Below, in pieces: positions 1-64,000 of a stretch of DNA of 64,000 nt. Origin of the DNA: Allodiplogaster sudhausi (lineage: Eukaryota > Nematoda > Chromadorea > Rhabditida > Diplogasteridae). A program made the position numbers and the translations under genes. The notes below the pieces were generated by a model that saw nothing but the letters and a program-made list of their open reading frames with translations, searched no databases and was not told the origin of the DNA. The stretch's first letter is position 1, and each line of letters starts with the position of its first letter. The stretch spans positions 2,873,501 through 2,937,500 of the forward strand of contig CALZFC010000018.1 in NCBI GenBank assembly GCA_945643635.1, in the 5' to 3' direction.

Positions 1-1003
1 CGTTTATGTTCCGAGAATGATTTAATAATTTTAGTAATTTGCTTATTATTTTTCACTTTGTTTTGCGCTTTCGGATTAATTGTGAGAATGCCTCCATTAT
101 TTGTGAAAGATGGCTCTTGAACGTGTCTCGCGCGCGACATTAAAATACTCCTGTCGTTGATGATCGGCGGAGCAAGTTCAGCCTCTCGCTCTCTCTCTCC
201 TCTCTCTCTCTCTATCTCTCTCTCTTTCTATCTCTCTCTCTTCCTCTCTGCCTGCCTCTTTCTCCATGCCACTCTCATTCTTATCTTTCTTTCCCAATAT
301 CTACATTCTATTTCTCTACCAATTGCATCTAGGTATGTATGTATCTTCCTCATTCTGCTGCTCTCCGTTCTACCGTACTTAATTTATTTCTTGCAGTACT
401 TCAAATACCTCTGAATTTTGTTGCTTGTCCACAAAAATTCTTCTTTTTGTTTTCTTGTCGATATATCCATCGAAAAGAATTACTGAAATACAAAGAAAAA
501 CGATTATGGGATTGATCCGAATCTTGCGCACAAAACATTCTATTTCCTCTTTTTCATACTAAATGTCTACACTTCTGCCTATTTTTCCTATTTTAAAATT
601 CCTTCAACATCACAATTCTGTATGCATCTAGAAACTTCAGAGGAAAGAAGCAGTTTCGTCGGTACCTTCATAAGTGAGAACCATGCACTGTTTGTATATT
701 TTGCAGAAAAAACCGTAATTAGTTCAATAGACCTATTAACCCAAACTATTTGTGTTGGTTATAGTTTATTTATTTTAGTTACTTATTTTTTTTCTTCTCA
801 GGCAGCTCCCCAGACCCGATCTTCACGCCTCACTTTCTGTGCGTTCCACGCCTCTCCGGCCGAGGCTCTCCATCAGTGCGTTCTCTTTTTCTATCCTTTT
901 TTCTTTCTTTCTCCCCCTCTTTTTTCTCTCCTCCTATGCCTCTTTCTCTCTCTCTCACTCTCGCTCTCGTTCACTCTCTCTCCCTCTCTCTCTCTCGCTC
1001 TCG

Positions 1004-1049
<46 letters not shown>

Positions 1050-1502
1050 CACTCTCTCCGCTCTAGTGCACTCTCTCTCTCCATCTTATTCTTATTCTTC
1101 ATCTTTACTTTCTCCCAACTAACAAGACTTCTTTCGCAATTTCCTAAAGTAGAATCCAATGTGGCATTTAATTACCGAGCATCTCTCTCTCTCAGATTTT
1201 TCCGTCATACTTTATTTTCTTCCCCATTCTCTTCTCCCTTTTCATCACAATTGTCTTTGTGTTGAATTTTTTTAAATTCAAATTTCTGGAAAACTATGAT
1301 TTTAGTGTACAAATGTCTAGCACCTTGCCAAATATTCTCCCTTTTATTCTTTCTTGTCTACTTGTCGGCAGTTTTCCTTGTCGTTTTTAAATCTCATCTC
1401 TATGTATTTAATTCTCTCAGTACGACAACTTCTTTCGCTGACTCTCTCCTCGCCTTGTCACTCTCACTATGCCCTTTCATCTCGTCTCACTCCTCCTCCT
1501 TT

Positions 1503-1536
<34 letters not shown>

Positions 1537-1558
1537 GTCTCTTGCTCAGGTCGCTTCC
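1..1558. repeat. CT-rich microsatellite region with unique spacers
   Basis: The stretch alternates AT-rich unique sequence (1-150 and 400-800) with (CT)n/(TTTCTC)n tracts. The purest tract is an almost uninterrupted CT run at about 1009-1046, and another lies at about 1507-1535. The open frames here translate to Ser/Leu/Phe repeats and I do not regard them as coding. A pyrimidine run ending in CAG at 1549 is a credible splice acceptor for the candidate exon that follows. I see no other gene. Confidence 0.8.
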
Positions 1559-1640
1559 ATGAACTCTGAGCCGGAATCATGTATCGACGACGCTCGCTAT
1601 ATGAACGACAACGACGACGACCTCGGCCTCGAGTTCTCGG
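1559..1640 (+). CDS. Candidate acidic first coding exon (27 codons)
   Basis: An ATG at 1559 opens a 27-codon frame, starting MNSEPESC and ending in an acidic stretch (NDNDDDLGLEFS). It stops at a good donor (GG|GTACGG) in phase 1. It is preceded by a polypyrimidine tract with CAG, so it is either the start exon after a 5' UTR intron or a later exon. Its phase matches the acceptor at 29140 of the SLC4A11-like gene, so it could be an alternative first exon about 27 kb upstream. This is an inference from phase and acidic composition only. No domain is recognisable, and it could also belong to an unrelated gene. Confidence 0.35.
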
Positions 1641-2363
1641 GTACGGGCGCAATTGTTTTTTTTAATTTTCAATTTTCCCGCCTTCCAGTGTTACCCATGG
1701 TCAGGGAATGATTTTTTTTACAACGAGTACGAGAAAATGAAATAAAGACAACGACAAATTTATTTTCATTAAAGTGGTATGTTGAAAAAAGAATGCAATT
1801 GAAATTCAGGTTTTTTTTTCTAAAATAAAATGTAGTATCGTTTTCATACGACAGCAGCTGCTTATTTTTGACTAATAAGAAGTATTAATTCTTCGCAGAG
1901 TCTGTCCATTTCATTGATTTTCAAATGACTATCCATTGGCCTTTAGATTTGGCCCTCTTTTGGTGCCAGATTAGAAGATGAATGGGAGAGCAAGGACAAA
2001 GCACAGCTACACGTAGACTATGGACTTGGAGAACAATGACTGAGAATGAATAGGTAGAGAGAGAAATATCATGAAAATGAGAGAGAGACAGAGTGAGAGC
2101 GAATCAGATTCAGAGAGTGAGAGGAGAGGGAATGAGAAAAAGAGGCTGCCTCTGGCCTTCGCCACCCGTCTCCTATCCTATTCAATTATTGAAGATGCCA
2201 GCTATTTGACGACCGCTGGTGCAGTAATTCGTTTCTCTCTTTCTCTCTCTCTCTCCCTCTCTCTCCCTCTCTCTCTCTCTCCCTCTCTCTGTCGCTATCC
2301 GTCTTTTGTCTCTACTTTCTGTCTCTGTCTCTCTGTCTCTCTTCTCTCTCTCTGGTTTATAGC

Positions 2364-2394
<31 letters not shown>

Positions 2395-2816
2395 TTTCTC
2401 GAACGCTTACACTTTCTCTTATTTTCTCCATCTCTCGTTATCTCGCATTTCCTTCTTCCCCGCCAATTTATTCCAAAATCCCGTTGTCTAATGTTATTCC
2501 ATTAATGTTTTGTCTACGTTGTCTTTTTTTTACTTCCTCCTCTCCTTTTTTTTATTCTTTTGATGCTCTGGCACACAGAATGCATTACATACGACGAAGA
2601 CATTTGGCAGTGGATTGGATGAGAATCGGCAAAGCAAGAGAGGGGGAGAGAGAGTGAGTGAGACTAAGGGAGAGAGCGCGAGGTGATGAGAGAGAAAGAG
2701 AGAGGTAGAAGCCTTCCGGCTGGCTGCGCGAAGCGAGGGTGGAGGCTTCATGAAGACGAACGATTTGTGAGGGTGGTTGGGCGTGGCTTGTGCTTTCTCA
2801 CTCTCTCCACTTCTGA

Positions 2817-2848
<32 letters not shown>

Positions 2849-4320
2849 ATCTCTCTTTCTCTCTTTTTTTCTCTTTCTCTCTTTCTCTCCCGCTCTCTTG
2901 TCTCTATCGAAACCAAACAAAGAAAGAAGCAGGATGGCTGACGGGAAATTGCCCATTGGAGAATTTGCTGCTGCAAAAAAGTCCGCTCTGTTTCTCTGTA
3001 TCTCTTCCTTTGACACACTCTCTCTCTCTTTCTCTCACCCATCACTCTCTCTCTCTCCATGAGTTTCCTTGAAATCTTCTTCCTTCCTCGTTTTCATTTT
3101 GCAATTCTGGTTGATCCATTTCAATTCATCAGAATTTTCTGTGTCTTCCCCAATTTGAGACTTTCGATGAGGAAGGAGACATCAAAGAGCTAGAAAGATA
3201 AACTCATAAAGACCGAGTAACAACAGAAGGAGAAAAAGAAAAGGGAACTCGGCATGGGAAAACAAGTTTATGATTGATGATTGGAATGAAGCAGGATGAA
3301 CTGACCAGATGGAGGGAATGAAGCTGCAAGGAACAGAGAGAGACTTCAAGAAGGGAGAATTGCGAGAGAGAGAGAGAGAAAGAGAGAGAGAAAAGAGAGA
3401 AAAGAGAGGAGAAAAGTGAGAGAGAGAAAGAGAGAATATAGAGAAGCATTGAAAAAAAAGGAAAAAATAGAGCAAGCCGAAATTTGAGATCTTGTAAATT
3501 TGAGAAAGTTAGAGTGTGGAGGATCGAAGTGATTCAAGAAGGATACGGACGCAGCCACGGAAGGAGAGGTGACGAGAGGCGAGAGAAAGAGATCGACAGA
3601 TAGGCAGATTGAGAGAGAGTGGGAGGGAGAGAGAGAGAGAGTGGTAGAGAGAGAGAGAGAGTGAGAGAGAGAGAGATGTTCCAGAATGGGGTGTGGCGAT
3701 GGCACCTGTCAACAGTCCATGCCAAGTCCCTCTATTCTTCTAGCTCTGCTTTACTCATTCTTTTCTTTCTTTTGCCCCCTTCTTCATCATCCTTCGTCTG
3801 TTCTCGTGTCTTCTCGCTCTCACTTTGACGTGCACTTGTCACAACTCGCGAAATCTTTTTATCTCTCTCTCTCTCTCCTCTCTCACTCATTCTCTCTCTC
3901 TGTCCTCTCTCTTTCTTTCTCTCTCTCTCTCTCTGTATCCCCTCTTTCTCTACCCTTCTTTTGTTATACCTTCAAAGCTCTCACAGTCGGTCACCCTGAA
4001 GCCTGCTCTCTTGTTACTCCCCTGATATTTCTCTAACATTGACAAAACAACATTATCGCCTCGTCCTCTAAACCCTATTACAAGAACAAATGTGAACCGT
4101 TTGGTATTAAAATCTCTTTCCAACACGCGCCCTGAGCACTGAGGAATTTGTCTTGGTCCATATGAAAAAATGTTGCAATAATGAATGTCCTTCTTTGCAA
4201 GACCACGCGCGTGCGAGTGCATGCTCTAAGTCCAAATAATGCTTAAGCTCCTCATAAGTTTTCCGCTCCCTTTTTCTCTGCGATCTCTTCCTCTCTCCTC
4301 TCTTTCTCCATCCTTCTCTC

Positions 4321-4358
<38 letters not shown>

Positions 4359-5674
4359 GGACGAGCTAAGCCTCTCGCGGAGTTCTACACGATCAGGTGG
4401 CACGTGCCACGTTTTTTGTTCTACCATTTTTTCGCTAAGCATCCAAAAGCCGACCAGAATCGGGTGCAGCTTCTGCGTCTTCCTAGGATGCTAGACATCC
4501 TAGAAACAATACAACCTCTGCTCTGTCAAGACTCTGCCTTGTTCTTTTGGAATGGTTTCTTGCTCGTTTTTGCAATGCTTCTTAATTAAACATGCGTTAG
4601 CAAAGAAAGGTAAAGGGACATTTTTTGCTTTCTTTTTCTTAGTCTGCCGTGCATGTAAATAATATTTCTAGCCTTAAGCATGTGTATCCATTGTTTGCAA
4701 GCTGGTTGAGGAAGTGAGAAAGAGAGATGGATGGTGGATATGACAAAAGCGAGGAGAGAACAGAAGAAAGATAGGCTTTCTATGGGAGATGTGTGCAGGA
4801 GACAGAGTGAAAAGAAGCTTTTAGAAGTAAAAGAAGAATGAAGTCGGCAAAGACATGGTATCTTTTTCTTTTCCTGACGAGTTTCTTATGAAACCACGCA
4901 GTTTTAGCGTTGTCAGCTTGTTGAATCTTTCTCTCACTTCTCTCTCCCTCTCTTTCTCTCTCTCATATCTCTCTCCTTCTCTTTCTTCTTCTTTCTATTA
5001 AACCTCTCTCCATCTCTCTTTTCTCTCTCCCTCTCTTTATCACTCTTCTTTCTCTTTCTCTCTGTCCTTCTCTTTTAAATTCTTCTCTTTTTCTCTGTCT
5101 CCCACTCTCTCTCTCCCGTCTCCCTCTCTCTCTCTTTTCCTCTGCAAAAAGCCGTGAGATGGGAGAGATCGGGAAGCTTTTCCTCCCCAGGGTCGCCGTT
5201 CCCTCTCCTCATATGTGCACAAGTGTCTTCCAATCTCTTCCTTCTCTTCCTCTTCCAAGTGGTCTCTGCTCTTTCTCCTCTAGCCTTTTCGCTATTCCAT
5301 CTTTATTCTACTTGTATTTCTTTCCAAGTTGCTCCAGAAAAGAAATAGGAAAAGTACTTTTACTTCAGGAACAAACATTTAAAGAAAAAGTAGTTATAGG
5401 CGCGTTTTTTTCTCTTCAAAACATCTCTTATCATATACAGATTTAGGAAGTGAGAGAGATATGCATATTTCACGTTTCCGGGGACATATAACTCTGGCTG
5501 AACCCTGGTCCATTCTCTGGTATTGGGACCGGCCAACCGAGCATATTTTATGGCGAAGTGCATTTATGCTTCTTCATTTGCTCTTGTCTTCCTAAACCCC
5601 TCATATTTGTTGTACATCTGTATCCTGCCCCCTGCCCTTTGTCCAGAACCCGTTTGCTCTTTGCTGCCCTCTAG
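1641..5674. repeat. GA/CT microsatellite field with unique islands
   Basis: There are CT tracts at about 2233-2400, 2815-2900, 3015-3060, 3861-3940, 4317-4360 and 4930-5140, and GA tracts at about 2630-2705 and 3361-3680. Tracts switch between purine-rich and pyrimidine-rich on the plus strand over a few hundred bases. Islands such as 1720-2050, 4380-4900 and 5150-5650 are unique sequence of mixed composition. I see no convincing exon in them. The frame at 2574-2616, which follows a CACACAG acceptor-like site, is short and ends in TGA with no donor. Confidence 0.75.
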
Positions 5675-5922
5675 CTCAATATCTCTCTCTATCTCTCTAT
5701 CTCTCTATATCTCTCTCCCTCTCTACCTTTTTCTGCCTGTCCCTCTCCCTCTCTCTTTTCAATCCAAAGTTCGCGCTTGCTCTTCCTCTCCGCCAAATAC
5801 ACTTTTCGACACGATGTCACCGCTTATGGAAGCGCAAAAGACATTTCATTTATAGTCTGACGCCGACTGTAGAGAGCGGAAGGGAAAAAGAGAGAGATGG
5901 GAAGAGGGAGAGAGAGAGCGAC

Positions 5923-5954
<32 letters not shown>

Positions 5955-6373
5955 CAAGCGAGTGTGAAATAGTGAGAGAAAGAGAGAGATAGTGAGAAGA
6001 GAGAAAGAGAGAGTGAGAAAAGAGAGAGTGAGAGCGAGATAGAGATAGAGAGAGAGACAGAGAGAGCGATAAAAAAGTGAGTGAGGTACCCACTCTTCTA
6101 GAGGCGCATCCCCGTGTTTCACGCCGTCTTGGCCTTCTGGACTCTGCTCTCTGCTCTCTCTCTTTCTCTCTCCCTCTCTCTGATTCTCTCTCCCCTCTCT
6201 CCACCTCTCCCTCCTTCTTTCTCATTCTTTCTCTCCCTTTCTCTCTCTCTATGGCTACACGCGGGCCGACGGAGGTGCTGGAAGAGCTCCGTGGGTATTC
6301 CTCTGCCGCTTTGCTAAGGCATGCCGCCGCCCACGGAGAGAAAAACGAGAGATGCACTCAGTCTCTACCTTTC

Positions 6374-6414
<41 letters not shown>

Positions 6415-6808
6415 TCTCTTTCTCTCTCTCCCTCTCTTCACCTCTCGTTTTCTCTTTCTTCTCTCCCTCTCTCTCGTTTTTTTTCTTCCTTCCTACTACT
6501 CTCTCTCGTCTTTCCTTTCTTCTCCCTCCCTCTCCCTCTCTCTCTGTCTCTCTCTCTCTCTCCTTTTCTCCATCCTATCTCTCTCCCTCTCTTCAATGTG
6601 CCACCCGTGAAGGAAGCGTTCCATGCCTGGCGGGCGTATGCAGTTCATTCGCACTCTTCAGCAATGCGCGGTGGCGGCGCTTTTTCATTTAATTTGACTA
6701 CTCTTTCTTTTTTTTCCTCTGTCTCTCTTTCTGTCTCTCTTTCTGTCTCTCTCTCTCTCTCTCTCTGTTTCTCTCCCTCTTTTCTATCCTCTCTTTCACT
6801 CTCTCTCG

Positions 6809-6844
<36 letters not shown>

Positions 6845-7895
6845 GTTTCTCTCCCTCTCTTCTATCTTCTCTCTCTCTCTCTCTCTTCGCCACCAGGAGC
6901 AAAGTCAATTGCCTCCCATGCTTTTCCTCTCCACTTTTGCTGCCCCTCCTCCTCTTCACCGGTATGCACCACTCTTTGCCTCCTTTGTTCGGAGGTGCAC
7001 AGAGGTACCGCGCCTCTCTCTCCCCCACCCCCCTCCAGGCTATTGTCTTACCTCTCTCTGTGCATGCTTTTCTTGCCTCCTTCGCCCCTCTGGGGAATCC
7101 TCGAGGCACGTTCCGTCCATTTCCGTCCGAGAGACTTTGAACTGAACAGGTCTCCATTTCAGCGCACCAGGATAACAGCCTGAAAAAAGTTATGGACCTC
7201 GAGGGCCAAAAGGATGGACAGAGAATAAGAAGAGAGAGGAACAGAGAGGTAGAGCAGAGAAAGAGAGATGGACAATTCGAAATATAGAAATAGAGAGAGA
7301 GGGAGAGAAAGAGAGAGAGAGAAAGAAGAGATCGAAAGAGAATAAAAGATGGTGCTTTCATTCTCTCTCTCCACTGCTGGGTGGCAGTTGCTGAATCCGT
7401 CATGAAATGACTGACAATCTCTTCCTATCGCCCTTCATATCTCTCTGTTCCTTTTCTTTGATTTTTTATCCTTTGATTCTCTGTTCGTCCTTCTTGTCAT
7501 CTTGGCTTTAGCCATCTATCTACTCCTCTTCTCGTCAAGGTCTTTGCTTCTCTTCTCTCTCTCTCTCTTCTGTTTTCTCCCTCTCCACACACACTCCCTG
7601 CTTGAAGTTGTCCTGTTTTATTTTTCAAATGTCTTCCTACTTTACAGAGCCATCACTACTAACTTTTTGTTTAAGAACACGATACTTTTAGTTAAAATTT
7701 TTACAATATAGAGCGAAAAAGAGAGAGAGAGAGAAGCAGACAGTTATACAGTGGAAGTCAGAAAAAGAAAACTAGGTTGATCTCTGCTTGTCGTTGAGTG
7801 ATAGTGAGGAAGAGAGAAAACGAGCAAAAAAGAAGGCGAGGAAGAGAACAGAGTGATGGTGAGAGAGAAGGAGGGCGATAAAGAGAGAGAGATAT

Positions 7896-7932
<37 letters not shown>

Positions 7933-8123
7933 GGGTAGACAGGTGAAGAATCACTTTTTACCGTGACATTGACGATAAAACCACCATGTCTCCTCTCACT
8001 CCTCCTGTGTCCAGAGTATGTAGATCCGGAGAGAGAAAAAGTAGAAGAAGAAGAAACATTTGTCACTCTTGTCAAGAAATGGCCGTTGATCTTGTCGTGC
8101 TTGCGTTTCATCAACGAATTCCT

Positions 8124-8155
<32 letters not shown>

Positions 8156-8866
8156 TCTCTCTCTGTCTCTCGTTCTCTTCCTCTCTGTCTCTCTGTCTCT
8201 CTGTCTCTCTCTCTAAATCCCTCTCTATCTATCCTCCCTTTCTAACCCTCTCTCTGATTCTCTCTCTCTCTCTTTCTGCTCCAAATGCCATCTACTCACC
8301 TCTCTTCTTCCTATACTATGCGTTCGTGATGCCTGCCCGTTTGACATGCCAATGTGCAAGAAACATCGACATACTTTTTTTTTCTTTTCACTCCTTATTA
8401 CAAATATGTTCCTCTCTCTTTCTATCTCTCTTTCTTTCCCTCTTTCGTTTTCTCTCTGTCTCTTTTACTCTCCCTCTTATGCTTTCTCTCTTGTTCCTCT
8501 CTCTCTCTCTCTCCATCTCACTTTCTCTCTCAATCTCTCCATCTCTCTACCTATCTCAATGTAGCCGTCAGTCAGTGCCAATGTTTTCGAACGTGTTTGT
8601 GAGTGTGTCAGACATGCCATGCAGGCTTTCCCGTCCTTCAGATGAGGGATAGGCCATGTTGTGTGGTCGTAGACACTAACGCCCCCTGAAGGCATTCCTT
8701 TTCTCGCTCTCACTCTTCTCTCTCACTCTCTATTTCTATTTCTCTCTCTCTCTCTATTTCTCTCTCTCTCTCTCTCTCGCTGTCACTCTTCCGTGATACT
8801 CCTCCTTGTTTCCCTTCTTCCTTCTTCATTATTTCTCTCGTTTTCTTCATTTCACTCCCTCCATCA

Positions 8867-8912
<46 letters not shown>

Positions 8913-8970
8913 TCTGTCCGCCCCCTCCATCCTTCCTTCCTTGCCTGTGCATTTGCCTACTCTCCTCTCT
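5675..8970. repeat. Dense CT and GA tracts with short GC-rich islands
   Basis: CT tracts lie at about 5677-5760, 6150-6260, 6376-6600, 6717-6895, 8122-8270, 8410-8560 and 8705-8920. GA tracts lie at about 5885-6070, 7225-7345 and 7710-7935. Unique GC-rich islands sit between them: 6250-6300 begins with an ATG and encodes MATRGPTEVLEELRG before a GTATTC donor, while 6600-6660 and 6895-7180 have exon-like acceptors (CACCAG, GCACAG). No domain is recognisable and I could not chain these islands in phase, so I do not call a gene. Confidence 0.7.
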
Positions 8971-10999
8971 GCGCTGCTCCTAAACGTTTCGCTGAGAAAG
9001 AAAGAAAGGATGAAAGCAGAAAAAGAAGAAAGAAAGAAAGAGAAGCAACAAGCTGCTTCCTGATTGAATTAGCTGTCCATGCGCGCCTCCTCACCTCCTC
9101 CTGAGGGCAACGCGCGTGCGCCTTCCTTTTTCCTCTTTCTCTCGGCGCGCAGCAAACTCGCCGATTCTCGGGCGCGCAAATGAATTCGATATGCAAACCC
9201 GACGGAATCCATTACACAAGCTCAGACAATACTTCTTTCTGTCTTTGTGCTTTTTTGTGACGATCTCGTCATTTTTCATAGCATTACTTTCTCCTGACTG
9301 AGATTTTTTCAAGACTGAATCACTTAGTGTCATTTAAATTCTTTTTGTTTAATAAATAATCTTTGTTATCCATGCGACAAGCTTATGGTAAGATGATTTC
9401 CCATACTTCAATCGATTGTTCTATTACAGCTTTGCTGCCAAACAAAGTAATCTCTGATTTATTAGTTCCCGAATATTTCTTGCTCCAAACAGAGCTTTTG
9501 TTTTGCGTGGCTGTCCAAATCCGCACGTGTTCGGAGAAGCAAGAACATTTGATGAGTGGATTTTTTTTCGATCATTTTTCCCTCGTGCTTTTCGTCGGAG
9601 AGGTCGCCTCTCTTCATGGTCAGCATATCTCCATCTTTCTCTCATGCTTTTTCTCTCTCTCTCTCTCTCTTCCTTTCTCTGAATATTTCTCAGTCTTTCT
9701 CTCTATTCCCTCTTTCAATATTGCAGAACTCCCCATTGTTCTTTTTCCTCTTCCTCGCAGGGGAGGACTCGTCCTTCTTTTCGCATTCGGGGTAATGATT
9801 TTTATGAGATGGAAGTAGAAACTCGAATACATCAGTTTCCGCCAGAATATATAGAATTATTATTATTTTTAAATATTTAAAACATTTTGGAATAGGAAAA
9901 CGATTTAAATATTCATGTCTTAAATGTTCGAGGTCGTCGCTTAAGATGGTTCATTTACATACATAAAATACGCATATACTACTTTTATATTCTTACAATT
10001 ATGTCACATGCTTTCATGTTATAGAGTCAGTGTCCCCTTCATAATTAGGAGAGGGCATCAAGGTGCTATCTCCCTCTCTCTTTGTATCTTTCTCTCTTTC
10101 TACTTTTCTCTCTTTCTCGCCCTCTTTTTTACATTCTCTTTTTCGCTCGCTCTCTCTCTTTCTATCGTTCTCTCTCTTTTTCTCTATCTCTCTGTTTAAC
10201 GTGCTTCTCCTTCTACTTACATTCCTTCTTTTTTCTCTTATCGCCACTCGCACACGCAACTCATTACACATGCAAATCGCCCTCAGGGCACGCCCGAAGC
10301 GCCTCTTCTCCAGATATCTGCAACTCTCTTCTCTTTCTTTCTCTTTCTTTCTTAGTCTCCTCTCTCTCTCTCTATCTATCTCTTCCTTCGTTCTCTCGTC
10401 GCTCGAACCGCAAACTGTGAGATTCCCTCGCACATCTCACTTAATACCAGCTGCTCTCTTTCTCTCTTTGTCTCTCTTTCTCTCTCTCTCTCTCATTCCC
10501 TTTCTCGAAGCTCATTGTGCTCCTTCGCAATAAAGTGTGCGCACGTGGTAGAGGAAAGGAGAGGGATTGGAATAAAAAAGCGAGAGAACATTAGCGCGAG
10601 AGAGAAAGAGAGAGAGAGCGATATAAAATGAGAGAGATAGAGAGAAATCCAAAATTGTGAAAGTCTCTCGGGGCAGAAGCGAGAAAGCCACGCCGCACCC
10701 GAACATCCAGGCGGCCCCTTGAAGGAGAAAGAAAAAGAAGAAGAAGAAGAAGACGCCCGGGGTACCTCCTGGCGAAGTGCCAAAGGCTTCCTCCCTTTCA
10801 AGCAAGATAAATATAATGAAATAAAAATAAATTCCAAAATATGCCTCAGAAAAATCAAGTGACTAGAAATTAACAATTTCTAGAAACCTATTTTTTTCGT
10901 GATCTTTCGAAGAGATGGAAAGAATAAAGTGAGTAAAAGAGAGAGAGAGAGAGAGAGAGAGGTAATGATAATGAGAGAGTGACAGAGGCGTAGTGTGGC

Positions 11000-11041
<42 letters not shown>

Positions 11042-11509
11042 AATTAATTTGCGCATGTTTATTATCGTCGGCATGGAATATGCGAGTGCGATGTACTACT
11101 ATTATTTGCCCTTTTTTCCGTTCTTCCTCAGACGAGACTAGTTCTTTGTCTACTTTAATTCTCCCACCCCATGACTGGACTCCTCTCACTGCCAACTTTC
11201 TTTTTTGCTTCTGGCGCACAGAGTTCGACTAATCATTTTTGTCTTCTCCTAACCAGGAGTACGCCTCCAGATTGGGGGCTGCACAGACTTTAGAGATGTA
11301 GACATCGTTCGTTCTCTCTCGCTCTCTCACTCACCTCTCCCTGTCTCTCAATCTCTCTCTGTCTCTGCATGTCTTCTGTCTCTGTCTTTGTATGTCTTTC
11401 TTTCCCTTCTCTCTCTCTTTCTCTTTCTCTCTTTCTTTGCCTTCTGTCTATCTCCTCTCTTGTATCCAAGCTTCTCTTTTATACTTTTATTTTGCTTTCT
11501 TTTCTAAAG
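8971..11509. repeat. Mixed unique sequence and CT/GA tracts
   Basis: The unique part (about 8990-10060) is AT-rich around 9300-9560 and 9830-10010, with a GC-rich patch at 9075-9185. CT tracts occupy 10070-10200, 10320-10385 and 10460-10500. GA tracts lie at about 10595-10650, 10935-10965 and 11002-11040, and CT-rich sequence resumes at about 11310-11450. A short (GAA)n run is at 10732-10753. No gene was recognised. Confidence 0.65.
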
Positions 11510-11600
11510 TGCGGCCTTCAGTCTCCCTTTTGTCCACGACGTCTACATGAACTCAATTTACTTGTTGCGCGAGCGTTGTGCCGAGGCATTGAAGGGATGA
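11510..11600 (+). CDS. Orphan exon-like open frame (29 codons plus stop)
   Basis: After an acceptor-like TTCTTTTCTAAAG ending at 11509, an open frame of mixed, non-repetitive composition encodes FSLPFVHDVYMNSIYLLRER and ends at TGA 11598-11600. The amino-acid make-up looks protein-like, in contrast to the surrounding Ser-Leu repeats. If real it would be a terminal exon entered in phase 2. I do not recognise the family and found no partner exon upstream, so chance is a live alternative. Confidence 0.2.
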
Positions 11601-12051
11601 AGCAGAGTGGCTGAGAAAAGAAAGAGACAGGAGAACAGAGGAGCAAGAGAGAGCTTTTGAGAGAGAGAGAGAGAATGTTAGAAGCATAAAAGTATGCGGA
11701 TAAAAAAAATACGAAGAAAAAATTAGAAAAAGAGAAGAAATACGTAAAAATTAGTGGAGGGTTTTAGTCGAATTAAAGAACAGTTTTTAGCTGTACAGTT
11801 TGGGAATCGAATCATGGCTCTTCTACCATTTCCTCCCACTCTTCATTTTAAATCCATTGCCGATTGTGTTCACTTTTTCTTCATAGAATATCATATAACA
11901 CCACAGAAAGCGTTACGGTTGGCATGCTTGTTTCGTCTTCTCTTTGTTTGCCTGACTCAGTCTCTTACTCTCTCTCTCCCTCTCTCTCCCTCTCTCTCTC
12001 TCTCTCCCTCTCTCTCCCTCTCTCCCTCTCTCTCCCTCTCTCCCTCTCTCC

Positions 12052-12093
<42 letters not shown>

Positions 12094-12462
12094 CCTTCTC
12101 TAATTGGCACAATCGACAATCTGCGGCGCACATGAAGCCTAGCACAGAAGGCAGCGCGCAAATCTATGCCACGGCAGATTCCGGCGGTTCCAAAGACGAA
12201 CCACCAGATCGCTTTGTTACAGTAACCTACGCCACGATTTTATGATTTGCCACATTACACTTTAAAACAAAAATAATTTGCCAAATTACATATTCCCTTT
12301 ATTTATCACTCCCCTTTTTCCTATTCACATAGTCAGACGGTGAGCTTAAACAAAGGGCCACCGCAGCACTATAACTAAATGTCCTTTCGTAGGAAAAAGT
12401 ATATTGTTTAGTAATGCCTCCCGGTAGAAGTTATTGGGAATTCCGAGAGAGAGAGAAAGAGA

Positions 12463-12514
<52 letters not shown>

Positions 12515-12922
12515 AGAAAAGGGCCTCGAGATATACGAGCTTATTGAGGAAATTAACGAAAGCTTGCGCCGCTGGGGCGTCGTTCGTTCAAACTTTTATA
12601 TCTTTTTTCCGCTGCATCTATATAACTACTCTCTTCATCCTCTTTCTCTGTCTCTCTCTCTCTCCGCGGAGACGCGTATATCCCATTATCCCTCTCTTAA
12701 GCTCTTTCTCTCTCTCTCTTCACATTATTGACCCTCCCTTATTTCTGTACCCCTTTTTAATGTTCCGTAGCATCCTTCACTGGACTAGTAGATCCTAACT
12801 CGCTTTTATCGCTCGGGAAGGTAGTGAACAGTGATAGAGAGAAGAGAGAGAGGAAGTGAAAGATAGGGAAAGAGAGATAAAGAAGAGAAAGTAAATAAGA
12901 CTTCTGAAGCGGGGGCAACGAC
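11601..12922. repeat. GA and CT tracts, unique spacer
   Basis: GA tracts lie at about 11640-11675 and 12444-12510, and a long (CTCTCTCC)n-like CT tract runs from 11960 to 12092. The frame from 12102 to 12245 that follows the CT tract (containing KPSTEGSAQIYATADSGG) is non-repetitive and ends in TGA, but it has no clear splice signals. I treat it as unresolved. Confidence 0.6.
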
Positions 12923-12982
12923 CTCGGCAGGGCAATGAAGTGGAGCAGAAACGGCCTCCTCAACCGCCAGCACATGCTTCTT
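12923..12982 (-). CDS. Symmetrical exon-like segment, minus strand
   Basis: On the minus strand a CTCTGCAG acceptor precedes exactly 20 codons (KKHVLAVEEAVSAPLHCPAE) and then GAG|GTCGTT. The segment is phase 0 at both ends and of unique composition inside GA-rich flanks. No family is recognised and no neighbouring exon could be chained, so it may be coincidence. Confidence 0.2.
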
Positions 12983-13832
12983 CTGCAGAGAGAAAACAGG
13001 GAGCGATAGGCAGAGAGAGAAAGAAAGGAACAAGAAGAGAGATAGGGAAAGAGAGAGAAATATAAGACGAGAGATAGAGAGAGTGAAAGAGAGAGAAAGA
13101 GAGAGAGAGAGAGAGCGCAAACATTTTTTTGACGAGCAATAAAAAACATTCCGCTCATGTTTCACTGCTCTCGTGTGCCTTAAGTGCCCTGAACAAATTA
13201 AGTCATCAGAAATTCGTTTTATAAAGGGGAGGGAATGAAAAAGTTTCAAACGCGCCAAGCTTTGGCCGATTCTGTTTTAAATGTTAATAGGTTTTACGTC
13301 TAATATCGGTATGCGGATCGCCACGCTGGTACATTTCTTTTTGTTCCAAAACCGCGTGACGTCAAAAGTATCTTTTTTTTATTGTAGTTCTCACGGAATC
13401 GCGACAATATTTTACTTTGAGCAGATATTTTCCTACATCATCTTGTTCGAAGAAAGAAAGAAACCGTTGGCCTTTTTAAGTGCTTGACTCCAATTCGTAA
13501 TTCAGAGAACAGGTGATTCGGGATATTCACAACCCCCCTCCCGGAAATGAGCCTGCTCTTGAGATGGCAAGGAGAATTCGTCTTTGTTTAGCGAGAGAGA
13601 GAGAGAGAGAGATTACTTTATCTTGGCCATGCAGGGGTCTCGAATGTCAGGAGGGGTTGTTTAGAAGTCGGAGAAGCAGAGGGAGAGGGAGGGTGAGAAT
13701 GAAAGAGAGATGTGTAGTAAGAGAAGTAGAGAAATACAGGAAGAGAATGATAAAGATAGAGAGTGAGTGATAGAGAGAGAGATAGAGAGAGAGTGATGGA
13801 GATAGAGAGAGAAATGCAGAGAAATATTGTAC

Positions 13833-13905
13833 CCGGTGGTCTAACGGATAGCCGCGAACGGATCTGACCGAGGAAGTTCGAGCTTGGAATGAGAGTAACC
13901 TGAGA
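13833..13905 (+). repeat. tRNA-like sequence, possible SINE or tRNA pseudogene
   Basis: The sequence has an A-box-like element (TGGTCTAACGGATAG at about 13838-13852) and, about 45 bases further on, a B-box-like GTTCGAGCTT. That spacing fits a pol III internal promoter. The 5' and 3' ends do not pair into an acceptor stem, so a functional tRNA is unlikely. A tRNA-derived SINE head or a decayed tRNA copy fits better. Confidence 0.35.
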
Positions 13906-14929
13906 AGGGTTGAAGATGGAAGAGGTGAGGCCGTCCAAGAGAGTCATTCTCAGATGGGTCGGAAAGCGAAGGGAGGAAAAGAGAAGAGAGAAAACAAAAG
14001 AGTAGCAGGCAAAATCGTTCCAAGAGATCATTTCAGCTCAATTTTACTTTCTCTTGAAAGTATTTATTTTGAGCTTCACCTGTTCAGGTGACTTTGACTT
14101 TCTGCAGCTTTGTTGCAAGCTTCACGAATATCACTATTATTTTTCATTATAATTTTTTCATAATTCTTTAAGGCTAATTTCTTGAAATACTTGATTTCCT
14201 AGCCAAAAATTTGGAGGCATTTTGGAAGAAGTTTTGGGACGTTTCTTTCTTTCCTGGCTCGTTGCACGGCTCATCTCTTCCCTCACTGCTGCTGCTGCTT
14301 TCTAATGCGCATATTCTATCGCTCACTCTCTGATTCATCCCCCCCCCCCCCCCGGCTGCATTCCATGCGCAATTGTCGCTTTCTTTCTTCCGCAATATCC
14401 GATATTCCTTCATTGTGCTCTCTCTTTCTCTCCCTCTTTCTCTTTCTCACCACTCTCTCTCCCTCTTTATCCCCCTCTCTCTCTCTGTCTCTTTCTCATT
14501 AGCTCGCGCTCTCTCTCTCCCTCTCTGTCTGCTCATTCCTTCTCTTTCTCTCTCTCTTTTCTCACTCTCTCTCTCTCTCTGAACATCTCATTTATCTTCT
14601 CCTCTTCCTCCCTGCCGTGCATACTTCTCTAATGCACACAAACACAGAGAAGCAGCAGACACCGGCCCTCTTTCCACTTATTACTTTATATATAAAGAGA
14701 GTGTGGTAAAGGTGAAGAGAGTCAAGAGATGTCGTATTTTTCAGTAGAGAGTGCAGGGATATGAGAGAGCACGGAAAGAAAAAGACAGATAAGAGAAAGT
14801 AGAGACATCGACAGCATCTTCTCATCGAAGAGGCCAAGCGAACTTATTGAGAACATTTTAATTTCCTTCTTTTTTAAATGTTTTTTTTTCATATAGTACA
14901 TTGCTGTTCATTCCAAGTGCACTTTCTGG

Positions 14930-14971
14930 TTCCGTTCTCCAAATCGATCGGAATCGATTTGGAGAACGGAA
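14930..14971. repeat. Perfect 19-bp inverted repeat (hairpin)
   Basis: The two 19-base arms (TTCCGTTCTCCAAATCGAT and its exact complement) are separated by a 4-base loop. The sequence is not microsatellite and contains AATCGATT-type palindromes. It may be a stable RNA or DNA hairpin, a tiny MITE relic or a protein-binding palindrome. No open frame uses it. Confidence 0.8.
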
Positions 14972-16589
14972 TTTTAATTTCTAGCTTTATCAGCAAGAAA
15001 AAAGATTTGACAGTTCTCAATCTGCAATTTTATTAATGTCAACTGTTATGAAAAGAATTATTTGCTGGACTCATATAATTTATCGCTGAACATTGTTAGT
15101 CGAGCCTATTACGTAGAGATATTTGCATAGGCGTTACAGTACCAAGACAGTTGCTTACAATGAGATGGTCACGCCCCTGATCGAGAGTGGGCGGTGTGTT
15201 CCAGTGATAGGCTACCGTACCGCACTAGAAAAGAACCAGGAGCGCTCGATTGTTTGTCGCCTTCTTTCTATTCGTGGGGTAGTCACGTTTTCCTATTTGG
15301 ACGTATAACAACAGTAAAATGAGGGGGAGATGGAGCGAGAAAGTGAGAGAGAGAGAACAGAGAGAGAGAAAGAGAGAGAGAGAGAAGAGTGTGAGAGAGA
15401 GAGCGAAGAAAAGAGAAGAGATATAAAAATGTGTTGGTTCTTTTTTCCCCCGCTGTTCCGCACACATCCTTTCGGCGATAATCTGCACGGGCGATCAGCA
15501 TCGTTCATTTCCACCTTCGCATTCGAGTCCCGGGAGAAATGCCCCTGGTAAGAGAGAAAGAGAGAAAGAGAGAAAGAGAGAAAGAGGGAAAGAGAAAGAG
15601 AGAAAAAGAAAGAGAGAAAGGGAGAAAGAGAGATAGAGAGAAAAAGAGAAGGAGAGAAAGAAAAGGACAGAGAGAGAAAGAGCGAGAGAGTAGAGAAGAG
15701 GAAGATGCATTATTCCATGATACGGAGAGCCCAGCTAAATACGCTACTCGACAACGATGCACTGCGTTGATTCGTTCCCTGGAGAACGTCACAAGGAGGA
15801 GGAGGGAGGGAGAGAGAAGAGAGGAGAGAGATCAAGAAAGGCGAGAGAGAAAACTGGAAAAGCACCGGGAAAAGCAAGCAAGAAAGTATATATCGACAAA
15901 ACTACTCTTGAGCGCCGGCAGAAGCAGAAGCCAGCCATCGTGAAAAGCAGCAAGAGAAGCAGCATATCTAGAGCCATATCCAGAGATCTGATGGCTTCTT
16001 TCAAAAAGGAAGAGAAGAGAGAGAAATAGGGAGAGAGATTAAAGGGAGAGAGAGAGAGAGAGATTAAAGAGAGAGAGGGGGAAGGCAGTGGCTGGAGAAC
16101 TTGAAAAGCTGCGTAAAATTCGGTTTTAACAGACACACCGCCCTGCCTCTTTTAGCTTACATCAGCATCATCTCCTTTTTCATCTTCTTTCAAGTTGAAC
16201 CCCAGGTCTCCCTTGCAAACTTTTCGTGTTCGTCTTCAGCCTGAGCACATTTCTGATCTCGACTTATTATAAACATTCTTGAAGCCCTAAACTTGCCGAC
16301 GAATATTGCATTTTAACTCCTCGTAAACTTCTAAAAAAATTCTAGTATTTTTCATGAACTTTATTAGGGCAATCACTGTTAAAGGAGGCCTATCACTGAA
16401 AAATTATCTGGGATTTAAAATTGCCGCAGCCCTTTGCATTGTTCCTGCAACCGGCAATTCGAATCTTCATTTGTCAGTAATTCAGAGCGTCGTCCATAAT
16501 GCGGCCGCTGTGCGAAATCGATGTAATTCATGGATCATTCTTTGGAAGATTATCTGAAAGATTCTGGATTATGTTTGTGAACTAGGTGG

Positions 16590-17440
16590 ATATATGACGG
16601 TGCCAACTAAAAAATCCGCGTTTTTTGAGTTTTGACGTGTTTTGTGGGATTTTTGCAGCGTCTGCAAAAATATACATGTACTAAATTGCAGTTTTTTTCG
16701 ATCAACTTTATACGCGTATAAAAGTATGCAGAAACTCTAGCGAAATATGAGCACAAAAGTACGTGTATAAAAGAGCTCAAAAACAGACCATAAAACTAGG
16801 CAAAAATATACGCGTACAAAAATGTGCAGAAAATATGAGCACGAAAGTACATGTACAAAAGTGCTACGAGTTTTTGAGCAAAAAAGGACGCGTACAAAAG
16901 TGCCCAGTATTTTTGAGCTAAAAAGTACGCGTACAAAAGTGCCCAGTATTTTTGAGCAAAAAAGTACGCGTACAAAGGTGCTCAAAATTTTTGTGCACAA
17001 AACCACGTGTACAAAAGTGCTCAAAATTTTTGGGTAAAAAAGGACGCGTATAAAAGTGCTCAAAATGCTTGTGCTCAAAAACACGTGTACAAAGGGCTAA
17101 AATGTTTTGGGGAAAAAAAGTAGCGTATAAAATAGCTCAAAATGATTTTGGGGAAAAACCCAGATGCTACTTTTTAATGAGCTGGAATGAAAAATATTGT
17201 CAAAAAAGTATACATCGAAAACTAAATTAAATTTACAGGGATAAGAAAAATAAGCTACTGAAAATGCATTAAATATGTCGTACGAATGGTGCATGAGAGA
17301 GTATTAGTAAAAATTTTACAAGGCTAAAAGAACTATATGACTCGACCGATCCCGATCACATGATCTATTCCGTCCTTTCGCGAATGCGCCTGGCCCTGCG
17401 AAGCTCGCTGCTAGCAGAGTTACGAAGCAGTCTGTCGATT
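16590..17440 (+). repeat. Left inverted arm of the composite element
   Basis: The arm runs from the terminal ATGACGGTGCCAAC through minisatellite units to the block around 17340-17440. The last part matches the complement of 21610-21730 with visible divergence, for example in GATCACATGATCTA flanks and GCTCGCTGCTAGCAGAGTTA against a diverged complement. Divergence grows inward, while the outer about 90 bases are almost identical between arms. Confidence 0.75.
16735..17110 (+). repeat. 39-bp minisatellite, left arm
   Basis: About nine degenerate units resemble CAAAAGTACGCGTACAAAAGTGCTCAAAATTTTTGAG. Each unit centres on a palindrome of the type GTACGCGTAC or GTACACGTAC, plus a second inverted motif (CTCAAAATTTTTGAG). 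Because 39 is divisible by 3, several units stay open in one frame (KSTRTKV motif). This is a by-product of unit length rather than evidence of a protein. Confidence 0.8.
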
Positions 17441-18599
17441 CGGACGAGTTTCGGTTGGAGTGGCCACACTTTCCGAGCTGCTCGCCAAGAACTCTCCGAA
17501 CTTGAAAAAACGTAAAATTAAAAAAAATAACGCTGGGAGAGAATCTAATCTTAGCTACAACAATATAACTACATAATGTAGTCGGAAGACAGGGCGGGCG
17601 AGGGTGGACTATTTTTGTGATTACTGTGACATGATTAAAATATGCTCTCTATTCTATGGACAGTCGTGTTATATATCCAATATAGGGACAATTTAAATGC
17701 ATCGACAGGTTACATTCTACATTATTCATTCAATCTTAGTACATAACCCAATACCGCTACCCCGATACCGTAACCAAATACCTTAACCCCGATACTATAA
17801 CCCGGATACCGTACCATAGACTTGTGAGGGCGTGACTCTGCTGACAGTGCCTTTAGAGAACGAGGGCGTCATGCAGCATGGTTGGCTTGCCTTTTGCGGC
17901 GCAAGTCTGTCGCCCTGAAAAGATTTTTCAATGAAGAAAGAAAGCAAAATTGTAGTAAATAAGAATACTCTGACAAGGAAATGAAAAAAATTATGATAAG
18001 GAAACCGTGGAGATCATAAAAAGCAATAGTTAATAAAAATAAAATAAGGGGAGAGAGGGAGAGGGCAGAAGCCCTAACCTAAACTTGGCCAGGAGCTGTG
18101 ACTCGAGGGATGCGCGCAGAGGGGCGTGTTGAGGAGGTCGAGCAGGCCGACTCGGGGGCCATCACCAGAGGAGATCACTGCAACTTGCTCATGGTTAAAT
18201 GGTGCCATCTATATTACGTACACACCCCCCCCCCCTTTTGGCATTTCCGGGAGCCATTCTCCACCCAGATTTGATGGATGCACACAACAGAATTGAGAAA
18301 CTACAGAGCGAGTGAAGGGGATTTATTCTGAATTTCCCCTATCCAACTTACAATACTCTAGATAAAAGATAAAAAAGCAATGCTTTGCAATGTCGCATGC
18401 ATTCATTAATCATGAATCTTTAATTCAAATGTCGTCAATTTGGAGAAGCGACTTTTCCAACCACTACTATATAAATAGCCTTACGCGCAAAGTAAACCAT
18501 CGTGTGCGGAAAAGAAAAAAAAAGACTTATTGTTAGCATCGATGGATGTATTTACAAGCCAAAAAAGAAGAGAAATTCAAAATAAAATCACAATGAAAC
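17441..18599. other. Element body, no gene recognised
   Basis: The sequence is AT-rich and unique, with a C11 run at about 18225-18235. A GC-richer patch at 18085-18170 has, on the minus strand, an exon-like look (GCAG acceptor and a GTTTAG donor), but I could not confirm a frame or partner. CT/GA tracts are nearly absent here, in contrast to the flanks. Confidence 0.55.
17738..17815 (+). repeat. Short tandem repeat, about 14-bp unit
   Basis: About five imperfect copies of ACCCCGATACCGTA follow each other with small changes. They lie inside the body of the composite element. No coding meaning is apparent. Confidence 0.7.
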
Positions 18600-18686
18600 C
18601 TTCTGCTGCGCCACTTTCTCTTCATCCTCCTGAAGCTGTTTCCGCACGCCAGCCAAGATCTTGAACGAGAGATCACCAGGTACGAA
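18600..18686 (-). pseudogene. Exon-like captured fragment, minus strand
   Basis: On the minus strand CTTTCAG precedes 29 open codons starting FVPGDLSFKILAGVRKQLQE and ending EKVAQQK, then AAG|GTTTCA. The phase is 0 at both ends. The composition is amphipathic and conserved-looking, typical of a real host exon. I do not recognise the source gene. It lies opposite in orientation to the KH fragment in the same element, so it probably derives from a second host gene. Confidence 0.4.
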
Positions 18687-19363
18687 CTGAAAGTCATAGT
18701 CATAGAAATGAAGGGCGCAAATAAAAAAGAGAGCAATATGATTTAGACGAAAAATATAGAAGGAAAATTTTTTTTCTTAGAACTTTCTGAAAAATAACTG
18801 CCGAGTATCCCTCATTATAAAAAGGTTTTGAATAAAAAAAATGATATTGTTCTAACCAATTATGTGTGGTTCGAAAAATTTGAAATTTAAAGTGACTTCT
18901 AACCCACAATAACTAGAATAAATGCGAAAACAACTTCAAGTTTAGCACGTTTAGCAAGTCACACGATGGTAAGAAATAGAAACCAAAACTCCAAAAGCTT
19001 CAATTTGTTCAAGAGAATAATTCTAACGAGGAAAACAATCTCTACTTTTGCCCGGGGATATGACCTAATCATAAATCATAAAACGAAGGCAATAAAACAA
19101 AACAAATATCAAAGAGTATGCCAAAACCTCCAAGTGGAGCGTCGGGCTGGTCGCGCCAGGATGTCGCGGCGTCGATGTTGGCAGGGGAGGGGGCGCCGAG
19201 CGTCTAACGTCTCTTAAAGTGTATAGTTATTATACAAATAACAGATCAAGAAAAACGAAAAAGCATAAACAATATCTTGAACCCGGAATCTCCCCTAGCA
19301 CTGAATGGCTTCATTTGCCATTTATTAAAGCTGCGACGCGACCGCAACGCGTGCTAGCAGTTA

Positions 19364-19586
19364 ATATTTTGCACGGTGCATACTGCATAGTGCACGTAAT
19401 TAAGGAGTGATGACTTGCACGGTACATTATATTTCATTATTTGTAAGTAATTTTAAATTTTTGCACGGTTCACGCGATTTAAAATTACGTGAACCGTGCA
19501 AATAATCACTAATGGTCGCCGGGCAATTAATCACCATGTCATTAGGTGCGCCGTACTGCATCATGCACCGTGCAAAAAATTAACTG
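19364..19586. mobile_element. Nested MITE-like palindrome with GCACGGT termini
   Basis: The left end (TTTTGCACGGTGCATACTGCA) is inverted at the right end (TGCATCATGCACCGTGCAAAA), enclosing about 220 bp. A second inverted pair inside (TGCACGGTTCACG and CGTGAACCGTGCA at about 19462-19501) forms a 13-bp stem. With no coding capacity, the layout is that of a small non-autonomous element inserted into, or carried by, the larger one. Confidence 0.6.
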
Positions 19587-21119
19587 TCGCATTTCGAAAT
19601 TCCTCGGTAAAGCTGTGGCTTTTGTTTTCGTGGATTGCTGTTAGGTTTTCTGCAAGTATTCTTTCCATTTATGTAATATTTTACGACGACTATTTGCTTC
19701 TATGTTTTTCTTTCGATTGTAGTTCTGCCATCCTCGCAACGGCATCGAAATGAAGCACCAGGGCGGCAACGACTAGAGGCGCCAGGGTCAATGCCGTCTC
19801 CAACGGTTAGAAATTACTTTTTAGGTTAATTTTTATTTGTTTAATTGTGGGGTACTCGAATTGTTCTGTTTTATTTGAAAGTGGCGTAGGCATTTTGTTC
19901 TTATTTAAGTTTGTTTTTCATTGGAATGAAATGAGTAGTTATTTAGAATAAAAATCAAGGCAATCTGTCAGATTATTTTCCAGTAGCTTATTATTTTCCA
20001 TTTTGTTTAAAACGGGGTAGGTATTTTGATTTTCTTTAACTTGGTTTCACATAATATTAAAATCTAGCAGTTTTTTAATGATAAAATCAAGGTAATCTTT
20101 CTTAAAGGTTTATTTGATAATGCATTTTTTTTGGGAATAGTTTTAACCAGATTTTTCTTTTAGTCTATTAATGTTGGAGCGAAACGTTTGTTTTCCTTAT
20201 TCGGCTATGGATATTGAATTATGGGGAATCGCGTGAATCTTTTTTATTGTTTATTAATGAAATCAACGGTTGGATATTCAACCTTTTTAACGTTAAATTT
20301 CCAGTTCAAGAAAAGGGGTTCATTTAATTTTTTTCATAATTGCGCATCAACACCAACCATGGGAATGGTCTTCTCCATCCGGGATGTAATTGATGTTTAG
20401 AAAAGCTCGCCTTGTTTCACCGAGCAACTTGAGAAGCCCTCTCATAAAATGGAGGTGGATTTAAGTTTAGCGAGAAATTTTATAGAGGTGATTGCGATTT
20501 GTTGAACATGTTGGAGGAGTGGCCATATATTCTCCTATGTACCTAGCCTTTGAGGTGAGCGTATTCTCCATCTCATCAAATTCTTCTGATGCGAGCAGCG
20601 GTTGACCCTGCCTTGTATCGATTGCCACCGTCTGTCTCTCTCTCTCTCTCTCTGTCTGCCTTACTTTCTCTCTGCCTCTCTCCCCATCCTACGCTCTCTA
20701 ACCCTTGCCCCTAACCGCTCTTTCTTCCTCCATCTACCATCTCTGCTTTGCCTCTCGTTTCTATGTGTTCCTAGCTTTACATAAGTACGGTAGCATAAGT
20801 TTGTGATGGTGCGCAATGGTTTAGCATAGTTAGAGAGCAAAGAATTAAAATGGAATAGCGACGAATCTTCAGAATCTAGCAAAGCAGTGTTAAGAGGGGC
20901 TTTTACCACGTGGTCGCTTTTGCGAGAAATTCTAAGCATATCCCCCCTGTTCACTTCTACTCGGTGGTGTCCCCTTGAATCCCTTTATTTATTTAAAAAA
21001 AAGCATAATTTAAAAATGAAACACTGAAATAAAAATGATTGTTGTTGGAAGATAGGGAAATATTTATAACTAAAGAAATATTAGATAGTTGAAAGGGTTG
21101 AAATGGGAGTTTATCTCAG
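19587..21119. other. Element body, AT-rich, no gene recognised
   Basis: The DNA is AT-rich and unique, with TTTTTAATT-type sequence and one short CT tract at 20636-20655. A short GC-richer patch at 19740-19810 and another at 20590-20640 could be exon remnants, but no frame holds. I see no transposase motif in any frame. Confidence 0.5.
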
Positions 21120-21650
21120 GGCTCGAAGGGCCGTGATGGTGACGATGGCGGCAAGGAGGAGGCACGCATGCTCGTGCACCAGTCGCACGCCGGAACACTC
21201 ATCGGACGAGGCGGATAGAAGATTAAGGAGCTACGCGAGTCCACCAGGGTCAACATCAAGGTTAGAGCGAGATGGAGAAGATGGGATTGCAAGGGGATAG
21301 ACAGAAAGGGAGCGAGGAAATGGGGGTAGGAAAGCAGGAGTATTAGAAAGGGAGAGAGAGAAAAAGGAAAGTATGAGAACATAGTGGTGAAGAAGAAGGG
21401 CTAGGAAACCTGCAGTTTGCAGCAACAAAGGTGGGTAGAAAAAAGGAATTATAGTCCGGATGTTTAGGGATCCAACGAAAAAGAAGGAGAAAGGAAATAC
21501 ACAAAATGTTAATACGGAGTAATGAAAGATAACTTGCAGGTCTTCTCCAACTGCGCACCGTCGACGGGCCGCGTTGTTCTGCTAAGCGGAGACGATAACG
21601 CCATTGCTAGAGGCTGCTTCCTAACCCCGCAAGCAGCGAGTTCGGCTTAG
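21120..21650 (+). pseudogene. hnRNP K-like KH-domain fragment, two exons, in-frame stop
   Basis: Exon 1 (21120-21260, after TTATCTCAG) encodes an acidic Gly-rich lead and then ARMLVHQSHAGTLIGRGG, a stop (TAG 21216-21218), and KIKELRESTRVNIK before AAG|GTTAGA. Exon 2 (21540 on, after CTTGCAG) continues VFSNCAPSTGRVVLLSGDD. This is the KH fold in the form seen in hnRNP K: the I-G-x-G-G loop followed by K-I-K-E-L-R and then the S-T-x-R-V-V strand. The stop replaces the residue just after the GxGG loop. After about 25 residues exon 2 runs into right-arm sequence and ends at TAG 21648-21650. The intron and splice sites are kept, so the fragment was taken as genomic DNA, not as a retrocopy. A recoded or edited stop is possible but less likely. 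Confidence 0.7.
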
Positions 21651-22449
21651 CCAGGCCCTCTCGCCAACGGACTAAGTAGATCATGTGATCGGGGGCCAAG
21701 ATGGGCGAGTGATATAGTTCTTTTGATGTTGTTTATTTTGCTAATACCTTCTCATGTACCATTAGTCAGTTAATCTGCTACACATTTATTGAATTGTCAG
21801 GTGCTTCTCTTGCTGTTATTGTGAATTCTATTTTCGAAGTATATGTTTAGCGCCATTTTTCATTCCAGCTCGTTAAAAAGTAGCAACTGGGTTCTCCCCC
21901 AAATTTTTGAACTTTTATATGCGTCCTTTTTGACCCAAAAATTTTGAGCACTTTTGTACGCGTACTTTTTTGTGCAAAAATTTTGAGCACTTTCGTACGC
22001 GTACTTTTTTGTGCAAAAATTTTGAGCACTTTTGTACGCGTCCTTTTTTGTGCAAAAATTTTAAGCACTTTTGTACGCGTCCTTTTTTGCTCAAAACTTC
22101 TGAGCACTTTTCTACGTGTACTTTTTTGCTCAAAAATACTGAGCACTTTTGTACGCGTCCTTTTTTGCTCAAAATTCTTGAGCATTTATATACACGTATT
22201 TTCCTGCTCAATTTTTTTTGCACACTATTGTACGCGTATATTCGTGCTCATATTTCAGAATATTTTCTGTGAACGTTTGTACGCGTATATTTATGCGCAT
22301 TTTTATTTGCTCACGTTTGTACGCGTATAAAGTTGAACAAAAAAATATGCAGTTTAGTACATGTATATTTTTGCAGACGCTGCAAAAATCCCACAAAACA
22401 CGTCAAAACTCAAAAAAACGCGGATTTTTTAGTTGGCACCGTCATATAT
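21610..22449 (-). repeat. Right inverted arm of the composite element
   Basis: This is the inverse of the left arm: GATCACATGATC block at about 21680, minisatellite at 21905-22340, then the GCAGACGCTGCAAAAATCCC block and the terminal GTTGGCACCGTC. Confidence 0.75.
21905..22340 (-). repeat. 39-bp minisatellite, right arm
   Basis: About ten units of the same 39-bp repeat lie in inverse orientation, each with a GTACGCGTAC or GTACGCGTCC core followed by TTTTTTG and TGAGCAC. Both strands stay open over about 100 codons because unit length is a multiple of three. Confidence 0.8.
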
Positions 22450-23105
22450 AATCTCTCCATTCATAAAGATCAGTTCCGCGTTCCGACGCCCCCCCCCTTC
22501 AATATATTTTTATACATATCATCGGCTAAACCTTGAAAAGATCCTGGGAGCAACCCGGACCTCTTGCACTGGAAGTGTTGCTTCCTTGTGTCGGGAGCAG
22601 TACTTCCGTCTGGAATTTAGGAGAAAAGAGATGTAGAGAGAGAGAAAGAGAGAAAGGGAGAGAGAGAAAGAGAGAGAGTTAGAGACTGAGAGAAGGTGTA
22701 AAAAGCACATGGGGAGATAGAAATACCTTGAGAGTAACAGGGAACCAAAATGTGTTTTGGGCGGTATTGAGTGGAGAGAACGAGAGAGAAAGAAAGGAGA
22801 GAGAGCGAGATAGAGAGAGAGAGGGCGAGATAGAGAGAAAGAGCGAGGTAGAGAGAGAGAGAGTCTCTCTCTCTCTAAGAAAACGTGAGAAGGCAAAGAA
22901 TGTGTCTAACTCTAAGGGAGGAATAAGATGAAGCTGACGAAGAAGGGTCCAGCCATTTCATTCTGACTTTTTGCGCGCGCCACTCTTTTCTTGACGTGGA
23001 CTCGCTTCGAATTGCCCGAGACGCTGTGTGGCGAGGGCATAAATTCACTTTGCACACGCTTAAAATCTGTTTCTATCGGTCTGCTTCTCTCGCCTCTCTC
23101 TCTCA

Positions 23106-23149
<44 letters not shown>

Positions 23150-24345
23150 CTCTTCCCTCGCACTTTCTCTTTATATCAATCGCCTTGCCGTCCAATAGCG
23201 CGAGCACTTGCAGTGGACAGCAGCGGATGCCCAAAGATTTGACAAGTTACCTTACAATTAGACGTTCCGATGGTTTTGTAGACCATCGCTAACTCTTAAG
23301 CCATTCAGTTGAAATTGGCTTACTTACTTAGATCTGTCGAGAGCTTCCATAGTAATAGAACAGCCAGCCTTTTTTGTTAGGAAATGGTAAATTATATTAT
23401 TTCTTGATTTTCTCTGGAAGTTGATCTACAATCAATGCAGAAAATGATAATTATTTTCTGTGACTTTTCATTAGAATTCGCATGCAAGGCATACAGCGAT
23501 GACACTTTTCTTACGCTTGTCCTTACAATGTCTTTTCCTTTGCATTTATTGACCTTGTTCAATACTATTATTCTTAAAAGTACTTACTACTTATCACCTC
23601 TATCTATGTACCTACCTACCACCTGCTCTGGAAGGATGTTTTCGCTGCCGAATGTTCTCTGTGTTCATGTCTTCCCTGCCCTATGGCAAACATCTCTGCT
23701 TCTCTTCTTCGTGTTCTCCACCCCCCTCCTTCGGCCGCTCACGTGAAACTTTTGTCATTCGAAGGCCAACAGAGAGAGAGAGAGAAAGTAAGGATTAGTT
23801 AGAGAAAGAAAGATAAGAGTTGTCACTTCATGAAGACTCATTCCATCTTCTTGTCGATTTCCACCATTTCTCTTCGTTTTATTTGTTCGCTTCTCGTTTT
23901 CTCTCTTTACCTCCGTCTCTATCTTTCTCTCTCTCTTTCTCTCTCACTCTCTTTCTCTCTCTCACTGGTCTTTCATCATCTCATCAAATCATTTCTCTCT
24001 TCTCTCCTCCTCCCGTCAAATCCTCCTGGCACTCATTTTTTTCTTCCTGTTCATGTTGTGTTCCCTCTGCCGTAGTCACAGACCCGCTCTCACCCAGAAG
24101 TCGCAGCTCACTCAAACACCAACTGTTCCACTCCTTCTGCCCTCGGGACCCATCTACCCATCTCTCTCTCTCTCTCTCTCTCTCTCATTCTTTCTCATTC
24201 TCCACTCTCTCTCACTCCACACACTCTCTCTCTCTCGCTCTCTGTCACTCACCTTATCCCCCTCTCTCTCCCTTAATCTCTGCCCGTCTCTACCTGATAT
24301 AAGCAGGGTCAAAGTGTGCAGGTGGTGACGAGAGAAGGCACCGAT

Positions 24346-24400
<55 letters not shown>

Positions 24401-25178
24401 GGAGATAGAGAGAGGGAGAGAGAGAGAACTGATAGGGTGATATCATAGGGCACGAGAGAGAGAAAGAGATAGTTAAGAGACAGTTGCAGAATTGAGAGAT
24501 AGGGAAAGAAAGATGGTAGAGTTCCCGATGAAAATGCCAGAAGAAAGGCAGGCTGACAAGAAACACGGAAGTGATCGTGAACTAGGGAACATGTGCACGC
24601 ACGTCGGATATTTCAGACCCGCTCTTTAATTCTCTTGTAACGCAAATATTTTCCTTTATTATTCAGAATAATAGATATGGCCATGTGCTTGTAACCACTC
24701 AACCCCCTTTCTCGTACTGTTTCCTTTTCCTTTCTGCTAGCTTTCCTCTCCTTGAGATGTCCCTGCTCCATGCTTTGTGTGCGGATTTTCATTAGCCTGC
24801 AAGTGACATGGACGCTACTTGCCACTTCTTCTTTTTCTTGCTCTTTTATATCTCTCTCGTTTTCGCTTTCTGTCTCTCCCTCTCTCTCTTTTCCTTTTTT
24901 CTCCTATGTATGCCTAACTTTCTCTCTCTATTTCTCTCTGTTCCCTCTCTCTCTATTTCGCTCTGCTTTTTCTCTCTCTCTCTCTCTTTACTTGCTTTCT
25001 CTGTCACCAAAGAAAGTCTTTCATTATTATTTTCATTGCCTCTCACCCCTGCACATCCATAAACCTATAAAAAAAATTTTTTTCGTTCAACGTACATAAA
25101 TCGATGCTTCGCCTGTCAGTCTTGACTCTACCGTAATCGCCGTTTTCGTGCCGGGACCATTCTCTCTCTCCCTCTAAA
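22450..25178. repeat. GA/CT field between the element and the transporter gene
   Basis: GA tracts lie at about 22633-22690, 22780-22870 and 24350-24430, and CT tracts at about 23095-23145, 23920-23970, 24158-24290 and 24850-24990. Unique stretches lie at 22450-22630, 22910-23060 and 23190-23760. The sequence just before 25179 (TCTCTCTCTCCCTCTAAAATGCAG) could be an acceptor as well as the context of the start codon. No gene was recognised. Confidence 0.7.
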
Positions 25179-26520
25179 ATGCAGATTCCTCACGAGGCTG
25201 CACTTCGCTCGTCCCCGATGGCGGCGGCGGCCGAAGTTACGAGTGCAACGATCGCCTCTTGGTCCGGCGACGAGGAAGCGCTGCCGCTCACGGCGTCTTC
25301 TTCGGGCGCCGGCGTCACGTTTTCCGTCGCGGCGGCCGTAAATTCGTCGGCCGCCGCGCCAGCCGTGCACAACTGCGCCAAGTCGATCATTGATCGGAAG
25401 CTACGGAAGTACGCGTCTGAGACGTCCTTCGGCACGGCTGAGACGGCTTCGGATGGCTCTGGCGCAGCTGCCGATTTGGTGGGCGTGCCAGCTCCTGCGC
25501 CTTGCGCGTCCGCGCGCGCCGGTCGCTTCGTCGTTCGTCCGGTGCAGCTGCGGAATGGAGGGGGCGCAGGCGGCGCGGCGGCCGCTTCGGCCGCAGCGGC
25601 TTCCGCATCGCGCCGTCGCCGCCATGACTCGGACGCGTCCGGCAGCGTCGGCTCCGAGGCCACCGTCGCCTCGGGCAGCGCGACACCCGTCCGCGGCCGC
25701 CCCGACGGCGGGCATCCTCTGATGTGTTCGGCGCCACGCCGAATTCGGCGGCCAAAGAGCGCGAGCAACGCGGAAATGAACGTCAGCCTGACGTCGGCGA
25801 CCATTCATTCGCTCGAAAGCGAAGAAGTCACTTGCGGCGGAGGAACCATGAGCATTGGCGGGCCAGACGGCATTTCCGGTGTGGTTGGCGGCATCGGATA
25901 CGGTAGCAGCAAGGAGCGACGACCCTCGAATGTCTACATGTTCGACGACGACAGCGTCCACGAGTTTGAGGATGATGACGGTTTGGCCTCTTTTCTCTCT
26001 TCCGCTCATTCTCTTCAGTTAATATGCGCTCCGCGTATATGCATTGGCTTACAAACATTTTTTTAAGGTAAAAAACGTAAGGACTCATAAAGCATGCTTT
26101 TCTTTTAAAAAGTGTATAAAATATCAACATTACAGATTAATGTTTAAAAAAAAATAAATTCCGCTTTTTTTTGTTGCGAAATTCAAACATTCCGTTTATG
26201 GGCGATATCGTTTATATTGTTTAAAGAATAGTTTGCTAAATTTGTGTTTATTATTAAATAATAATATTTACAAAGACAAATACTTCTCAACTATATTTTC
26301 CTTAACATTATTCCTTCTTTTATAGCATTAATTCTATCTTTTATTCCGCCTCCCTCAACACAGTTCGTCTGCTAGACTCTTGCCTTAGCTGTCCCCCTGA
26401 ACCTCGAATGACAAGGCGAACTTTTTCCTTCTTGGCTCAGTTCCAGAGAAGAGACTCTTCTTCTAACACAGGTTCTATAAACGCGCAAATAGAACAAGTT
26501 CACATGTAAGACTGAGAGAC

Positions 26521-26563
<43 letters not shown>

Positions 26564-26634
26564 AAGATGTAAAGACAAGCAGAGGGAGAGAAAAGAGGAG
26601 AGAAAGTGAGAGAGAGAAAGAGAGGGAGAGGGAC

Positions 26635-26682
<48 letters not shown>

Positions 26683-28069
26683 GGAGGGAGAGAAGGTACG
26701 CGTGTACCAGGAGAGCGGCCGAGCGGCATATAATTGAGCCACTTATCTCACTCCCTCTCCATGCATCGTGCTGTCAGTACTGCCAGAGAAGGGCTTCATC
26801 TCTGACGATGGCAGGAGAACGAGAGAGAAATAGAGAGTAAGAGAGACAGAGAGAGAGAGAGAAAGGGAAAAAGAAAGAGAAGAGAAAGACAGCAAAACAT
26901 GGACAGACCAAAGCCTAATTTTTACGTCGTTCTCAAACACATGCCAAAAGGCATCGGCGTAAGCAGCTCCATATGCAAACATATCTCACTCTTTATTTCT
27001 CTTTCTCTTTTCTATTCGATCTACTATCTTCTATCTTTCTTATTTTATCTCTCTCTCACTCCCTCTCTATAATTCTCACTCTCTCTCTCTCTCTTTCTCT
27101 CTAATTCTCACTCTATTTTTCCCTCGAGCCCTTTTTCCAGAATCTCTCATAGTCTAACGAGCTTAAAACGACTGCTGTTTTTCTCCTTTTTTTGGGTTGA
27201 AGATGCCGCTCAAAGTGCCGAAGAAGAAGAGGAGAGAGGGACGTGTAGAGAAAGCGACAGGGAGAGAGTAGGAGAGAGAGGGGAGAGATGCGGAGAGAAA
27301 ATGTTGAGAGAAAAGGAGAAAAGAGAGAGAGAGACAGTGAGAGAAAGACAGTGAGAAGGCGGATGATAAACAGGCTTCTTCAGACTATGAGATTAGACGT
27401 GCGGAGAGAGAAAGAGCAGTCACCAAGAGTGGTTCTAAGCCGCGAAGCTAGAATGGGGCATAAATTGGCGAGCTTTTTTAGTTTTAGTTTTATTGCCAGA
27501 GGATGAGGCCAATTTGATGCTCGAAACAATTATCGTTTGTGTTTAATTATATGACTAATTAATTTTTTAAAATAATAATGCCTAAAAGGAAATTTCCAGA
27601 ATAACAAAGAAAGCCGTTTTTATATAAGATACACACTCTGAGCACGAAGCAGCTTCTTTTTGCGAAGCCTGTCGGTTAATCCTTGAACTGACAAATCTTC
27701 CAGCTACCGGAAGTCTCCGGTTATCCGGAGCAATGGAGGTCTTATGCAGGGAATCCTTAGCCGCCACCAACAAATGGCTATTTTTACATATCTGCCCTTT
27801 ACAAGTCTTTTCTGGAGAGATAAACACGTGGTGCCGTCTTCTGTTTCGCTGGCTATATCTGCCACTTGCTTTTTCGGTAAATCTTATCACTTTCTCGCCT
27901 TGCTCCTCGAATCATCGTCTGCTTGTTGAAAGGCCCCTCTTCTTATTTCGAAATAACTGAGGACACTAAATTAGCAGTGAAGCAGACTGGAGTATGAAAT
28001 AAGAAAAAAAGAATTCTTATCAGAAGTTCTGTATGCTCTTCTCAGTCGGTTTATGGTGGAGTGAGAGAA

Positions 28070-28108
<39 letters not shown>

Positions 28109-28957
28109 AAGAGATTGCGAGAAGTAGCAAAGTGATCGAGTTAGAGACAGATAAGGATAGAAGTAGAATAGATAAAGAGTGAGGAAGAGATATTCAGAGA
28201 GGGAGGAGATGAAGCTTCTCCTTCTCTCGTTTACGAATCAAAGCTCGGAAAAGAAGTCAGAAGCAGAAGAAGGACAAGGATGCCGTCGTTGACGAATTCG
28301 ATGTAGAGGGAGAGAGAGAAAGAGAGAGAGAAAGAGAGAGGGAGAGAGAGAACCGGAGCATAAAGAGAGAGAGAGAAAGAGAGCGAAAGTTAGGTAGAGA
28401 GAGAGAGAGGGACAGAGAAAGAGAAATAGAGAGAACGGGAGAAATAAATAGGAGGATCGAGGGAAAAGGATGAGAACTTCTCGCTTTTCAACTCTCTCTC
28501 TCTCTCTGTAATTCTTTTTATCTAACTCTCTTCTCCTTGCTTTGTTCTTTCTTTTCTGTGTAGTCTCATCTGCTTGCACATCTTTTTGTCCTCCATCATC
28601 TCCCTTTAAATATGTGTCATTCTCTCCCTCTCTCTCTCTCTCGTTCTCTCCTTTTCTCTTTCTCTCTCTCTCTCTCTATCTCTAACTCCCTCTCTCTCTC
28701 TCTCGTTCGCTCTCTCTCTCTCCCACTCTCTCTCTCTTTCTCTCTCTCCCTTGTCCTCTCTGCAAAACATTTATTCTCGAGAGCGCAGAGTGGCAATCGG
28801 CCCGTGCATGGCGCACTCGGGATGGAGAGAAAGGACGGATGAGAAGGAGCGTGCGGCTGAGTTGGCATGGACTGAGGGGCGGGGTCTGAGGTGAAAGGGA
28901 ATAGAGAGGGAGGGGGGGGGGAGGAAAGAGAGAGGGAGGAGAGAGAGAAAGTGAGAG

Positions 28958-29003
<46 letters not shown>

Positions 29004-32000
29004 CGAGCCAGAGCATATGAGCATAGAGGGCGGAGTGGTGAAGAGGAGAAGAGAAGAGAGAGAAGGATGGATAGAGTGAGCCTTTCCCTCCTTCTACTCC
29101 CTTTGCTTGACGCCAGCCGCCGCTGAGTTGTCGCTCTAGACGAAGAAGCTGACAACGACGTGGAGAACGAGATCGCTCTCTTCTCTCTTTCTCTCGCCTC
29201 TCTTCTCTCTCTCTACACTCTCTCCCCCTTTGACGTCAACTCCTTGTGATCATCGACGGCCTTACAAAGCGTTCCAGACTTGTCAGCAGCTCCGACAACC
29301 ACGGGTTTTCTAGCAGAAGAAGAGAGCCGCGAACAGACGACGCCTTATGGCCTCGGTGCCAACGACGCTCGAGAATGCGTCCTCGCGTCTCCTCGGCGCC
29401 AATTCGCCGCCAAGTCCTCGGCGCGGCGGTTCTGGCGTCCGCGTCGTCATCACGGCGACCGATTCGGTTCGCCGTGGCGTCGCGCCCCGAACGCCGCTAC
29501 CGACTCCGCCAGAAGACGAGACGGAGTGTCAGACGCCGTCTGGCCCGCGTTACGTCAAAAAGCCCGACCCTCGTATGCGTCAGCTGAATCGGCGCACCTC
29601 TCACACACTGCTCTACGTGCCCGAGCAGCGACGCGTCTCCAACGTCTCGGGAACGTCGATCGCGTCGTGCCCCGTGGAGTTGGCATCCACCGACGAAGAG
29701 GAGGGCCCGCCGGCGCCGCTCTCCTCGCGGATGCCACTGGTGTCCGCGGCAGTACCCCCAATCGGGCTCGCGGCGTCGCCGACGCTTTCCTCGCGTCGGA
29801 AAAGCGTACAAACGGGCGCGCCCGCCATCGGCTTCCGTCCAGTCCGCTCTTTCGAGCGGAGAGCCTCTCAGCCAACGCTGCAGGCGGACGTCTTGGCGAA
29901 GGCTAATTCGATCGCCGCCCGGCGGGCCGGCAGCGCGGCGCCGGAGCGGCACGCGGAAGAGGGCGGCGGAGGGAGCGGAAGTGAAACGGCCGCCGCTTCC
30001 GAGGCGTCGGTGGCACTCGCGGCCGCCGGCACCAACCATCAGAGCAACAACCAAATGAAGCGGACGGACACGCTCGAAGAGGAAGACACGGCTTCGGCGC
30101 GCGCCAAGATGCTCTCGAAGAGAGTCAGCTGGCTGTCCATGAAGAGCCTGGCCGAATCGGTAGAGCCCTTGCTCGGGATCAAGGCCAGAGTCAGAAGATC
30201 CTCCGGACACGCCTCACCTACGAACACGACGAATACGACGGTGACAGCCACGGGAGGTGGAGGAGGGACGGCGGGCAGGGATTCCAGCCAGTACGGCAGT
30301 GTCATGCAACTCAATGATGAACTCGATCTCGACTCGGACACTCCTCCACTTGACACACTCAGCTGGAGCTTTGCAGGTCGGAGAAGGGGAGAGACGAGAG
30401 ACGAGAGAGAGACAGAGAGAGAGAGAGAGAAAGAGAAAGAGAGAAAGGAGGAGGCAAAGTATACAAGTATTACATTTCATAGCCCGTTCATGCTGCAACA
30501 TTTCTGCGAGCTATTTCCGTTCACCTTTGCGCCTTTATCGTTCATTGGTTTCTTTGCAACACTATTTCTCCTCTTTCATATTTTCTTCTTGCTCTTTGTA
30601 CTTTGTTCTTTAAAAATCCTCTCTTCTTTATGTTACATTGTTTATGTTTTTCATGAATGACGAAGAGCGATCAGTTGGAGAGTTAGGGGAAGAAGTTGAA
30701 AGCGAGAGAGATAGAGAAAAATGCCGAGAAAGAGAGAGTTAGAGCGAGTGTGCAGATCAGATAGAGAGCCATCGAAAGAGAGAGAGAGAAAGAGAGAGAG
30801 AGAGAGCGAGAGAGTGAAAGAGAGAAAGAAAGAGAAAGTCCGAGAAGCGTAGAGATCATTGGAGTGAGGCAAAAGTAGCGTCAGCATCTCCATTTAGCTT
30901 CCGATTCTGATTCCAAGCTGCGCTCTCTGCCGTCGTCGTTGTTGAAAAGAGAGTGCTAAATAAAAATGGGAAATATTTAAGAGATTGAATCGAAAGAGAG
31001 CGAGAAATCGAGAGAGAGTGAGTAAGGAATAGAAAGAGAAAGATAGAGAGGGGAATAGAGAGAGAGAACGAGAGATAGAGAGATAGAGAAAGTGTGAAAG
31101 AGAAAAGAGAAAAAAGTCTTTATGAGAGCGGTTGAATGAAAACGGGCCGAGCTCTGCATGAAATATGGCAGATGAATGAGTTCTTTCCGCTGCCCTCCCC
31201 GTTCGCTTTGCAGACGGAAAGAGCTTCATGATGCGAGAGTAGTCTCATTCAATGAACTGAGACAGAAGATGGAGAGAGAGAAGGAGAGAGAGAGAAAGCG
31301 AGAGAGAGAGAGAAATAGATGAGAGAGCAGAGAAACCATACAAGGAATCAAAGAAAAGGAAAGGGACATATACGGCAAGTCCGATTTGCTGAAATGACGA
31401 GAGAGAGAGAGAAAAGGAGAGGGAGAGAAAGAGTGTGAGAGAGAGCGCTTAAAGAATCCATTGACGCTTCGTTGTATCTTTTTTTGCCTTATTTCCTGCC
31501 CTTTTATGGCTCAAAAAATGCTGCTTCATCATCGTGACAGGAAACGATGATTATAGAGGATTAAAAATTAGTGATTAACAGTCGACTACTCAAAAGAGGA
31601 TGATTTCTTTCTGTGATATGTGCTACATACCATTAGATTATGCTGCATACTTTCAAGAGATAAGAGACTCTATCATCGATGTTCATATCAGCACAAAACG
31701 AAGAGTTTCGGTTCTCTTGACCCAGACATCTTGCCTAATTTATCTGTCAAATATGCGTCTACGAGGTTCATAAGCTTTCCTAAAGGCCTGAATTAAAGCA
31801 ATGTGAGAAAACGCATCAATAAGCACTTGAAGATGAATTCGAGCAAAAAGACTTTTTGAGCACTCGTCATCTTTTCCCCTTCTTTCTCACTAACAATAAG
31901 CATCTGGCAGGCGGCGAGCCTTTTCACTGCTTCTTTGTTTTTTCTTTCTTCTCTCAAGAGCGCCGCGTTCCAAGGCAGGTGCCGGAAGCTTATGGCGAGT

Positions 32001-32545
32001 TCATTGCAGCGGCATTGGGATAGGTGGACTGCGATTGGGCTGGGATATTTGGGGGAAGTGAATGGGGGGAGAGGGGTTCAATGGCTGCGAACAGGTATTG
32101 GTATCAATTCCAGAGGAGTACTCATGGATATTGCACTGGATATAGCACAAGGTGACGCGAGAAAAGCCAACGGCTATTTCTTTCTGCACTAAATACTCAA
32201 GAGTTTAAAAATCACAAAAAATAAACTACCTTAAAATAGCATTAAAAAAAGTAAAATGACTTACTGAACATATGAAATCGGAAATTGGATTAGTCCTATG
32301 AAGATTAAGTGCATCAGACTTGTTTGCCAGAGAGACAGGGGAAGTAAGAGAGGAAGAGGGACAGAGAGAAAATAGAGAGAGAGATAGAGAAAGGAAAGAG
32401 ATAGAGATAAAAGTTTTATTTTCAGACGAGTACGACAATGTGACTCTGATGTATGCGAAGCACGAGAAGATTCCGATGAAAGACTTCGGCTCAGAGATCC
32501 GGTTAGCTATTAAAAATAGGAAATTAGTTAACGCCGATTATTCTC

Positions 32546-32582
<37 letters not shown>

Positions 32583-33150
32583 CTCTCGCTCACTCTCTTT
32601 CTATCTCTCTCAGTCTCCCTATTTTTCTCTATCTCTCAATCCCTAGCGATAATCCAATTATCAACTTGTACTTTATAAAAGTGCCTGAATGACATTACAA
32701 CTTTGTATATATGTATGCAGCAATATAGACTCATGAAGTTCATATTGAGTGCACTAAATTGTGAAATAAGAATATGTACTCGAAGAAAGAAACAATTGTT
32801 TCAGAGCCACCATGGACATTGATCACCTGCTAAACAAATCGGTCCTTCTACTCGATCTGCAGGAGACTTCGCTTGAGGAGATCTTTGCAAAGTTAGCGAT
32901 TCTCCTGTCTGAATATACATATGCACATTTCATTTATTTTTCTTGTTTACAAATAAATTTCAATATTCCCCATTCTGTATTCAAAAGAAACTTGCTTGCA
33001 GATGCCGATGCTTTTTTTTGCTAAGAAAAAATTTCTCAATTACTTGGTACTATGTTATCTGAAAGAAATGTCACATTCACATGAGCTTCAATGTTTTTTT
33101 AAAGAAATTAGCCAGATTTCCCTCTCGCTCTTTCTTTCTCTCTCTCTCTT

Positions 33151-33189
<39 letters not shown>

Positions 33190-33463
33190 TCCTCTCTCTC
33201 CCTATTTCTCTCGATCTCTCGCGCTCTGACGAATCCTCAAATGCGCTCAATAGCATTTCCATCCACTTTCTGTCCTGTCACATTCAAAAGCCTTTCTCTT
33301 CCTTCCTTTCGCCTTTTCCTCTTCTTTCTCAGTCACATAGTAAAAGAGAGAGTCCTGAGCATGTGTTCCAAGTCCGTCTTTCTCAGACTCTGTGGCCCCT
33401 CATTCTCCTTCTCTGTCTCGCTCTTCTTTGGTAGCTCTTCTCTCTCTCTCTCTCTCTCTTTCA

Positions 33464-33496
<33 letters not shown>

Positions 33497-33641
33497 TCTC
33501 TTTCTCTCTCTCTACATTTTTCCTACTTGATTTCTCTCGTCAATCCCTTTAATACGTTCTAAACTCTTCTCATCAGTCTCTGTCAATCTGTGTCTCCCCC
33601 TTATTTTCTCTCTCTCTATGACCCTTTCTTCTCTCGCTCTT

Positions 33642-33698
<57 letters not shown>

Positions 33699-34039
33699 CA
33701 TGCAACGACAGTGGCAGGGTGCTTCTGTGCGCGATTCTACAATCTAATTTGCCATCTCGGTCCCATCCTCGTCTTCTGCTGCTTCTTCTTCTTCGCTCTC
33801 CTCTTTCTTAGCGCCTTCAGTACGCCGGGAACAGTGCTGAGATAGAAAGGGTAGACAGAGAGGGAACGAGAGAGAGGGAGGAGATATGGAGAGAGAGAGA
33901 GATAGAGAGAGAGTGAGAGGGAGAGAGAACGATAACCCTGAACGACTCAGACAGAACATGCACAGCAGTAAGCAAAAGAAGCGAGCAAACCAGAAGCTCG
34001 GAGATGAACGGAGAGAAAGAGGAATTGGGTTGAGTGCCT

Positions 34040-34072
<33 letters not shown>

Positions 34073-35791
34073 CGAGAGAGAGAGAGGACAGAAAGGGAGA
34101 GAGATAGCGAGAAGAGAGAAAGGGAGAGAAGGGAGAAAGGGAGAGAGATAGCGAGAAAAGAGAGAGGAGAGGAGACAGAAAAAAGAAACAGAGAGTGAGA
34201 GAGATATTTCTCACCCCTCCTGCTTATCTAGAAAAATAGAGTCATAAATTGTAGAGAAGCCGACAACTAATTAGCAGCTTGACGGGGGAATTGAAACGCC
34301 GGTAATATGACTAATCTGATGTTCGATCACGATAACATAATGTCGTTGTTTTTTTCTGCAATAATTCAGCAGATTCCACCGGGGAATGCATTAGGTGAGC
34401 TTTGCTTAAGGTTGTCTTTTCTAATTTTTCCATCTTGATTTTTTTTTACTTATCGGCGATTTAGTGTTAACTGTGAAGAGAGCCAAAAGAGAGACAGATG
34501 GGTGTGGTGAGAGATAGAGAGAGAAAGAGAGAGAGAGAGAGAAAGAGAGATAGAAATATAAATTAGAGAAGCAGACAACTGCTATCCTTGAATAATGACG
34601 TCAAGGTCCGAAATGGCATCCGTTGCCAATGAGGTGGGCCGATGTGTGTGAAAAAAAACAAAGAGGATAGGACAGCCGAGAGAAAATAGAAACCGAGAGA
34701 GAGAGAAGGAGAGAGAGAGCGAGTGAGAGAGAGAGAGTGAGGAGAGAGACGGACGAAGGAAATGGAGATATCGAAACAGGCGGAATCTTCTGCTGCTCCT
34801 GCTGTGACTTCATCATTTTCGGCTATTGCATTGCACTTCTATTTCTTCATCACTCTCTCACTTTCTATCTTTCTCTCTGTATTCTCTTTCTCTGTCTCTC
34901 TGTGTCCCCTCTCTCTCATCACTTTTCTCTCTCTCTATCATGTTTTCGACTTCATCACACTCCACATGGCACTTTTTCTTATGCTGCCGTGTATGCATCC
35001 GAGCATTTCTTCATTGCCCACCACAAGCTTCATCTCATTCCTTCTCTCTCTCTCTTCTCTCTTCTCTGTTTTTCTCTCTCTCTTTCTCCCCTCTCTCAGT
35101 CTCTCTCAGTCTCTTTACCCTCCTCCTCTCTCTGTCACCTATTTGAGGGCGGCGGGGGAGGGCTGAGAGGGGCACAGGCAAGGAGGGGGGATAAATTTGC
35201 GGCAGGAGAAAAGTCGTCTCAAGGTGACAAGGGGCCTCACTAAGGAATGAATGCAATGCGGCGTGTGGTGAAATGTACGAATTGAACAGGAGGCAGGAAA
35301 GAGGCCGAAATCATTTTCTCAAGAGTACATATAAAGGCGCCCTTGGCTATCTCCTTTTTGCTCCCCTCAGACCTCAGGGCATCGAGAAGGAAAGTTCTGG
35401 CCTGAATTCATGAAAAAGGAAAGGAGAGATAGAGAAGAGAGAAAGCGAGAGAGCGAGAGAGCGAGAGACAGAGAGAGAGGTGACAGAGGAACCGAAAAAT
35501 AGGCAACAATTCGCTGGCTTGCTCCTTAGATCTCTCTCCCTTTACACATAGAGCTTTCCAAAGCCAACCAAGAAGGAACTCTTCCACAAATTGGACTGCG
35601 AGATCTCACGGCACAGAAAGAGTTTCGAGAGAAGATTTCAAAACCAATTTCCGTCAGATTGTTGCAAAAAAAAAAATGTGGGAAATTTGTTATTGAAGAG
35701 AGAAAATAAAGGCTTTGGCCGACCTTTTTTTCGGGTAGTTTTTGTTGCTAATATAAAAAGGCCAATGACCAGACTTCAGTATATATTTCTC

Positions 35792-35834
<43 letters not shown>

Positions 35835-36206
35835 ATCTATCCCTTTTTCTCTCTCTATTTCTATCTTTCGCTCTCTCTCACTCTGTTTTCCTTCAATATC
35901 AAGTCTTCCCTTAACTCTTAGTCATCGTATCCCAACTTTGTCGTCCCTTGAAAGCTTCTGGTTCTGGACGAAGCATGATTTTGAATGCCTTATGTGGTCT
36001 TTTGAAATGCGAATGGCAAAATGAATAGACGCACTTGCGAATCGTTAATGAGAATAGAGAGGGAGAGAGAGAGAAAGAGAGAGAGAGAGAGTGGGTGAGA
36101 TAGAGAGAGAGAGAGAGAGAAAACAAAATGAATAGACGCACTTGCGAATCGTTAATGAGAATAGAGAGGGAGAGAGAGAGAAAGAGAGAGAGAGAGAGTG
36201 GGTGAG

Positions 36207-36238
<32 letters not shown>

Positions 36239-39200
36239 TAAGTGAGATAGAGAGAGAGAGAGTGAGAGTGAGTTAGTGAGTGAGATAGAGAGAGTGAGTG
36301 AGATAAAGAGAGAGAGAGAGAGAGAGAGAGTGAGTGAGTGAGATAGAGAGTGAGTGAGTGAGTGAGATAGAGAGAGAGTAACAAAAAATGAGAGAAGCGT
36401 ACAAGCAGAGAATAAAGGAAGAAGAAGCTAATATTTAGAGACGAATTGGCTTGTCAGAAGCAAAACACCGCCGAATGCGAGGGTGGGGTGCATGGAAAAC
36501 AAGCAAGCAACGGAAAATAGGATAGAGACAAACAGAGAAAGAGGTGAGACACAGAGAGAGAGAGAGTGAGAGAGAGAGAAGGAGAGAGAGAGAGGAGGGT
36601 GGAGAGAGAAAGTGAGGGCACTGAAGAGTCACTGATGCGGGAATGAGCGTGAATGCGCCCTTGGTAACCGAGAGAGGGCGTGAGAGAGTAAGAGAGCGAG
36701 AGAAAAAGAGAGAGAAAAACAGAGACTAAGAGAGAGACAGTGTGGACTCCCACCGCGAAAATAGCCCCCCCCCCCCTCTTCCCGTTGTACGGAGAGAAGA
36801 AAGCGAAAATGCAGAATAAAAAATAAGCACTTAGAAATGGGAGAGGGGAAAGTAGAAAAACGAAACAAAGAATGAAGGAAGGATGCAGCAAGCTAGCAAA
36901 CGACACCAAAATCAGAAGACTGAGGGAGAATTGCAAGGAGGGCTACTTGTGATGATGCTGTCGGCAATTAGAGAAGCTGTTAAGAAATAGGCAAACATTT
37001 TGAATAATAGTAATATCAGCGTTATTAATATTTAATAACAATGATAATAATAAACAAAATAAACATAATGATATATTCAGAATTATCCACGAGATGGACA
37101 TCCAAGAGCCCGAGTTCACCTCCGAGCAAGTGCGGAGTGTGCTGTTCACGCAAGACGCCGGCAATCAGTGTAAGACATCATTCTCTGGTCAATATTCTTT
37201 CGTATCACAAACTTGAATTCTCGTCTTGTCTCGTATGGATTTTTGAGCTTAGTTCAAGAAAGATATTTGTAATGGGAACTATTAGGCATATATGTACATA
37301 TGTACAAGTACAAAAGATATGATGATGAAATATGTAGTAGTTTCTAATGAAATAAAAGTCGAAATAAATATATAAATAAATGAATTCCTTACAGTCCACA
37401 TCCTCTCGCGTACCGTGCAATCCATCTGCACGACGGGCTCGTTGGGCGGCGGCAGCTTCGACTACGATCAGACGTGGATTTGTGCGCTGTTAGCAAGCAA
37501 CAAAAAGACTGTCATAAAAAAAATCATTAATTACAGATAATCTTTTTTTTTCTTTGCAAAACAACATGTTCCCTCGTTGATCTTTCTTATTCATCTCTTA
37601 TATGATCGCCCTGGCACCCTCATTCTCTCTCTCTCTCCCTCTCATTTTTCTCTCTCTCTCTCCCTTTCTCTTTCTCTTTCTCTCTCTCTCTCTATCTCTT
37701 TCTCTCTCTTTCTCTTCCTCTCTCTTTTCTCTCTCTCTTTCTCTTTCTTTCTCTCTCTCTTTCTCTCTCTCTCCTCTTCAGTTGCATGCTGAACACGGTG
37801 CAGCACCGCCACGTCGCCATCGCTCGTCTCTCGCACCCGACCAACCTCGGGCGCACCATGCAAGATCTTCGATTTATCATCATTGTCATCGCGCCATCGA
37901 GAGCGGTCTGAATAACCTTTTTTTATTTTTAAAAATATTGTAGTGTTTGCATTTCATGTTATTGTTTACATTCGGAGAAAATATTTATAAGGAAACAATT
38001 TTAATTCTTTGGTTCGCCGGAATTTATGAATATTGACTTGCGGAAGTCTGGCTACAAGTTCAAACTTTTCTTGTAATAGAAAAAAAACGACGTATCATAT
38101 GCAATTTGCATCGAAAAGACGAGAATTACGCCAAATTTGGACGACTGGTCCTTGTCCACGCAAAAGAGTCATGAGAAAAAGAGAGACAGAGATGGACAGA
38201 TAGATAGGAAGAATGAGAGGGTTAGAGAGCGAGAGTGACCAGAGATTGAGAGATGAAGGCGAAGAGAAGGAGAAATAGAGAGTCCCGAAATCGGCTTTCT
38301 CACGCAGAAAATCAGAGTGCTATTGTTGCATATCTTCCCGGAAGCTAGATTAAGAATCTGCGAAAATGAAGGAAGAAAATCGAGAGATATATTCAACTTG
38401 TGGATCCTTGCTCGGTACTAGATTTCATGACAGTATCTTTTTTTTTATAAATTTGACCGAATGAAAAAGAACATGCTACCAAACAAAAAAGATGTCTCAT
38501 TTACATACCTATCATAGAACTATCTATTGCACATGTATAGTTATTATTATTAAGACATTATTATTTACCATGAATTCTAATTCTAGGATCTTTAATTTAT
38601 AATTTCTTCTTCTTTTGCTTTCTTCTAAAACGTGTAACTCTTCTTCAGAAAGGAACAAAGACGGCGCTTGAAACGACGCGAACATTCGCGACTCTCTTTG
38701 CCGACATGGACATTCGACAACGACTCGTCATGGCGCAGACCGTCGAGCAGTTCCGGTACGAGGCCATTTTGTGACCCCAATCAATAAATCAATAAAATGA
38801 AAATTACAGTATCCTTTACTAGTTACTAGCAGTTCTTCTTGGCCCATATAGATAAACAGTAAATAAATAAAAAATAATATCAAAATAGCCTCTTTTTAGT
38901 GCCACCCTGTTGGCGGCCGCAAAGGAGCTGGCCATGGACCAGAACCAGTGGCGAGAGCGGAAGGCCTCCATTCATCTGTCGCAGGCCAAAGAACAAATCG
39001 TGCGCTTCATTTCATTTTTGCTCTCCTTCATAACAATGTAATAAAGTCATTTTTAATATTCATAAATATATTTATTATTTGCATTACCGCATTTTCCCCT
39101 CTATGCCTGATGGTGAGTAAATGCTGCAATAGAAATATTAAAATATACTCTTTTAAGAAAAACTTTATTAAGAAGACCCCAGACCCCTTTGATCTCTCAG

Positions 39201-41283
39201 TTCGGCCCGAATAAGTGGTATCCGTTCCGTGGCCTGAGGGATGAGTTGATTCGTCGTTCTCGCCATTATCTCTCTGACTATCTCGATGGCATGCGAGGAC
39301 ATCGCACTCTCCAGAAACTGTTCAGCACTGTACGTTTTGGTCATATTCATTTTCTACTTACTGCAACTACTGTTATTGATTTCTTTTTAAAATTTTCTAA
39401 TAAAGTCGAAGGCATCGCTCAATTGCTCAGGTCGTCTTCCTCTACTTTGCGTGTTTGCTACCAGCGATTGCTTTTGGCGTCTTGAACGACGACAACACAG
39501 GCGGCGCTATTAGTAATGAACAAGCATATTGAATTTATTTAAATATATACTTTCCTAAAATATTTGTATTCAAATAATATGTTCATATATGTATGTGCAT
39601 ATTTTTTAATGGAAAAAGAAAATAAAAAAAATGTTGTTCTTAAGATGTTCGAAAGATGATCTTCGCTCAGTCGATCGGCGGCATCTTCTTCTCCATTTTT
39701 GGCGGCCAGCCAATGATAGTGCTCCTCACGACAGTGCCTTTAGCAATCTATATAAAGGGTTAGTCTCTCTCTGTCTCCCTCTCTCTCTCTCATTGTCTCT
39801 CTCTCTCTCTTGCTATCGCAATTCCTCTCTTTCACGCCCCTATCTCTATGTATATTACACTCTCTATCTGCTTCCTCTACTTTTCACTCCGTTCAGTCTT
39901 CTACCATGTTGTGATTCATGATAGTTGTGAATTACACACCCATGAAATTTCAAGTCTATTTTCGGTGTGTCACCACATATTTCCGGTGTATTCTCAGTGA
40001 TCTACAAGATATCGCAAGAACTCGGCTATGACTTCTACGCGATGTACGCCTGTGTCGGCCTTTTCTGCTCCATGTTTCTCGTTCTCTATGCAGCAACCGA
40101 GATGTGCAGCCTCATGAAGATGGCCACGAGGTCTAGTTTTTATTTTAAGTTTATTTATTTTTAAGTCCTACGTTTCCTTCTTTAGAGTATTATACAAGTT
40201 ATTCTATCATTTCAAGCATCTATTTATTTTAAAATCCAAAACCATATTCACATACATTGAGAATGTTTACAGATCGGCCGAAGAGATGTTCTCACTCTTC
40301 ATTGCGATCGCGTTCACGGTCGAAAGTATACGAGCGATTCATACGAGTCTGTTTTCTCTCTCGATTTATTGACTAATCGATTGGATTAAAATCTCTTGAA
40401 AAGTATAAAAAGAACATTTGGCGGAAGCAGCGATTAAATGATAGCTTATGGAAATCCGTTTAATCTTATTCCAGGCTTCAAGAACAACTACCACGGTTGT
40501 CCACCAGAACCTGAGAGCGCTCACAATACGACAAGCGGCAATTTTTCGCTAGATCCAGTGAGTAGATATTCTATTATTTTAGCAATTCAGTTTGATGAAG
40601 CATCTGATGCATGTATCTATGTATGTATGTATGTACGCATTGTACAACAAAAGGTTATGGATAATGTTTTCTTCTTTGATTTTATTTATCTTTGTTAAAG
40701 GTACGAAAAAAACCTCGCTTGCATTCCCGCCTTTTACCTAACACAAGCGCGGGGGAACATGTGATAGAGAGAGGCAAAAGTCATGAAAATTAAGGCTTAA
40801 ATATGAACTGCTTAGCAATAAGATAATGAATTCTAGGAGCGACGCAAGCGCGAGTGCCATCGAGACACGAGCATCCTCTACGTGCTGCTCATGCTCGGCA
40901 CACTCTGGCTCGGCCTCTTCCTCTACAACTTTCGCAAGACGCCCTATCTCACGAGGTAGCAAATCAATCCATATCTGACAACCGATTGTTTCCCGCCAAA
41001 TTGCATCATCCTGTAAATGCGAAATAAACAGCAAATGCTTCCAAATGGTAACAAACATAAAAGAACCGCCAAGTTCAGTTCCCCTACCGTAGCATAATTT
41101 TCGAACCTTTTCCAGGTCCCGTCGCGAATGGCTCGCCGACTACGCGCTGCCCGCCTCCGTGCTGCTCATGTCGTTCGCCGGCGCGTACTTGTTCTCCGAG
41201 ATTGAGAGTCTGTAGTTTTCGTCATATTTATCTATCTCGTCCTCTCGCCCCCTCTTTCTCTCTTTGCACTGTCTATTTCTCAC

Positions 41284-41317
<34 letters not shown>

Positions 41318-43113
41318 CAGAGAACATGTTCGAGATCAGAGCGGACATCCCCCTCTTTGCGGTTGCCGACCTGCGTTCTCTGCCGTGGCAAGGCTACTTT
41401 GTCTGCTTACTCCTCGGGTATGATTGATTAATTTTTATTTAATAAAAAATTTTCTTTTTGAATTATTTTAATTGATGAATGCAAGTTAATCATCATAAAT
41501 ACTTTTCGACTCACTGAGATTCACAAAACATTTTCAGCTTTTCGCTGTCCTTTCTCTTCTTTATGGACCAAAACATCACTTCAGCCATCGTCAACAATCC
41601 GCAGAATAAGTTAGAATTGCTTTAATATGCTTATAAACTTGCATACCTACATTTGTATAAATCGTGGATTAGCTGTTATGGTTTGGAAAAAAAAATTCGT
41701 CATATTATTAGAATGATAAATTAAAAGGTTCTAGTTTGATCTACGCTTCGCTATAGAAGTGAAGTCTTCCTTGTTGCAGCCTGAAGAAAGGCCAAGCGCA
41801 GAATCTCGACCTCTTCGTCGTGGCCATCCTCAACGTCTTCCTTTCGCTCTTCGGCCTTCCGTGGATGCACGGCGCCCTACCGCATTCGCCACTCCATCTA
41901 AGAGCACTCGCAGATGTCGAAGAGAGAGTCTCGCAGGGACATGTTCATGAAGTGTTAGTGGAGAGGGGAGAAAGAGAGAGAGAGAGAGAGAGAGAGACTA
42001 GAAGCGGAGGAAGAGGGTGAGAAAGAGAGAGTGTCTGTGTCAGAAAGAGGAAAGATATATAGAAAGAGCGTGAGAGCGTTGGAAGGGACAGAAAGACATG
42101 GAGTACCAGTCAAAAGGTTAAAAAAAGTGATTGCATACAATTTCCTTTCAGAATCATGAACGTGCGCGAGACGAGACTCGCTTCATTATTAGCTCATATT
42201 CTCATTCTTCTCTCCGCCTTCTATCTCCTTCCATACCCTCTCAGGTTTGCATTGCTATCTTTAGCTTACGACTTCAATACTGTACTTTGCAATGTTGTGT
42301 TTCCTTTTTTAATGTCTGTTACGTCTTGAATTTGTTTTATGTAATGAGAAAATTAACAGAATGTTTTAAAAACCTTAAAATGAGGAAATAAATAAATACA
42401 CACCGTCAAGATGGATTCCGACATCTGTGCTGCACGGCCTCTTCCTCTACATGGCACTGACGTCACTGACGGGCAACGAGATGTTTGAGCGGCTCTTGTT
42501 ACTCATCACGGAGCAGGTACTAACATTATATATATAATATTTAAAAATTGCTATATTATTAAGTATTTAAATGACTTTAATTTAAGTACATATATAAAGA
42601 AAAATAAATGAATAATAACATGAAGCTTAATTCTGCGAATGATTCTTGCTGCATTTAGCAAGCGTACCCGCCGACTCACTACATCCGAAAGGTGCCGCAG
42701 AGAAAGGTAAGTGCATGTACTTTTCGTTCGAATCGATAACCAATCGATAATCAATCGATAGCAGTCAATGTCCATAACGAATGGCCATGTCCAGGTGCAC
42801 CTGTTCACGGCGTGCCAACTGCTGCAGCTGATCATTCTGTGTGCCTTCGGCTTCTCTCCGTATCCCTTCATCGAGATGGTCTTTCCGATCGTCTGTTTCT
42901 TCTTCTTGCCAATACGGTCATTATAATTTTTTTATATTCATTTGTTATTGCTCTATAAATATTTATAAATTTAAAAAAGAATGCATAGAGTATGTAAAAA
43001 GCGTACGTATAAGAAATAAAGACCAAAATATGTTTTTGTCTCTCTCTAGACACACCTTAATTCCGCGCCTTATCGACTACAAGTATCTCGACGCTTTGGA
43101 CGGTCGCCACTGA
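25179..43113 (+). CDS. SLC4A11/Bor1-like membrane transporter with long N-terminal extension
   Basis: This is a solute carrier 4 protein of the SLC4A11 branch (electrogenic H+/OH-, NH3 and possibly borate-related transport in the plasma membrane of characterised members). I can chain 26 exons in phase: 25179-25980, 29140-29159, 29317-30376, 32426-32501, 32805-32891, 37081-37169, 37395-37488, 37782-37905, 38649-38755, 38900-38999, 39201-39329, 39431-39512, 39645-39758, 39998-40130, 40273-40346, 40475-40557, 40837-40955, 41116-41207, 41321-41417, 41538-41609, 41780-41953, 42152-42244, 42411-42516, 42659-42706, 42795-42916 and 43050-43113 (TGA). That gives about 1386 aa, against about 890 for human SLC4A11. 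Exons from 32426 on follow the family closely: cytoplasmic domain ([19 protein letters not shown]), then the membrane domain with [50 protein letters not shown] and a C-terminus at [14 protein letters not shown]. The first three exons add about 620 low-complexity, GC-rich residues with acidic (EFEDDD) and RRxS-type segments. Their attachment rests on phase and is less certain than the rest. Introns are full of GA/CT repeat. Confidence 0.9.
25981..29139. repeat. Intron of the transporter gene, repeat-rich
   Basis: The intron holds AT-rich unique DNA (26030-26480 and 27500-28020). GA tracts lie at about 26515-26690, 26820-26890, 27245-27360, 28065-28110, 28300-28440 and 28905-29000. CT tracts lie at about 27040-27110 and 28620-28755. 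A possible extra in-phase acidic exon starts at 27203 (AAG acceptor, then [10 protein letters not shown]) but its donor is unclear, so I left it out. Confidence 0.6.
29140..29159 (+). CDS. Proposed 20-base micro-exon of the transporter gene
   Basis: A GCTCTAG acceptor precedes 20 bases that read D-EEADND when joined in phase 1 to the exon ending at 25980. They end at GAC|GTGGAG in phase 0, as the acceptor at 29317 requires. It continues the acidic run EFEDDD before the basic KKRAANRRR of the next exon. The donor is weak. Skipping it would shift the frame, so either it or another exon must be present. Confidence 0.35.
30377..32425. repeat. Intron of the transporter gene
   Basis: The intron holds many GA tracts (about 30410-30450, 30775-30830, 31010-31110, 31270-31320, 31400-31445 and 32345-32410) and AT-rich unique DNA. 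An 85-codon open frame at 31938-32192 includes a G-rich patch (31990-32090). It has no recognisable domain and no clear splice signals, and I do not call it a gene. Confidence 0.6.
32892..37080. repeat. 4.2-kb intron of the transporter gene
   Basis: The flanking exons join in phase across this interval (codon AA|A) and the protein alignment is continuous, so no coding is expected in it. It holds CT tracts (33120-33215, 33430-33520, 33630-33695, 34855-35120 and 35800-35880) and GA tracts (33860-33930, 34040-34205, 34510-34555, 34690-34745, 35435-35485, 36055-36380, 36540-36610 and 36670-36740). Confidence 0.75.
36017..36232 (+). repeat. Tandem duplication of about 107 bp
   Basis: The unique segment CAAAATGAATAGACGCACTT... 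with its following GA tract occurs at about 36017 and again at about 36124 with essentially no change. It looks like a recent slippage or unequal exchange in the intron. The GA tract itself then continues with (GAGT)n variants to 36380. Confidence 0.85.
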
Positions 43114-44112
43114 AGAAAAGAGAGCGACAATCGACCGAATTGGAAGGAAATCAAGCGGTAGATCAATCGTGGCAATCCGGAATCTTCCAACTTGTGATAT
43201 GCGATGTCAAAGAAGAGTGTAGCAAAAGCATTAAAACGATAATAATTATTTTGCCAACGATTAAATATATTGATTGATTCATGAGCAGCTTTTTACTTTT
43301 TCTTTAAATGAATAACAGTCAGCTATTTTAATAATATCCCGGTGGTTTTCCATGCTCCCTGGCATCCCTTCGAGTTCAAATGGCCAAACCCTTCCTCTAT
43401 CAGATAACGACGTTCTTCAAAAGCCAGCTTGTAATAAATTAAAATGCTTGTTGATGCCGATTTCCATTGCCTTTTTATTGTAAGAAAAGGAATTAATAAT
43501 TTCCGCCGAGAGCGATTGTCATGACATTGAGGAATTGAGCAGTTTGCCTTTTTCTCTCTCTCTCTCAATTCTGTCTCTTTTACTTTGTTCGTTTGCTCAT
43601 AACTTGTATGATACATATTGCACTCGCACTCTCTACACGAAATTCTCTCACTTTCTCTCTTTCCCCGTGCTATTCCCAAGCTCTGCAGTCTTGTTGAAAG
43701 AATGCATTTTTGTTAGTCAAACCATCCCTTATCATCCCTAGTCTCCTTTCCTCTCCCCTTCTTTTTTGTTTCTCTTTAAGCTACAGTGTGCACGACTGGA
43801 AACGGGTGTCGACTTCTCTGACTAGTCTTTTCGAAAAAGTGCTTTTCGGATATAGAATAGATGGTATATACATATATAGTATTTTAACCTTTCTTATGAC
43901 CTTGTGAATTCTGTAAAGAAAACACTAATGTTCTCATCAGATGTAATTCAGAGGCCATTACTAACTATGTTATTATGCACAAGAATTCGTTGCCACACAG
44001 TCCTCTAAACGGGCTTTTCGTAGTCGGACTAGTTAGTATTCCGACTTTTCTAGTCACCCTGTGAAGAGAGGCAAGGCCAAGCTCCCTGTCAATGTCTCCA
44101 AGGTTTTTCATT

Positions 44113-44150
<38 letters not shown>

Positions 44151-44285
44151 TCTCTATCCCTGTTCCTGTATGTTCCCGAATACGCATTATTCCCAGAACG
44201 GCGTTGTGCAATTACTTTACTCGTCCCTCAGAATCTCTTGTCTCTAGTCGTCTGAATCTCTCTTCTGCTTTAGCCATGCCATACT

Positions 44286-44330
<45 letters not shown>

Positions 44331-44478
44331 CTGTCGCCCTCTTCGCTCCACGCAATACATTGCCGTTTTTGCTTCTATTTTTTTGGTTTGTTGCCCAAAC
44401 TGTTTTTTTCTTGTCTAGGAAGAGAGCTCTCTTCACACCTCCGGTTCTTTTTGCTCATATGTATTGTAAGAGAGATAA
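43114..44478. other. 3' flank of the transporter gene and intergenic DNA
   Basis: ATTAAA hexamers at about 43230 and 43260 could serve as polyadenylation signals for the upstream gene. The rest is AT-rich unique DNA with two short CT tracts (44115-44155 and 44291-44328). A long minus-strand frame at 43323-43679 has no recognisable domain and I do not call it. Confidence 0.5.
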
Positions 44479-44570
44479 ATGTCTGACGAGCAGTCGATAC
44501 TCGGTGCAAAAATTATGAATTTCGACATGGAACAAACTAGAAGAATCAAGAACATACTGCTGATCACCCG
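44479..44570 (+). CDS. Candidate first coding exon, unknown protein
   Basis: An ATG at 44479 opens 30 codons of ordinary composition (MSDEQSILGAKIMNFDMEQT... ending NILLITR). They end at a good donor, CCCG|GTGAGC, in phase 2. The nearest acceptor (GTCAG at 44620) would need phase 1 to read the open frame beyond, and in phase 2 it meets TGA after two codons. So the partner exon is not the obvious one. I do not recognise the family. Confidence 0.4.
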
Positions 44571-44620
44571 GTGAGCAGCGGTATGCTTCCTTCGGGATTG
44601 TCTCAATTTTTTGCCGTCAG

Positions 44621-45063
44621 ATTCATTTGAAATTAAACCACCATCTAAGAAGAAGAAAAAAGACTTTCAGTCTCAGCAGTTACATAACACATCTGCTGCG
44701 AGCCCGGGCTTCGCGGCGGCTCCTCCACTCGCCCCGTCCACTCCGACTTTAGCAACACCCACACCGACTTTAGCCCCGCCCACCCCGACTTTAGCCTCGC
44801 CACGGCCGCAGATGGCACACTTTCGCATCACTGCTCTGCCCATCGACCTGGCCAAGCCGGCCGAGCCCGCCAGCGCCCCTGCCCATGCCACACCCAATGC
44901 CACATTGTCCCAATCCTCGACTCCCCAGTCCTTTTGTATGTATAAAATGGTGTTTGTGATGTGTTCCAAGGACGCAGTTGAAAAAGAAGGAAGAAAGAAT
45001 GTGCTGATGAAAATGCACGGGGATCAATGTCATGGAAGTCATTTCGTCGAATTGGTCTATTAA
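44621..45063 (+). CDS. Candidate Pro/Ala-rich terminal exon, unknown protein
   Basis: After a polypyrimidine tract ending in GTCAG, an open frame runs to TAA at 45061. It starts with a Lys-rich stretch (EIKPPSKKKKKDF), then has imperfect repeats of the type PTLA(T/P/S)P, then PQMAHFRITALPIDLAKP. The GC-rich repeated core is unlike the flanking AT-rich DNA. It is entered in phase 1, so its upstream exon is not the one at 44479 unless something lies between. It ends 141 bases from the elongin B stop on the other strand. No family is recognised. Confidence 0.35.
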
Positions 45064-45108
45064 GATTTGGCAAAAAAACATCCCGAACACCTATGCGGTT
45101 TCTCCGGA

Positions 45109-45114
45109 TTTATT
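45109..45114 (-). terminator. Polyadenylation signal AATAAA (minus)
   Basis: The hexamer lies about 90 bases downstream of the elongin B-like stop codon on the minus strand, which is a normal spacing for its 3' end. Confidence 0.55.
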
Positions 45115-45204
45115 GAGAACGAATAAATTGACCATGAGCACAAATCATGAATAATTAACTGTTGCGAAGTGTGAAATAATGTGGTGCGAAATAATGTCCT
45201 TGGC

Positions 45205-46014
45205 CTAGATGCCTGCAGCCGCACTAGTGCCGGCCTTTCCCTTCTCCTCCTCCCTAGCCTTCTTCTCCCTCTCGGCCACGACCTCCTGGAATGCCGCGGG
45301 GAGGGGAGGCGGAGCGGAGAGGGGCGCGATCTCTGGCTGCGACTCGCCCTGAAAAGAAACAATCAAAGTTGTACGCGGAGACATAAAATGTTGCACAATT
45401 TTAAAGAAGAAGAAGAAGAACGAACAGGGAAGAGCAGCGAGAGAATGGCGGGCGCGCACTCGTTGGCGTTCTCGTGGTTAAATCCGCCGTACGCAAAAGT
45501 CACGTTCTCATTCAGCTGCAATTTCACTTGGAATTTTAAGAATTTAATAATGCTAAAATATTGTATCTGTAATGCAAACCTTTTGCCATTTGTCGTCTTT
45601 CTGCGGAGCCTTGAAAGTCTCCGTACGGACGAAAGAAGCTCCAGACAGATCAACCTAGAGGAAACAGAGATACTATGAAGGAGCTCGGATAGGAAAACTG
45701 GAGACTTATCATCGCTCGTTTGATCGTATTACATCATTTAATGGAGAAAGGGTCATAGAAGTGTAGAAGATAGTTTGTGTTGCTGACCTCGGGGAGAAGG
45801 GCCTCCAGTTCAGTGCGCATGTCACTGATGAGAGTGGAATCGAGGGCCTCGTAGAAGACGTGCTTCTTCTTCCAGACGATCTCGACGAACACTTCCTGAA
45901 AAATAAATAAATAATGACAAAACTAAAATAGATTTTGACAGATTGAAAAGTATTGAAAAGAAGTAAAAGCGGCCATTAACTGACCGTGGGAGCAGCGGGC
46001 GTGGCAGTTGCCAT
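45205..46014 (-). CDS. Elongin B-like protein (divergent)
   Basis: Elongin B is the ubiquitin-like partner of elongin C in VHL/SOCS-type cullin ubiquitin ligases and in the elongin complex. Five exons join in phase 0 throughout: 45985-46014 (start MATATPAAPT), 45788-45895, 45580-45654, 45426-45515 and 45205-45348 (TAG), giving 148 aa. The order of elements matches the family. A first beta strand (EVFVEIVWKKKHVFYEA) is followed by a helix (LISDMRTELEALLPE), the KDDKWQKLNENVTFAYGG segment corresponding to the family's KDDQLLDDGKTLGECGF, and a C-terminal P-L-S-x-P-P-x-L-P tail that parallels SSPPELPDVMK. A charged EREKKAREEEKGK tail extends beyond the usual end of 118 aa. The assignment rests on this pattern. 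Identity is low, so another ubiquitin-like protein is possible. Two nearby exons in the opposite orientation end close to its 3' end. Confidence 0.65.
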
Positions 46015-46498
46015 TTCTCTGGAAGTAACGAAGACGAGAAGCTGAAGCAAAGAAATGCTCATGAAAGCAGTCTGATTGCAGTTGGGAATATATATGTAAG
46101 TTAGGAACAATACGAAGGAGGATGCAATGGGTTGTGATAAGCCGCCCATAGTATACATATGTATATGTATATGGACATTATCAATAACATAAAGCATTCT
46201 AATAAATGAAATGCAGATGGAGGAGGACTTCTTAAGAAACGGAGGTCAAGTGAATGCGAAGGAAGAGTGAGGATGCAGCGCGCTTCTTGCCTTTTATACA
46301 AGCAGCACGGCCCCGACCACTTTCACTGCTCCCTCCTCCTGCTGCTAATTACATCTAACATTCTATTATGGCTTACCTTCTGTCATATCTCACAATTAAT
46401 GGTCGCACTTCACATGAATATCTTAGACAATTTTATATGCTTCTGTTCAACTTTGAATTTTGCCTTGTTAAGAACAAGTACAGCAGAAGAGTACAGAA

Positions 46499-46675
46499 AT
46501 GATTACTGCCCGCAATGCAGCTGACAAGGAGACACAGCGGTTGAAGAGGAAAGTAAAAATAAGTCCTCATAGGTATCTCTTAGAGATGCTCCTGGCCGGC
46601 GTCGAAAGTAAATACGCATCCAACGACCCTTTCTCCAGCAATCGCGATATCTTCGCGGTGCTAGAGTCTGATTAA
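46499..46675 (+). CDS. Small open frame, 58 aa, unknown
   Basis: An ATG at 46499 opens a single-exon frame ending in TAA at 46673-46675. It is rich in charged residues (MITARNAADKETQRLKRKVK then ISPHRYLLEMLLAGVESKYA) and looks like soluble protein rather than repeat. It starts 485 bases upstream of the elongin B start, in the opposite direction, so a shared promoter is possible. It could also be the last exon of a longer gene. No family is recognised. Confidence 0.35.
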   Translation: MITARNAADKETQRLKRKVKISPHRYLLEMLLAGVESKYASNDPFSSNRDIFAVLESD

Positions 46676-46818
46676 AAAAGACAGCAACTCGGATGGCATA
46701 GGATCTAAGCCAATGCGAAATGAATGAGTCAGAAGAAGATATTTTTGTTCGGATGTTTTATTCTTCCAACTTGTTCTCCAAATTTTTTGTATCGTTCCAT
46801 GAAAATAACAATATCCTC

Positions 46819-46858
<40 letters not shown>

Positions 46859-46937
46859 AGTGAGAGAGAGAGAAAGAGCGGGCGAGAGAGAGAGAGAAAT
46901 AGAGCAAGAGAGCGAGAGAGAGAGAGAGAGAAAGAGC

Positions 46938-46984
<47 letters not shown>

Positions 46985-47420
46985 CGAGAGAGCGAGAGAG
47001 CGAGAGAGAGAGAGTGCAAGAGAGAGATAAAGAGAGAGAGAGCGCGAGAAGTGTGTATGTTTGTATACTTCGAATGACTTCTCAATTGCGCCGGAATAGC
47101 CAGCTCAATGACAAAAAACAGCCTGAATTTCCTTCACAATCAGGACATCAGATTCATAATGTCAATCATTTGCACAATAAGTCAGGAGATGAACTTCGCT
47201 TAGTTATAAAATGGCCATGTGAGGTTACTTTTATGAAAAAGGGGCACCATGAAAAACATAACTCACAATCAGAAGAGCGCTTCGAAATCTCGACTCGAAA
47301 GCCTCATTTGAAGTTTAACGGAAAGATTTTGTTCTAGAAATCTGACTGTATTAATGTTGTAATAGAAAACCGCTCCCAAGCGGGATCAAACTCGAGTACT
47401 TTGAGAGAGAGCGAGAGAGC

Positions 47421-47456
<36 letters not shown>

Positions 47457-47889
47457 GAGCGAGCGAGAGAGACAGAGTGTGTGTGAGAGACAGAGGGAAA
47501 AAGATATGTTGATTTGTACGCTAAACATTGCAAGATCAAAGAGAGGACAAGGAAGACTATTCAGATAATTCTTTTGGCTGTGAAACCTTTATTTCTCTCT
47601 CTCTACCCCTCACTCTTTCTTCATTTCTTGCTCTCTATCTTCAATTCTTTCTCTCTTCCTTGGCATATACTTATCTTTCCCTCCCCCTTTCTCTCTTCTG
47701 TCGCTCGTTGTGTTCTTCTCATTTCTACAGCATGTCGATGAAGTACAAATTTAAAATGGTGGTAGCCACGAGGAATTGTCATGCTAATAGAGAAGATGGG
47801 AAATAAAGTGTTCGTTATAGAGCAAGATGTGCGCAGAGAGTAAAAGGGAAAGCTAAAAGGGGAAAGGGATAAGAGACACGGACAGAGAA

Positions 47890-47938
<49 letters not shown>

Positions 47939-47944
47939 GAGAGC

Positions 47945-47980
<36 letters not shown>

Positions 47981-48521
47981 GAGAGAGAGAGCGAGAGCGA
48001 GAGATATCCCATACTTTTCTCCGATCAATGCAAGTTTTAAACAATTAAAGCGTTTAATTCTGCTATTCTTTATAAGAATGATCCTGATCATATGCAAATA
48101 TATAGCTATATATAACATATATAGTGTAAATTTCACAGGCATGATGGTTATTTTAGTGTAGCTATGTTCTGGTGTTACAGTAAGAAGCGGCGAGATTTGG
48201 TATTTAGCACATTTGTGCTCAAGCCGTCCAATCAAACCGAAAAATTAGAACAAATTTCATTTTCGCGTTGTTGTTGTCGTGGTTTATAATCCATTTAAAG
48301 AATGGTATGGTTGTTACGGCTATTAGACCCGTATTGATAGACATTCCTATGCTTGTTCAGTTCTGGCCATGTAAGTTTTTAAAACGTCAGGGAAGCATGA
48401 AAATAACAACTCTTTACCAGAGCACCTGTGTGTTGAATTTCGTTTTGTTATGCTTATTTATTCAAACTCGCTAATAAATGGGCCTTTTAGCCTAATAATG
48501 TGGCTTTTCCTTCCAGCACTA
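46676..48521. repeat. Intergenic region with GA tracts
   Basis: Long GA tracts with GAGC interruptions lie at 46821-47045, 47401-47475 and 47885-48003. Unique AT-rich DNA lies between them. A plus-strand frame at 47074-47337 (87 codons, starting MTSQLRRNSQLNDKKQ) is non-repetitive but has no recognisable domain or splice context. A sequence near 47379-47402 reads on the minus strand like a degenerate B-box (GAGTTTGATCCCGC). Confidence 0.55.
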
Positions 48522-50556
48522 ATGCCTTTCGACCCGTTCGAAAGATGTATTATCTGCGGTAATTCTTTGACTACCGGCACTCGCCAGGTCTGCTTCAGCA
48601 ACTGCTTCCACTTCGTCCATTTCCAATGTGGCTTCCTTCATCTGGCGCTGGTTAGAGGCCCTTTCAAATAAGCGCCTTAAGCACATTTTTTGAAGATTTG
48701 AAGATGATTTATTTGAAGGCTGCTGCTACTTTGTATTATTAAAAAACATGCTCTCATTATACATTTTCTGCTTCTATCATAGCATCCTTGAGCATCTTAC
48801 TAGATGCTCCTGAGTTGGCCGTATTCTATTCCTTCCCTAGCATACGTTTTATTTGTACTTCTACGACCCTAAATATTTTCTTTTGTTTTTGCTGAAACTT
48901 TCCCCCAGGGAATTACTTGAAGCAAGGAGACTGTATTTCAGGTTTTTTTTGCTCGTGTTTGTCATTTTCGACCTTACCAGTTTATTTACAGCATGCCACT
49001 GATCCGGTTTGCCCGTTGTGCGGCGATGAAATTGGTGGTCTCCAGATCATTCCGCCAGAAGTGGAGGAAGAAGAGCAGGAGGATGAAGGAGTTCGTTTTG
49101 TTCTGTTAAATGACCAGCACCCTTCCAGGTTTGGGATATTTTCGTATCTAGTCATCCTATTCTCTGAAAAAAAAGGTCTCTGAACATTGCAGAAAAGTAG
49201 ACAATTTATTTTTTTGTTGCCCGCTACACTGTTGTTGCTGCCGCTTCCCCCATTATGATTTAGCGTTCCATCTCCTTTGAAGCACTTTCTCATCTTTGCT
49301 GAAATCCGCTTTTTCCTTATTCTCGCATGCTATCTTGTGAATTTGGCTATTTGTACTCGCGTTAGCTCCAGGGAATAGATGGTGGTCCCAGGGTCCCACA
49401 AAAGTGGCTGGGTAAGAAGACCTCCGAGTGCCTCGAAAAGATAATGTCACCTTATCAGTAATTTTATGAATTTCCGCGTGTATTTTCTAGTACTCAAACT
49501 ATTAATTCTTTAAAATAAATTCCATTTTGATGATTGACGCAGCCCCTCCGCCTAGGTGAAACAAATTTTTCTCTATGCAGGTCAGGGAGGGGAGGGTCCC
49601 CATGTGACTTTATAATTCTAATCCTAGAGCTGTGTTTTATTTTTGTGAACAAGTTCCCTTTTGAAGCCTGATGCAGCTGTGTTTCTGTTCTTCCGTCGTT
49701 ACATGGAAGAGTTACTCGACAACTACCACGAGAACGAAGAAGTTTGTCAAGGAAATAAGTGGAGATCACATATCATTCTTATCAGTAATTTTATCCATTT
49801 CCGTATGCAATTTAATTGTTCAATCCATTGAACTATGCTTTATTTATTTATTTTTAAATTTCCTTTTTGTAGTTTGAGTCGCCCCAACACCGCGCTTACC
49901 GTCGTTACATCGAGAATTTGTTCGGCAACCACGATGACGGCGAAGAAGTTTGTTTTGAGACTACAATCACAAAAATAGATGGAGAACACGCCTTGCGCTT
50001 CTTTTGGTGGGCCGCAACAGTTGGAATGGTTTCTTTGCCTGCTAACAACCGTCCGAGTTTGAATAGTTCTCATGGTTCGGCATGCTTCAAGAGACTCACA
50101 ATCAGAAGGGGAACTTAGGCTTTGTGATATTTTATTTCTTAAAATTAGCTGTACGTAATATTTACTTGTGAATTTCCCGCTTAATGCTTGAGGCTGAAGC
50201 TCATCGTCCCGATACTGCTCCCGAGGACCTGAGGCGACTTATTGAGCGAGGTTTTTTTTTGCTTTCTTTTTAGTTCATTTGCATCATGTTAAGGTTTTGA
50301 CTATCTGTCGTGCCATTTTTTGGTGCTATTTCGGTAGTACCATTTTTTTGTCTATCACCTAGTTAATTAAGTTATTATATCTGTGACATATTGTTTGTCC
50401 GTGGTATTCTTTGCCAATCGATGTTTTTTTTTACTCATTTCAGCCTTCGTCGAGCCGGACCAAGAGGAGCTTGAGAACGTGGATGGCCTGCAGTGGCGGA
50501 TGCAGAACATTAGGATGGACCAGCCAGAGGACGACTCAGCCGAGAACGGCAATTAA
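48522..50556 (+). CDS. Small RING-H2 finger protein, probable E3 ubiquitin ligase
   Basis: Five exons join in phase: 48522-48650, 48992-49090, 49873-49947, 50193-50250 and 50444-50556 (TAA), giving about 157 aa. The first two encode a RING-H2 finger: C-I-I-C, then CFSNCFHFVHFQC (C-x-H-x2-H-x2-C), then C-P-L-C about 22 residues on. Zn-binding Cys/His are all present. An acidic linker (EVEEEEQEDEG), a helical FESPQHRAYRRYIENLFG segment and an acidic tail (ENVDGLQWRMQNIRMDQPED) follow. The RING indicates ubiquitin transfer, but the substrate is unknown. The end of exon 2 is the weakest point. I used GGA|GTTCGT because it keeps the frame, but a stronger-looking AG|GTTTGG donor lies 38 bases downstream and breaks the frame. 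An AATAAA follows 206 bases after the stop. Confidence 0.65.
49684..49746 (+). pseudogene. Diverged duplicate of RING-gene exon 3
   Basis: After ATGCAG the sequence reads RRYMEELLDNYHENEE before GTTTGT, matching RRYIENLFGNHDDGEE before GTTTGT in the working exon 206 bases downstream. The duplicate would have to be entered in phase 1, which no upstream donor supplies, so it seems unable to be spliced in frame. It is either a decayed exon copy or an alternative exon with an unseen partner. Confidence 0.5.
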
Positions 50557-50761
50557 TGAGAGGCTAATGTTGGATTATCGAAGCGGGCATCTCGGTTGTG
50601 CGTGTTTTAATTTGAAAATGACGCTTCTCTCTTAACAAGAGAGTCGTGAGAGGATGACAATGACGTGAGAGGCGTCTTCGGATACTGGACGAGATGATCT
50701 GTACAATGTTGTTCAAGTTGCTACCATTTGCTTAAGCTTACATTCTCTTCTTTTTGTTGTT

Positions 50762-50767
50762 AATAAA
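50762..50767 (+). terminator. Polyadenylation signal AATAAA
   Basis: The hexamer lies 206 bases after the RING-H2 gene stop and about 300 bases before the next start on the same strand. Confidence 0.5.
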
Positions 50768-51067
50768 GAGAACATGTGTTACGCCCTGAATATGTTGATG
50801 AGCTTGATAAGGACGGTTCAATCCCGGGCTGCCTACTGAACTATTAAAGTTGTATGTGAGTAGTCGGCAATTGTGACTGGTTTTGTGTTTGCTTTGTTTC
50901 ATATACACTTTTTACCGTAACCTTGTGCAGTCTGTCTTTTCTCTTTTCCTCAATTAGCTTATTTGAGAATATCTGCTAGCGTTCACTTAATAGGATAAAG
51001 GAAGAAAGTGTGTAGAATGAAAAGGCTGACTTCCTCTCTTCTTAGATTTTTATTCTGCCCCCTCGCC

Positions 51068-54000
51068 ATGCCCGGCTTTCCTGATTTTTTCCACTGCAAC
51101 GTCTGCTTCACGACTCCTCCCTCCTCCACTCGCTTCCGGCTCACAAATTGCCGCCATATCCTCTGCGATGGCTGCTTCTCTAAAAGTTTGTGGCCATTTC
51201 TCCCCATTTAATTTCAATGAACATATTCCTTGAATATTTCGATTCATTTCCACTATGATGTAATCTTGCTTGCCATTTATGGGATGAGTTGTTTATCCTG
51301 AGAAAATGGTTAATCTTTTATTTGCTTTTCTTTCTTTCACCAAAAATGAATCTGATTATCCTAGGTATTCGTCCTTTTTTTTAAATGAGAACATCCAGCC
51401 ATTTTTTTGGTTTTTAAACCTACCTAATTCTCAAGTTGTTTGATGCCTGTCCTTCCTTAGCTCGTACCGGAGAGCCATCTGCAGAGAGTGGAAGATGCGG
51501 CCGTTGCCAGAAGGAATGCATTGCTAAGCCGATAACAGCTGATGGATTACCAGCAAAGGTTCCTTCTCTTTTCACATCATTTCGTCTTCACTTTTATAGT
51601 GAACCGTCTCTAAAGAAGGACGGCGTAAGGTTGTTGGGGTTACCATAGCTGGGAGCCTCATAATTTTTCATGTTTTCTAAAGTTCATTTTCCTGTAGAAT
51701 TGCCCCTAAATTATGTCTATCAGCGCTTATTGGTTAAAAATTGTGTCCCTCCCATCTGGTCTAGGATATCTTATTGAATTAATGGAATGTTGAACGTGCA
51801 ATACCTTAATCTTTGTTTTTTTTTGAAAATATTTTATAAAAATTCAGGCGTTGAAGCTTTTCCTTCCAATCGAGAAGACCATGGCTGACCAGGCCGCTCG
51901 TTTGTCGCGCGTCCACAAGTTCCAAGAAGCCCAGATGCTCTCCCTCGCGAGCCATGTCAACAAGATGGTCAGCCATTTTCTTGATCGTTAAATGGTTGCT
52001 GCTTTCATTGGCCATTTGTCATGGTTGTTGCCTACTTCAGCATGGCCGATTGGCAGAATTGAGCAAGAGCAACCAGGAGAAAGCTGAGATCAACAACAAG
52101 CTCGAGAAGTTGGTTTCCAGCAGTTTTTCGTTTTATTACGAAATTATCCTAATTCATGAATCCCCAATATTTAGTCAATACAAATAGATATTCTGCCAGA
52201 GAGTAAGAACACTCCTGCTGGGTTCATTTCACTCACGCCACTCAAATCTCCGTGATATTGTGATCATGCTTAAAACTCAAGCCATTTCTCAATTGATAAA
52301 ATAATAGATTTAGATTAAATCTGCAATCTGTTCAGCGAGCTAAAATCTACGCAAATTTCGATGCAGTTCTTCGAAGACCAGCTAAAACAGGCGAAGGCGC
52401 GAGAACTTGAACGGACGAGCAACCACAACCAGTCGAGGTTTCATTCTTTCTTCATTATTCATTCTATTGTAAGGCATTAATGAGCTCTCCACCTACAAGT
52501 CTTTTGATGATTCTTTACATTAACAACAATTGTTTTTCTGTCGAATAACAATTGCAGAAATTGCTACAACATTAGGGGAAAAGCAACTTATATTTGAAAC
52601 TGTTCAACTTTGTTTCGCGAATTTATTTGAAGAAAGTTGATGTTTTTAGGACGAAGGATCCGAATGCCGCGGGAACAGCGGATGATCTGTTCTTCATGGG
52701 TTAGCTAGCTTTCTTTGTATCCTTTGCATATCTTTTGCGCTTTTCGAAAATTGTGTTTTAATGACTTTCTATCTCATTAGATTCAACGGAGTCTACTGGC
52801 AACGTCGGCTTCTCGGTACTTTTTTCTCTTTATTAGCAGATTTTTTTTCTCGATAGTTTAATAAAACTTTAACAATTGCTCTTGGTATAGTGTGAGATAT
52901 TGATGCTATTTTCGATACTTAGTTACAATGTTGTTCTTTTACAGCTCTCCAGCCCCGGCTTCCCAGCGAGCCTTGCAGACATCTCTGTAGGGGTTTTCGT
53001 AATATATTTATATTCTTTATTTTTTTACATGTTCTTTAGATGTTTTAGTTTTTTTTATTACATCGCAGTATGCGATGTGCGTAGTGATCAATATTGCTGA
53101 TTCATTGAGATTAATCGTATTCTTGCAGACAGATCTCGATAGCAGTGCCGCTTCTTCTAATGCCATGTCCTTCACCAGCATCGTTAACAGTATGTCATTT
53201 CTCAATAAATTTTAAATAATATTTTAAGAAATAAACGAAAGCTTTTGTTAAAAAGCTATTGATTTTTTTTAAATTGTGCTTTATAATAGTTTGTTATAAA
53301 AGCTACTATCGTTTGAAAAGGATCTTTAATTTCTGAATTTGGAATAGAGTTAAATTGAAGGTTGTGCGAAAGTGTTTTCGTTCCCGCAAGCCCAGAGTCT
53401 TCCGCCTCGTTCAGCGCCTCGCTCAGCATCTCGGCCGGCTACCGCTTATTCTTCCTCAGGTTAGCTGGCCTTTTTTCTTTCTACTCTTCTATTTCATCAT
53501 TTTGAATCATTGTTAGTCGGGTGTTGTAAGCGTTTGCCATGACAAATTCTGGAGATATTTTTGTGTGTTAACGTGGAGTTCAAGACATGGGAGAAAAGAA
53601 TTGCGGGTAGGCCTTTCAAAGCAATGGAGTGGATGAAAAGTGGGAGGTGGAATCTTGCCTCTTTGGGCTTCTCAGTTTTTCTACGCATCTATCTTATCTC
53701 AAGAATTTCTTTTGAAACAGAGGGAGTTATCATGAGGTGCTTAACTCAGTCTGGGGTTGCATGATATGACAACCTTTTCCTACTCTGATTAAAGAATGCT
53801 AGAAAGATGCAGATGAGAAGCAATCAAACTCATAGCATAGAATGAGAACTTTGCATGTATTTAGGAGCCGAGCAGCAGACGTTCGATGGCGGTTCTGTGA
53901 CCCGCGCGACGACTTCGAATGCGGACTTCTCTCCCTTCGCCACTCAAACCAAACACAGTTCAGGTATCGGCTTCAATCTTTATTTCCTTTCATACTTAAG

Positions 54001-55191
54001 TTTTACATCTGTTTGGAAGGAGAGAAGATTCGTTACTTTTCTATATTATGCACACATTTGACGCTGTCTGTCTCTGACTTTTTAGCCTATTACTTTCTTA
54101 ATGCGTTTGACGATCCAATTATAAGATGAAAAGGTAGTCAGTTTCCTAACTTTGAGTGGCGTCGAGTAAGAAGTGGCCTGTCATTGCGAGCGGGCTGACC
54201 ACGCCTGGCATTCTTGGCAGTTACAAGATCCAGAAGCGCCCGCGGCCATACATGTTTGCTTTTTACCATTTCATTTTTATTCCTTTTTTTGTTCTCAGAG
54301 ATCGATATCAGCTTATAATTTGCGTATGGCTTACTGCCATCTTATAAACTTGGTTTCGAATGTAGTTCGCAAATCTTGCCGAGTATTGTTAATACCCCTC
54401 TTGGAGATAATCCATTACTTCTTCTTTCCCACATCCTACCTTGTAGGCCACGCTCAGCTGGTGCTCTCCATGGCAGAAGTCCCCTTGCTGCTCCGCCGTC
54501 CCAGCACAGAGAAGAAACTGCTGACAATCCATACCTTCAGATGTGGAAGCAGGTATTTAACCAGCTTAAATAAACAATTGTTACAATTGAGCTTCTCGGA
54601 CGATCTTTTTATGCAACATTTATACTCAAGGCAATTCAAGCTTTGAGTACAGGAATTATTTTCCGCTATGATTTTTTCTATTGAAAAAAAAATTAATAAA
54701 ATTTGAAGAAAACAATGGCGGTGCCTTTTCAGCGCACCGCGAAACCGAATGTGGGCATGAGCGGAGGAGGAAGCAACACGGGAGGAGGCAGAGGAAGATT
54801 CACTCCAACAGCGGGCGCAGGCAACGGCAACTTCACTCTTCGCAGTCAGACCTCTCAGATGCGACCCGTCTCCCATGTACGGTGGTTGTGTTTCTATTGG
54901 GTTATTGGCATGGCAACCAGAGAACTTCTATATAAGTGGCATCTCAAGTAGAGAGGAATAGTAAGAAGCATGAGAGAAAAGGAGAGAGAAAGCGAAAAGT
55001 GTGCTGCAAGAGAATAGAGGAGTTAGAAAACGTGGATGTGTGATTAGAGTGTGACTGCAACTAAGCAAAAGTTGCTTTAGGAACTTCTTTATCTTTGATA
55101 ATGACTCGAAACTAGCAAATTGAAGGTTCCCACAAGGAGGATCACTCCTCTTGCCTTCTCGCCGGCCAACTTCAACCGCGATTCCCCGTGA
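51068..55191 (+). CDS. RNF212/ZHP-3-like meiotic RING protein
   Basis: This is a member of the Zip3/RNF212/RNF212B/ZHP group: RING proteins that act at meiotic recombination sites to promote crossovers, probably through SUMO or ubiquitin transfer. Fifteen exons join in phase: 51068-51185, 51461-51558, 51848-51967, 52041-52108, 52336-52437, 52650-52699, 52781-52815, 52945-52986, 53129-53189, 53391-53459, 53865-53963, 54157-54253, 54447-54552, 54733-54876 and 55126-55191 (TGA), giving 424 aa. The RING is at the very N-terminus (FHCNVCF ... TNCRHILCDGCF ... CGRCQKEC), as in the family. A coiled coil over about residues 85-145 follows (AARLSRVHKFQEAQMLSLAS, GRLAELSKSNQEKAEINNKL). A long Ser/Thr/Pro/Gly-rich tail ends in ITPLAFSPANFNRDSP. 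The tail is longer than in RNF212B (about 300 aa). Each exon junction was checked for phase, but very small exons such as 52781-52815 are less certain. Confidence 0.8.
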
Positions 55192-56455
55192 GGAGCAGAA
55201 GGCAGTCATTGTCAGAAAATTTCTGTTTTATATGACGTCAGTATTTTAAATCTTGATTTGTTAAAGTTAACTTCACTGTAAAGTTTTAGCCTGTGAATTT
55301 TTTTGTCTTATTTGTTCATGAGGGTGTTTTCGTTGTAGGTGTTCTTTGTTTTCTTACGATTTACCCATGTTCTCCTTCAGTCCTTTTCTACCCAGTCCAC
55401 TCCTTTACATTTTCCTCCCTCACTCATTCACTCCATCTTTCCTCGTTACTGTTTCTCCATGGACAACTCCTTTCTGACCTCTTCCCATTTCCTGTGCATT
55501 TTATTTTTTAATTGCCCCTTCTCATTCTCTCTCTTGTTTTTCTTTCTTTACACTTTTCATTATTATATTTTGAACTCGCTGTTGAAAAGTTGATGATTCT
55601 TGTAAAAATGACTCACCTCTAATAGAGCCAATGCCATCTCTATCAATCTTTCCCTTGGGAACTAATAGATGAACGTTTGTCCTGTGATCTAGCGTCGTAG
55701 TATGGTCTTGCTTGGGATTCAGTTAAGGTTTTTTTTTACTGTATATTGCCATGTATTCTAGTTACCGTTGATAAATGTACTATTTCTGAAGAGGTGTATT
55801 TACAACTGGTAAGACACATTTTAGTTTACAACGCAGTTTTGTCTATTGAAGAAAAGTTTCTGGCGAAGACCAGGAATCGTTTGGGAAGAATGAAACTGAT
55901 GATGGATGAGTTCCCTTGATTAGCCCTCTTGTATCTAATCGATAGCCTAGAAGCCAGCAAGCAAAGGCTCTTCGCTCGAGGCTGGGTGTTGCAGATCGAA
56001 GGATTAAGTGTTCCTTTTTCTTCTACCCAAAATAGTTGCAATTATTTTCGTACCTTGAAATTGCTGTTGTGTAAAAAGTCATGGAAATATTGTTAATAGA
56101 GCCGGTCTGACAGTGATTGTCTCATTGTCTATTAACATTCTATTATTAATTATCTTTTAGGTTTCGGTGCTCCAATTCTAAAAAGAGAAAACCTTGACAA
56201 TCTCCTAAATTGTTAGCGATTTGGAGTAAGAATTGGCCATCCACTGCGAATGAGCTGAGTCGGCCTTCTCGGCTATGGCAACAGGAAGCAACCAAATCCA
56301 TTTGTTTTGTACTTAGATTAAGTCTATGAAGTGCTCAGTTGTTCGCTCTCTCCTCATCTCTCAATTTTATTCCGTTTTATGAATGAGTTGATCTGGTAAC
56401 TAAAATGGATTGATCCTTCTTCCTCTCTCTATCACTCCCTATCTTTTCCTTGAGA
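55192..56455. other. Intergenic AT-rich DNA, no gene recognised
   Basis: The stretch is unique and AT-rich, with short Phe/Leu/Ser-type frames caused by T/C-rich sequence at 55290-55560. It contains no clear splice-bounded open frame, RNA gene or long repeat. Confidence 0.5.
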
Positions 56456-56469
56456 GAGAGAGAGAGACC

Positions 56470-57096
56470 AGGTGGTTGGAACGGGTGGATCGCCGACACT
56501 GGGAAAAGGATGACTGCTCTGTTGCTTTTTCTCCACGTCTCAAACGGGACATCCGCATCCTAGAGAAACCCCAGAATTATTTCACCCGTGTTATCTTTCG
56601 CCGTTCCCTTGGCCATACTAGCTTTAATCTCCCTAATAGTACCGCAGGAATACTACCCTTTCCCTCCCGTCTCTTAAGTCCCGTCGAGACCACGCCGACT
56701 TTACACTGGCTCGTAGGCTAATTTTTGGTCACCGCCGCATTTCCGACGCAAACCCTCACTACTTTCACTTCCGCAACAGTAGAACTCGTGGCCTCTCCTT
56801 CCAGCTAGCATACCCCTCCACAAGATCCGCAATCCGTTCGCATTCCTTCTTTATCAGAGCCGCAAAGGCATTCAATAGTATAGCCAAGTCCACTTCACTC
56901 TCCCCGTCCCTCATCTCCTCTCCCTCCCCACTCCCCCCTCCCACAATCCCTTACACCTCTCTATGACCTCTCTCCATCGTTATTCTCTCACTTATATATG
57001 TACATATCTCGCTATACCATATATGCTATATCATATTCTTAATTATATTACCACGTGCGTTTTACAATGCCGTAAATAAATGAAATGAAAAAAATG
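56470..57096 (+). mobile_element. 3' fragment of a non-LTR retrotransposon (CR1/Jockey-like)
   Basis: A frame at about 56473-56680 carries FSPRLKRDIRILEKPQNYFTR, which matches the C-terminal pattern of CR1/Jockey reverse transcriptases (S-P-x-L-K-x-D-I-x-x-L-E-x-x-Q-x-x-F-T-R). The homologous continuation is in another frame from about 56680: ARRLIFGHRRISDANPHYF, then RTRGLSFQLAYPSTR and SFFIRAAKAFNS, ending in TGA near 56965. One frameshift and 5' truncation mark it as dead. The 3' end is an A-rich tail with AATAAATGAAATG. A short GA tract sits at its 5' boundary. Confidence 0.75.
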
Positions 57097-57099
57097 ACC

Positions 57100-57160
57100 A
57101 AACGGAGCGACGGCGGTCGGCAAACGCCTTCGGGATCGAACTTCTAGATTACTCATAACT
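57100..57160 (-). repeat. tRNA-derived SINE-like remnant (B-box)
   Basis: On the minus strand the sequence AAGTTCGATCCCGAAGG is a near-perfect pol III B-box. It is followed by a GC-rich segment (GACCGCCGTCGCTCC) and ends against the tail of the retrotransposon fragment. No A-box is visible upstream, so only the 3' part of a tRNA-like unit is present. Confidence 0.35.
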
Positions 57161-57560
57161 ATCATTTATACATATATTCGAGAGAGCGGAGGGAAGCTGG
57201 GGCAAGCTAGAGACAATACGGGAGAAAGAGATGGATATACATACATAATACATTCAGACGTACATACATATATACGTAAGATGTTCCTTATGCTTTCACC
57301 TGTTTCTTTTGACAGTTCCGTAAACACGCCCGTGGCTTGTATTTTGACTAATACTCATATTCAAGATTGGAGCAAAACGAATAAAGAGGCAGAATTAACC
57401 GAAACTCAAATAGCCGCAAATTCAATTGAATAGCAAGAGGAAATAGTGGAATCAATTGAATTTTTTTAATGATCTTTTGATCCGTTGATTTATACCCAAG
57501 AACAACGTGCGTGATTACTAGCAAATAGAGGATTAGAAGAGCCCGGCTTTCTTCTTCAAT

Positions 57561-57808
57561 TTAGGCAGAATTCTGGCAAGAGTCACCGATGAAGGCCGAG
57601 TCGCACTCGCAGCGGTACTCCGACGGTTCCAGAAGGAAGGCGCATCTGGGAGAAAGAGAGAGAGGGAGAGAGAGAAGTAGAAAGAATAAATAAATTGAGA
57701 AATGAGAGAGAAAGAGAGAGAATGAGAGAGAGAGGAGAGGAGAGAGAGAGAGACGTAAAGTAAAGAGAAGAGAGCAAGGGAAGACAGGGGGAGTGTAAAG
57801 GAGAGAAA

Positions 57809-57846
<38 letters not shown>

Positions 57847-60154
57847 CAGGAGAGAGAAGGAAAGAGAACGAGAGACGGATAGAAAACGAGTGAGAGATAA
57901 AAAAGAGAGAAAAGAGGGAGTGTGTGTAGATGCAGAGAAAGAAAGAAAAGAATTCCCCACTGGCTGGTCGTCTGGCGGAGCACGTAGTGGCCGTGCCCGC
58001 TGCATCGTTCTTGCGCGCAGTGATTTGCATCACGCGGACGAGATCCGAAGCACTGAAGAGGGAGGTACATTATTTATTTTTTTACTTTTATTGCCATTAA
58101 AGTACTTAAATCTACGTATTTGTTTATATTAAATATCTTTATGTCTGCACATCTGATAAGTTTTATATACAAAATATCTTCGTTGTTTACTGCATAAATG
58201 AACTTCATAAAATTCATAAAATTTAAAAACAACAAAAAAAGTGAGAATTACAATTGGCTTTAGAAATTTACTTAATTTCTTAAAGTTCTCTTCGATTGGT
58301 CGAAGGCAAATAAGAAGAAGCAGAAACTGACGGCCCGAGTGAGTTGCCAACGTTACGGAAGATAATCTGGCAGCGGTCGGCTGTCATGGCTCGGGAGGTA
58401 CTCCAGATGAGAACGCCCGCCACGCCCATATCAGAGACGTGCTTCAGCCAGTTGCATAGGTCCTTCTGGATAATGGAGGGGAGAGAGCGAGAGAGAGAGA
58501 GAGAGAGAGAGAAAAGAGAAAGAGAGAGAGGGAACGTTTGTCGTATTTTCCCATTTCATATCAACAAATTCATTCGTTGCGCTAATTTGTAAGTGTAAAA
58601 TGTAAATGTGAACATACTATAAATAAAATACAAAATAATAAATATAGATTTTAATATTTACAATGCTTATTACAAAACTGCGAAGTTTTGATCATCCAGA
58701 GGCACCGTCACTTGATCAGAACGTCACAGAAATTTATATCTAACGTGCAAAAGTTTAAAGCGCCCGGTGGTGTGAAAATGGAAAATAGAAGGAGATTATA
58801 AAAAGGGAACTTTACCTTGGAATAGTAGACGTGCTCATTGACTGGATCGTACGGGTTGTACTCGAACTTTGTGTAAGGCATTATGTGCTGCTGCGAGTTA
58901 GTCTGTCAAGAAATATCTATATAATTTACTGTCATTCATTCATGGTTTTTTTTTCTGAATTTTGGTCCCGATGCGATTTATATGGAGAAGAAGCATACGG
59001 CAAGCGCAATCCGCTGAGTCTCCTTGAGAATGGCGTGAATGAAGCGGAACGAGAGATCGGAGTCCTCATTGTTGTACAAGTAGATGGAAGGAGTGAGAAG
59101 AGTCAGTTCGTCCGTGAGCCAGCGAAGTCTGGAAAAGGCATTTGTTGTTATCCAATCTTTCTATTGGTATTATTGTTATTTAATATTTATTATTCTTAAC
59201 TTTTAAGCGGAGACAATCTTCATTTAGCTGTTACGCCGTTTTTCTATTTATTAACATTAAAATTGCCGTTTCAGCAGCCAAGAGCTTTGCGTTAAAATTA
59301 ATTTTATAATATATTAATTTATTTTTTTAAATGAAATTTCAATGACCTGTCATTATGGCTGAGAAAGTCGTCGGAGCATTTGAGCTCGCCGGCCTTGCCC
59401 GCGTCGTAGTTACAGTAGGGAAAGCCGTAGAGACCCCAGAGGGCGCGCGGTCGCAGTTTCCGCGCGAGCTGCAACGTCGACACGAGAAGCTTCCTGCAAA
59501 AGAAATTTATTATCTTGCGCATCCTACGTTTCTCTCTTTTCTTTGCTTTTAGCCCCTACAACCGTTTCATCCATTAAGCTTACTAATCAAGAATAGCAAC
59601 AATTAAAAAAGATAAACGATCAAAGAAGTCAGTAAAATTGCATAAAGCGAGATAAATGAAAGAAAACTGACTTGGACGCTTGATTGAATTCTTCAGTCGC
59701 CAAAACAACGGCCGACTTGAGCGACATCGACGGAAAACGCTCGCTGAATTGGCAAAAAAGACTGGATCATTTCCATCGATTAAATAATATATTTCAAAAA
59801 ATATTAATTATGTATTTAAAAACTAGAAGCTATTAGCAAAATATTAAGTGGAAAAAAGAAAAGTTTAAAAGCAACAAATCTTAAGAAAGAGATGCATACC
59901 GAACAAGCTTGATAGACTCGTTCTGATAGACACTCTTAGGACCCCAGTTCAGATGGTACATGGGTCGCCACTCCTGAATTGGCCGTCTCATGCTCTCCGT
60001 CTCGCATTCTCTCTGCTTGTGCGCTCTTTTTCTGATTCATCTCCAATACACACTTCATTGTGCTCTCTCTCTCCCTCTCTCCCTCATTCTCTCTCTCTCG
60101 CTCACTCTCTCAAGATCTCATGAGATCATTCCCTATCTCTCACTCTCTCTCCTC

Positions 60155-60196
<42 letters not shown>

Positions 60197-61494
60197 CTCT
60201 CCCTCTACACTGATCGTGTTCTCAACGTCTGACTTCAACATCAAAGACTGCAGGCCCGTCAAAGTTCTCGTCGGGGATGTTCTGGATGATCTGCTGCTCA
60301 ACAATTTGGAGATGCCGCGCCATGTCACATTTCCAAAATGAGGTAATTAATAGACCCAATAATCTTTATTTCAATAATTGATGCCATCTTTTATTTTGCA
60401 ACTCGTTAATAAATAGGACATTTTTTGTTAATTTTTTAAAAGTTAAATTGATTTGTTTTAAATATAGACCTGAGGAAGCCCGCCGTTGACAGCATTTGAC
60501 GGGTCGGAGTTCTCAAAGTATGGAAAGAGACCCGTGGTAGTCTCGTAGAAGAGCACAATCTGCAAAACGTTTTGGTTTTTTTTTAACTTTTCGTGATCGG
60601 TCACAACCAATATTATCTATTAAAAAGTAACGTTAAAATGAACTAATATTAACAACACTAATGATGTCTATTAAGAAGCAAAAACAGAGGAGAGAGAAAA
60701 TGAACCTTATCACCCAAAAAGGTGAAGCCCTCATTGTGTATGATATGGTAGTCGTCGAGAGGCAGCACCATTTGTAGGACTTGAAGCAGTTGATGGAAGG
60801 CACATTCCAGTACACCTCAAAGAAACCGAAACCCCTTTTTGAATTCGCGCCTTTTTCCTGAGACGCTAGAGCGAGAGAGCATGTGCTTTAGGTAGTCGCG
60901 ATTATGATAGTCAGGAAAATTCTAACAGATTACGGTTGAGTTTCGTCCACCCTCATTGCAATCTCTCAATCAAGCAAAGAGGCCCAGAAATAAGAGCTAT
61001 TTTTTTGTATGTGTTACAAGAAATCCTACTTTTTCAAGAAATATTCTCTGTTATATCATACGCTTTTCATTATACATTTGCGGTAGATTTTTAGATGAAG
61101 AATATACTATGTATGTACCTTGAATTCGACGTCTGCAAATTATTCGAAGAATGCAGATTTTTTTCCTAGTACATATGTACTTGTTGCTCCCTTCCCTAAT
61201 GGATTCTCAATTTTTTGCCATTTTTCTCGATGCTCTTGCCTTGAATCGGTCGTCTTCTTCGCTGAGCGTGCATTCGGGTACTGCTGCCAAAGCAATTAGA
61301 AGTACAGAGAAGACAAGGAAGTCTGGAGAGAAAGAGAGAGAGAATTGAGAAAAGAAGAAGAAGAAAACGAATCAGAGAGACAGAGAGAGGCTGAGACATT
61401 GTTAGAGTGTTAGAACGACAGAAAAAGAGAATGCGAAGATATGGAGAGAGTAACCTGAAGGGGGCAGAGTCGGCCGGACCGTCTGTGTTGGCAT
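57561..61494 (-). CDS. Hyaluronidase (glycosyl hydrolase 56), frame interrupted
   Basis: This is a hyaluronan-degrading enzyme family member, normally secreted or lysosomal. Exons in minus order: 61455-61494 (ATG), 61240-61322, 60706-60857, 60471-60559, about 60234-60335, 59900-59973, 59672-59743, 59347-59493, 58999-59128, 58816-58902, 58328-58465, 57961-58052 and 57561-57645 (TAA). A hydrophobic stretch (FLVFSVLLIALAAV) looks like a signal peptide. Family landmarks follow: FEVYWNVPSINC; the catalytic D-x-E as FDVE joined to EWRP; LRPRALWGLYGFPYCNYD; TPSIYLYNN; DMGVAGVLIWS; and a C-terminal EGF-like part (CRCECD-type spacing, here YRCECDSAFIGDSCQ). Two places need a one-base correction to stay in frame: inside 60706-60857 (152 bases, where 153 is expected) and near 60320. 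The exon around 60335 also lacks an AG acceptor. The rest is intact. It is either a recent pseudogene or carries assembly indels. I give no repaired sequence. The donor at 61239-61238 is GC, not GT. Confidence 0.8.
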
Positions 61495-62541
61495 CGAAAG
61501 AGACTGAAAAAGAGATTAAGCTCTTAATATGTATTCTCTTGTACCAATTCAAACTAACGATAAGTATTGCAATAGCACAATAGAAATGGTGTCGAACTCC
61601 GTTCGGCGCGGTCTATTTCACGCAGAAATTCTCCCACGTGCGTACAAGGCTATTCGACGTGTTTGACCAACATGAGCGTGGGAATAAACGGACCCTAATT
61701 ATCCCACGCTTTTAAACAGTGTCTTCTCTTGCTCGGCTAGCACTGACGTCAATGTTTACTTATAAGGCAACATCAACGACAATTTGAGTGTCACGAGCCT
61801 GGCTTTCAACTAATTCTCTCTTCAATTTATCACTTTTCTTCTGGCCAAAAATATGCGGAGACATATGTACATGTGTATGTATCCAATATGTTTCTCTGGA
61901 AAATAAAACAGTTTTTTAAACAACTATAATGTCAATTACTCTTTAAGTCATAGTAATAAAAACCAATATAAAAGATGCTAAAAAGTAATGAAAAAATATA
62001 AATGCAAGAGTGCTGCAGTAGAAGCTCGTCGTCGGCACATCTCCAGAAATGGCAAAGTGATAAAAAAGAGAGGACACTTTCCTGCTTCTTATCAGGATTC
62101 AAAGTTTAAATCATGCATTTTCCTCTTTTCTCTGGCTGATTAATCTTATGCTCACTGGATTAGTTCTCATTGTCAGTTCATGTGCGAAAATTCCGTCCTT
62201 TTCCTCAGATTTATTAATTGTCAATAAGCATTTATACTGATAGATTCACTCAAAATAGAGAATGTAATAAATTATAATAAAAAACATCTCATAAGCACAT
62301 GTGAAGAATCATGCGAAATAACCAAAAATTTGCCCGTTTCAATTTGTAACGCATGGGAAATTAAGTTGGGGAATGTAAACATTGTGCAAAGGTTTAAATA
62401 CCAGAAATTGTCCTTGAGTTCCTGAAGTAATTGCTCATCAAGAAGTGAAATATCAGAGAATGACATAGTGTCTCGATCACTTTTTTTCAGGTTTTGCTTG
62501 AGCCGCTAGCTTTAGTTAAACAGGAAAAATCACGTGTTGAC
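61495..62541. promoter_or_regulatory. Upstream region of the hyaluronidase gene
   Basis: The GC-richer part (about 61590-61760) holds a CCCACGTG E-box, an imperfect inverted pair (AGCGTGGGAATAA and TTATCCCACGCT) and a perfect CRE-like TGACGTCA near 61744-61751. These are about 100-260 bases upstream of the proposed start on the minus strand, so a promoter role is reasonable but unproven. The rest (61800-62540) is AT-rich with no gene recognised. Confidence 0.3.
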
Positions 62542-62589
62542 CTTCGCGGTGACGATCTCTGCGGCTTCGCTTTCTGGTTCATCGTCAAC
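62542..62589 (-). CDS. Orphan exon-like segment, minus strand
   Basis: After TTGCAG there are 16 open codons (VDDEPESEAAEIVTAK) and then AAG|GTCAAC, phase 0 at both ends. It might be an upstream exon of the hyaluronidase transcript or part of another minus-strand gene. No partner was found. Confidence 0.25.
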
Positions 62590-62646
62590 CTGCAACAAAA
62601 TGAACGATAAATAGCATTGATATGTTCGATTGGAATCACCATCAAA

Positions 62647-62944
62647 ATGGGCCATAATATTCTCAGGTACCAAGCTTATTTACTCTTTTCTCTCTCATTT
62701 TCCCTCTCTCTCTCGATCCCTCTCTTTCTCTCCCTCTACCTCCCTTTCTTTGTTCATCTCTCTTCTTTCTCTCCGCCTCTCCCTCTCTCTTTTCAGGGAA
62801 CTGGCAGTGAAGACGACCTTCTCTATTGTGGTCTCGTTGTTTTTCGCCCTGTTCTTCCAGCGCCAGCTTGGCACAGTTCATCTCAGAATGCTTGTGGATC
62901 ACGACCATCCGGGTCAGGAGGCATTTGGCAACTGGCCAAGATAA
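62647..62944 (+). CDS. Candidate small single-span membrane protein
   Basis: Exon 1 (62647-62666) encodes MGHNIL and ends AG|GTACCA. Exon 2 (from 62797, after CTTTTCAG) joins in phase and encodes RELAVKTTFSIVVSLFFALF, a clear membrane helix with a basic side first, then QRQLGTVHLRM and a short tail to TAA 62942-62944 (about 55 aa). A variant using an internal donor after GGCACA could join to an exon at 63029 ending in a PNNDFDQFNYHHH tail. Size and layout resemble small respiratory-complex or regulatory membrane proteins, but I cannot name it. Confidence 0.4.
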
Positions 62945-63232
62945 TTCTTTTTTGACTAACGTATATACAAAAAAGTAATACTACGTTGACTCGTTAGCTT
63001 AAGGCGATCTCTACAGCAACTAAATTGTAGCCGAACAACGACTTCGACCAGTTCAACTACCACCACCACTGAACCAATGACAACGTCCTCTACCATGCTG
63101 GGAAGTCTAACAAGATTCGGCTTTCGCTCCTGCCTGAAACTAACTTCCACCACTGCGTTCCACCTTCTGTCGCACTATCATTGCAACGCTTTTAAAATCT
63201 CGTATGGCTTTGTAAAGTCGTAGAAACACAAA

Positions 63233-63696
63233 ATGGAGTTTGAAGTTGAAAAAAGTCCCATTTACACTTTCTCAGTGAGCACAATTGCCTCAATTTTATT
63301 TGAAGACAATTAAATTATCATCTGATATTAGAACATACTTTCCTTTTCGCTTCTGTGAAGAATTGAGTTTTTAATCTTAATAATAAAAATTTCTCTTTGC
63401 AGTTCTTCTGGGTGGGCGTGGCCTTCTTCACAGTCGCCCTTCTGGCTATTTTTGGAAGTCGTTGCGCCCGAATGAAAGAAACTGTTCGAAGTTTTTTTGA
63501 GCTAGGAATATTGATCGATAGCCGGGATGGCCTAGTGGCAAGTGGCCATTTTCCAGCCAGTGTCCGGGGCATTGGACACTTCTCCTTGGCCAATGTAGCG
63601 GGGCGTCAGCTTGACCAAATTCCTGTCTTAAACCATAATTATTTAATTATTTTAAATACACATTTAAAATCATCTAAATATCGTATTTTAAATTAA
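63233..63696 (+). CDS. Candidate small membrane protein (possibly partial)
   Basis: Exon 1 (63233-63274) encodes MEFEVEKSPIYTFS and ends TCA|GTGAGC. Exon 2 starts at 63403 after CTTTGCAG in phase 0 and encodes a membrane helix (FFWVGVAFFTVALLAIFG) followed by basic residues (SRCARMKETVR). The frame stays open to TAA 63694-63696, but from about 63508 the DNA reads like a tRNA-like A-box region (GCCGGGATGGCCTAGTGGC). The true exon may therefore end near CGA|AGTTTTT at about 63493 and continue elsewhere. Family unknown. Confidence 0.4.
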
Positions 63697-64000
63697 TAGT
63701 AAAAGCACAGTTCCTTTTTTCACTTGGTTACTTGACACAAGCATGCACCAGAATGCCTAGCTATTCACTTGGATACTTATCATCAGCATACTTCTAAAAA
63801 TTTCTCACCATTTTATAATAGTACAAGATACTCGCCATATTTATCAGCTTTATATATTTTTTAATTTCCCACCATCCTAATATTGCACGTTCGCCATTCA
63901 GCATATTCAATTATCTGCTCCGCCCTCGCTCTCAAGTCTGCTTCCTTCCTTCTCCGAGTCTCACTCATTCTCCCTCGTGGCACTCGTCGCGCCCGGTCGA
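63697..64000. other. AT-rich end of window, no gene recognised
   Basis: The sequence is unique and AT-rich, with a CT-richer, slightly GC-rich last 80 bases. No open frame or RNA gene is visible before the window ends. Confidence 0.5.

Follow-up and report, generated by a model that had tools for sequence, protein, structure and literature searches.

The locus raises the question of whether a stretch of about 5.9 kb (16590-22449) in a 64,000-nucleotide window from Allodiplogaster sudhausi (the window being the whole stretch of DNA that was analysed) is a mobile element that has taken up pieces of host genes and, if so, where its cargo came from and which enzyme moves it. A preliminary description had read it as a non-autonomous element with captured host DNA in a Pack-type layout, and this layout was upheld: the termini recur in the genome, the bodies between them vary, and the cargo matches host loci elsewhere that carry the same intron. 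Taken as a whole, we consider it very probable that the element is a non-autonomous fold-back DNA transposon of the Pack-TIR type. Its features, in window coordinates, are:

16590-17195, plus strand: left inverted arm, outer end ATATATGACGGTGCCAACTAAAAAA
21855-22449, minus strand: right inverted arm, outermost 37 bp the same as the left end
16761-17111, plus strand: 39-bp tandem units of the left arm, with a core of TACGCGTA type
21862-22212, minus strand: 39-bp tandem units of the right arm
17351-17433, plus strand: inner paired block, 77% complementary to 21611-21693
21611-21693, minus strand: inner paired block, partner of 17351-17433
18588-18686, minus strand: opposite exon-like piece, preceded by AG and open until a stop
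18599-19965, no strand: composite body segment in common with locus L061, 87.3% over 1394 columns
19340-19590, no strand: palindromic segment (earlier called a nested MITE), also within segments shared with C355 and L061
19723-19805, plus strand: exon-like piece containing ATGAAGCACCAGGGCGGCAACGAC, present in L049 and C355 too, both KH-bearing copies
20302-20982, plus strand: host-gene-like segment, 73% identity to the host gene on contig C29
21119-21260, plus strand: captured second-KH exon with an in-frame stop (Pfam, host alignment)
21261-21539, plus strand: captured intron, GT...AG retained, in register with the host
21540-21616, plus strand: captured following exon, running to the end of host similarity

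The outer inverted ends (16590-16626 and 22413-22449) are complementary at 37 of 37 positions, the adjoining arm block (16621-16730/22308-22417) is 92% complementary over 110 bp, and pairing goes on piecewise to 17195/21855, giving arms of about 600 bp that lie where they had been described and have the near-identical outer ends claimed for them. Further inside, an 83-bp block pairs at 77%, and the 39-bp units in both arms provide a fold-back feature, namely long inverted arms bearing short tandem repeats. The end 20-mer occurs at two places in the window (up to three mismatches); over 100 shuffles the mean was 0. Purine or pyrimidine runs of at least 15 bases make up 2.9% of the element body, against 16-17% of the flanks and 11.4% of the window; the body is thus as poor in GA/CT tracts as had been reported, but as evidence for the recent insertion read from it this is weak, since the element stands at the 8th percentile among window stretches of its length. 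For the exon-like piece on the other strand, the same frame is open in all five copies read. A palindrome is indeed present near 19340-19590, but it does not represent the recent nested MITE insertion proposed earlier, because this stretch is itself part of what the element has in common with C355 and L061.

We searched the genome assembly (351.8 Mb, 382 contigs) with the outer ends and found 850 matches of the end 20-mer (435 + 415, up to two mismatches), a reversed control giving 0 + 1. Among the first 100 places listed, the spacing of paired ends is about 150-210 bp in many cases, close to 1.45-1.6 kb in several and about 2 to 8.8 kb in others. We examined 17 elements, the one in the window and 16 of the remaining 29 in the list of the first 30 loci, and an inverted partner end is present in 16 of them; for L046 no partner end was found within 9.7 kb, an observation that we counted against the explanation as a whole. 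Many relatives have the same ends but different bodies: body A (n = 5; the window element, L032, L034, L036 and L038; 5.4-6.4 kb), body B (n = 4; L031, L033, L035 and L040; 3.8-8.8 kb), body C (n = 4; L037, L042, L043 and the chimera L041) and body D (n = 3; L039, L044 and L045). A global alignment of the five full body A copies gives 97.4-99.0% identity outside gaps, and their size differences (a plain deletion in L036, an unrelated insertion in L038) revealed no target duplication of this end family. Bodies B, C and D match the window only in the arms, L041 excepted, and a match of about 72%, present in both orientations, links the centre of body C to the middle of body B. L041, whose ends and centre are 90-91% identical to those of L037, belongs to body C and holds inverted pieces of the A cargo (70-87%), with the upstream cargo present and the KH exon absent. 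We take the element to be a transposon because its end 20-mer has 850 matches and its KH cargo 11 copies at 94-100%, and terminal inverted repeats of a transposon family stand on both sides of the cargo, as in Pack-TIRs.

The KH-domain gene fragment with intact intron and splice sites noticed earlier proved to be real: the joined KH exons of the cargo, with X at the stop, match Pfam KH_1 (E 2.6e-13), and window 21103-21616 matches host loci on C29 (81.5%) and C124 (77.8%) by BLAST, the exon, the GT-AG intron and the following exon being in register with both. Host-gene DNA with a parent elsewhere and a kept intron are both features of Pack-TIRs and, since the intron is in place, the capture happened at the DNA level. 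Three KH exons lie in the C29 locus (Pfam KH_1, E 1.2e-6, 5.9e-17 and 4.9e-12), the last preceded by a glycine-rich stretch; this is the layout of hnRNP K. Among PDB matches, Nova-1, FUSE-binding protein and hnRNP K rank close together for the third KH exon of C29, and PCBP2 ranks first for the cargo KH; because of these close rankings, we call the three-KH host gene hnRNP K-like and not hnRNP K. The segment 20302-20982 corresponds to the C29 gene between KH exons 1 and 2, 2.1 kb before the second, a distance reduced to 0.12 kb in the element, and it has no match in C355. The exon-like piece at 19723-19805, for which no counterpart was found in 8.5 kb of the host gene examined, would be the first exon.

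With a 571-bp KH query we obtained 46 genomic matches among the best 40 of 43 candidates: of these, 11 reach 94-100% and extend over nearly the whole query, two are the host loci (78-81%), and 33 are partial ones (70-92%), spread over 27 other places. With the opposite exon as query there were 40 matches among the best 40 of 46 candidates, 11 of them at 97-100% on body A contigs and 29 at 83-91%. The 11 contigs are the same for both queries, the two matches lying 2.0-3.0 kb apart in ten and 7.8 kb apart in C4.

The same cargo is also found in elements with a second kind of end. The KH loci L049, L050, L051 and L054 end in ATATAAGACAGTGTGAATTAAAAAG, which agrees with the window end at 19 of 25 bases and adjoins TAC, and this end has 749 matches in the genome (375 + 374, up to three mismatches; control 0 + 1). 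Second-type intervals were defined by exact ends among the first 100 places listed, except for one end of C1:3050884-3056888. On contigs C1-C27, six of the seven non-A KH matches fall within listed two-end intervals of this type, the remaining one (C21) having one listed second-type end 1.4 kb away, and eight of the ten non-A opposite-exon matches likewise fall within listed second-type intervals. Locus L061 (C1:3050884-3056888, 6005 bp) has a second-type end at both sides, one array of 30-bp units in its arms, and shares 18599-19965 with the window element; its arms gave no BLAST match with the window arms at E 1e-4. L052 has the window type of end and arms 66-76% like those of the window; for the KH copy on C355, no left end was found within the 9.4 kb read.

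The cargo could have reached the window family by recombination with a second-end-family element that already held it, and not directly from the host gene, a route whose chances we hold to be even. The closest KH relatives of body A, L049 and L051 (87-91%), carry second-type ends, the host loci standing at 80-83% in the same alignment, and in the KH tree body A groups with these two, apart from L052 (first type), which joins L050, L053 and L054 (second-type ends seen in L050 and L054, the L053 stretch reaching no end). Both groups contain both end types, which suggests cargo exchange or arm replacement, and L041, a body C element with inverted cargo pieces, fits such recombination. As to the direction of transfer, the tree argues less strongly, being unrooted and short, with a support of 0.935 at the key split and about 135 sites for L054, and the segment 20302-20982 matches the host gene, not C355. 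Judged from these alignments, the two end families seem to have exchanged cargo and ends with each other.

As for the enzyme, the preliminary description had seen no transposase, which agrees with a non-autonomous element, and a probable source lies outside the window, in body B, which shares the outer 145 bp with the window element at 96-98%. A six-frame Pfam scan of one body B copy (L033, 600-8101) gave a single match above cut-off, DUF7869 on the minus strand, and no MULE, Harbinger or other known transposase family; with exons joined, DUF7869 reaches E 9.1e-14 (model positions 28-180 of 192). When L033 was compared with the diverged element L056, whose ends carry the same 20-mer, conserved exon blocks of two divergent multi-exon genes came to light, in addition to the arms. 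The DUF7869-gene query from L033 (609 residues) is covered over 609 residues in L035, 606 in L056, 506 in L040 and 121 in L055, and the second-gene query (488 residues) over 487 in L035, 465 in L056, 471 in L040, 440 in L031 and 146 in L055; L031 covers only the second gene. Differences between L033 and L056 at the three codon positions number 147/104/330 over 542 codons and 161/96/316 over 487 codons in the two genes, and this roughly threefold excess of third- over second-position differences indicates purifying selection on both proteins between lineages. Among the body B copies themselves, the DUF7869 gene has a dN/dS of 0.4-0.75 and the second gene one of 0.5-1.1, and each mapped copy has stops in its mapped codons (one in L033, one in L035, two in L040, four in L056); these stops and loose ratios, and an enzyme role read from motifs only, were counted against the explanation as a whole.

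The DUF7869 protein has the motifs RIDGMGKHST, ILADN and VGHTHCEVDAFF, and its acidic residues, read as the D in RIDGMG, the D in ILADN and then VGHTHCEVD, suggest from motifs alone a DDE-type enzyme. In the second protein a GQHR motif was seen, and Pfam gave nothing above cut-off. Matches to DUF7869 number 27 in this genome, and none occurred in any of the 14 control genomes. In the protein database, neither gene, with exons joined, yielded a match with an E value of 1 or less (for the second gene and in one of the DUF7869-gene searches, about 8000 candidates sharing the most words were scored); in the PDB the second gene had no match and the DUF7869 region nothing convincing (one match at E 2.7), and a literature search found no paper mentioning DUF7869. 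Neither gene's joined exons matched the 64 kb window by tblastn, and Pfam gave nothing at E 0.01 on the plus strand of window 24001-33002. Body B is the likely transposase source, on the strength of the shared ends and these predicted proteins.

The target site bears on the class of this enzyme. Inner bases served to locate 49 distinct ends; ahead of TGACGG, the successive letters of ATATA are present in 47, 48, 49, 49 and 49 of 49 cases, and TAC is favoured before them (T, A and C at -8, -7 and -6 in 33, 25 and 33 of 49). Since 15 of 16 pairs, judged by eye, have no repeat outside ATATAT (L041 lies inside an AT run), any target duplication is likely of six bases or fewer; that none is visible beyond the shared ATATAT was also counted against the explanation as a whole. 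A MULE-type duplication of 8-10 bp is absent in the window and 14 other pairs, whose flanks differ outside ATATAT by eye. Sola is among the superfamilies that use short AT-rich targets; passages on it in PMC5199201 give no target length. It could be argued that the mover belongs to a well-known superfamily (MULE, Harbinger, Tc1) and that body B shares the ends secondarily, as gene-carrying fold-back relatives are assigned to MULE or Harbinger in passages of PMC8277862 and PMC2572040 and the ends read are a small part of the 850; we consider this unlikely, given the result of the L033 scan and given that second-type ends also enclose DUF7869, in pairs of 10.2 and 10.4 kb. These pairs hold two of the eight DUF7869 matches on C1-C27; the six outside listed second-type intervals were counted against the explanation as a whole. 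More tentatively, and with a likelihood that we rate somewhat below even, the longer partners may represent an undescribed DNA transposon superfamily, with two divergent genes (DUF7869, DDE-like, and the GQHR-motif protein), fast-evolving fold-back arrays, ends and cargo repeatedly reshuffled, and one host-gene capture spread by two end families.

The KH piece itself is a dead passenger, broken before the body A copies spread: its in-frame stop is common to all five body A copies read and must therefore predate their spread, and L038 has a further 3-base loss. That it occurs, apart from the two host loci, in near-identical form at 11 places and also at 27 others (best 40 of 43 candidates), some in second-end elements, might be taken to mean that the KH gene is an accessory gene of the element, retained for function. 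We rejected this reading, which is very improbable in view of the common stop, the three KH exons of the C29 host gene and the absence of the cargo from the other bodies, L041 having the upstream cargo without the KH exon. Ancestral single-locus inverted DNA or a segmental duplication, for which nothing more than the inverted layout speaks, was rejected as next to impossible, since the body A copies sit on different contigs and, over the 16 pairs, comparison of the 400-bp flanks matched none with the flank of a different copy. The matches returned by the flank comparison were arm repeats in the right flank of L034, pieces of 33 and 73 bp, and the overlap of the window with L001. Of the recency proposed earlier, the part that stands concerns amplification: body A amplified recently, judging from the 97.4-99.0% identity of its copies, but the capture is old, with host loci at 78-82% by BLAST and a stop common to the five copies read.

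The fold-back transposon most likely arose and spread as follows. The arm repeats would promote fork stalling and template switching, according to the model of PMC8277862, and a template switch would have placed KH-gene DNA between two ends, acquired once or twice, long ago. The product would then have been moved in trans by the DUF7869 protein of body B, through the outer 145 bp common to both, and this movement would have given rise to the 11 near-identical copies. Recombination among elements may have passed the body to the sister ends, its direction being equally conjectural.

The kind of element is already known in animals, because Turmoil-1 and Ssk-FB4 embody the same idea. As described in parts of PMC2572040, Turmoil-1 of C. 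elegans is a 5 kb element with inverted arms of 760 bp. Its cargo consists of two exons of an RNA-binding-protein gene together with their intron, and of a fragment of a second gene; its transposase is of the Harbinger type, and it is listed with one full copy and eight fragments. It offers an animal precedent for long inverted arms with intron-bearing RNA-binding-protein gene cargo, although this cargo lies inside the arms and not between them as in the window element, which differs further by its 11 near-identical matches and its second end family; no Harbinger family turned up in the scan of one body B copy. Ssk-FB4, in the passages of PMC8277862 devoted to it, likewise has fold-back arms with repeats, a captured host gene with introns and several copies, but it makes target duplications of 9-10 bp, of which none of such length was seen here; a template-switch origin is proposed in that paper (section 9). 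The Drosophila fold-back elements Tetris and Galileo are alike, by their descriptions, in their repeat-bearing inverted arms. Plant Pack-MULEs, as presented in parts of PMC8277862, also have inverted ends around intron-bearing host gene fragments, whereas here no MULE family was found in the body B copy scanned and no 8-10 bp duplication was seen. The earlier remark that such elements are rarely described in animals holds for multicopy cases, as the animal survey in these passages counts only four multicopy Pack-TIRs in reference genomes, but not in general, with 370 Pack-TIRs in that survey and both Turmoil-1 and Ssk-FB4 published. Our literature search found no paper combining foldback, hnRNP K and transposon.

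The present case stands apart by its number of copies, by having two families of ends, and by an unclassified source of the enzyme. One captured gene piece is present at 11 near-identical and 27 further partial places (best 40 of 43 candidates), with two kinds of end, and the same genome holds candidates for the source of the enzyme. If this reading is true, the entry of cargo into a fold-back element and its passage from one family to another would become questions that can be asked directly, in copies young enough to align.

The body B elements, the longer elements with the same end type as the window element, carry genes of their own: in L033, L035 and their diverged relative L056, we observed a divergent pair of multi-exon genes. 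The second gene of each pair contains a GQHR motif, and a Pfam search with this gene returned nothing above the cut-off, with a ThsB TIR-like domain, at E 0.0079, falling below it. In L040, another body B element, the minus strand at element positions 6956-7759 holds a frame for reverse transcriptase, matched by Pfam RVT_1 at E 5.8e-13.

Two intervals of the source assembly bounded by ends of the second, related family (C16:2637858-2648060, 10.2 kb, and C27:3398217-3408583, 10.4 kb) each contain one DUF7869 match, and the score and stop pattern of these matches recurs at four further places.

Among other elements with window-type ends, L041 is a chimera: its body C holds parts of the KH-gene cargo in inverted orientation, the KH exons not among them. 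In L045, body D includes a large inverted duplication, and each strand has the same open frame. At C1:3995742-3995789 of the same assembly, two window-family ends face each other within a total span of only 48 bases and represent either what remains of an element or a derivative of very small size.

In L038, a body A copy, a G+C-rich insertion of approximately 490 bases is observed at the site corresponding to window position 20764. Its ends are CAGAGATGGTAA and TTACCATCTCTG, with TGTGTTCC flanking both sides, and it resembles a small hAT-type element. The two host loci of the KH gene, L047 (contig C29) and L048 (contig C124), are 89% alike across the KH region, intron included.
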